The position numbers were made by a program, and so were the translations under genes. This document shows positions 1 to 35,424 of a stretch of 35,424 nt of DNA, piece after piece; within the stretch, counting starts at the first letter, position 1; each line of letters opens with the position of its first letter. Location of the stretch: assembly GCA_016177925.1 (NCBI GenBank), contig JACOUH010000040.1, positions 1 through 35,424 of the forward strand, in the 5' to 3' direction. The notes beneath the pieces are model-generated. The model was not told the origin of the DNA. It searched no databases and saw only the letters and a program-made list of their open reading frames with translations. Origin of the DNA: Planctomycetota bacterium. Its GTDB lineage: Bacteria; Planctomycetota; Planctomycetia; Gemmatales; Gemmataceae.

Positions 1-709
1 GGGCATGCCGGGACACCCAGATGCCTGAACAGTTGATGCAGCCCCGACCGCTGTTGACCAGGACGCTGTCAACCATCAGATCCAGATACTTCCGCCAGTT
101 GTCCACTTGGTCATCGCCCAGGAGGATCTTGCTGAAGCCGGGACCGTGGGCCTGCACGCGCGGGTTGCCCTTGTACTGCTCGACGGTGGCGGTGCTGCCG
201 AAGACGAGACTGCGCGGGCAGGCGGCGAGGACGGCGGCGCCGACGTCGCCGAGGCCGGGGTAGATCGAGATGGCCTGCTTGGGCACGCCGGCCTGGACGA
301 ATGCCTGCGTCATGCGGAAGGGGGTCCACGGCTCCTGCGGGCCGGGCTTGAGCACCAGGCCGATTTGCAGCGGGATGATCGGCAGCCAGAGCGTGTGGAC
401 GCCCGGCGAGTTGGACGGCAGCACCATGCCGAGCACCGGCGACTGGGCCTGGTAGCTGACGGGAACCTTGCGCTCCTCCATGCCGTGGCCGTGCGTCAGG
501 ATGTTGAGGTCGAGGCCGCGCGTCAGCGAGTCGAGGATCTTGTCCATGTTCTGGAGCACGAACTGGTTCTTCTCCATGTTGAACCGGCACATGTGCTCCG
601 GCAGTCCCGTCGTCGCCGACTGCATGCGGACGAACTGGTCGGGGCCCTGCGTGCCGTCGCCCAGCGGCAGGTCGCCCTTGACGTATAGTTCGCCGGCCTT
701 CTTCATCAT
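1..709 (-). CDS. Aldehyde dehydrogenase family protein (acyl reductase-like), partial, N-terminus displaced
   Basis: The minus-strand frame is open from ATG at 709 to the window edge, so the C-terminal part lies outside. The translation has the aldehyde dehydrogenase core: a substrate/cofactor segment around YQAQSPVLGMVLPSNSPGVH, the KPGPQEPWTP segment, a glycine-rich YPGLGDVGAAV stretch, LVFGSTATVE, and a nucleophile region NSGRGCINCSG about residue 223. The family oxidises aldehydes or, in acyl reductases, reduces an activated acyl group with NAD(P)H. An adenylate-forming ligase lies just upstream in the same direction, so an acyl-activation plus reduction pair (LuxE/LuxC-like in logic) is plausible but inferred. 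The ATG lacks a good ribosome site. A well-spaced site and a short N-terminal-like peptide lie directly upstream in another frame (706-771), so the true N-terminus looks separated from the body. Confidence 0.8.
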   Translation of the reverse strand, partial: MMKKAGELYVKGDLPLGDGTQGPDQFVRMQSATTGLPEHMCRFNMEKNQFVLQNMDKILDSLTRGLDLNILTHGHGMEERKVPVSYQAQSPVLGMVLPSNSPGVHTLWLPIIPLQIGLVLKPGPQEPWTPFRMTQAFVQAGVPKQAISIYPGLGDVGAAVLAACPRSLVFGSTATVEQYKGNPRVQAHGPGFSKILLGDDQVDNWRKYLDLMVDSVLVNSGRGCINCSGIWVSRHA

Positions 710-771
710 CTGAAGTCGATCTCCATGCTCTGGTACGGCTCGCCCCAGCGCAGGACGGGGATGCGGATCAC
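706..771 (-). pseudogene. Detached N-terminal segment of the aldehyde dehydrogenase
   Basis: GTG at 771 is preceded by AAGGAG (779-784) at ideal 7-nt spacing and opens a 21-codon frame reading VIRIPVLRWGEPYQSMEIDF, which ends at TGA 706-708. The following ALDH frame begins at ATG 707-709 inside that stop. In the planctomycete aldehyde dehydrogenases I recall, a peptide of the form IPxLRWGxPYxSL is the true N-terminus, and about 60 residues separate it from the KKAGELYxKGxLPLGDG segment that here follows at once. I therefore read this as the original start, joined out of frame to the body by a deletion near 709. A coupled leader peptide is the alternative. Confidence 0.55.
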
Positions 772-815
772 GATTGTTCTCCTTGGAGGTTGCGGCCTGC
801 GTGGGCCGGCGCAGC

Positions 816-1616
816 TCAGGCAGGCGGGGTTGCGGGTGGTGAGGGTGGCTGTGCCTGCCGGGCGGCAAGGAGTTCCCGTGCCCAAGTCGCATCGGGTTCG
901 CGCAGGCGTGGGGTTGTCGGTCGCTCGTACCTTAGCCGCGTTGCGTAGCGGGTCGCATCGTAAACGTGGTCGACACAAGACCGCAGAGGGAGTATGACCT
1001 CGGCTTCGCCCCAGTCCAGGGGCACGGAAATGTCGGGTAGTGGGTCGCGGACTCCCAGCCTCCAGAACCCTGCCCGGGGCAACTCCCAAGCCCGACAAAC
1101 CATGATGTAATAGTCGGGGATGACAGGGGGCGGGTCCTCAAGCGGCAAACGTGTTCCCCCCCGGAGGAGGTCGATCTCAACGAGGTTGACGCCCGCCCCG
1201 AGATACTCGCTGCGCTTGGCGAGGTAGGCCTCCCGATCAGGACCGGCAGCTTTGTTGGAAGGGCTGAGAACCTCGATGGCGGTCACGATCCGCTGCCCAT
1301 CCTGGTCCACGATCTTAACGAATCGCCTTCCCTCACTGCGGACGATCGGAAGAATAATCGTTCCCGGGGCTGCCCGTGCCGTGGCTGTCCCCCGTCCGGC
1401 CTGGTCCGCGACGTGAACGTCCGGCGCGCGGAGTTGCGTTCGCGCTTCGGCATCCGGTTCGTGAATCCAGACGTGCAGTTCGATGCCCGCCGCGTAGCGC
1501 GGCGGCAGGCGGGCGTTCAAGGCAGCCTGGATGGCAACGATCAGATTGGGGTGGAAGTCGGGCCACAGCCCGGAGCTTTCAATATAGGGGTCCATGCCCG
1601 GAAACGGCGATGGCAT
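816..1616 (-). CDS. DUF4058 family protein
   Basis: The 266-residue product starts with MPSPFPGMDPYIE, the signature start of DUF4058 proteins. The ATG at 1616 is preceded by AAGGAGG, so the longer upstream frame is not the start. The middle has EVLSPSNK (about residue 145) followed by a YLAKRSEYL helix and NLVEIDLLRGG, the conserved core of the family. The function is unknown. The acidic and lysine residues on neighbouring strands resemble PD-(D/E)XK nuclease-like folds, but I regard that as a weak inference. It sits between an acyl ligase (20-nt gap) and the aldehyde dehydrogenase (44-nt gap) on the same strand, so it is probably co-transcribed although unrelated in apparent function. The family is strongly expanded in planctomycetes and cyanobacteria. 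Confidence 0.9.
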   Translation of the reverse strand: MPSPFPGMDPYIESSGLWPDFHPNLIVAIQAALNARLPPRYAAGIELHVWIHEPDAEARTQLRAPDVHVADQAGRGTATARAAPGTIILPIVRSEGRRFVKIVDQDGQRIVTAIEVLSPSNKAAGPDREAYLAKRSEYLGAGVNLVEIDLLRGGTRLPLEDPPPVIPDYYIMVCRAWELPRAGFWRLGVRDPLPDISVPLDWGEAEVILPLRSCVDHVYDATRYATRLRYERPTTPRLREPDATWARELLAARQAQPPSPPATPPA

Positions 1617-1636
1617 CAACCACCTCCTTCTCCACC

Positions 1637-2737
1637 TCAGTATACTCCCACCGTCGTGGTCGCTGCAAACGCCCGGAACGGCCTCACCCCGCTGACGCCG
1701 TCCCACGGATACTTCGCCGACGGCGGTTCGCGCTCGCCCTCGTCGCGCTCCAGGAAGCCGGGGATGAATAGCTCCTTCGTCAGCGTTGTCAGCTTCACTC
1801 GCCCCGACTGCCCGTACTCGACTACCTTATTGGGATCGTCGAAGTCGACCACCTCGACGCCGGCGCGTGGCTGCGGGGCGTAGTAGGCGATCTTGTAATT
1901 GTCCTCCCGGGTCGGCATGTCAGAGGCGGCCAGGCCCATCAGCGTGTTGCCGTAGGTCGGCGCGATGTACACGCCCGGTCCGAGCAGTTCCTCGATAGCG
2001 AAGCGAATCCACTGTGACGTCATCTCCGTCCCACCGCAGAAGACGCCGGTGATACCTGCCTGCGCGATGCTCGACCCCTCCTGCTCCAGCCGGGCCGCCA
2101 GGGCGTCGAGCAGTTTCGGCGTGGTGAACAGGCACTTGATCTCGTGGTTGGCCGACAGCACCGTCAGCGCCTGGTCGATCACATGTTCCTGGTACGCCTT
2201 GAGGTGTTCCATCCACCCCTTCTTGATTAGCTTGACGACCCAGCGCGGGTCGAGGTCGACGCAGAAGCAGATGCCGCCGCGGTACTGGCAAAGGTGCTCG
2301 ACCGCCAGCCGCAGCCGCCGCGGCCCCGATGGCCCGAGCATCAGCCAGTTCGACCCCTTGGGGAAGAACTTCTCGGGCAGTGTGTCGCTGAACATCTCGT
2401 AGTCGATACGGAAGTCGTCGACGACGACGCGGCTCTTGGGGATGCCGGTGGTGCCGCCTGTCTCGAAAACGTACGCCGGCTTGTCCTGATACGCCTTGGG
2501 GAGCCAGCGCCGCACCGGCCCGCCGCGCAGCCATTCGTCCTCGAACAGGCCGAACTTCTTCAGGTCCTCGAAGCTCTTCACGTCTTTCAAAGGATCGAAC
2601 CGAAACTCCTTCGCCTTGTCGAGCCAGAACGGAGTGCCGGTTTTGGGGTTGAAGTGCCAGGTCACGATCTCGCGCACGTGGGCGTCGAGCTGCTCGCGAG
2701 TCTGGCGGACTCTCTCCGGGGAAGCAATGGCAGGCAC
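1637..2737 (-). CDS. Adenylate-forming acyl ligase (ANL superfamily, PaaK/LuxE-like)
   Basis: This is a 366-residue member of the acyl-adenylating superfamily. The phosphate-binding motif reads FETGGTTGIPKSR (about residues 92-104) and corresponds to the usual TSGTTGxPK. Further on are GVFCGGTEMT and APTYGNTLMG, the latter in the position of the adenine-binding YGxTE motif. The family activates a carboxylic acid with ATP and passes it to CoA or a protein thiol. The protein is shorter than full acyl-CoA synthetases and close in size to acyl-protein synthetases such as LuxE. I chose GTG at 2737 because GAGAGGG sits just upstream. An upstream ATG would translate through the intergenic palindrome, which is unlikely. 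With the reductase at the window edge it could make an aldehyde or alcohol from an activated acid; this coupling is inferred. Confidence 0.85.
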   Translation of the reverse strand: MPAIASPERVRQTREQLDAHVREIVTWHFNPKTGTPFWLDKAKEFRFDPLKDVKSFEDLKKFGLFEDEWLRGGPVRRWLPKAYQDKPAYVFETGGTTGIPKSRVVVDDFRIDYEMFSDTLPEKFFPKGSNWLMLGPSGPRRLRLAVEHLCQYRGGICFCVDLDPRWVVKLIKKGWMEHLKAYQEHVIDQALTVLSANHEIKCLFTTPKLLDALAARLEQEGSSIAQAGITGVFCGGTEMTSQWIRFAIEELLGPGVYIAPTYGNTLMGLAASDMPTREDNYKIAYYAPQPRAGVEVVDFDDPNKVVEYGQSGRVKLTTLTKELFIPGFLERDEGEREPPSAKYPWDGVSGVRPFRAFAATTTVGVY

Positions 2738-2767
2738 GTTGGTCCCTCTCAAAAGATCATAAATCCT

Positions 2768-2861
2768 CCGGCGAGCGGGGGGCGTGAGCCCCCTGATGGG
2801 GGGGGCGTGAGCCCCCTGATGGCGCCATCCAATCAGGGGGCTCACGCCCCCCGCTCGCCGG
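2768..2861. repeat. Inverted repeat with 30-bp perfect arms, inner segment duplicated
   Basis: Arms 2768-2797 and 2832-2861 are perfect reverse complements. The head CCGGCGAGCGGGG is followed by the small palindrome GGGGGC-GTGA-GCCCCC. The 34-nt interval contains a second copy of the inner segment (2798-2820), so the right arm can pair with either copy; with the second copy the loop is 11 nt. It fills the gap between the PQQ gene and the ligase. No T-run follows, so it is not a standard intrinsic terminator. Confidence 0.95.
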
Positions 2862-2862
2862 G

Positions 2863-4401
2863 TTACTTCTTTCCGAACGCGTACAGGGTCGTGTCGGTCA
2901 TGACGTAGAGCAGGCCATTGGCGAAGCGGACCGGCGTCACCAGCTGCCGTCCGAACTCAATCACTTGCGGCTTCTTCAGCATCTTGCCGTGGTCGAAGAC
3001 ATACAGGTCGCCATCGAGAGTGCCGATGAACACTTTGCCATCGACATACGACGCCGTGGACCAGATTTCGCCCTTCGTGTCAAAAGTCCAGTATTTCTCG
3101 CCCGTCTTGGCATCGAAGCAGTGGACGTAGCCGTCCAGCTCGCCGACGTAGCACAGACCCTCCACGACGCAGCAGGTGCTCAGCGTGCGGCCGAAGTACA
3201 CGTCGCGCTCTCTCTGCGGCTTCGGCACGACGCGTCCGCCGTAGTGCCAGACCAGGGCCGAATCCTTGTTGACAGCGGCCTTCGGGTCGAGCTTGTCGTC
3301 GCGCGCGGAGACATCGCCACGCTTGGTGATCTCGATGCACCACAGGTGGCCGACGCCGGCACCGTTCGCGGGGTTGTGTCCGGTGCCGACGTAGAGTCGA
3401 TCACCGACCACAACCGGCGACGCCAGGCAGTGGGTGCGGTCCCAGCCCGTACGCTTGTTCTTCTCGTCGAACTTCACGCCTTTGGGGTTGCAGTCGAACT
3501 TCCAGACCGGCTTGTCCGGCTTGACCGCGTCGAAGGCGTACAGCCAGCCGTCGCCGCCAGGGAAGATGACCAGCGGCCGGCCCTTGGCGTCGGCGTAGAC
3601 GGGGTTGGACCACTGCCCTTCCATGACGTTCAGACCGGGCGAGTTGTCGGTCCAGACCACCTTGCCCGTATGCTTGTTGACGGCAACGAAGCTCGGTGCG
3701 TCGGGATTTGGGAAGGTCCACGGAGCCCCCAAGGCCTCCTTGCCATTGCCGGTGACGGCGAACACCAGGTCGCCGACGACCAGCGGCGAACTGGCGGCGA
3801 GCTGACAGGGGAAGACCTTCAGGTCCTTGACCATGTCGCGCTTCCAGTAGAACTTCGCCTTGCCGGGGTTCTTCGGGTCGCCGTTGACATCGGCGCAGAC
3901 CAGCTCGCAGCGGTTGCTGACATAGTAGACGCGGTCGCTGGCCACCGTCGGCGCCGAGGCGATGCCCTGCCGCGGGTAGTCGGTCGCCATGCCGCCCGGC
4001 AGCTTGTCGTGGGTCGCTTGCCAGAGGAACTTGCCGGTCCTGGCATCGAAACACATGACGACGCCGCAATCGCCCTTGACGGTCGGATCGCGCGGCACCT
4101 CGTTGTTGGTGCCGACGAAGACCTTGCTGCCGGCGATGGTTGGCCCGCCGTAGGAGACATTGCCCAGCGCCGCCTGCCACTTGATGCCCTTTTCGGCGCC
4201 CGCCGCCGCGCTAATGTCGAGCGGGAAGCCCTTGTCGATGAGGTTGACCGGGTTACGCTCCGGAGAGAAGCGGAACTTCGTCTTGTCGCCGTCCTTGTCG
4301 GCCCTGGCACGCGGCCCCTCCCCCGGGGCAGAGAGGAGGAAGGTCAGCAGACCGAGGGGCAGCAGCCAGGAAAGATGGCGGAGGGCAGGGAGTGGTTTCA
4401 T
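2863..4401 (-). CDS. Exported PQQ-like beta-propeller protein (propeller 1)
   Basis: The product is 512 residues. It opens with a signal peptide (basic MKPLPALRHLS, then a leucine-rich core to about residue 26, and an A-R-A cleavage region) and continues with repeated propeller strands. Repeats typical of PQQ-like (BamB-type) propellers are visible, including VVMCFDARTGKFLWQ, FPGGDGWLYAFD, VHCFDAKTGEKYW and GDLYVFDHG. Blades with a dehydrogenase-type metal and PQQ site are not evident, so it is probably a non-enzymatic binding or scaffold propeller. The start at 4401 is supported by AAGGA eight bases upstream. It is clearly paralogous to the next gene upstream (4557-6245): both carry the YGGPT, VFxGTNN and NRCExVCADVNGDP segments. 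Location is probably periplasm or outer membrane. Confidence 0.9.
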   Translation of the reverse strand: MKPLPALRHLSWLLPLGLLTFLLSAPGEGPRARADKDGDKTKFRFSPERNPVNLIDKGFPLDISAAAGAEKGIKWQAALGNVSYGGPTIAGSKVFVGTNNEVPRDPTVKGDCGVVMCFDARTGKFLWQATHDKLPGGMATDYPRQGIASAPTVASDRVYYVSNRCELVCADVNGDPKNPGKAKFYWKRDMVKDLKVFPCQLAASSPLVVGDLVFAVTGNGKEALGAPWTFPNPDAPSFVAVNKHTGKVVWTDNSPGLNVMEGQWSNPVYADAKGRPLVIFPGGDGWLYAFDAVKPDKPVWKFDCNPKGVKFDEKNKRTGWDRTHCLASPVVVGDRLYVGTGHNPANGAGVGHLWCIEITKRGDVSARDDKLDPKAAVNKDSALVWHYGGRVVPKPQRERDVYFGRTLSTCCVVEGLCYVGELDGYVHCFDAKTGEKYWTFDTKGEIWSTASYVDGKVFIGTLDGDLYVFDHGKMLKKPQVIEFGRQLVTPVRFANGLLYVMTDTTLYAFGKK

Positions 4402-4452
4402 CCGTTGGTTCCTTACAGGAATCATTATTACTCCGGCACGAAAGGAACGCAC

Positions 4453-4511
4453 GTAGGTCAGGCTGTCCAGCCTGACGCGGCCTCAACGTCAGGCTGGACA
4501 GCCTGACCTAC
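4453..4511. repeat. Inverted repeat with 25-bp perfect arms, 9-nt loop
   Basis: Arms 4453-4477 and 4487-4511 match perfectly around a 9-nt loop. Each arm contains its own palindrome, GTCAGGCTG-TC-CAGCCTGAC, so the element can fold as one long stem or two small hairpins. It lies in the 155-nt gap between two PQQ-propeller genes. The rest of that gap shows no other feature. Confidence 0.95.
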
Positions 4512-4556
4512 TTTCGCGGCGGGCTTTTACAACCCTCGCTCGCGCGGCGGGCTCAT

Positions 4557-6245
4557 CTACTTGTCGTTCTTCTGGGCCTTGGCGCCCTTGGCGATGGCGT
4601 ACAGCTTCGTCTCGTTCTCCGTCAGCAGGAACAGCGTCCCGTTGGCGGCGACGGGCGTCGCCCGCACCTTACAGTCTGGCGCCGCGTCGAACTGAGCCAG
4701 GATCTTCTTCTTCTTGCCGTGCTGAAAGACATACATGACGCCGTCGTCGTTGCCGATGAACACTTTCCCGTCGACCCAATACGGCGAACTCCAGATCGGT
4801 GCTTTCGTCTCTTCCTCCCAGTACTTCTCGCCCGTCTTGGCGTCGAAGCAGTAGACGGAGCCGTACAGGTCGGCGACGTAGCACAGGCCGTCGTGGACGG
4901 CACAGGTCGACATGGTGCGGTCGAAGAAGTTGGCCCGTTCGCCCCGCTTTCGGTTCGGCCGTTTGCCGCCGTAGTGCCAGACCAGCGCCGAGTCCTTGTT
5001 GACCTGGGCCTTGGGGTCGAAGTTGTCGTCGACGGGCGACAGGTCCTTGTCCTCGTTTTTCGGCGTTTTGGTGCTGTCGATGCACCACAGGTGGCCGACG
5101 CCCGTCTTGTGCTCGGGGTCCTGGCCAACGCCGACGTACAAGTTGTTGTCGTGTACGACGGGGGTGGCGATGAAGTCGTTGCGCGTGGCCCGGGGGCCCA
5201 GCACGTAGAAGGAGTCCTTGGGGTTGCAGTTGAACTTCCACAACAGCTCGCCCGACTTCGGCTCGAAGGCGTACAGCCAGCCGTCGCCGCCGGGGAAGAT
5301 CACCATCTTCTTGCCGTTGGGCTCGGCGTAGACCGGGTTGGACCACTGCCCGTGCATGAGCAGCTTGCCTTGGTTGATCAGTTCCTTGATGTCGACCTTG
5401 CCGCCCGCTTTCTTCTGCGCCTCGACCAGCGCCTCGGTCGGCCGGTTGCTCTTCCAGACCAGCTTGCCCTTCTTGTCCAGGGCGAGGAAGCTCGGCGCCT
5501 CCGGCTGCGGGATGTCGATGTGGAATTCGTCGACGCCGTTGGCGGTCACGATGAAGATCAGGTCACCGACGATCAGCGGGGAGCAGACCGACAGGTTGTG
5601 CGGGGCGACGTGCTGCTCCTTGATCATGTCGTACTTCCAGAGGAACTTCGCCTTGCCCTTGTTGTCGGGGTCGCCGTTGACGTCGGCGCAGACGACCTCG
5701 CAGCGGTTGCTGACGTAGTAGAGCCGGTCACCCTCGATGGTGGGGCTGGAGCAGATGCCCTCGTCGGGCCAATCGCTGGCGCGGCCGGTCGGCAGCTTAT
5801 CGTGGACCGCCTGCCAGAGGAACTTGCCGGTCTTCTCGTCGAAGCACATGACGACGCCCTTGTCGCCCTTGATTTTCGGGTCGCGCGGGTTGCTGTTGTT
5901 GGTGCCAATGAAGACCTTGCCGCCGACGACGGTCGGCCCGCCGTAGGCCTTCGAGCCCGGCTCGGCCGACCACTTGATGTTCGTTCCCTCGTTGGCGTCC
6001 CACTCCTTGGGGATGTTCTTCACCCAGGGGTTGACGAAGTTGCGATCGGGGCTGCCGCCGTACATGGGCCAGTCGACTTTCGGCTTTGTCGGCTCGTCGC
6101 CGGCTGACTTGTTGGTCTCGTCGCCGTGGGCCGTGGGCGTCTGGCGGGCGGGGAGGACAACCAGGGCGACGACCACGGCGCCGGCAAGGAGGGCGCCGGC
6201 GACCGCCACGGCCAACCAGCGCTTCGGGGCTGAACTCGTCTGCAT
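4557..6245 (-). CDS. Exported or membrane-anchored PQQ-like beta-propeller protein (propeller 2)
   Basis: The product is 562 residues. Near the N-terminus KRWLAVAVAGALL begins one hydrophobic helix (about residues 8-30) that could be a signal peptide or a membrane anchor. A charged linker follows, then the propeller, with repeats such as VVMCFDEKTGKFLWQ, FPGGDGWLYAFEPKSGELLW, LCYVADLYGSVYCFDAKTG and GVMYVFQHGKKKK. It is a paralog of the 2863-4401 protein with a longer middle (an EAQKKAGGKVDIKELINQG insertion). ATG at 6245 is chosen because AAGGA lies upstream and the hydrophobic segment then sits at the proper distance; the longer upstream frame reads through a palindrome. Role by homology is protein or polysaccharide binding outside the cytoplasm; no specific ligand can be named. 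Confidence 0.9.
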   Translation of the reverse strand: MQTSSAPKRWLAVAVAGALLAGAVVVALVVLPARQTPTAHGDETNKSAGDEPTKPKVDWPMYGGSPDRNFVNPWVKNIPKEWDANEGTNIKWSAEPGSKAYGGPTVVGGKVFIGTNNSNPRDPKIKGDKGVVMCFDEKTGKFLWQAVHDKLPTGRASDWPDEGICSSPTIEGDRLYYVSNRCEVVCADVNGDPDNKGKAKFLWKYDMIKEQHVAPHNLSVCSPLIVGDLIFIVTANGVDEFHIDIPQPEAPSFLALDKKGKLVWKSNRPTEALVEAQKKAGGKVDIKELINQGKLLMHGQWSNPVYAEPNGKKMVIFPGGDGWLYAFEPKSGELLWKFNCNPKDSFYVLGPRATRNDFIATPVVHDNNLYVGVGQDPEHKTGVGHLWCIDSTKTPKNEDKDLSPVDDNFDPKAQVNKDSALVWHYGGKRPNRKRGERANFFDRTMSTCAVHDGLCYVADLYGSVYCFDAKTGEKYWEEETKAPIWSSPYWVDGKVFIGNDDGVMYVFQHGKKKKILAQFDAAPDCKVRATPVAANGTLFLLTENETKLYAIAKGAKAQKNDK

Positions 6246-6275
6246 GGTTTGTTTCCTTCTCTGACCTCTCCCTGC

Positions 6276-6316
6276 CGCTTGCGGCGTCGCACCGAGCGGT
6301 TGCAAAGCCGCAAGCG
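6276..6316. repeat. Short inverted repeat, 10-bp arms
   Basis: CGCTTGCGGC at 6276-6285 pairs with GCCGCAAGCG at 6307-6316 across a 21-nt loop, in the gap between two PQQ genes. The same CGCTTGCGGC word is the outer part of the larger inverted repeat at 22496-22569, so this may be a reduced copy of that element. Confidence 0.75.
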
Positions 6317-6326
6317 CCACGGGGTA

Positions 6327-8663
6327 TCACTTCTTGTTCGGCGTGACAACGACGTTATCGTAGAAGATCTCGGCACCCTGGCCGCCGGGGGGGCCGACGT
6401 GGGCGAACAGCCCGGGCGCCCCCTCGCGGTTGGGGACGGGGTCCTGGGCTTCGACCGTCCACTTCTCCGGCTCCTTCTCCCCGCGCGGCCAGACCTTGCC
6501 GCGGACGGTCGCCTTGTCGCCGTTGACCGACACGGTCAGCTTCAAGCGATACCAGGTGTCCGGCTTCCACTGGTAGGCGATGGACGAGTCGATGCGCGGC
6601 AGGGCCTCCCAGGAGATGAGCCGGAGCTGCTGGCTCGTCCCATACAGGGTCAGCGTGTAGCGGTTGGCAATGACGCCTGCGTTGGGCATGACCGTACCGA
6701 CCTTCTTGCCCAGGACGTCGGCCTCGATCGTGTAGTCCTTGGCGTCGGGCATGCCGAAGAACGCCTCGGCGCGGGCGAACAGCGGGTTGGTGCTGGTCGC
6801 CAGCTTCACCAGGACGTTGCTGCCGTTCTCCTTGCGGACGGCGAACTTGCCCTGCGTGTTGACCCACCCCGCCGGCGTCCGCCCGACGGGAACCTTGTCG
6901 AAGTCCTGCTTGTAAGGCAGTTTCGGTACTTGCCGCACGCGCGCCCGTCCCGTCAGGCCCTCCGCCCGGGCGAGGACGGTGCCGAACTGCCCCGGCACGT
7001 CCTTGGGCACAGTCAACTTGCCGCCGTTGGTCAGCTCGCCCTTCAGATCGGGCGGGTTGATCTTGGGCGGCGGGGGGAGGCCCTCCGTCTTCTCGGGCGG
7101 CAGCATCGGCCCAAGCGACCACCTGGGCTTGACCTCGCGCAGGAACCGGCCGTTCTTGTCGAACAGCCGCGCCTTGAACGTTGCCGATTCGCCCGGGGCG
7201 AGCGTCACCTCGGCAGGGACGACCTGGAGGTGGGCCGGCTCGCCTGTCTTCTCCTCGGCAGCCGGCTTCTCAGAGACACGGACCGCCGTGTGGTTGCCAT
7301 TGGGCTTGCCGATGCAGTAAGTGGCGTCGTTGGTGCAGAAGAAGACGCGGCCATTGGCGATCGCGGGGGCGCCGTCCAGCTCGGCGGCGTCGCCGGCCTG
7401 GGTCGTCAGGTCCTGGGCGTGCAGCAGCTTGCAGCCCCCGTCGCGGGGCTCGAGGATGCAGAGGTGGCCACCAGCGTCGGAGATGTAGATCTTGCCGTCG
7501 GCCATCACGGGCGAGCTGCGGTTGTTGCCGGCGCTGCCGCCCTGGCCGAACTTGAACCGCCACTTCCGCTTGCCCTGTGTGGTGAAGCAGAATAGGAAGG
7601 CGTCCTCATCGTTGAAGTACAGCCGGCCGTTGTGCAACAGCGGCGAGCCGAACTTGATCTTCGGCCCGTCGACCTTCCAGACGACCTTCGGCTCGCCGTT
7701 CTTGACCTCCGCGGCGTCCAGGCAGGCGACGCTGCCCTGGCGGCCGCCGGCCGGGTTGACCTCGCCGTGGGCGACGTAGACACGACTGCCGTCGACGACG
7801 GGGTCGGGGTTGATCGCCCCCTCGGCGAACAGGTAACTCCAGACCTTCTCGCCGGTGCGGACCTTGAAGGCGTGGATGCCGCCGTCGCCGCCGCCCGAGA
7901 TGAGCAGCCGCTTCCCCTTGATAGTCGCGATGACCGGGCTCGACTGATAGCTGGCCAAGACACGGTGCCCGGTGGACGACCACCAGACGACGTCACCGGT
8001 CTTCTTGTCGAAAGCGACGAAGCGGTTGCCGCCACGGGCGTACTCGCCCCAGGAGGCGTTATTGATGCCGAGGATGACGAGGTCCTCGTCGACGACCGGA
8101 CTGGTGAGGCGGCCGCCGTAGCCGCTGATGCGGCCGTACTCTTCCATGAGCGAGCGCTGCCAGAGGATCTTGCCGTCCTTGTCGAAGCAGGTGAGCAGGC
8201 CCTGCACGCCGTGGCAGTAGACGTTGCCGGTCTCGGGGTCGCCGGCGAGGTTGGTCCAGGTGACGCGGGCCTGGACGATGGCGGTCAGCCAGACGTTAAA
8301 GCGGTGTTCCCAGATCTTCCTTCCCGTCTTCTCGTCGAGGCAGACGACGCGCTCCTGCGAGGTCTTCTTTTCGCCGACGGGACCGTTGAGGTAGACGCGG
8401 CCGTTGAAGATCAGCGGCGTGGCGCGGCAGCCGTAGGGCGCCTCCCAGACAAGGTTGTCCTTGCCCGGCTGGCCGACGTCGAACTTGTCGGGCAGGTTCT
8501 TCGCCGGCGCGTAGCCGTTGTGCAGCGGCCCGCGCCAGCTAGGCCAGTCAGCGGCGCGCGCCGAAGAATTGGCCACAGATGAACACAGATGAACACAGAT
8601 CAAGAATAAGAGGGAACGGCGCACGGTACGCCTCCGGCACGGCGACGGGGAAAGAGGGTTCAT
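6327..8663 (-). CDS. Exported PQQ-like propeller with C-terminal concanavalin-like domain (propeller 3)
   Basis: The product is 778 residues. After a basic N-terminus (RRRTVRR) comes a short hydrophobic core, LLFLICVHLCSSVA, with cleavage likely near SARAA-DWPSWRGP. Residues about 40-440 form a PQQ-like propeller (VVCLDEKTGRKIWEHRF, GGGDGGIHAFKVRTGEKVW, GHLCILEPRDGG). Residues about 475-580 look like an Ig-like segment (PAEVTLAPGESATFKARLFD). Residues about 583-778 resemble a LamG/concanavalin-type sugar-binding fold (YKQDFDKVPVG at its start, GLFAHVGPPGGQGAEIFYDN at its end). AAGGA eight bases upstream supports ATG 8663. The signal core is encoded by one arm of a dispersed inverted repeat (8561-8600). 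Together these suggest an exported carbohydrate-binding protein, which is inference from fold resemblance. Confidence 0.9.
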   Translation of the reverse strand: MNPLSPSPCRRRTVRRSLLFLICVHLCSSVANSSARAADWPSWRGPLHNGYAPAKNLPDKFDVGQPGKDNLVWEAPYGCRATPLIFNGRVYLNGPVGEKKTSQERVVCLDEKTGRKIWEHRFNVWLTAIVQARVTWTNLAGDPETGNVYCHGVQGLLTCFDKDGKILWQRSLMEEYGRISGYGGRLTSPVVDEDLVILGINNASWGEYARGGNRFVAFDKKTGDVVWWSSTGHRVLASYQSSPVIATIKGKRLLISGGGDGGIHAFKVRTGEKVWSYLFAEGAINPDPVVDGSRVYVAHGEVNPAGGRQGSVACLDAAEVKNGEPKVVWKVDGPKIKFGSPLLHNGRLYFNDEDAFLFCFTTQGKRKWRFKFGQGGSAGNNRSSPVMADGKIYISDAGGHLCILEPRDGGCKLLHAQDLTTQAGDAAELDGAPAIANGRVFFCTNDATYCIGKPNGNHTAVRVSEKPAAEEKTGEPAHLQVVPAEVTLAPGESATFKARLFDKNGRFLREVKPRWSLGPMLPPEKTEGLPPPPKINPPDLKGELTNGGKLTVPKDVPGQFGTVLARAEGLTGRARVRQVPKLPYKQDFDKVPVGRTPAGWVNTQGKFAVRKENGSNVLVKLATSTNPLFARAEAFFGMPDAKDYTIEADVLGKKVGTVMPNAGVIANRYTLTLYGTSQQLRLISWEALPRIDSSIAYQWKPDTWYRLKLTVSVNGDKATVRGKVWPRGEKEPEKWTVEAQDPVPNREGAPGLFAHVGPPGGQGAEIFYDNVVVTPNKK

Positions 8664-8739
8664 GGATGTCTTCCTTTATTTCTTCAATCTGGTCTTTTCA
8701 TCTGTGTTTATCTGTGTTCATCTGTGGCTAATTCTTCGG
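8561..8739. repeat. Inverted repeat with 40-bp arms (38/40), spanning the ends of two genes
   Basis: Arm 8561-8600 and arm 8700-8739 are reverse complements with two mismatches across a 99-nt interval. Each arm contains a 10-nt tandem unit (CACAGATGAA in one arm, its complement in the other) ending in AATTCTTCGG. The left arm codes about residues 22-34 of the propeller 3 signal peptide. The right arm codes the last residues and stop codon of the PaaK-type ligase. Confidence 0.9.
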
Positions 8740-9983
8740 GCTTTCATTTCATAGCGGGGCAGGGCGCCGGGGGCAACGGCGCGGACCTCGGCGCGGAACA
8801 ACAGGTCGTCGCGGATGGCCCGCTCGACGCGTTCGGCGACCTCCTCGCCGCGGGCCGACGGCACCGGCTCGACCTCGACGCGCAGCACGGCCAGGGTGGA
8901 GGAGCGATCGACCTCGATGCGGTACTCGGCGACCTCCTCGACGCGGCGGATGACCGCCTCCAGCGTGCTGGGGTGGAGGTTGTTGCCGCGCAAGTGGATC
9001 ATATCATCGCCGCGGCCCAGGATGCCACCGTTGAGGCGCACGAAGGTGCGCCCGCAGGGGCAGGGGTCGGGGTCGACGCAGACCAGGTCGCCGGTGCGGT
9101 AGCGGATCAGCGGGCTGCCCACCCGTCCGAGCGTGGTCAACACCAACTCGCCCCTCGTGCCGGCAGGGATGGGTTCGAGCGTATCGGGGTCGATCACCTC
9201 GACGAGGTAATCGGCCTCGAGCAGGTGCAGGCCGGCGGGGTTCTGGACGCACTCGACGGCGGCGGGGCCCACCTCGGTCATGCCCGCGTGGTCGAAGACG
9301 CGGGCGCCCCAGCCGGCCTCGATGCGGCCGCGGACCGCCGGGATGCTGCCGCCCGGCTCGCCGGCGACGATCAGGGCGCGCACGGCGGAGGAGCACAGGT
9401 CGAGGCCCTCGCGGCCGGCGACCTCGGCGAGGTGCAGCGCGTAGGTCGGCGTACAGAGGACAACCGTCGCCGCGTGATCGAGCAGGAAGCGCTGCCGGGC
9501 GACGCTGCTCATGCCGCCGCCAGGCAGGCACCAGAGGCCCAACCGCGATGCAGCCTCGTAGGCCGTCCAGAAGCCCAGGAACGGGCCGAACGAGAACGGG
9601 AAGAACAGCCGGTCGCCCTTGCCGACGCCGACGATCTCGAAGATCTGCTCCCAGTTGTCCAGCGCCCACGACCAGCTCTGGGGCGTATCGAGCCAGCGCA
9701 ACGGCTGGCCCGAGGTGCCGGAAGTCTGGTGCAGGCGGCAGTAGCGGTCGAGTGGGTAGGTCAGGTCGGTGCCGTAGGGCGGATGTTCTTGCTGGTCAGC
9801 GAGCAGCTCGGCCTTGGTGGTGAACGGCAGGGAGCGCAGGTCGGTCACGGAGCGGATGCCGGCGAACTTGCGGGCGTAGAAGGGATTGTGTGGCAGGATC
9901 TCGGCGAGCAGCAGGCGCAGTCGTTCGGTCTGGAGATCCTCCAGCGCGGCGCGGCCCAGGAATGCCCGACTCGAAATGGCCAT
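8718..9983 (-). CDS. Phenylacetate-CoA ligase-like adenylate-forming enzyme (PaaK family)
   Basis: The 421-residue product has the expected order of motifs. The N-terminal helix ends in NPFYARKF, as in PaaK proteins. It then has the phosphate-binding loop QTSGTSGQPLRW (about residue 88), DHAGMTEVGP (about 231, the adenine-binding TE motif), YRTGDLV (about 295) and RGNNLHPSTLEAVI (about 330), which matches the RGxNxxPxxIE of the C-terminal lid. A CPCGRTF segment (CxCGR) is also typical. Such enzymes form an acyl-adenylate and then an acyl-CoA or carrier-bound acyl group; the substrate cannot be read from the sequence. The final residues (RISHR) and stop lie in the repeat arm 8700-8739, so the natural C-terminus may have been trimmed or extended there. 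The start lacks a strong ribosome site but fits the family. Confidence 0.9.
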   Translation of the reverse strand: MAISSRAFLGRAALEDLQTERLRLLLAEILPHNPFYARKFAGIRSVTDLRSLPFTTKAELLADQQEHPPYGTDLTYPLDRYCRLHQTSGTSGQPLRWLDTPQSWSWALDNWEQIFEIVGVGKGDRLFFPFSFGPFLGFWTAYEAASRLGLWCLPGGGMSSVARQRFLLDHAATVVLCTPTYALHLAEVAGREGLDLCSSAVRALIVAGEPGGSIPAVRGRIEAGWGARVFDHAGMTEVGPAAVECVQNPAGLHLLEADYLVEVIDPDTLEPIPAGTRGELVLTTLGRVGSPLIRYRTGDLVCVDPDPCPCGRTFVRLNGGILGRGDDMIHLRGNNLHPSTLEAVIRRVEEVAEYRIEVDRSSTLAVLRVEVEPVPSARGEEVAERVERAIRDDLLFRAEVRAVAPGALPRYEMKARRISHR

Positions 9984-10006
9984 TACGGCTCGGTGTCTGT
10001 CTCCAC

Positions 10007-10072
10007 GGCGAGCGGGGGGTGTGAACCCCCCGGTCCTTCAAATTACCGGGGGGTTCACACCCCCCGCTCGCC
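10007..10072. repeat. Inverted repeat with 28-bp perfect arms, 10-nt loop
   Basis: Arms 10007-10034 and 10045-10072 are perfect complements. The head GGCGAGCGGGG is followed by the inner palindrome GGGGGG-TGTGAA-CCCCCC. It shares the head with the elements at 2768 and 16648, and its first 19 bases are identical to the half-element at 30695-30713. It occupies the gap between the PaaK-type ligase and the broken PQQ gene. Confidence 0.95.
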
Positions 10073-10080
10073 AGGGGCGG

Positions 10081-11225
10081 TCACTTGATCTTGTAGCAGA
10101 ACAGCAACTCCTGGTCGCGCAGGTATAGGCGGCCGCCGGCGATTACCGGGTGCGTCCAGTGGCGGCCCTTCGCCGCCTTTTTGCCATGTTGCGGGATCTC
10201 GAAACGTCCCTTTTCGTTCCAACCCTTCGGCGACGCTTCCACCAGCGCAACCGTGCCCGAGTCCTCTTCGTAGCAGTAGAGATTACCGTCGGCGTAGATC
10301 ACTGAGCCGGCCTCCAGCGCCTCCTTCTCTGACCAGATCTCCTTGCCCTGCTCGAAGTCCTGACAGATCCAGCCGCGCCGGTCGGAGTAGCCGTAGACGT
10401 GCCCGTCCACCAGGACGTAGCCGCCCAGGTCGTTCTTCATGACCTTGTTGCTGTACACCCTCTTCGCGTCGAACTTCGCGCCCTTCTTCTTGATGAGCTT
10501 GACCCTGTCGCAGCCCGAACCGCCGGCGCTGACGTAGATGTAGCCGTCGTGGTACAGCGGCGTGGGGATGGGCGCGTCCGGCGAGGCAGGCGGGCGCTTC
10601 TTGTATTGCCACAGTACGTCGCCGTTCTTGGCGTCGACGCCTGCCAGGCCTTCGGCCCGCCGGGGAAGCAGACGAGCTGATCGCCGTCGACCAGCGGCGA
10701 CCAGGTGTAGCCACAGCCGATGCCTGCCGGGCCGACATCGCCGGCCCGCACCTGACCGCCGAGGTCCTTCGTCATGCTGACGCGCCACTGCTTCGCGCCG
10801 CCGTCGGCCTTGACGCAGACGAGGTCGCCGTAGCCACCCAGCGCGTAGACGAAATCACCGGCAACCGCCGGGGTCGCCCGCGGCCCGTCGCCGTATTGGT
10901 TACCCGGGAAGGTGTAGCTCGGTCCGATCTTCGCCTTCCACAGCTCCTTGCCGTTCTTGACGTCGAGGGCGAGGAGGTATTCCGTACCGTCGCGGGTGCC
11001 CATGATGTAGAGACGATTACCGACGATGGCCGGGCCGGAGTAGCCGGCCCCTGTCTGGTTGAAGGTCCACAGGCGTTGCGGGCCACCCTTGGGCCACTGC
11101 TTAAGAAGGCCCTTTTCCGGAGAGATGTTATCGCGTGTCGGTCCCTGCCACTGCGGCCAGTCAGCGGCGAACAGTGCCGGGGCGAACAGCCCAAAGACGA
11201 GAGCGAGAGCCGGGGTTTTGTTCAT
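10081..11225 (-). pseudogene. PQQ-like beta-propeller protein with internal deletion and frameshift (propeller 4)
   Basis: ATG at 11225 has GAGG seven bases upstream and opens a signal peptide (MNKTPALALVFGLFAPALFA) followed by ADWPQWQGP and propeller strands. The frame holds to QLVCFPGGPK near 10650, where the homologous reading moves to another frame at GLAGVDAKNGDVLWQYKK and continues to TGA at 10081. The intact paralog next door (11338-12603) has about 46 residues (GTLAALDKTNGK... to ...YVQMTG) between these two points that are absent here. So one propeller blade is missing and the join is out of frame, about 138 nt by this comparison. As written the gene cannot make a full protein. A sequencing or assembly error at this junction would look the same. 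Confidence 0.85.
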
Positions 11226-11240
11226 CCGTGTACCTCATCT

Positions 11241-11307
11241 GTTGTAGGACGGATTTCCAATCCGTCCGGGCACCAAGTCCGGACGGATTGGAAATCCGTC
11301 CTACAAC
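11241..11307. repeat. Inverted repeat with 29-bp perfect arms, 9-nt loop
   Basis: Arms 11241-11269 and 11279-11307 match perfectly around a 9-nt loop. Each arm contains a further palindrome, GGACGGATT-TCC-AATCCGTCC. It lies between two paralogous PQQ genes, both of which have ribosome sites outside it. Confidence 0.95.
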
Positions 11308-11337
11308 CCCGCTGGCGCGGCGGGCTGGTCGTCGCTG

Positions 11338-12603
11338 TTACTGCCCGCCGTTGGATCGGATGTCGTAGCAGAAGATGAGGTCCTGGTCGCGCAGGTAGAG
11401 CCGGCCGTTGGCGACCACCGGATGCGTCCAGACGCGGCCGCTTTGGCCGATGTCGGACTGCTTGGGGATCTTGAAGCGACCGTGCTCCCGCCACCCCTTC
11501 GGCGACGCGTCCATCAAGACCGCCGTGCCGTTGCCCTCGCTGTAGCAATACAGCTTGCCGTCGACGCAGGTTAGGCTGCCCTTGCCGAGTTTGTTGCGCT
11601 CCGACCACACGATCCTTCCGCTCTTGAAATCCTGACAAACCCAGCCCTTGCCATCGGAGTAACCGTAGACGTGCCCCTCCAAGAGGACGACGCCGCCGTG
11701 GTGGTTGACCATGTTCGTGTTGGCGTAGACCTTCTCGGCCTTGAAGCCGTTCGCGCTGTCGCCCATGAGCTTGAGCAAGTCACAGCCGGCGCGATAGCCG
11801 GAAGTGATGTAGACGTAGCCGTCGTTGTAGATCGGCGTCGGGACGACGGCCGTGCGGAAGGCCCGCTGCTCGTAGCGCCACAGTAGCTTGCCGTCCTTGG
11901 CGGCGACGCCCGCGACCCCCCGGCCCGTCATTTGGACGTACTGACGCGTGCCGTCGAACTCGATTGCGATGGGCGAGGAGTAAGCGGCCGAGTCGGTCAG
12001 CCCTTCGCTGCGCCAGATCACCTTGCCGTTGGTCTTGTCCAGGGCAGCCAACGTGCCGCGGCGACCGCCGGGGGTGCAGATTAGCTGGTCGCCGTCAATC
12101 AGGGGAGATTCGCTGTAGCCCCAGTGGGACATCATCTGGCCGCCAAGGTCGCTCTTGAGGTTGACGTGCCAGCGCTTCTTGCCGTCGGCGATGGCGAGGC
12201 AGACGAGTTCGCCCTGGCCGCCGAGGGCGTAGAGGGCTTCGCCCTCGACGGTGGGCGTGCCGCGCGGGCCGTTGCCGCGGTCCAGCCGAGAGAGGCTGCT
12301 GACTCTGCTCGACCAGACCTTCTTGCCGCTTTTCGTGTCCAGAGCGAGGACCACGTCGCTGTTGTTTTCAGTGCCCATCGTGTAGAGCCGGTTGCCGACG
12401 ACGGCGGGGCCGGAGTAGGCGTTGCCGGCATCGGCGTAGGTCCACAGGAGTCTCGGACCATCCGCGGGCCAGTCCTTGAGCAGTCCTTTTTCCTTCGAGA
12501 TCTCGGTACGTTCGGGGCCGCGCCACTGCGGCCAGTCGTCGGCACGGACGGCCGGGACCGCGAGCAGGGCGGCGAGGAGGGCGGGCAGCGTGCGCGTGTT
12601 CAT
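11338..12603 (-). CDS. Exported PQQ-like beta-propeller protein (propeller 5)
   Basis: The 421-residue product begins with a signal peptide (MNTRTLPALLAALLAVPAVRA, cleaved before DDWPQWRGP). It continues with PQQ-like blades: VLALDTKSGKKVW, LVCLAIADGKKRW, LAALDKTNGKVIW and GVAGVAAKDGKLLWRYEQR. The C-terminal strand ends GRLYLRDQDLIFCYDI. ATG 12603 has GAGG six bases upstream. It is the intact paralog of the broken 10081-11225 gene, and the pair shows what that gene lost. Planctomycetes carry many such exported propellers, often annotated as BamB-like, but no BamB role is implied because the neighbours are acyl ligases and not outer-membrane assembly genes. This is the first gene of the minus-strand run, so a promoter should lie in 12604-12800; I see no convincing one. 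Confidence 0.9.
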   Translation of the reverse strand: MNTRTLPALLAALLAVPAVRADDWPQWRGPERTEISKEKGLLKDWPADGPRLLWTYADAGNAYSGPAVVGNRLYTMGTENNSDVVLALDTKSGKKVWSSRVSSLSRLDRGNGPRGTPTVEGEALYALGGQGELVCLAIADGKKRWHVNLKSDLGGQMMSHWGYSESPLIDGDQLICTPGGRRGTLAALDKTNGKVIWRSEGLTDSAAYSSPIAIEFDGTRQYVQMTGRGVAGVAAKDGKLLWRYEQRAFRTAVVPTPIYNDGYVYITSGYRAGCDLLKLMGDSANGFKAEKVYANTNMVNHHGGVVLLEGHVYGYSDGKGWVCQDFKSGRIVWSERNKLGKGSLTCVDGKLYCYSEGNGTAVLMDASPKGWREHGRFKIPKQSDIGQSGRVWTHPVVANGRLYLRDQDLIFCYDIRSNGGQ

Positions 12604-12987
12604 CCGTTACCTCGGAGAAAGCGGGGCGGAGTAGTCGGTGGGGCAGGCGCCGGCACGGCCGGGCGGGAGCAGACGAAGCAGGGGGGAGGGTCTTCTCTGC
12701 GGGGGCCGTGGGACGAGGTCAATCTCTCCGTCACTATACGGCGGCGGGAAGGCGCCGCCAAGCAGTTTGTCCCCGCCCGGCGTGCATCATTGGTACAGAC
12801 GATGCCCTCACCGGCGCCATTCACCTCTTCTTGCTCCCCTCTCCCCCCGCTTCGGCAATCCTGTTCGGCTCGGAAGGTGCAAGGAGCGTGAAGGGATCGG
12901 TTGGGGCGGTAGGGTGGACACGGATGCGCGCGGCGCCGCCGTGGCAGGCGGCTCCGGAGACCCCCTGGCAGGCTGGCAGCTGCGCGG

Positions 12988-13068
12988 AAGCCGGGCAACG
13001 TCCACCACTATCACGGCTTCGAGGACGCCAGCTACCTCGATTTCACCCTGAGCGCCGCCATTGCTCCG
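12988..13068 (+). pseudogene. Remnant of a CitG/MdcB-like triphosphoribosyl-dephospho-CoA synthase
   Basis: One frame reads KPGNVHHYHGFED then ASYLDFTLSAAIAP. This matches the conserved N-terminal motif of the triphosphoribosyl-dephospho-CoA synthase family, which has (A)xKPGNVH followed by a FEDxxYxDFxxSAxAIAP stretch. Homology is lost on both sides, so only about 27 codons survive. The family makes the prosthetic-group precursor of citrate or malonate decarboxylases; relatives occur in planctomycete C1-transfer gene clusters. I assign it from memory of the motif. Confidence 0.55.
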
Positions 13069-13144
13069 GGTTGGAGAGCGTACTTGGGCGGTCGGAAAAA
13101 ACCCGAACACTTCCTTGCGATCCTCACCCCGGGGCGAGTAGAAT

Positions 13145-13306
13145 CTTGTCTTCGAGTTCGAGGCCGGCGGCGGGAAAGCCGAGAACCGGGGAATCGTCGA
13201 GCAACGAATGTTCCGCTTCGTTGACGACTCGACGTCCGCGGGAAAGGTCGGGTCGGTCACCGTCCCTGCTGATCGGCGGCAGCTCCTTGACGTGAGTCTG
13301 ACGGGC
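13145..13306 (+). pseudogene. Unrecognised coding fragment fused in frame ahead of the sigma factor
   Basis: Directly after an in-frame TAG (13139-13141) the frame reads LVFEFEAGGGKAENRG and MFRFVDDSTSAGKVGSVTVP, then ADRRQLLDVSLTGL. Its composition and codon pattern look like real protein, but I do not recognise the family. It continues in the same frame into the sigma factor through low-complexity sequence. Because the sigma factor family starts near its ATG at 13409, I treat this as debris, possibly the tail of a deleted gene. Confidence 0.4.
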
Positions 13307-13408
13307 CTCGACCAACCAGTCGGCGAGTCAGCCAGTCCGTCAGTCGGACAGTCTCCGGACTTCCTGACTTATCGACTTATCGACTGGGCGACTTTCGACG
13401 TTGCATCC

Positions 13409-14041
13409 ATGACCCCGACCTGCAACTCCAGCCGAACGAACCGCCTCCTGCAGCGCGTGCGCTCCCAAGACGGCGTCGCGCTGGACGAGCTGTTCGCGCT
13501 GCACAGCGAGCGGCTGCGGAAGATGGTGCGTCTGCGCCTTGACCGCCGGCTGCGCGGCCAGTTCACCTCCTCGGCGGTGCTGCAGCAGGTCTACACCGAT
13601 GCCTGCCAGCGCATCGGCGAGTACCTCGCCGATCCCAAGCAGCCAGTCTTCCTGTGGCTACGGCGGATCACCGGCGAGCGCATCCAGGGGCTGCACCGCC
13701 AGCACCTCGGGGCCCATGTCGTCGATGCCGGGGCCGAGCTGTCGCTGTACCGCGGCGCCCTGCCCGAGGTCAACTCGGGGTCGCTGGCCGCTCAGCTCAT
13801 TGGCGACAAGCCAGCCAACCAGGCCCTGGTGCGCGCCGACATGCTCCTCCGCCTTCAGGAAGCGCTCAACGGCCTGGATGCCTATGACCGCGAGATCCTG
13901 GCCATGTGCCACTTTGAAGAGATGCGCGATGAGGAAGTGGCCGCCGTCCTCGCCATCGACAAAATGACGGCCACGTTGCGCTACGTCCGCGCCCTGAAAC
14001 ATCTGAAAGAGATCCTGAAAAGCATCCCCGGCTTCTTCTAG
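13409..14041 (+). CDS. ECF-type RNA polymerase sigma factor (planctomycete kinase-associated group)
   Basis: The 210-residue product has a region-2-like N-terminal half (ALDELFALHSERLRKMVRLRLDRRLRG, then SAVLQQVYTDACQRIGEYL and FLWLRRITGERIQGLHRQHLGA). The C-terminal helix-turn-helix of region 4 reads LDAYDREILAMCHFEEMRDEEVAAVLAIDK then ATLRYVRALKHLKEIL. It directs RNA polymerase to a specific promoter set. The middle block SLYRGALPEVNSGSLAAQLIG is characteristic of the planctomycete group found beside Ser/Thr kinases. ATG 13409 is chosen on family length; no strong ribosome site is visible, and the same frame is open for another 67 codons upstream. The giant kinase starts 106 bases downstream, so the two probably work in one signalling unit. 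No anti-sigma factor is adjacent; the kinase may take that place. Confidence 0.9.
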   Translation: MTPTCNSSRTNRLLQRVRSQDGVALDELFALHSERLRKMVRLRLDRRLRGQFTSSAVLQQVYTDACQRIGEYLADPKQPVFLWLRRITGERIQGLHRQHLGAHVVDAGAELSLYRGALPEVNSGSLAAQLIGDKPANQALVRADMLLRLQEALNGLDAYDREILAMCHFEEMRDEEVAAVLAIDKMTATLRYVRALKHLKEILKSIPGFF

Positions 14042-14042
14042 G

Positions 14043-14113
14043 TGGTGAGGTGGTGGGGTGGTAAGGTGGTGGGGTCGTGGCCGCGGGCCGCCCACCACCC
14101 CACCACCTCACCA
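14043..14113. repeat. Inverted repeat with 20-bp perfect arms between sigma factor and kinase
   Basis: TGGTGAGGTGGTGGGGTGGT at 14043-14062 pairs perfectly with 14094-14113 over a 31-nt loop. It starts two bases after the sigma factor stop. It could act as a partial terminator separating sigma factor and kinase expression, but no T-run follows. Its arms are not self-palindromic, unlike most other repeats here. Confidence 0.9.
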
Positions 14114-14146
14114 TCGCACCACCCAACCCACTGAGGGGGGACGGCC

Positions 14147-17100
14147 ATGAACTCTTCCGCCTCCGATCCCAATCTGGTCGGGCAAGTCGTTGCCGAGTGG
14201 CGCGAGCGCCTGCGCCGCGGCGAGCGCTTCGAGCTGGACGAGTACACGGCCCGCTACCCGACGATCGCCGATGAGCTGCGCGACCTGTTCCCGGCGCTGG
14301 TCATGATCGAGGACCTCAAGGGGGAGGTCGGCGACCTGACCGGCAGCGTCGCCGCCGGCTCCGTTCAGCCCGGCAGCCAGGTGCTGGAGCGGCTCGGCGA
14401 CTACCGCATCCTGCGCGAAATCGGCCGCGGCGGCATGGGCATCGTCTACGAGGCCGAGCAGGAGTCGCTGGGTCGCCGCGTCGCCCTCAAGGTGCTGCCG
14501 GGCGGTGCCATGCTCGACGAGCACCAGCAGAAGCGGTTCCAGCGCGAGGCCAAGGCGGCGGCGCGCATGCACCACACCAATATCGTTCCCGTGTACGGCG
14601 TCGGCGAGCACGAGGGCATGCTCTACTACGTCATGCAGTTCATCCAGGGCCTCGGGCTGGACGAGGTCCTCACCGAACTGCGGCGGCTGCACGAGGCCCG
14701 GGGCGGCTCCCCTCCGACCACTCCAGCCCGGACCAAGGACGTGTCGGCGGTCGACGTTGCCCAGTCGCTCCTCACCGGCCAGTTCGCCGCGGCCGGGCCG
14801 GCCACCCTCACGAAGGCGCCGGACGGGGCCGGCTCGTCGAACGGCCAGGCGTCAGGGGAACTGCCCGCGATCGAAGTGGCCCCCGGCGGGCCGGCGCCGG
14901 CCACCTGCCCTGACGCCAGGGAACTGGCCAAGGGGATGGGTGTGCCGCCGGTCAACAGAGGGCAGGAATCAGGAGTCAGGAGTCAGGAATCAGCCGGAGG
15001 CCCTTCCACCCTGACCCCTGCGAAGGCGACCCGGACCTCCCCGACCGAGAAGTCGCTGTCGGAATCGGGCCGGCACTACTGGCTGAGCGTCGCCCGCATC
15101 GGCGTGCAGGTGGCCGAGGCCCTCGACTACGCCCACAGCCAGGGCGTCTTGCACCGCGACATCAAACCCTCCAACTTGCTGCTCGACACACAGGGCACTG
15201 TCTGGGTCACCGACTTCGGCCTGGCCAAGGCGGCCACCGACAGCGATGCCCTCACCCATACCGGCGACATCGTCGGCACGCTGCGCTACATGGCCCCCGA
15301 GCGCTTCAACGGCGTCTCCGACGCCAAGGGCGACATCTACAGCCTCGGGCTGACGCTGTACGAGCTGGTCTGCCAGCGGCCCGCCTACGAGGAAACCGAC
15401 CGTAACCAGCTCGTCAAGCGGGTCATGGACGGCGCCCCGGCCCAGCCGCGCAAGCTCAACGCGGCCATCCCCCGCGACCTGGAAACCATCATCGTCAAGG
15501 CGATCGACCACGAACCGACGCGCCGCTACGCCAGCGCCCGCGCCCTGGCCGACGACCTGAAACGCTTCCTCGACGACAAGCCCATCCAGGCCCGCCAGGC
15601 CGGCGCCCCCGAACGGCTGTGGCGCTGGTGCCGCCGCAACCCGGTCATTGCCAGCCTCAGCGCCGCCCTCCTGGTGCTGCTCGTCGCCCTGGCCGCCGGC
15701 TCCACCGTTGTCGCCCTGCGCTTCCAGAGCATGGCCAAGGAAGAGAACCGGCTCCGCGTCAAGGAGAGCCAACTCCGCGAATCCGCCGACGACGCCCGCA
15801 GCAGAGCCGACGGCGCCCGCGCCACGGCCGAGGCCAACCTCCAGGAAGCCCAGCGCCAGAAGAAGCTCGCCGAGGACCACCTCCAGGAAGCCGAGCGCCA
15901 GAAGAAGCTTGCCGAAACCAACTTTCGCCAGGCGCGCCGAGCCATCGACGACTCGCTGACGCGCATCAGCGAGAGCAAGTTGCTCAACGTCCCTGGCCTC
16001 CAGCCGCTCCGCAAGGAGCTGCTCGAGGCGGCCCTGCGCTACTACCAGGGCTTCCTCCAGCAGCACGCCGACAACCCCGCCGTGCAGAAGGACCTGGCGA
16101 CGGCGTACACCCTCGTCGCCAAGATCACCGCGGACGTCGCCTCCCGCGAGAAGGCGCTCCAAGCCTATGGGCAGGCCCTGGCGCTGCGCAAGCAACTGCT
16201 GCAGCGCAACCCCAACGACCTGGACTTGCAGGCGGACCTCGCCTTGCACCACCAGGCGATCGGCCGGCTGCAGCAGACCGACAATCCCAACGCCGCCCTC
16301 CAGTCGCTGCAGGAGGCAGCAGGCATCCTGCGCACCGTCATCCCGCGGAGTCAAAACAAACTGGAGCTGCTGCACGCCTTCGCCAGCGTCCACAACGACC
16401 TCGGCGTCGTCTACGTCCGCAAGAACGAACCGCTGGAAGCGATGAGCTACTACACGGCGGCCTTGAAGCTGCAGCGGCAACTCGTACACGAGAACCGCGA
16501 CCACCCGCGCAGCCCACAGCTGAAGTACGACCTGGCCAACCAGCTTACCCGCATGGGCAAACTGCAAGGGGACATCGGCCTGTCCACCGAGGCGCTGAAG
16601 TTGCACGGCGAGGCGCTGGCGCTGCTCCGCGCGATCGTCGCCGCCCCGGCGAGCGGGGCCAGTCATGGCCCCGGGAACAGTGACCGGGGCCATGACTGGC
16701 CCCGCTCGCCCGAGATCAACGACTGGCAGCGTGCCCTGGCCGCTAGCCACGAGGCGATCGGCGACGTGCAGGACCAGGAGGGCCAGCCGGCCGAGGCACT
16801 CAAGTCCTACCTGCAAGCGCTGCCGGTGCGGCTGCGGCTGGCGACGGCCAACCCGGCCGTCACGGATTACCAGGGGGACCTGGCGCACGCTCACTTCACC
16901 CTCGGCCAGCTGCAAGCGAAGAGGAACCAGACGGCCGCTGCGGCGTTGTCGTACCGCTCCGCCATCGACCGCCAGCGCCTCGTCGTCGCCGCCGTCCCCG
17001 AATCGCCAGAGCCGGTGCGGCTGCTGGCCCGCCAGTTCGCCCGGCTTGGCGCGGCGCAGCGGCAGCTGGGTCAGCCGGCCGAGGCGCTGCACTCCTACCG

Positions 17101-20100
17101 GGAAGCGCGCGCCCTGTTGGAGACGCTCCCTCAGCCGGCCCCCGGCGACTTGTACGAGCTGGGGTGCAGCCGGGCGGCGTGCGGGCTGCTCGTCGGCCAC
17201 GGCAAGACCGAGCTGACGCAAAAGGAACAGGCGCAGCGGCAGAAGGACGCCGAGCTGGCCCTCGACGCGCTGCGTAAGGCGGTGGCCAGCGGCTTCCGCG
17301 ACCTGGCGCGGCTGCGAAACGATCCGGAGTTGGAGGCCCTGCGGCCGCAGGCCAGTTTCAAGGAGCTGCTTGTCGAGTTGGAGAAGAAGGTCAAGGTTCT
17401 GGCGTGGGAGCCGGACTTCGAGGCGGCCAAGGCACGGGCGGCGCGGGAAAAGAAGGACCTCTTCATCTACTTTACGGGCTCCGATTGGTGCTACTGGTGC
17501 CTGCTGGTCCGCAGGGAAGTCTTCGGCAAGGACGCCTTCCTCGACGCCGCGCCGCGCCACTTCGTCCTGGTGGAACTGGACTTCCCGCGCTACAAGGTCA
17601 ACCCGAAGAACTTCGAGCAGAACCGGGAGCTGTTCCACCGCTGGGGGCTGAAGGGCTTCCCCAGCCTGATCCTGGCCGACGCCCAGGGCCGGCCGTACGC
17701 CAACCTCCGCGGCGGCACCCCGGTGCGCGACACCCCCGAGGCGTACGTGCAGTTGATGACGAAACTGCGCCAGAACCGGCTGGCGCGCGACGAGCACTTC
17801 ACGCGGGCGCTGGCGGAGGAGGGGCAGGCGAAGGCCAACAGCCTCGACCGGGCCCTGAGCCTGCTGCCGCGTGACTTCATTCAGGCCGACTATGGCGACG
17901 CCCTCGCCCAGGTCCTCGAACTTGATCCGCTGGACAAGGCGGGGCTGCGCTCCAAGTATCTCCCCTTGCTGCTCGGTAACCGGCGCATCGACGTCCAGGA
18001 TGCCATGAAGAAGCAGGACTGGGACGGCACCATCGTCAAGATCGACAAGATCATCAACGATCTGAAGCCGACCGACACGGTGGCGGCGGACATGCTGTTG
18101 AACCGCGCCCGCGCCTACGCCAAGCTTTCCCAGTGGGACAAGGCCGAGGCCGACTACACCCGGGCCGTGGAGCTGAAGCCGGCCGACGCCAACCTGCGCA
18201 TCGAGCGCGGCCGGTTCTTCGAGAAGCGAGGGCAGCCGGAGAAGGCTGCCGCCGATTTCAGAGTGACCATCGACACCAAGAAGAAGCTCGTGGAAACGAG
18301 CCGCGCCGCCTTCACGCGGACGCCGCACGTCCTCAAAAATCGGGTCGCCCTGAGCGACGCCTACCGGGAGCTGGGCGAGGTGCAGCGGAAGGCCGGCCGG
18401 CCGGCGGACGCGGCGGCAACGGCGCTGTTGCGCGTCCAGCTCTGGCCGGGTCATTTCAGCGAGCTGTACGACGCCGCCTGCGAGCTGGCGCTGTGCGTCC
18501 CCGCGGTGGGCGAGACCGGGGCCCTGACCCCCCAGCAGCAGGCCGAGCGTCGCCGCTACGCCGACCAGGCGATGGACCTCCTGCGCCGCTCGGTGCTCGC
18601 GGGGATGACCGACGTCGCCCATTTCAAAGCCGACACCGACCTGACCGCCCTCCACGGCCGCGACGACTACAAGGCCCTGGTGCGGCAGCTGGAACAATCG
18701 AGGCAGTTCTCCGCCGCCACGGACGAAGGCCGCGTCCTCAAGGGACATACGCACCCGCTGATCGAGAGCGTGGCTTTCGCCCCTGACAGTCGCCGCGTCC
18801 TTTCCTCGGGATTCGATAACACGGTCCGTCTGTGGGACGCCGAGACGGGGAAGGAGTTGCACCGCTTGACGGGCCACACCGGGCTGGTTCACGGGCTGGC
18901 CTTCTCGGCTGACGGTCGTCGGATCGTGACCTCCGGCAGCGACGGCACCGTCCGCCTCTGGGACGCCCAGACGGGCAAGGAGATCAAGCGCTTCACGGGC
19001 CACAGCGGCAACGTCTACGGCGTGGCGATGCTGCCGGACGGCAAGCAGATCCTGTCGTGCGGCAAGGACAAGACGCTGCGGCTGTGGGACGTCGAGACAG
19101 GCAAGGAAATTCGCCAGCTGACCGGGCACAGCGCTTCCGTCGCGGCCCTGGCACTGACCGCCGACGGCCGGCGGGCCGTCTCTGTCTCCGGGGACGCCAC
19201 GCTGCGCTTCTGGGAGGTGGCGACCGGCAAGGAGTTGCAGCGGTTGAAGATGCCGCAGGCCGTCTGGAGCGTGGCAGTGTCGTGGGACGGCCGTCGGGCC
19301 CTGGCCGGCAGCACCAGCGGCCCGGTGTTCCTGTGGGACCTGGACAAGGGCCGGCTACTCCGCCGCCAGGAGGATCATTGGGCCGGGGTGCGGGCCGTGG
19401 GCTTCACTCCCGACGGCAAGCGAGCCCTGTCAGCCAGCGTCCGCGGCGGCCTGGTCCTCGGGGACGTGGAAACCGGCGCCGAGATCTATCGCTTCGCGCC
19501 GACGCTGCCGTGCGGCGGGCTGGCCGTCGCCCCGGACGGGCGCCGCGTCGCCACGGCCAACAACGATGGCAAGGTCCACCTGTGGGCGCTGGCGGAGGGC
19601 ACGCTCCGCGCCCGCACGCATGCCCAGCTCGGCGAGCTGGACAAGGCGCTTGCCGGTTACGACCAGGTCGTCACGCAGCGGCCCGGCGACACGGAAGTGC
19701 GCATCGAGCGCGCGCGCTTCCACGCCCACCAGAGGCAGTGGGACAAGGCCATCGCTGACTTCGCCCAGGTGTTGCAAACGCGGCCGGACGACGTGGACGC
19801 CCTGGTGGAGCGCGGCCGCTGCCACGCGCGGCTCGGTCGCTGGGACGACGTTGCCGCCGACTTCGGCAAGGCGTTCGCCTTGCTTCCCGATGACGCCGCG
19901 GGGCAACGTCGCGCCTGGAGCGAGGAGCTGGCCGCGTGGGACAAGTCGTTCGCAAAGGTACTGGCGGCGCGGCCGAAGGACGCTCAACTCCTGTTCGCGC
20001 GCGGCCGCTGGCACGCCCGTCACAGCCGCTGGCAGGAAGGGGCTGTCGACTTCGCCAAGGGCATGGAGCTAGGGCCGCCGGACAACGCGGAGACGTGGTT

Positions 20101-20650
20101 CGAGCACGCCTCGTTGCGCCTGCTGGCCGGCGATGGGGAGGGCTATCGCCGGGTCTGTGCCTCATTGCTGGCAGCGCATGAGAAGAAGGGCAGCGCCGTG
20201 ATGCGGCCGTTCCTGGTGGCCCGCGCCTGCACGCTGGCGCCGGCCGCGGTGCCGGACCTGAAGAAGCCGGCCCAGGCCGCCCAGCAGGAGCTGACAACCA
20301 ACGCCGCGGCGTACTGGTCCCTGACTCAGCAAGGGGCCCTCTTCTGCCGGGCAGGCCGGTCCGAGGAGGCACAGGGGGTGCTGAAGGAATGCATGGAGAA
20401 GTACCCCGACTGGGACGGGCAGATCCTGAACCGGCTGTGGCGGGTGCTCGTTCAGTACCAGCAGGGACAGAAGGAGGACGCCCGCGAATCGCTGACGGCA
20501 GTGGGGCCGTGGTTCGACAAGCACGGCGGCGTCATGCCGTCGAAGAGGGAGGGGACGCTGGCGCTGCACCTGCACGACTGGCTGGAAGCTCACATCCTGC
20601 ACCGCGAGGCTCAGGCCCTGGTAAAGGGTGTGGCGGGTACTTCGCCCTGA
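14147..20650 (+). CDS. Giant membrane Ser/Thr kinase with TPR, thioredoxin-like and WD40 domains
   Basis: The 2167-residue product has, in order: a kinase domain (about 85-470) with GRGGMG at 92, VALKVL at 112, HRDIKPSN near 335, DFG near 356 and YMAPERF near 382; one transmembrane helix (about 502-525); a charged coiled coil with repeated [23 protein letters not shown]-type helices (about 615-1060); a thioredoxin-like domain (about 1084-1214) with SDWCYWC, i.e. a CxxC pair; more TPRs; a seven-blade WD40 propeller (about 1532-1818) with blades such as [18 protein letters not shown]; and C-terminal TPRs. All catalytic kinase residues are present, so it should be active. The kinase would be cytoplasmic and the rest outside. 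A long low-complexity insert splits the kinase between the hinge and helix E. An intergenic-type palindrome is translated in frame at 16648-16710. The ECF sigma gene precedes it. Confidence 0.93.
14963..14993 (+). repeat. Heptad repeat (CAGGAGT-type) inside the kinase insert
   Basis: Four degenerate copies of a 7-nt unit (CAGGAAT, CAGGAGT, CAGGAGT, CAGGAAT) lie in the kinase insert and are translated within [14 protein letters not shown]. Other heptad repeats occur at 24431 and 34111. Its position in a variable insert explains why the protein tolerates it. Confidence 0.8.
16648..16710. repeat. Inverted repeat with 27-bp perfect arms, located in frame inside the kinase gene
   Basis: Arms 16648-16674 and 16684-16710 are perfect complements with a 9-nt loop. 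The head GGCGAGCGGGG is the same as in the intergenic elements at 2768 and 10007, with the inner palindrome GGGGCCA-GTCA-TGGCCCC. It is translated without a stop as about 21 residues (around [20 protein letters not shown]) inside the TPR region. Confidence 0.95.
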
Positions 20651-20705
20651 ATCGGCTTTGCCTCAAAAATCCCCTTTGAAGGCCCCTTTTACGTTAGCCT
20701 CCCCC

Positions 20706-21088
20706 TTTCTGCGTTAGCGGTAGCATGACCGCCTGACCGCCTGCCGCTCGCCTCCGGAGGTCGCCATGTCGAACGACACACCAGCGCCGGATCAGACGCC
20801 CGCGCCGCCCGCCGAATCGAAGTGGATACTGGTCTTTTACGTCTTCACGTTCTTCGTCCTGCTGCTGCTCGTCCCCATCGGGCTACAACTGCCGGGCGAG
20901 GCGAAGTTGCTATTCCCCATGCTCCTTATGGCGCTGTCATTGGTCGTCGGCCTGGGGAGCGTCACTTATCGGGCGGTCCGAGAACTGGAAAAGCGAGTCG
21001 CACACCTGGAAAGGCCCCCGGCAAACCATCCGCCTCCGTGAGCCTGCCGGGATGGCATTTCTGCGTTAGAAAACCTTTTTCTGCGTTA
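20706..21088 (+). repeat. Three copies of TTTCTGCGTTA flanking the small membrane protein gene
   Basis: TTTCTGCGTTA occurs at 20706-20716, 21058-21068 and 21078-21088; the first two are followed by G. One copy precedes the small membrane gene and two follow it. A related ACGTTAGCC lies just before the first. Whether they are protein-binding sites or a decayed dispersed repeat cannot be told. Confidence 0.6.
20766..21041 (+). CDS. Small two-helix membrane protein, function unknown
   Basis: ATG 20766 follows GGAGG at five bases. The 91-residue product has a proline-rich start (TPAPDQTPAPP), a first membrane helix (WILVFYVFTFFVLLLLVPIG) and a second (LLFPMLLMALSLVVGLGSV). It ends in a short charged helix, AVRELEKRVAHLER, that could form a coiled coil. 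I do not recognise a family. It lies 115 bases downstream of the giant kinase on the same strand, so it may belong to that unit, but no functional link is visible. Confidence 0.75.
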   Translation: MSNDTPAPDQTPAPPAESKWILVFYVFTFFVLLLLVPIGLQLPGEAKLLFPMLLMALSLVVGLGSVTYRAVRELEKRVAHLERPPANHPPP

Positions 21089-21208
21089 CGAGGGGGCTTT
21101 TTAGGGCAATGCCCGCCACTCTCTCATTCTCATCATTTCCCGCTCAGACTGCGCGCTCGCCGGCCGCCGGAAGTTTCTGTTCGAGCGCGGGGAGAAGGGT
21201 TCCCTCTG

Positions 21209-22465
21209 TCATTCCGGCGAGAGGTCGTCCAGGTGGTGGCCGAGTTTCTCCTTCTTGGTCTTCAGGTAGTGGTAGTTGTTCGGATTGGCCGGCACCTGGA
21301 TTGGCACTCGCTCGACGATGTTCAGCCCGTAGCCCTCAATCCCCACGACCTTTTTCGGGTTATTGGTCAACAGCCTGATATCGCGCACGCCCAGATCGAC
21401 GAGAATCTGGGCGCCGATGCCGTAGTGGCGTAGGTCCGGCGCGAAGCCCAACCGCAGGTTGGCCTCGACGGTATCCAGTTCCTCTTGCTGTTGTAGCTGG
21501 TAGGCGCGCAACTTGGACAAAAGGCCGATGCCACGCCCCTCCTGCCGCATGTACAGCACCACGCCCTTACCCGCCTCCGCCACCTGCTTCATTGCTTGGT
21601 GCAACTGCGAGCCACAGTCGCACAGCTTGCTCTCGAAGACGTCGCCGGTCAAACACGAGCTGTGGATGCGCACCAGGATCGGGTCCTGCTGGACGGGGAC
21701 GCAGCCCTCCACTTCGACGCCGACCCCCCCCTTGCACAGGGCCAGGTGCGGCTCCGGGTCGACCACCGAGGTGTAGGCAATCAGGTCGAACTCTCCGTGG
21801 TGCGTCGGCAACTTGACGACCAGCTCGCGGCGGATCAGCTTCTCGCGCTGGCGGCGGTACTTGATCAGGTTCTCGATGGTACACATCTTCAGTGCGTGGC
21901 GGCGGCAGAACTCGCGCAGCTGCGGGACACGGGCCATGCGGCCATCGTCCTGGAGGACCTCGCAGATGACCGCGGCCTCCTGGAAGCCGGCCAGTCGCGC
22001 CAGGTCGACGCTGCCCTCGGTGTGGCCGGTGCGGACGAGCACGCCGCCGGGCTGGGCGCGGAGACCGTCGACGTGTCCCGGGCGCACCAGGTCTGCCGGC
22101 ACGCCGTGCGGGTTGACGGCTGCCTGGATCGAGCGGCAGCGGTCGTAGGCCGACGTGCCTGTCTCGATGCCGCTCCGAGCGTCAAACTTGACGGTGAAGG
22201 CGGTGCCCATGCGGGCGCTATTGACCGACGTCTGCGGATCGAGATGCATTCGCTCGCACAGAGGCGCCGACATGGACAGGCAGAGGATGCCGCGGGCGTG
22301 GGTGAGCATGAAGTTGATCGCCTCGGGCGTGACGCGATCAGCGGCGATGACCAGGTCGCCCTCGTTCTCGCGATACTGGTCGTCGACGAGGACGATCATG
22401 CGACCGGCGCGCAGTTCGTCCAGGGCCTCCTCGATGGTACAGAACGTCCCGTTGTCGTCGGTCAT
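21209..22465 (-). CDS. ribBA: Bifunctional 3,4-dihydroxy-2-butanone 4-phosphate synthase / GTP cyclohydrolase II
   Basis: The 418-residue product carries both first-step enzymes of riboflavin synthesis. Residues about 1-205 are the butanone-phosphate synthase: VDDQYRENEGDL (acidic catalytic loop), TSAYDRCRSIQAAV, RPGHVDGLRA and GHTEGSVDLARLAG. Residues about 206-418 are GTP cyclohydrolase II: zinc ligands in SSCLTGDVFESKLCDCGSQL, the RQEGRGIGL loop, and LTNNPKKVVGIEGYG near the end. It makes dihydroxybutanone phosphate from ribulose 5-phosphate and the pyrimidine precursor from GTP in the cytoplasm. GAGGAGG seven bases before ATG 22465 fixes the start; the longer upstream frame runs into an inverted repeat. 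No FMN riboswitch-like sequence was recognised upstream. It stands alone, as is common for ribBA outside full rib operons. Confidence 0.97.
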   Translation of the reverse strand: MTDDNGTFCTIEEALDELRAGRMIVLVDDQYRENEGDLVIAADRVTPEAINFMLTHARGILCLSMSAPLCERMHLDPQTSVNSARMGTAFTVKFDARSGIETGTSAYDRCRSIQAAVNPHGVPADLVRPGHVDGLRAQPGGVLVRTGHTEGSVDLARLAGFQEAAVICEVLQDDGRMARVPQLREFCRRHALKMCTIENLIKYRRQREKLIRRELVVKLPTHHGEFDLIAYTSVVDPEPHLALCKGGVGVEVEGCVPVQQDPILVRIHSSCLTGDVFESKLCDCGSQLHQAMKQVAEAGKGVVLYMRQEGRGIGLLSKLRAYQLQQQEELDTVEANLRLGFAPDLRHYGIGAQILVDLGVRDIRLLTNNPKKVVGIEGYGLNIVERVPIQVPANPNNYHYLKTKKEKLGHHLDDLSPE

Positions 22466-22495
22466 TCGCGGACCTCCTCGGGTGGTGAGGTGGTT

Positions 22496-22569
22496 GGTTT
22501 TCCGCTTGCGGCTTAGCGCTCGCTTGTCCTGACGGGGCGGAGCGAACGCTAAGCCGCAAGCGGAAGACC
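22496..22569. repeat. Inverted repeat upstream of ribBA, about 29-bp arms with two mismatches
   Basis: Left arm 22496-22524 pairs with 22541-22569; the inner 25 bp match at 24 positions around a 16-nt loop. The outer part is the CCGCTTGCGG palindrome also seen at 6276. It lies just upstream of the ribBA ribosome site, so it probably sits in the 5-prime leader of the ribBA transcript. Confidence 0.9.
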
Positions 22570-22664
22570 TGGCACTGACCAACCACCGGCCCCTGTACGT
22601 CTCTTTCGATCGTCCGTAACTATTTTAGGAGCAGCGGCGGTACGATAGCAGGGCAGGGCGCGTC

Positions 22665-23510
22665 ATGAAACTGGCATTCAGCACCAATGCGTATCTGCGA
22701 TTCCCCTTCGAGAAGGCGGCGCAGCGGCTGGCGGCGATCGGCTATCGCGGCATCGAAATCATGGCCGATGTGCCGCACGCCTGGCCCGCCTTCCTGCCCG
22801 AGGAGCACAAGCAGACCATCCGCGACACGCTGACAAAACACAACCTCGCCATCTCCAACATCAACGCGTTCATGATGAACGCCATCAACGATGCCCGCCA
22901 GCGCTACTGGCACCCCTCCTGGATCGAGCCCGATCCGCACTATCGCCAGGTTCGCATCGACCACACGAAACGCGCCCTGACGCTGGCCCGCGAACTGGGC
23001 GCCCCGTGCATCACCACCGAGCCGGGCGGGCCGGTCGAGAAGGGCGCGTCGTGGTCGGCGGCGCTGAAACTGTTCGTCGAGGGATTGAAGCCAGTGCTCG
23101 AACACGCCGAGAAGGAGGGCCTGCTGCTGCTGGTCGAGCCGGAGCCCGACTTGCTGATCGAGCGAGCGGATCAGTTCGAGGAACTGATGCGGCACCTCGA
23201 CTCGCCGGCGGTCGGGTTGAATTTCGACATCGGCCACTTCTACTGTGTCGGCGACGACCCCGCCGCGACGGTGCCACGGCTGGCGAAGTACACGCGGCAC
23301 TACCACCTCGAGGACATCGCCGCCACGCGCGTCCACCATCACCTCGTCCCCGGCGAGGGGGCCATCGACTTCGCCGCCACCTTGCGGGCAATCCGCGCCA
23401 CCGGGTACGATGGCTGGATTACCATCGAGCTGTACCCTTACGTCGACGACCCCGACGCGGCGGCCCGGACCGCCCTGGAACGTGTCTCGCAAATCATGGC
23501 GACGCTATGA
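22665..23510 (+). CDS. TIM-barrel sugar phosphate isomerase/epimerase-like protein
   Basis: The 281-residue product is an AP-endonuclease-2/xylose-isomerase-type TIM barrel. It begins MKLAFSTNAYLRFPFEKAAQRLAAIGYRGIE as in this family. Likely metal-binding positions are in LLLLVEPEPDLL, LNFDIGHFYC (Asp and His), YHLEDIA and WITIELYPY. Family members isomerise or epimerise sugars or related alcohols using a divalent metal. Its stop overlaps the start of the next gene (ATGA at 23507-23510), so it is translationally coupled to a UbiA-type prenyltransferase. That pairing resembles the Ebo-type clusters, where a TIM-barrel protein and a UbiA protein work with others on a small exported molecule; here only these two and a PAP2 protein are seen, so the link is tentative. 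Confidence 0.9.
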   Translation: MKLAFSTNAYLRFPFEKAAQRLAAIGYRGIEIMADVPHAWPAFLPEEHKQTIRDTLTKHNLAISNINAFMMNAINDARQRYWHPSWIEPDPHYRQVRIDHTKRALTLARELGAPCITTEPGGPVEKGASWSAALKLFVEGLKPVLEHAEKEGLLLLVEPEPDLLIERADQFEELMRHLDSPAVGLNFDIGHFYCVGDDPAATVPRLAKYTRHYHLEDIAATRVHHHLVPGEGAIDFAATLRAIRATGYDGWITIELYPYVDDPDAAARTALERVSQIMATL

Positions 23511-24415
23511 ACCGCCTGCGCGTTTACGCCCAGCTCGTGCGCCTGCCCAACCTGCCGTCGGCGCTGGCCGATGTCTGCCTCGCCGGCTTCGCCCTCGCCG
23601 CCCAGCCTCCTGTCGGCCGGCTCGTCGACGGCTTCCCCTTTGACGCCTTATTGCTGCTGCTGCTGTCGTCGGCATGCCTGTACTCGTCGGGCATGGTCTG
23701 GAACGATTACTTCGACCTGGAGCAGGATCGGCGCGAGCGTCCGTTCCGCCCGCTGCCGTCGGGACGCGTCAAGCCAGGCGAGGCAGTGCGCCTCGGCGCC
23801 GGACTGATGGCCGCTGGCGCGGGCTGCGCCTTCGTCGCGGGTCGCGTCTCCCTCTGGCTAGCGCTGGTGCTGGTCGCAGCGATCCTCGCCTACGACGGGT
23901 GGCTGAAGCGGACCTGGGCCGGCCCGGTCGGCATGGGCCTGTGCCGCTTCCTCAACGTGCTGCTGGGCGTGTCGCTGGCGGGGACCCTGGCTGTCCCGTG
24001 GGCGCTGCACTTGGCGACGGTGGTTGGCCTGTACATCGCCGGGGTGACGTGGTTCGCCCGCACCGAGGCACGGCAGAGCAGTCAGTCCGCCTTGCAAGGG
24101 GCGGCGGCCATCATGCTGGCGAGCCTGGTCCTGGCGCTGCCGTTGCCGGTCCGCGGCGAGCGGGCGGCCTCATCGGTGCTGTTCCCCTACTTGCTCGTGG
24201 CCCTTGGCTTCCTGATCGGCCTGCCGGTCAGCCGGGCGATCGTCAGTCCGACGCCGTCGCATGTCCAGGCGGCGGTCAAGCGCTGCCTGCTCGGCCTGAT
24301 CGTCCTCGACGCCGTGCTGGCGACGGCGCTGGGCGGGGTGGCGGGACTGCTGATCCTCGTGCTGCTCGTGCCGGCGCTGGCCCTCAACTGGCAAAAGTGG
24401 CTTTACGCGACCTGA
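23507..24415 (+). CDS. UbiA-family prenyltransferase (EboC-like)
   Basis: The 302-residue product is a polytopic membrane protein with about eight or nine helices. The first aspartate-rich motif reads NDYFDLEQDRRERPFRPLPS (about residues 66-85). The second is around YDGWLKRT (about 128-136), where UbiA proteins have YxxxK or DxxxD. Members transfer a prenyl group from a prenyl diphosphate to an aromatic or cyclic acceptor. The RPFRPLPSGR stretch after the first motif is typical of the subgroup found in planctomycetes and in Ebo clusters. The start ATG overlaps the upstream gene's stop, showing operon structure. The acceptor is unknown, but a diphosphate-releasing enzyme beside a PAP2 phosphatase is biochemically coherent. 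Confidence 0.9.
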   Translation: MNRLRVYAQLVRLPNLPSALADVCLAGFALAAQPPVGRLVDGFPFDALLLLLLSSACLYSSGMVWNDYFDLEQDRRERPFRPLPSGRVKPGEAVRLGAGLMAAGAGCAFVAGRVSLWLALVLVAAILAYDGWLKRTWAGPVGMGLCRFLNVLLGVSLAGTLAVPWALHLATVVGLYIAGVTWFARTEARQSSQSALQGAAAIMLASLVLALPLPVRGERAASSVLFPYLLVALGFLIGLPVSRAIVSPTPSHVQAAVKRCLLGLIVLDAVLATALGGVAGLLILVLLVPALALNWQKWLYAT

Positions 24416-24430
24416 TGACTCGCTCGGCAG

Positions 24431-24520
24431 AAATGAGGAATGAGGAATGAGGAATGAGGAATGAAAGACAAGAAGAGTCTGACTTCTATTCATCATTCAG
24501 CATTCAGCATTCATCATTTC
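24431..24520. repeat. Heptad-unit imperfect inverted repeat reaching into the PAP2 gene
   Basis: Left side 24431-24465 has GAGGAAT units repeated four times. The right side 24488-24520 has matching units in the opposite sense (CATTCAG/CATTCAT type). It holds several ATG codons seven bases apart, each preceded by GAGGA, so it supplies both ribosome site and start codon for the PAP2 gene. The right half is translated as SIHHSAFSIHHF. Confidence 0.85.
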
Positions 24521-25186
24521 CTAGAGCGCCTCCTCGCGGCACTGGACCGCGTACCCGGGCTGGGCGGCGGCATCACGCACCTGGTCTTTCTGAGCCTGTT
24601 CTTCGGCACCTCGTTGATGCTTTACCTGACCGTGCTGCGATTGCGCGGCCCGGCGGTGGCGTTCCGCACGCGCGTCGCCTGGGATACGGCGTTTCCGTTC
24701 ACGCCGTGGTGGGTGTGGATCTACCTGCTGCCGTACGTGCTCGGCCCGCTGCTGACGATCGTCATGAGCCGGGCCGCGTTTGCCTGGTACGTCCGGCGAG
24801 GGACGCTGGTGGTGCTGGTGTCGTTGGTGATCTTCGCGGCAGTGCCGACGCAGACGGTTCGCCCGCTGCAAGACGACCCGGCGAACGAGGAGCGGCTCGG
24901 CGCGGGCTGGACGGCCGACCTGTATCGGTGGATGGTGGAGATCGACGACCCGCCGGCGAACGCGGCGCCGAGTCTACACGTCAGCCTGAGCTGCCTCTTG
25001 GCGTGGGCAATGGCCTACGACTTCCCGCGCTGGCGAGCGGCGGCCGCGGCGGGGGCGATGGTGATCTGGCTGTCGACACTATTCACTGCTCAGCATCACC
25101 TGATCGACGTGGTGACGGGAGCACTGCTGGCGAGCCTCGCTGCCATCGGCGGACCGCACCGGGGAGGACGTTCGCCGTCACTCTGA
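24461..25186 (+). CDS. PAP2-superfamily membrane phosphatase/phosphotransferase
   Basis: The 241-residue product has about five or six hydrophobic helices. The two catalytic motifs are PANAAPSLHVSLS (PSxHV type, about residue 166-178) and STLFTAQHHLIDVVTG (SxxxxxxHxxxD type, about 204-219), giving both histidines and the aspartate. The family removes phosphate from lipid or prenyl phosphates, or transfers head groups as in Aur1-type enzymes; which applies is not clear. ATG 24461 is the most likely start, but the heptad repeat also offers ATGs at nearby spacings in other frames. The first 20 or so residues, including SIHHSAFSIHHF, come from the repeat and are unlikely to be functional. It follows the UbiA gene by 45 bases on the same strand and may recycle a released polyprenyl phosphate; that is inference. 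Confidence 0.85.
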   Translation: MKDKKSLTSIHHSAFSIHHFLERLLAALDRVPGLGGGITHLVFLSLFFGTSLMLYLTVLRLRGPAVAFRTRVAWDTAFPFTPWWVWIYLLPYVLGPLLTIVMSRAAFAWYVRRGTLVVLVSLVIFAAVPTQTVRPLQDDPANEERLGAGWTADLYRWMVEIDDPPANAAPSLHVSLSCLLAWAMAYDFPRWRAAAAAGAMVIWLSTLFTAQHHLIDVVTGALLASLAAIGGPHRGGRSPSL

Positions 25187-25226
25187 ATGGAATTGTCCGG
25201 CCGCTGAAGCGGCGCAGACCATCGTG

Positions 25227-26603
25227 TCACACCAACTCGGGGATCGGCTCGGCGTCGATGAGACGGATCGGCCGACTGCCCGGGCCCGGCATCATGACGT
25301 GGTCGAGATCGATGCCCAGGCCCTTGTAGATCGTCGCCAGCACGCGCGGCGGCTCAATCGGATACTCGTGCGGTTGGCTGCCGATCTTGTCCGAGGAGCC
25401 GATCACGCGCCCGCCCTTGATGTTGCCGCCCGCCAGGAAGTTCGTCCACACCGGCGGCCAGTGACCGCGACCGCCGCGGCCGTCGATATTCGAGGTCCGG
25501 CCCATTTCCGATAGCGTGGCCACGACCGTTTCATACAGCAGCCCGCGTTCTTCCAGGTCGAGGATCAGGGCCGAGTAGGCCTGGTCGAGCTGCGGCAGCA
25601 AGTGCCGCTCGTAGTCCCGCGGCGTCGAGTTCAAGGTTCCACCGTCAGCGTGCATGTCCCAGCAGACGATGTTGAAGACCGTATCGAAATGGTTGATCGT
25701 CACAAAGCGGACGCCCCGTTCGATCAGCCGTCGCGCCAGCAGGCACGACTGGCCGAAGGTGTTGCGGCCGTAGCGGTCGCGCACGGAGGGTTTCTCTGCG
25801 GAGAGATCGAAGGCCTTTTTCGTCTGGGGCGAGGAGATCAGCGTGAAGGCGCGCTGATAGGCGGTGTCGTGCGTCGTCGTGGAGGAGTTCTCGACCTTCT
25901 GCTGGACGGTGTCGAGTTCGGCAAGCAGCTTGCGTCGCGAGCGGACGCGGAACTCCGTCTGTCCAGGCGGCGTGCTGAGGTTGGCCACCTTGAAGTCACT
26001 GCGGGCGGGGTCGGCTTCCAGGAAGAACGGCTCGTGGGCGCTGCCGAGATAGCCGGCGGTCTGGTTGCGCGAGGACGGCCCGCCGGTGTTGCCAATCCGG
26101 GCGGGCAGGATGATGGACGGCGGCAGGGCGCTCTTCTGGCCGAAGACGCGGGCAATGACCGAGCCGGCGTGCGGGTGGGCAGCGCCCGCGCCGAACTCGT
26201 GTCCAGTCTGCATCCACTGCTGCCCCGTCTCATGCGACGGCACGCTGTTGTGGTAGAGGCTGCGAATCAGCGAATAGCGGTTGGCGAGCCTGGCCATCAG
26301 CGGCAGGTGCTCGCATATATGGATGCCGGTGACATTGGTCCGCGTTGGCTTGAACGGCCCGCGGATGTCGGCGGGGGCGTTCGGCTTGGGATCGAAGGTA
26401 TCGAGTTGGCCGGGCGAGCCAACGAGGAAGAGGGTGATGCAGTTCTTGACCTGTGCCTTGTCCTCGTCGACGGCGCCGGCCGCCTGCATGCGTAGGAAGT
26501 CGGGCAGGTTGAGGCCCACCAGTCCGGCAGCACCGGCCTGCAGGAAGCTCCGCCGCGTCGGTCCGCCGCAGGTGGGAACCTTGACATTTCCGATGTGCAA
26601 CAT
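25227..26603 (-). CDS. DUF1501 protein with Tat signal (sulfatase-like fold)
   Basis: The 458-residue product starts with a Tat export signal, TRRSFLQAGAAGLVGLNLPDF, whose twin arginines lie at about residues 17-18. It continues with the DUF1501 core: LFLVGSPGQLDTFDPKPNAP, HICEHLPLMARLANRYSLIRS, WDMHADGG, LYETVVATLSEMGRTSNI and GRGGRGHWPPVWTNFLAGG. The family belongs to the alkaline-phosphatase/sulfatase-like fold and is exported folded; its substrate is unknown. GGAGG six bases before ATG 26603 fixes the start, and the length is normal. In planctomycetes DUF1501 genes usually follow a DUF1549/DUF1553 cytochrome-type gene. None is here: the upstream sequence holds an inverted repeat and then a retropepsin-like gene. 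Confidence 0.95.
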   Translation of the reverse strand: MLHIGNVKVPTCGGPTRRSFLQAGAAGLVGLNLPDFLRMQAAGAVDEDKAQVKNCITLFLVGSPGQLDTFDPKPNAPADIRGPFKPTRTNVTGIHICEHLPLMARLANRYSLIRSLYHNSVPSHETGQQWMQTGHEFGAGAAHPHAGSVIARVFGQKSALPPSIILPARIGNTGGPSSRNQTAGYLGSAHEPFFLEADPARSDFKVANLSTPPGQTEFRVRSRRKLLAELDTVQQKVENSSTTTHDTAYQRAFTLISSPQTKKAFDLSAEKPSVRDRYGRNTFGQSCLLARRLIERGVRFVTINHFDTVFNIVCWDMHADGGTLNSTPRDYERHLLPQLDQAYSALILDLEERGLLYETVVATLSEMGRTSNIDGRGGRGHWPPVWTNFLAGGNIKGGRVIGSSDKIGSQPHEYPIEPPRVLATIYKGLGIDLDHVMMPGPGSRPIRLIDAEPIPELV

Positions 26604-26698
26604 GGCAATCCTCCGTTCACCGGACTGGTGTCTCCGATTAGTGTAGCGGACCTTGTTTGAGATTCCATGAACTTAGAGCCTCTAACTCTGGCGGGTCC

Positions 26699-26762
26699 TC
26701 GGGAGGGCGAGGCTCCTGCCGAGCCGGGCGCCGAAGGCTCGGCAGGAGCCTCGCCCTCCCGA
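26699..26762. repeat. Inverted repeat with 27-bp perfect arms, 10-nt loop
   Basis: Arms 26699-26725 and 26736-26762 are perfect complements; each holds the inner palindrome GGCTC-CTGCC-GAGCC. It lies in the 232-nt gap upstream of the DUF1501 gene and downstream of the retropepsin-like gene. The rest of that gap shows nothing else I can support. Confidence 0.95.
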
Positions 26763-26835
26763 TCCGGTCATTCTGTTAGTGGCTCTTACCGTGATCCTGG
26801 CCGTGTACCGGCAGGGGGCTACGCGGAGATCGATC

Positions 26836-27324
26836 TCACGGCAGCGAGATCACGCCGCGCTGCGGCGGCAACCGCATCGTGAATTCGGCCTGGTGGGAGA
26901 GGAAGAATTCGAGGCCCAGCAGAACGGGCACCAGATCGCCGGGAGGATCACGGTGGGGAAACTTGGCCAGCAACGAGAAGGGACCTCGCAAGTACGGCGG
27001 CTGTTCCGTGGCCAGCCAGGCGTCGATGCGGCCCAGCTCACACGGCTGCCCGGCCCAGGTAATCCTGATTCCTGGAATCGGCTGCCAGGCGAGACGTTGC
27101 TGATGTACGTGAAAAGGCACCACCGACACGGGAGCGCCGGTATCCATCCAGCACAAGTCGCGCGGGCTTTCCGGTCCGGGCGGGGGCGCACCGAGATAGA
27201 GCGGGACTTTCAACCGGGCTACGGGGAGGGTCAGATGGCCGACCGACAGCTGCAAGAGGGAGCAGTCTACCGGGGTCGTGGCTTGAGGGAGGGGGGATGC
27301 CATGATGCGGATGACTTCCGGCAC
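26836..27324 (-). CDS. Retropepsin-like aspartic protease family protein
   Basis: The 162-residue product contains CWMDTGAPVSVVPF (about residues 56-69), the DTGA active-site loop with following hydrophobics found in retropepsin-like aspartic proteases. Later LVPVLLGLEFFLSH resembles the second conserved hydrophobic glycine segment (xxxLG). Retropepsins act as dimers, and the size fits one subunit; whether it cuts peptides is unknown. The start is GTG at 27324, four bases from the upstream stop; an ATG at 27303 is an alternative that removes seven residues. It forms a two-gene operon with the DUF5678 gene. No signal peptide is apparent, so cytoplasmic. Confidence 0.75.
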   Translation of the reverse strand: MPEVIRIMASPLPQATTPVDCSLLQLSVGHLTLPVARLKVPLYLGAPPPGPESPRDLCWMDTGAPVSVVPFHVHQQRLAWQPIPGIRITWAGQPCELGRIDAWLATEQPPYLRGPFSLLAKFPHRDPPGDLVPVLLGLEFFLSHQAEFTMRLPPQRGVISLP

Positions 27325-27327
27325 GGA

Positions 27328-27582
27328 TCAGTGAGGGATTTCCCAGGGTCCGGGGCGAGGCACGAGGACGACCACGAGTTGCTGCCCGGGGACGCCGGCT
27401 TCCTTCGCTGCTTGTTCGACGACGGCTTGACGGTCTCTTCCAACAGCCAAGACTCGCTTGTTATGCACAACCACGAGCTTCCCAAAGTGCTCGGGGTTCT
27501 GCTGCACTTCGGGAGCATGCTCGGCCCAAGCGAAGTCATCGGCCATCCGTTGTTCGAGTTCGCTCATCTTGCGCAGTTGCAT
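27328..27582 (-). CDS. DUF5678-like small protein
   Basis: The 84-residue product has the pattern NPEHFGKLVVVHNKRVLAVG then RDRQAVVEQAAKEAGVPGQQ, followed by VVVLVP. This matches the DUF5678 domain, in which a short N-terminal helix is followed by a strand-turn-strand reading roughly GKxVAxxxxxVxAxGxD. I chose ATG 27582 because GGGGAG is eight bases upstream; a GTG at 27609 is possible but lacks a site. Its stop lies three bases from the start of the retropepsin-like gene. DUF5678 proteins are often paired with such proteases, which suggests a partner or substrate role; the function is not known. Confidence 0.75.
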   Translation of the reverse strand: MQLRKMSELEQRMADDFAWAEHAPEVQQNPEHFGKLVVVHNKRVLAVGRDRQAVVEQAAKEAGVPGQQLVVVLVPRPGPWEIPH

Positions 27583-27793
27583 AACGTGTACTCCCCAGCG
27601 AGATAGCACCTGAACCTGCTTAGTGTATCACAGAACGTCCACCGAGAACTAAGGACGAAGAACTGATTGGCCGTGTACCCTTCGTACTTCCAGATTTCCA
27701 GGACGACCTCGCCGGTGCCCGGTGCCCGGCGTCTTGTCGGCGTGCTCGTGCGTCGTCTCAGCGCGGGCCGGCACCGTCGTGATCGTCTTGCCG
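27583..27793 (-). pseudogene. Possible gene remnant with a 7-bp tandem duplication
   Basis: On the minus strand the sequence just after the kinase stop reads [20 protein letters not shown] then ADKTPGTG. It continues in a shifted frame as EVVLEIWKYEGYTANQFFVL. The frames are rejoined if one of two tandem GGGCACC units (near 27714-27729) is removed. No start, domain or family is recognisable. It may be the decayed tail of a gene, or chance coding-like sequence. Confidence 0.3.
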
Positions 27794-28354
27794 TCACGGC
27801 TGATCCTTGCGGGCTTTGACCAGCAGGGCGGCGACGTCAGCCCAGAGTTGTTGCCACGCCGCCCGCTCCTTCTCGGGCAGTGCGGTCAGGGCCTTCGCGT
27901 CGCGCACAGCGGTCAGGTCCGCGTCCGCTTGCCAGTGGGCGAGCCGCTGCTGGATTGTCTGCCGAGTGTTCGGATTGCCTTTCTCGGTGAGACGGGTGTA
28001 CGCAGCGAGATCGGCCTGCAGCCAGTCGAGGGCCTGTTGACGGAGACGAGCGCGTTCCTTGTCGTCCAGTTTGCCGGCGTCCACACCCTTGCCGGCAGCG
28101 GCCAGGGCAGCGGCACAGGCGGCGTTGTAGCGATGCTGGAAGCGCAGGTCGTCGGCCAGCTTCGGTTCGGTGGTGAACGCGTCAGCGAAGAAGCTGACCG
28201 CGGCGCGATAGCGCTCCTTGTAGACGACACAGAACAGGGCGAGTTCAACCTGCTCCTGCGGGCTGCCGGGCTTCATCTTTCTCGCAAGGATAGCAGGCAG
28301 CTGCTTGTCCAGTTCGAGCCATCGTTCTGTTTTGCGAAGGTCGTCGCGGATGAT

Positions 28355-29270
28355 GGGCTGGTTGGGCAACAGTTGATCGGCCTTGCGGAAGGCGGCGACG
28401 GCCTCGCCCAGCTTCTTCTGCTTGCGCAGGGTGATGCCGAGGTTGCGGTACGCCGGGGCATAATCGGTCTTGAGTGCTATGGCCTTGCGGAAGGCGGCGA
28501 CCGCCTCGTCCCGCTTCTGCTGGTCAGCCAGGGTGATGCCGAGGTTGTTGTACGCCACGGCGTAATCAGGCTGGAGGTCGATGGCCTTGAGGAAGGCGGC
28601 GACCGCCTCGTCCCGCTTCTTCTGATCACGCAGGGCGTTGCCGAGGTTGTTGTACGCCGAGGCCTTATCGGGCTGGAGTGCGATGGCCTTGCGGAAGGCG
28701 GCGACCGCTTCGTCCAGTTTCTTCTGGTCATACAGGGTGATGCCGAGGTTGTTGTACGCCTCGGCAAGATCGGGCTGGAGGTCGATGGCCTTCTTGTAGG
28801 CGGCGACCGCCTCGTCCAGCTTCTTCTGCTCACCCAGGGCGACGCCGAGGTTGTAGTAGGCCAGGGCGTCATCGGGCTGGAGTGCGATGGCCTTCTTGTA
28901 GGCGGCGACCGCCTCGTCCAGCTTCTTCTGATCACGCAGGGCGTTGCCGAGGTTGATGTACGCCGCGGCGTCATCGGGCGTGAGGGCGATGGCCTTGCGG
29001 CAGGCGGCGACCGCCTCGGCCACCTTCTTCTGGTCACGCAGGACGACGCCGAGGTTGGTGTAGGCCAGGGCGAAATCGGGCTGGAGTTCGATGGCTTTGC
29101 GGAAGGCCGCCTCCGCCTCCACCAGCTTCTTCTGGTCATACAGGGCGTTGCCGAGGCCGAGGTACGCTGGGATGAAATTGGGCTGGAGTTCGATGGCTTT
29201 GCGGGAGGCCGCCTCCGCCTCCACCGGCTTCTTCTGATCACGCAGGGCGTCGCCGAGCTTCTGCCAGGCC
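28355..29270 (-). repeat. Nine near-identical 102-bp TPR units
   Basis: The minus strand codes nine 34-residue TPRs with a consensus like [24 protein letters not shown] then [10 protein letters not shown]. Similarity is high at DNA level: long runs such as CCTCGTCCAGCTTCTTCTG recur with 102-nt period. Such arrays change copy number by recombination. Confidence 0.9.
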
Positions 29271-30694
29271 GCAGAGCTTTGGCGCCGCACGGCCAAGGCG
29301 GCCCGGCAATAGCCGACCGCCTCACCAGGCTTCGTCTTGGAGAGGGTATCTCCCAGATCGTAGCTCAGCCAAAAGTCGTTGGGGTGAAGAACCTGGGCCT
29401 GGCGCAGCCAAACTTCGGCCCTTCCCCCCGTGGCGATCAACACTTGCCCGACCAACGCCAACATCTGACGTGATAGCTGGCGGAAAGCTGCCTTGTCGGC
29501 CAGCAGCCTGTCGGCCAGGTCCTGCACCGCCTGGGGTTTCTTCCAGGCATCCGGGTCGCGCACCTTATCTCGCCAGGGGTCCGGGTCCGCCAGAGTCGCC
29601 ACCGCCAGCAAACGCCTTTGCAGAGCGTTGTCTTTCTGGAATCCGGCCACAAGGGCCCAGTCGTCCAGGGCAGCCACTAGCTGCTCCCGGATGGCGGAAC
29701 GCTGGACCAGGGCAGCGTCCGCGGACTCCTGCCCAGGCTGGAGTTTCAACCCCAAACGCCCGAAGGCGGCGGCATAACGCCGCATGGCTGTGCCTTTGTG
29801 GACCAGGCCCTTCCACATGACCGACTGATTTTCGCGGACCTTCTCCAGTTCCAGCGCCAGTTCCCGGTCGGCCTCAGCCCTGCGGTGCCACTCCTCCAGG
29901 GCCTGGATCTCTGTGTGCAACTCCTCGGCGAAGGGGCCCTCGGGACCGTCTGCCAGGTCCCGGGCGTGCTCCAGCGCTGTCCGCGCCGGGTCGAGCTTGT
30001 GCTTCCACTCGGAGGGCCGATCCAGCATCTGGAAGACGCCGCCTTTCGCCAGTTGCGCTTGCAGCTCCCCCCGGATCTGCTGGGCCTGCCCCACCGCCTG
30101 GGTAATGGTCTGCTCGATCCGCTCGTGGCGCCTGACCTGCTCCGTCCGCTGCTTCTGCCACAGCCAGGCGCCACTGCCGCCAACGATAACGAGCAGCAGC
30201 GCCGATGCGGCCAGGCCAAGGGTCAGTCGGCGAGCACGGCGCTCCATCTTGGCCCGCGCTTCCGCAGCGGCTCGCTCCAGCTCCGCCTGGCGAGCCCGTT
30301 CCTCGACCCGGGCTAGGTACGCCTCCACCGACCGAGCTACCTCGCCGGCGCCGCCCGGCCGGTCCGCCGGGTCCGCCGACAGACAACGCCGTGCCAGGCC
30401 GATCAGCTCCTCATCGGCCTCACAGGCATCCAGTCGCTCCAGGGCCTCGGCCAGTTCGGCCCGCCGCGCTTGCCGCAGCACGGCGATCCGGTCTGCGGCG
30501 ACGTAAGGCGGCCGGCCCGTGAGCACCTCGCACAGGATGGCGCCGAGGCTGAACACGTCGCAGCGCGTGTCCAGCCGATTGACCTCGCCGAGGGCCTGCT
30601 CCGGCGGCATGTAGGCCGGCGTCCCCAGCACGTCCCCTTCCTGCGTCTCCGAGCCGCCCGAATCACCCCGCGCGACCTTGACCATGCTGGGGAC

Positions 30695-30713
30695 GGCGAG
30701 CGGGGGGTGTGAA
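30695..30713. repeat. Half copy of the GCGAGCGGGG palindrome at the kinase break
   Basis: These 19 bases (GGCGAGCGGGGGGTGTGAA) are identical to the first 19 of the element at 10007-10072. The second arm and loop are missing. The neighbouring bases are kinase coding on both sides, in different frames. Confidence 0.9.
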
Positions 30714-31250
30714 CTCGAAGACCTTCAGAAAGCGCGGCCGGTCCTGCGTCGGGCTGGCCCGCTCCTTGAGCAGTTGGGCGAGGGTGACGCCCTTGACCAG
30801 CTTCATGGTGAAGTAGGGGCGGCCGTCGCCAGCGCGGCCCAGCTCGTAGACGGGCACGATGCCAGGATGCTGCAACTGCCCGCCGACCTGCGCCTCCTCG
30901 CGAAAGCGCTGCACCACGTCCGGCCGGCCGGCGGAATCGCCCAGCAGAACCTTGAGAGCGAGGTCGCGGCCCAACTCGGGATCGCGGCCGTGCAGCACCA
31001 CTCCCATGCCGCCGCGGCCGATCTCGCCGAACACCGGGTAGCGGCCCACCTGCCCCGCCGGCATCCCCCCAATGGGCAGCTTCGCCCCCGCATCGAGATC
31101 GCCGGGAGGGGTCCCGGAGCCGACGCGTGTATCGGGGACCCTGCCCCCGGGACAGCCCGCATCCCCCGCCACGGAGTCGTTCCTGCCTGCGGCGAGATCG
31201 GGAGCGCCGTTGGTGTCCATCGTCGGCTGGATGCTGTCGGGCTCGGGCAT

Positions 31251-31800
31251 GGAAGAACTCCTGGGCCGTGCGACCTGTTGAAGCCCATCGGGACGTGGCA
31301 GGGCTCGTGTCCGGTGACACGGACTCAGCCCCGGTCATCCACTTCCTCTTCACTCGGTTTCGTTGGATTCAGTGTATCCCGTGCCGGTTCCCTCGGCCTC
31401 CTTCCGCGCCAGCCCCAGGAACAGATGCTTGCTGCCAGGCTGGAACGGAAACGGCCGATGTCGGCGAAATCGGCCTACACCCCTCAAGAGCCGCCACGAA
31501 CCTCCAAACGGCTGCACCGGCCGCACCGGGTAGCACGGGTCCACACAGGACTGCCCACGGACTTCAACCAGCAAGCCCAACTGTCTTGCCGAAGCGGGGC
31601 GAGGGAAGCAAGTGGGCGACCCGAACCCGACTCTTGCCTGAACGTCCCCCAATCGGCTCCTCGGGGGGACTCGGCTGGTCAGGGCCCCTCGTAGAATGGG
31701 ACAAGCGGCGCAGAGACACCGGCAGATGCGAATACGAGGACAGGCGCCCGGAAAAGAGAGCGTGGATCTGTCTCGCGTTCGACTGCCCGCAGGGGAGGCC
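31251..31800. other. Divergent intergenic region between kinase and MFS genes
   Basis: The 550 bases separate the minus-strand kinase start from the plus-strand MFS start. I find no gene, no strong hairpin, and no dispersed repeat; the frames here look like non-coding GC-rich sequence. The only site I would defend is the GGGAGG before the MFS start. Promoters for both genes must lie here but were not recognisable. Confidence 0.5.
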
Positions 31801-33117
31801 ATGCAAGGAGATCACGACCCTTACGCGGCGCTGCGACACCGCGACTACCGGCACCTGCTCGCCGGCAGCATCCTCGCCAGTATCGGCACGGAGGCCCAGG
31901 CCGTCGCGGTCGGCTGGGAGCTGTACCGGCGCACAAACTCGGCGTCGGCCCTGGGACTGGTGGGACTGGTGCAGTTCCTGCCCGTCTTGCTGCTATCGTT
32001 GCCCGCAGGGCAGGTGGCGGACCGCTGGAGCCGCAAGGGGCTGTTGATCGTCGCCCAGGGGACGGCGACACTGGCCTCGCTGGGGCTGGCGGCGCTGTCG
32101 CTGCTGCAGGGACCGATCCCGCTGGTCTACCTGTGCCTGCTGCTCGCCGGCTGCGCCCGGGCATTCAGCGCCCCTGCCCGCTGGTCGCTGGTGCCAATGG
32201 TGGTCCCGGGTCCGCTGCTCGCCAACGCCGTCACCTGGAACAGCAGCGGTTGGCAGATTGCCGCGGTCGCCGGCCCGGCACTGGGCGGAGCGCTGATCGC
32301 CATCGCGGGACGGGCCGCCGAGGCGTACCTCCTGTCGGCGGCCTGCGCGCTGACCTGCGCCGGACTCGTGGCGACAATTCGGCCGCGGCCCGCGGAGCGG
32401 GCGACGGAGGCGCCGTCGCTGGGAACGCTCCTGGCCGGCGTCCGCTTCGTCCTGCGGACGGAATTGATCCTGGCCACGATCACGCTCGACCTGTTCGCGG
32501 TGCTGCTGGGCGGGGCCACCGCGTTGTTGCCGATCTTCGCCAAGGACATTCTCGAGGTCGGCCCGGTCGGACTGGGCTGGCTGCGAGCGTCTCCCGCTTT
32601 GGGCGCGCTGGTGATGGCGGTGCTGCTGGCGCACCGCCCGCCGCTGCGCCGTGCCGGTCGGGCGCTGCTCTTGTCGGTGGCGGGCTTCGGCGTGACGATG
32701 GTGGTCTTCGGGCTATCGCGCCATTTCGCGCTGTCGTTCGTGGCGTTGGCCCTGTCCGGGGCGCTGGACAACGTCAGCGTGGTCGTGCGCGGGACCCTGG
32801 TCCAGGTGTTGACGCCCGACGCGATGCGGGGCCGCGTCTCGGCGGTCAACGCAGTGTTCATCAGTTCGTCGAACGAACTGGGGGCCTTCGAGTCGGGACT
32901 GACGGCGGAGTGGTTCGGGCCGATCGCGTCGGTGGTCGGCGGCGGTATCGGTACGATGGTGGTGGTCCTGGCCGTAATGCTGCGCTGGCCAAGCGTCCTG
33001 CGCCTGGGCCGGCTCCAGGCGGCTGGAGAGGACCTGCTCGCAGGCGAACCCGGTGTTTTCACCGCTACGGAAACCACTCCGGCGCAACCGGACTCGGCGA
33101 CCGCAAGGCAGGTTTGA
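31801..33117 (+). CDS. Major facilitator superfamily exporter (EntS-like MFS_3 group)
   Basis: The 438-residue product has about 12 hydrophobic helices. It starts DPYAALRHRDYRHLLAGSILASIGTEAQ as in the EntS/MFS_3 group. The loop between helices 2 and 3 reads LPAGQVADRWSRKGLL, the conserved GxxADRxxRR-type motif A of MFS transporters. A C-terminal counterpart lies at LVQVLTPDAMRGRVSAVNAVF. These proteins expel siderophores, drugs or small metabolites by proton exchange; the substrate is unknown. ATG 31801 is chosen because GGGAGG lies just before it and the upstream 35 codons look non-coding; the 2-nt spacing is shorter than usual. It faces away from the broken kinase and toward the rhomboid gene. 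Confidence 0.9.
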   Translation: MQGDHDPYAALRHRDYRHLLAGSILASIGTEAQAVAVGWELYRRTNSASALGLVGLVQFLPVLLLSLPAGQVADRWSRKGLLIVAQGTATLASLGLAALSLLQGPIPLVYLCLLLAGCARAFSAPARWSLVPMVVPGPLLANAVTWNSSGWQIAAVAGPALGGALIAIAGRAAEAYLLSAACALTCAGLVATIRPRPAERATEAPSLGTLLAGVRFVLRTELILATITLDLFAVLLGGATALLPIFAKDILEVGPVGLGWLRASPALGALVMAVLLAHRPPLRRAGRALLLSVAGFGVTMVVFGLSRHFALSFVALALSGALDNVSVVVRGTLVQVLTPDAMRGRVSAVNAVFISSSNELGAFESGLTAEWFGPIASVVGGGIGTMVVVLAVMLRWPSVLRLGRLQAAGEDLLAGEPGVFTATETTPAQPDSATARQV

Positions 33118-33157
33118 CGATGACGCACGACGATTGCACCCGATGCTGACCGCCGCT

Positions 33158-34093
33158 TCATTCCTGGGGCTCCGGGGGGATGCGGACGGTGCCGAAGCCG
33201 TTCCACCAGGCGCTGACGTAGCCGCTCAGCATGCCGACCGCCAGGCCGACCAGGTGCGCCGTGTTGCCGATCGGCCCGACCGCGCCGGTCATGCACAGGA
33301 TCAGCCAGAGCATCATTACGACGATGTTCGTCGGGCTGACGTACAGGCCACAGCCGGGCTCGTAGACCGCCTTCATCCAGACGAAGCCGAACAGCCCATA
33401 GACCACGCCCGACATGCCGCCGAAGGCGGGGGAGGAGCGTGTCACGACCGGCACCCATCCCTCTAGCACAATCGTCGAGAAGAAATACTGGCAGAGATGT
33501 GACGGAGCGGCCATCAGCACGACCAGCAGGGCGAAGCGGCCTATGCCGTAGCGCAGTTCGAGCTGAGTCCCTAGCAAGAATAGCCAGATCATGTTGAACA
33601 GGATGTGCAGCTGGTTGGAGTGGATGAAGGCGGGCGTGATCAACCGCCACAGCTCCCCGTGCCGCAGTTCCGGCAGCGTGGGGTCCCAGGGCGGTTCACC
33701 GAGGAGGTGGATCTCCGTAATGAACAGATACTTGTAGACGACCTTTTTCTCCTGCGGCGAGTGGAACAGGACGGTCACGAGGATGCTGGCGGCGATCAGG
33801 AGGAAGGTCAGCGAGCGCTGTGGCCCAGCGGCGGGACGGCCTGTCACCGGCGCGGCCGGCTGCGGTGCTGGGGCTTCCTTGGAGGCCTCCGCCCTGTGGA
33901 AGCGCTCATCGGTAGGGTTGCTCAGGAAGGCCTGGTATTCCTCGCGAGCGCGCGGCACCTTGTCCTCGTCGCAGACCCAGAGCTCCCAGCCGCCGGGCGA
34001 TTGCAGCAACCGCGTCTCGATCGACAGGCCAGCGAGGCAGTCGGCGACGGCGCGGGCGTCCTGGGCGTCCGGCAGGGTGCCAATCTGTCGCAT
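33158..34093 (-). CDS. Rhomboid intramembrane serine protease
   Basis: The 311-residue product has a soluble N-terminal domain of about 75 residues (a two-strand fold with GGWELWVCDEDKVPRAREEY, like the cytoplasmic domain of GlpG). A proline-rich linker follows, then six or so membrane helices. Catalytic signatures are all present: HILFNMIWLFLLG (helix 2 HxxxN), GGMSGVVYGLFGF with the active serine in GMSG (about residue 227), and NTAHLVGLAVGM with the catalytic histidine (about 281). It cuts membrane proteins within the bilayer; the substrate is not predictable. The final residues are a proline-rich tail. ATG 34093 has only a weak GGGCGAG upstream. No nearby gene gives a clear client. Confidence 0.93.
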   Translation of the reverse strand: MRQIGTLPDAQDARAVADCLAGLSIETRLLQSPGGWELWVCDEDKVPRAREEYQAFLSNPTDERFHRAEASKEAPAPQPAAPVTGRPAAGPQRSLTFLLIAASILVTVLFHSPQEKKVVYKYLFITEIHLLGEPPWDPTLPELRHGELWRLITPAFIHSNQLHILFNMIWLFLLGTQLELRYGIGRFALLVVLMAAPSHLCQYFFSTIVLEGWVPVVTRSSPAFGGMSGVVYGLFGFVWMKAVYEPGCGLYVSPTNIVVMMLWLILCMTGAVGPIGNTAHLVGLAVGMLSGYVSAWWNGFGTVRIPPEPQE

Positions 34094-34110
34094 ACACTCG
34101 CCCTAATGAC

Positions 34111-35424
<1,314 letters not shown>

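Follow-up and report, generated by a model that had tools for sequence, protein, structure and literature searches.

A hairpin element, probably of a GxxExxY-carrying mobile family, provides the start and predicted signal peptide of a planctomycete β-propeller gene

In a window of 35,424 nucleotides from a planctomycete of the family Gemmataceae (contig JACOUH010000040.1; the window is the whole stretch of DNA that we analyzed), a long inverted repeat lies across the junction between the genes of a PaaK-type CoA ligase and a β-propeller. In our interpretation it is a MITE-like copy, lacking a gene, of a mobile element; the gene-carrying form of this element encodes the GxxExxY protein, and the copy supplies a stop codon, a start codon and an export signal. 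We assign this reading a probability of roughly two in three. The element class behind the feature is the larger result; the interpretation in terms of export is supported by computational evidence.

The element supplies the ligase with its stop codon and the propeller with a Shine-Dalgarno-like site, an ATG, an Arg-rich n-region and a hydrophobic core. In a repeat search, its two 43-nt arms (8561–8603 and 8697–8739) were 93% complementary and separated by a spacer of 93 nt. TRF identified tandem units with a 10-nt period in both, CACAGATGAA in 2.7 copies at 8574–8600 and TTCATCTGTG in 3.0 copies at 8697–8726. On the plus strand the left arm consists of CCGAAGAATTGGC and CACAGATGAA units, the right arm of TTCATCTGTG units and GCTAATTCTTCGG; both genes are read from the minus strand. 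The ligase (8718–9983), identified by NCBIfam and Pfam matches and by its synteny with the propeller in relatives, ends within the element, where the right arm encodes RRISHR and a TGA stop. The propeller (propeller 3; 6327–8663, 778 residues) is of the BamB/PQQ_2 type, as judged from its homologs and its match to Pfam PF13360 (E 8e-36), and starts within the element. Its ATG (8661–8663) lies in the interior (8604–8696), a part that differs in sequence between copies, as do the AAGGAAG motif at 8670–8676 on the minus strand, 6 nt 5′ of the ATG (upstream sequence AGAAATAAAGGAAGACATCC), and the codons for the n-region, MNPLSPSPCRRRTVRR. The left arm encodes LICVHLCSSVANSS, most of the core of the signal peptide. 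The initial annotation had described an inverted repeat with arms of about 40 bp and 10-nt units across the two genes, one arm giving the hydrophobic core of the propeller signal peptide and the other the C-terminus and stop of the ligase. All of this is borne out, with residues 21–34 as the arm-encoded part of the core, and can be refined in that the start codon, the AAGGAAG motif and residues 1–20 also come from the element.

The resulting N-terminus, MNPLSPSPCRRRTVRRSLLFLICVHLCSSVANSSARA (8553–8663, minus strand), is a predicted Sec signal peptide with cleavage inferred from an AxA motif and from homologs. It has the features of a Sec/SPI signal, namely an RRR..RR n-region, a segment SLLFLICVHLC with a hydropathy of 2.52, and the motif ARA/A, which lies just beyond the element edge. 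Here and below, signal peptides were scored by hydropathy, charge and AxA motif, a simple rule of our own distinct from SignalP, and slashes mark cleavage points as we read them from AxA-type motifs.

In 26 relatives the gene immediately upstream of the propeller homolog is PaaK, with a stop-to-ATG distance of −4 to 168 nt. None of the 29 propeller homologs examined has an element of the CACAGAT family, to which the window copy belongs, at this junction, and all 29 carry ordinary export signals unlike that of the window (e.g. MRSMLSVIVLSVFSFFALA/ADWTHWRGP), two of which resemble lipoprotein signals. The initial annotation had named homologs with the same signal peptide and no repeat as the case that would speak against it; we looked for such homologs and found none among the 29, whose signals are unrelated. 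Since the gene pair is conserved and element-free in relatives, it is old, and since these have no element and other signal peptides, the element-encoded signal peptide is lineage-specific as far as sampled. An assembly error at the repeat is possible in a draft genome of 484 contigs and 83% completeness, though the gene order is the same as in relatives and a chance mis-join of contigs therefore unlikely.

The element is present in many copies. A 27-nt arm pattern, allowing up to three mismatches, matched the 7.35-Mb genome 28 times in forward and 30 times in reverse orientation, and the reversed control pattern did not match at all. With one exception the matches pair facing inward, giving about 29 copies, most of them flush with gene ends. 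The 28 complete copies that we aligned comprise 26 of 103–155 nt, one of 301 nt and one of 537 nt. Their conserved ends include about 13 nt past the tandem units (AAGAAGAATTGGC). The interiors are mostly unlike between copies, with a mean purine content that falls from 78% in the first 20 nt to 20% in the last 20. Further arm families in the same genome (CACGAAA and CACGGAA units) are of identical design. The 26 copies of 103–155 nt and the one of 301 nt, all with inverted arms, share with MITEs the short, non-coding, multicopy form and the terminal inverted repeats. We found no target-site duplications: in sets of 27 and 36 copies, the sequence beyond the arms had no direct repeats at a fixed distance. 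We therefore call the element MITE-like rather than a MITE.

The window holds other repeats as well. A hairpin of 8-nt units (GGTGGTGA..) at 14041–14128 lies just 5′ of a large kinase-like ORF of 2167 residues that starts at 14147 and itself contains a coding heptamer array (CAGGAAT, 4.4 copies, 14963–14993), apparently a half-element in a protein linker. Another hairpin family is represented at 2768–2861 by an inverted repeat with 33-nt arms, 97% complementary, and an exact 23-nt tandem duplication (GGGGGGCGTGAGCCCCCTGATGG).

The four whole elements that we folded form strong hairpins (−70 to −91 kcal/mol), and the arms of a copy covary: they differ by 1.04 mismatches, compared with 1.41 ± 0.12 when arms are shuffled between copies, and 7 of 5000 shuffles gave a value as low as 1.04. 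A long hairpin with covarying arms that sits flush between stop and start codons could also be a host regulatory element, such as a REP-like mRNA stabilizer or attenuator in operons, kept for its RNA structure and with mobility and coding capacity as by-products. Covariation, however, is also compatible with a structure needed for mobility. Moreover, the window copy is missing from the orthologous junction in relatives, copies nest within one another, one copy carries a nuclease gene, and one element, seen in a relative, is missing from a second genome whose flanks at the site are 97% identical. A purely regulatory hairpin is thus very improbable in our view.

The element in that relative contains GxxExxY and is present in genome G054 (848 nt) and absent from G050 (42 nt), at a single site whose edges are too diverged to give the exact insertion point. 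It was the only clean case in a 400-kb block of the two genomes, one other site differing by unrelated sequence; the copies listed outside this block could not be mapped onto each other, and the pairs G053/G057 and G037/G038 yielded no usable empty sites. In two further genomes, elements of different arm families lie apparently one inside another (L254, G015:C156; L282, G009:C186).

The gene-carrying form is represented by copy L028, which has the arms of the gene-less copies and holds a 136-residue ORF for a full-length GxxExxY protein (TIGR04256, E 2e-42, 144 bits compared with a cut-off of 35; PF13366, PDDEXK_3, E 4e-41). Residues G19, E22, Y25, D61 and K73 of the family are invariant and E71 is nearly so. 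A structure model with a pLDDT of 97 has a restriction-endonuclease-like PD-(D/E)XK fold, with SSO0001 as the nearest structure (Z 10.3) and the Holliday resolvase Hjc at Z 8.0. The modeled fold would suit an enzyme with branched or hairpin DNA as its substrate; sequence searches against solved structures gave no match at E 1.

GxxExxY genes and inverted arms occur together well beyond this copy. At 26 of the 32 planctomycete loci, from this genome and its relatives, the arms score at least 30, compared with a maximum of 23 for displaced controls. In named genomes, which we scanned independently (Acidobacteriota, Bacteroidota, Chloroflexota, Cyanobacteria, Verrucomicrobiota, several proteobacterial groups, a methanosarcinal archaeon and others), arms flank 64 of 80 genes and 5 of 176 displaced controls. 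Overall, 93 of 111 loci have inverted-repeat evidence of some kind and 18 have no inverted arms. The arm sequences vary between loci while the plan recurs, as in AACCACGAATTAACACGAATGAACACGAAT or AACCGCCAAGACGCCAAGGTCGCCAAG. At one locus (L130, Verrucomicrobium sp. BvORR034) a GxxExxY element lies directly between the apparent pheS and pheT genes.

The distribution of arms among genomes follows the same pattern. Of the 31 genomes with GxxExxY, 23 contain matches to the arm pattern, as do 5 of the 28 without it (Fisher 2e-5, ignoring phylogeny; p 0.005 in a size-matched subset). The five exceptions have one to four matches each, and all 11 genomes with more than five matches possess the gene, so that gene-less copies are abundant only alongside it. 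The short copies contained no remnants of GxxExxY, and an origin by simple internal deletion is therefore unsupported.

A second protein family is found in elements of the same design. TIGR02436, the S23 or four-helix bundle protein, is known from 23S rRNA intervening sequences, which are likewise stem-loop elements around one small protein but differ from the window element in protein and unit length, and which lie inside rRNA genes. We found TIGR02436 genes (L284–L311) between inverted arms of 7-nt units at 23 of 28 loci and 0 of 78 controls. Unit length separates the two sets of arms: the best period is 8–10 in 54 of the 56 periodic GxxExxY loci (another 32 lack a clear one), and 21 of 22 TIGR02436 loci have a best period of 7 or 14. 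We rejected TIGR02436 as the partner protein in the present genome, where it has no match. The window contains two paired arrays of 7-nt units with the design seen around TIGR02436 genes in other genomes, AATGAGG/ATTCAGC at 24432–24464 and 24488–24518, and GAAGGAT/CATTCAT at 34111–34142 and 34159–34190. In each case an ORF starts in or beside the arrays (MKDKKSLTSIHHSAFSIHHF.. at 24461 and MKKRGFLPFIIHHSSFIISL.. at 34137).

We put the odds that GxxExxY moves the element at about even; it could also be cargo. As a passenger, such as a gene for defence or addiction, it would travel between arms recognized by an unrelated transposase. Its fold resembles that of many nucleases, which would suit such a role, and the presence of TIGR02436 between arms built to the same plan from 7-nt units means that more than one protein is associated with the design. 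Yet in the loci that we read, which span many phyla, the arms enclose no other evident gene than GxxExxY, unit length follows the protein (8–10 nt for GxxExxY, 7 nt for TIGR02436), and the number of gene-less copies tracks GxxExxY. On balance we find a passenger unlikely.

The window propeller is one of five exported-type genes in this genome that start within elements and have an arm-encoded h-region. We read every copy outward and found four of the CACAGAT family in which the best ATG of the downstream gene lies inside the element. Besides the propeller, these genes encode a PPC-domain protein (L012, N-terminus MRTHLGSRERRWTVALLAYLCSSVFICGYSSAA/TPSLG..), a PSCyt2/PSD1 protein (L018, MRASRHRSVPILFFHLCLSVFICGHSSLLSVARA/EPVSF..) and a protein whose homologs mostly have their own signal peptides (L021, MHILHRRGRASFLYPCLSVFICGYFVLPAWGQA/VPSK..). 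In all four cases checked, an AGGA-type sequence precedes the in-element ATG. The fifth gene, for a two-CxxCH cytochrome-like protein (L280, MGVFATRAFASALLVSALFFVSFVSFVVSSAGA/EEK..), starts in a CACGAAAGA element of a different arm family, and the upstream gene ends ..ERNHERHERHEKR in the opposite arm, which is the arrangement of the window with a different arm sequence. Judging by these N-termini, we infer that the elements provide for the export of all five proteins.

Insertion of a mobile, multicopy element could instead have damaged the propeller gene, with the signal peptide incidental and the gene now silent or expressed from a later start without export. Most elements indeed lie between intact genes and give no start, and beyond the element the propeller frame offers no start-type codon before a GTG at residue 153, so that the product would be truncated without the element's ATG. 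However, the propeller ORF is intact over its 778 residues, and the first 382 residues of the mature protein share 49–58% identity with the best homologs, which come from related genera. The cleavage motif has been retained just outside the element, and the five exported-type genes are arranged alike, with an AGGA-type site in the four checked. We therefore consider a damaged gene rather improbable.

The elements read as signal peptides far more often than expected. We define an h-region window as 11 residues with a mean hydropathy of at least 2.0 in a frame open to the element end. In 52 outward readings such a window is present in 58% of frames, compared with 4.3% for random segments and 2.7% for shuffles. 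At least one frame combines an ATG, a net positive n-region and an h-region in 37% of readings (1.4% for random segments, 1.0% for shuffles). In other genomes, hydrophobic frames make up 76%, compared with a control value of 3%, for the CACAGAG units of G015; the effect is weaker in G021 (24%), and CACGGATTT units in G027 are only slightly enriched (17% compared with 5%). As the property varies by arm family, we attribute the export-like reading to the arm sequence and the run from purines to pyrimidines, and not to selection for export in every copy. The proposal of the initial annotation, namely a repeat readable as an export signal that could supply secretion signals at gene starts, gains support from the five genes and the 37% compared with 1.4%. 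The signal-peptide property is probably incidental to what the element is, and the identity of the element goes beyond that annotation.

We picture a mobile element bounded by inverted arms, each made of some three tandem units of 9–10 nt. Its copies would settle at gene junctions, one of them having replaced the junction between ligase and propeller. Outward towards either end, the first half is purine-rich and the second pyrimidine-rich, so that translation in this direction gives a ribosome site of the AGGA type, followed by a start codon with basic residues, and then the hydrophobic residues of the arm. Such an element could terminate the upstream gene and both start and export the downstream one. 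GxxExxY would perhaps cut the cruciform or hairpin form of its DNA.

The precedent is a Yersinia repeat in one predicted signal peptide; new here are the recurrence, with five cases in a single genome, and the association with GxxExxY. Part of the signal peptide predicted for YPO1552 comes from enterobacterial RU-2 (Yersinia palindromic sequence), and homologs of YPO1552 have unrelated signals (Delihas 2007, PMC2759123). Like the window element it is a small mobile palindrome with a hydrophobic reading frame, but it is a different repeat, represented by one main case as opposed to five, and the passages on it that we consulted describe neither tandem-unit arms nor a linked nuclease (PMC2759123). 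Rickettsia palindromic elements, repeats of 100–150 bp, become parts of proteins as in-frame insertions within ORFs (PMC10969869, PMC2229807), whereas the present copies lie at gene junctions and give starts, stops and N-termini. The BrickBuilt MITE of Porphyromonas gingivalis, with about 19 copies, shares a tandem repeat and inverted ends, but its 23-nt tandem repeat forms the body and its copies are always intergenic (PMC4596501); here the inverted arms themselves are the tandem units. REP/REPIN sequences are RAYT-linked palindromes of 20–40 bp tagged GTAG or CGTC (PMC3733652), which the window-type arms, with 27–43 nt of tandem units, do not resemble. The family descriptions of TIGR04256 and PF13366 state no link to an element, and in the open-access literature, which leaves most subscription journals outside the search, we found nothing connecting GxxExxY (named in two papers), PF13366 (in one), the arm motifs or ICVHLW to mobile elements.

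Taken further, GxxExxY may define an undescribed class of bacterial and archaeal mobile elements, with arms of 9–10-nt units and gene-less hairpins, and TIGR02436 a sister class with 7-nt units; the gene-less copies would then act as portable starts with a signal peptide and rewire export repeatedly. We advance this tentatively, at somewhat less than an even chance. Changes in signal peptides are usually ascribed to point mutations or gene fusions. In this genome, ready-made ones appear to have been swapped in by a mobile hairpin on several occasions. Should GxxExxY be the mobility protein, a widespread family known only by the motif in its name would gain a function, and the CACGAAGG-, CGCAGAGG- and CACAGATGAA-type repeats found across many phyla would be accounted for.
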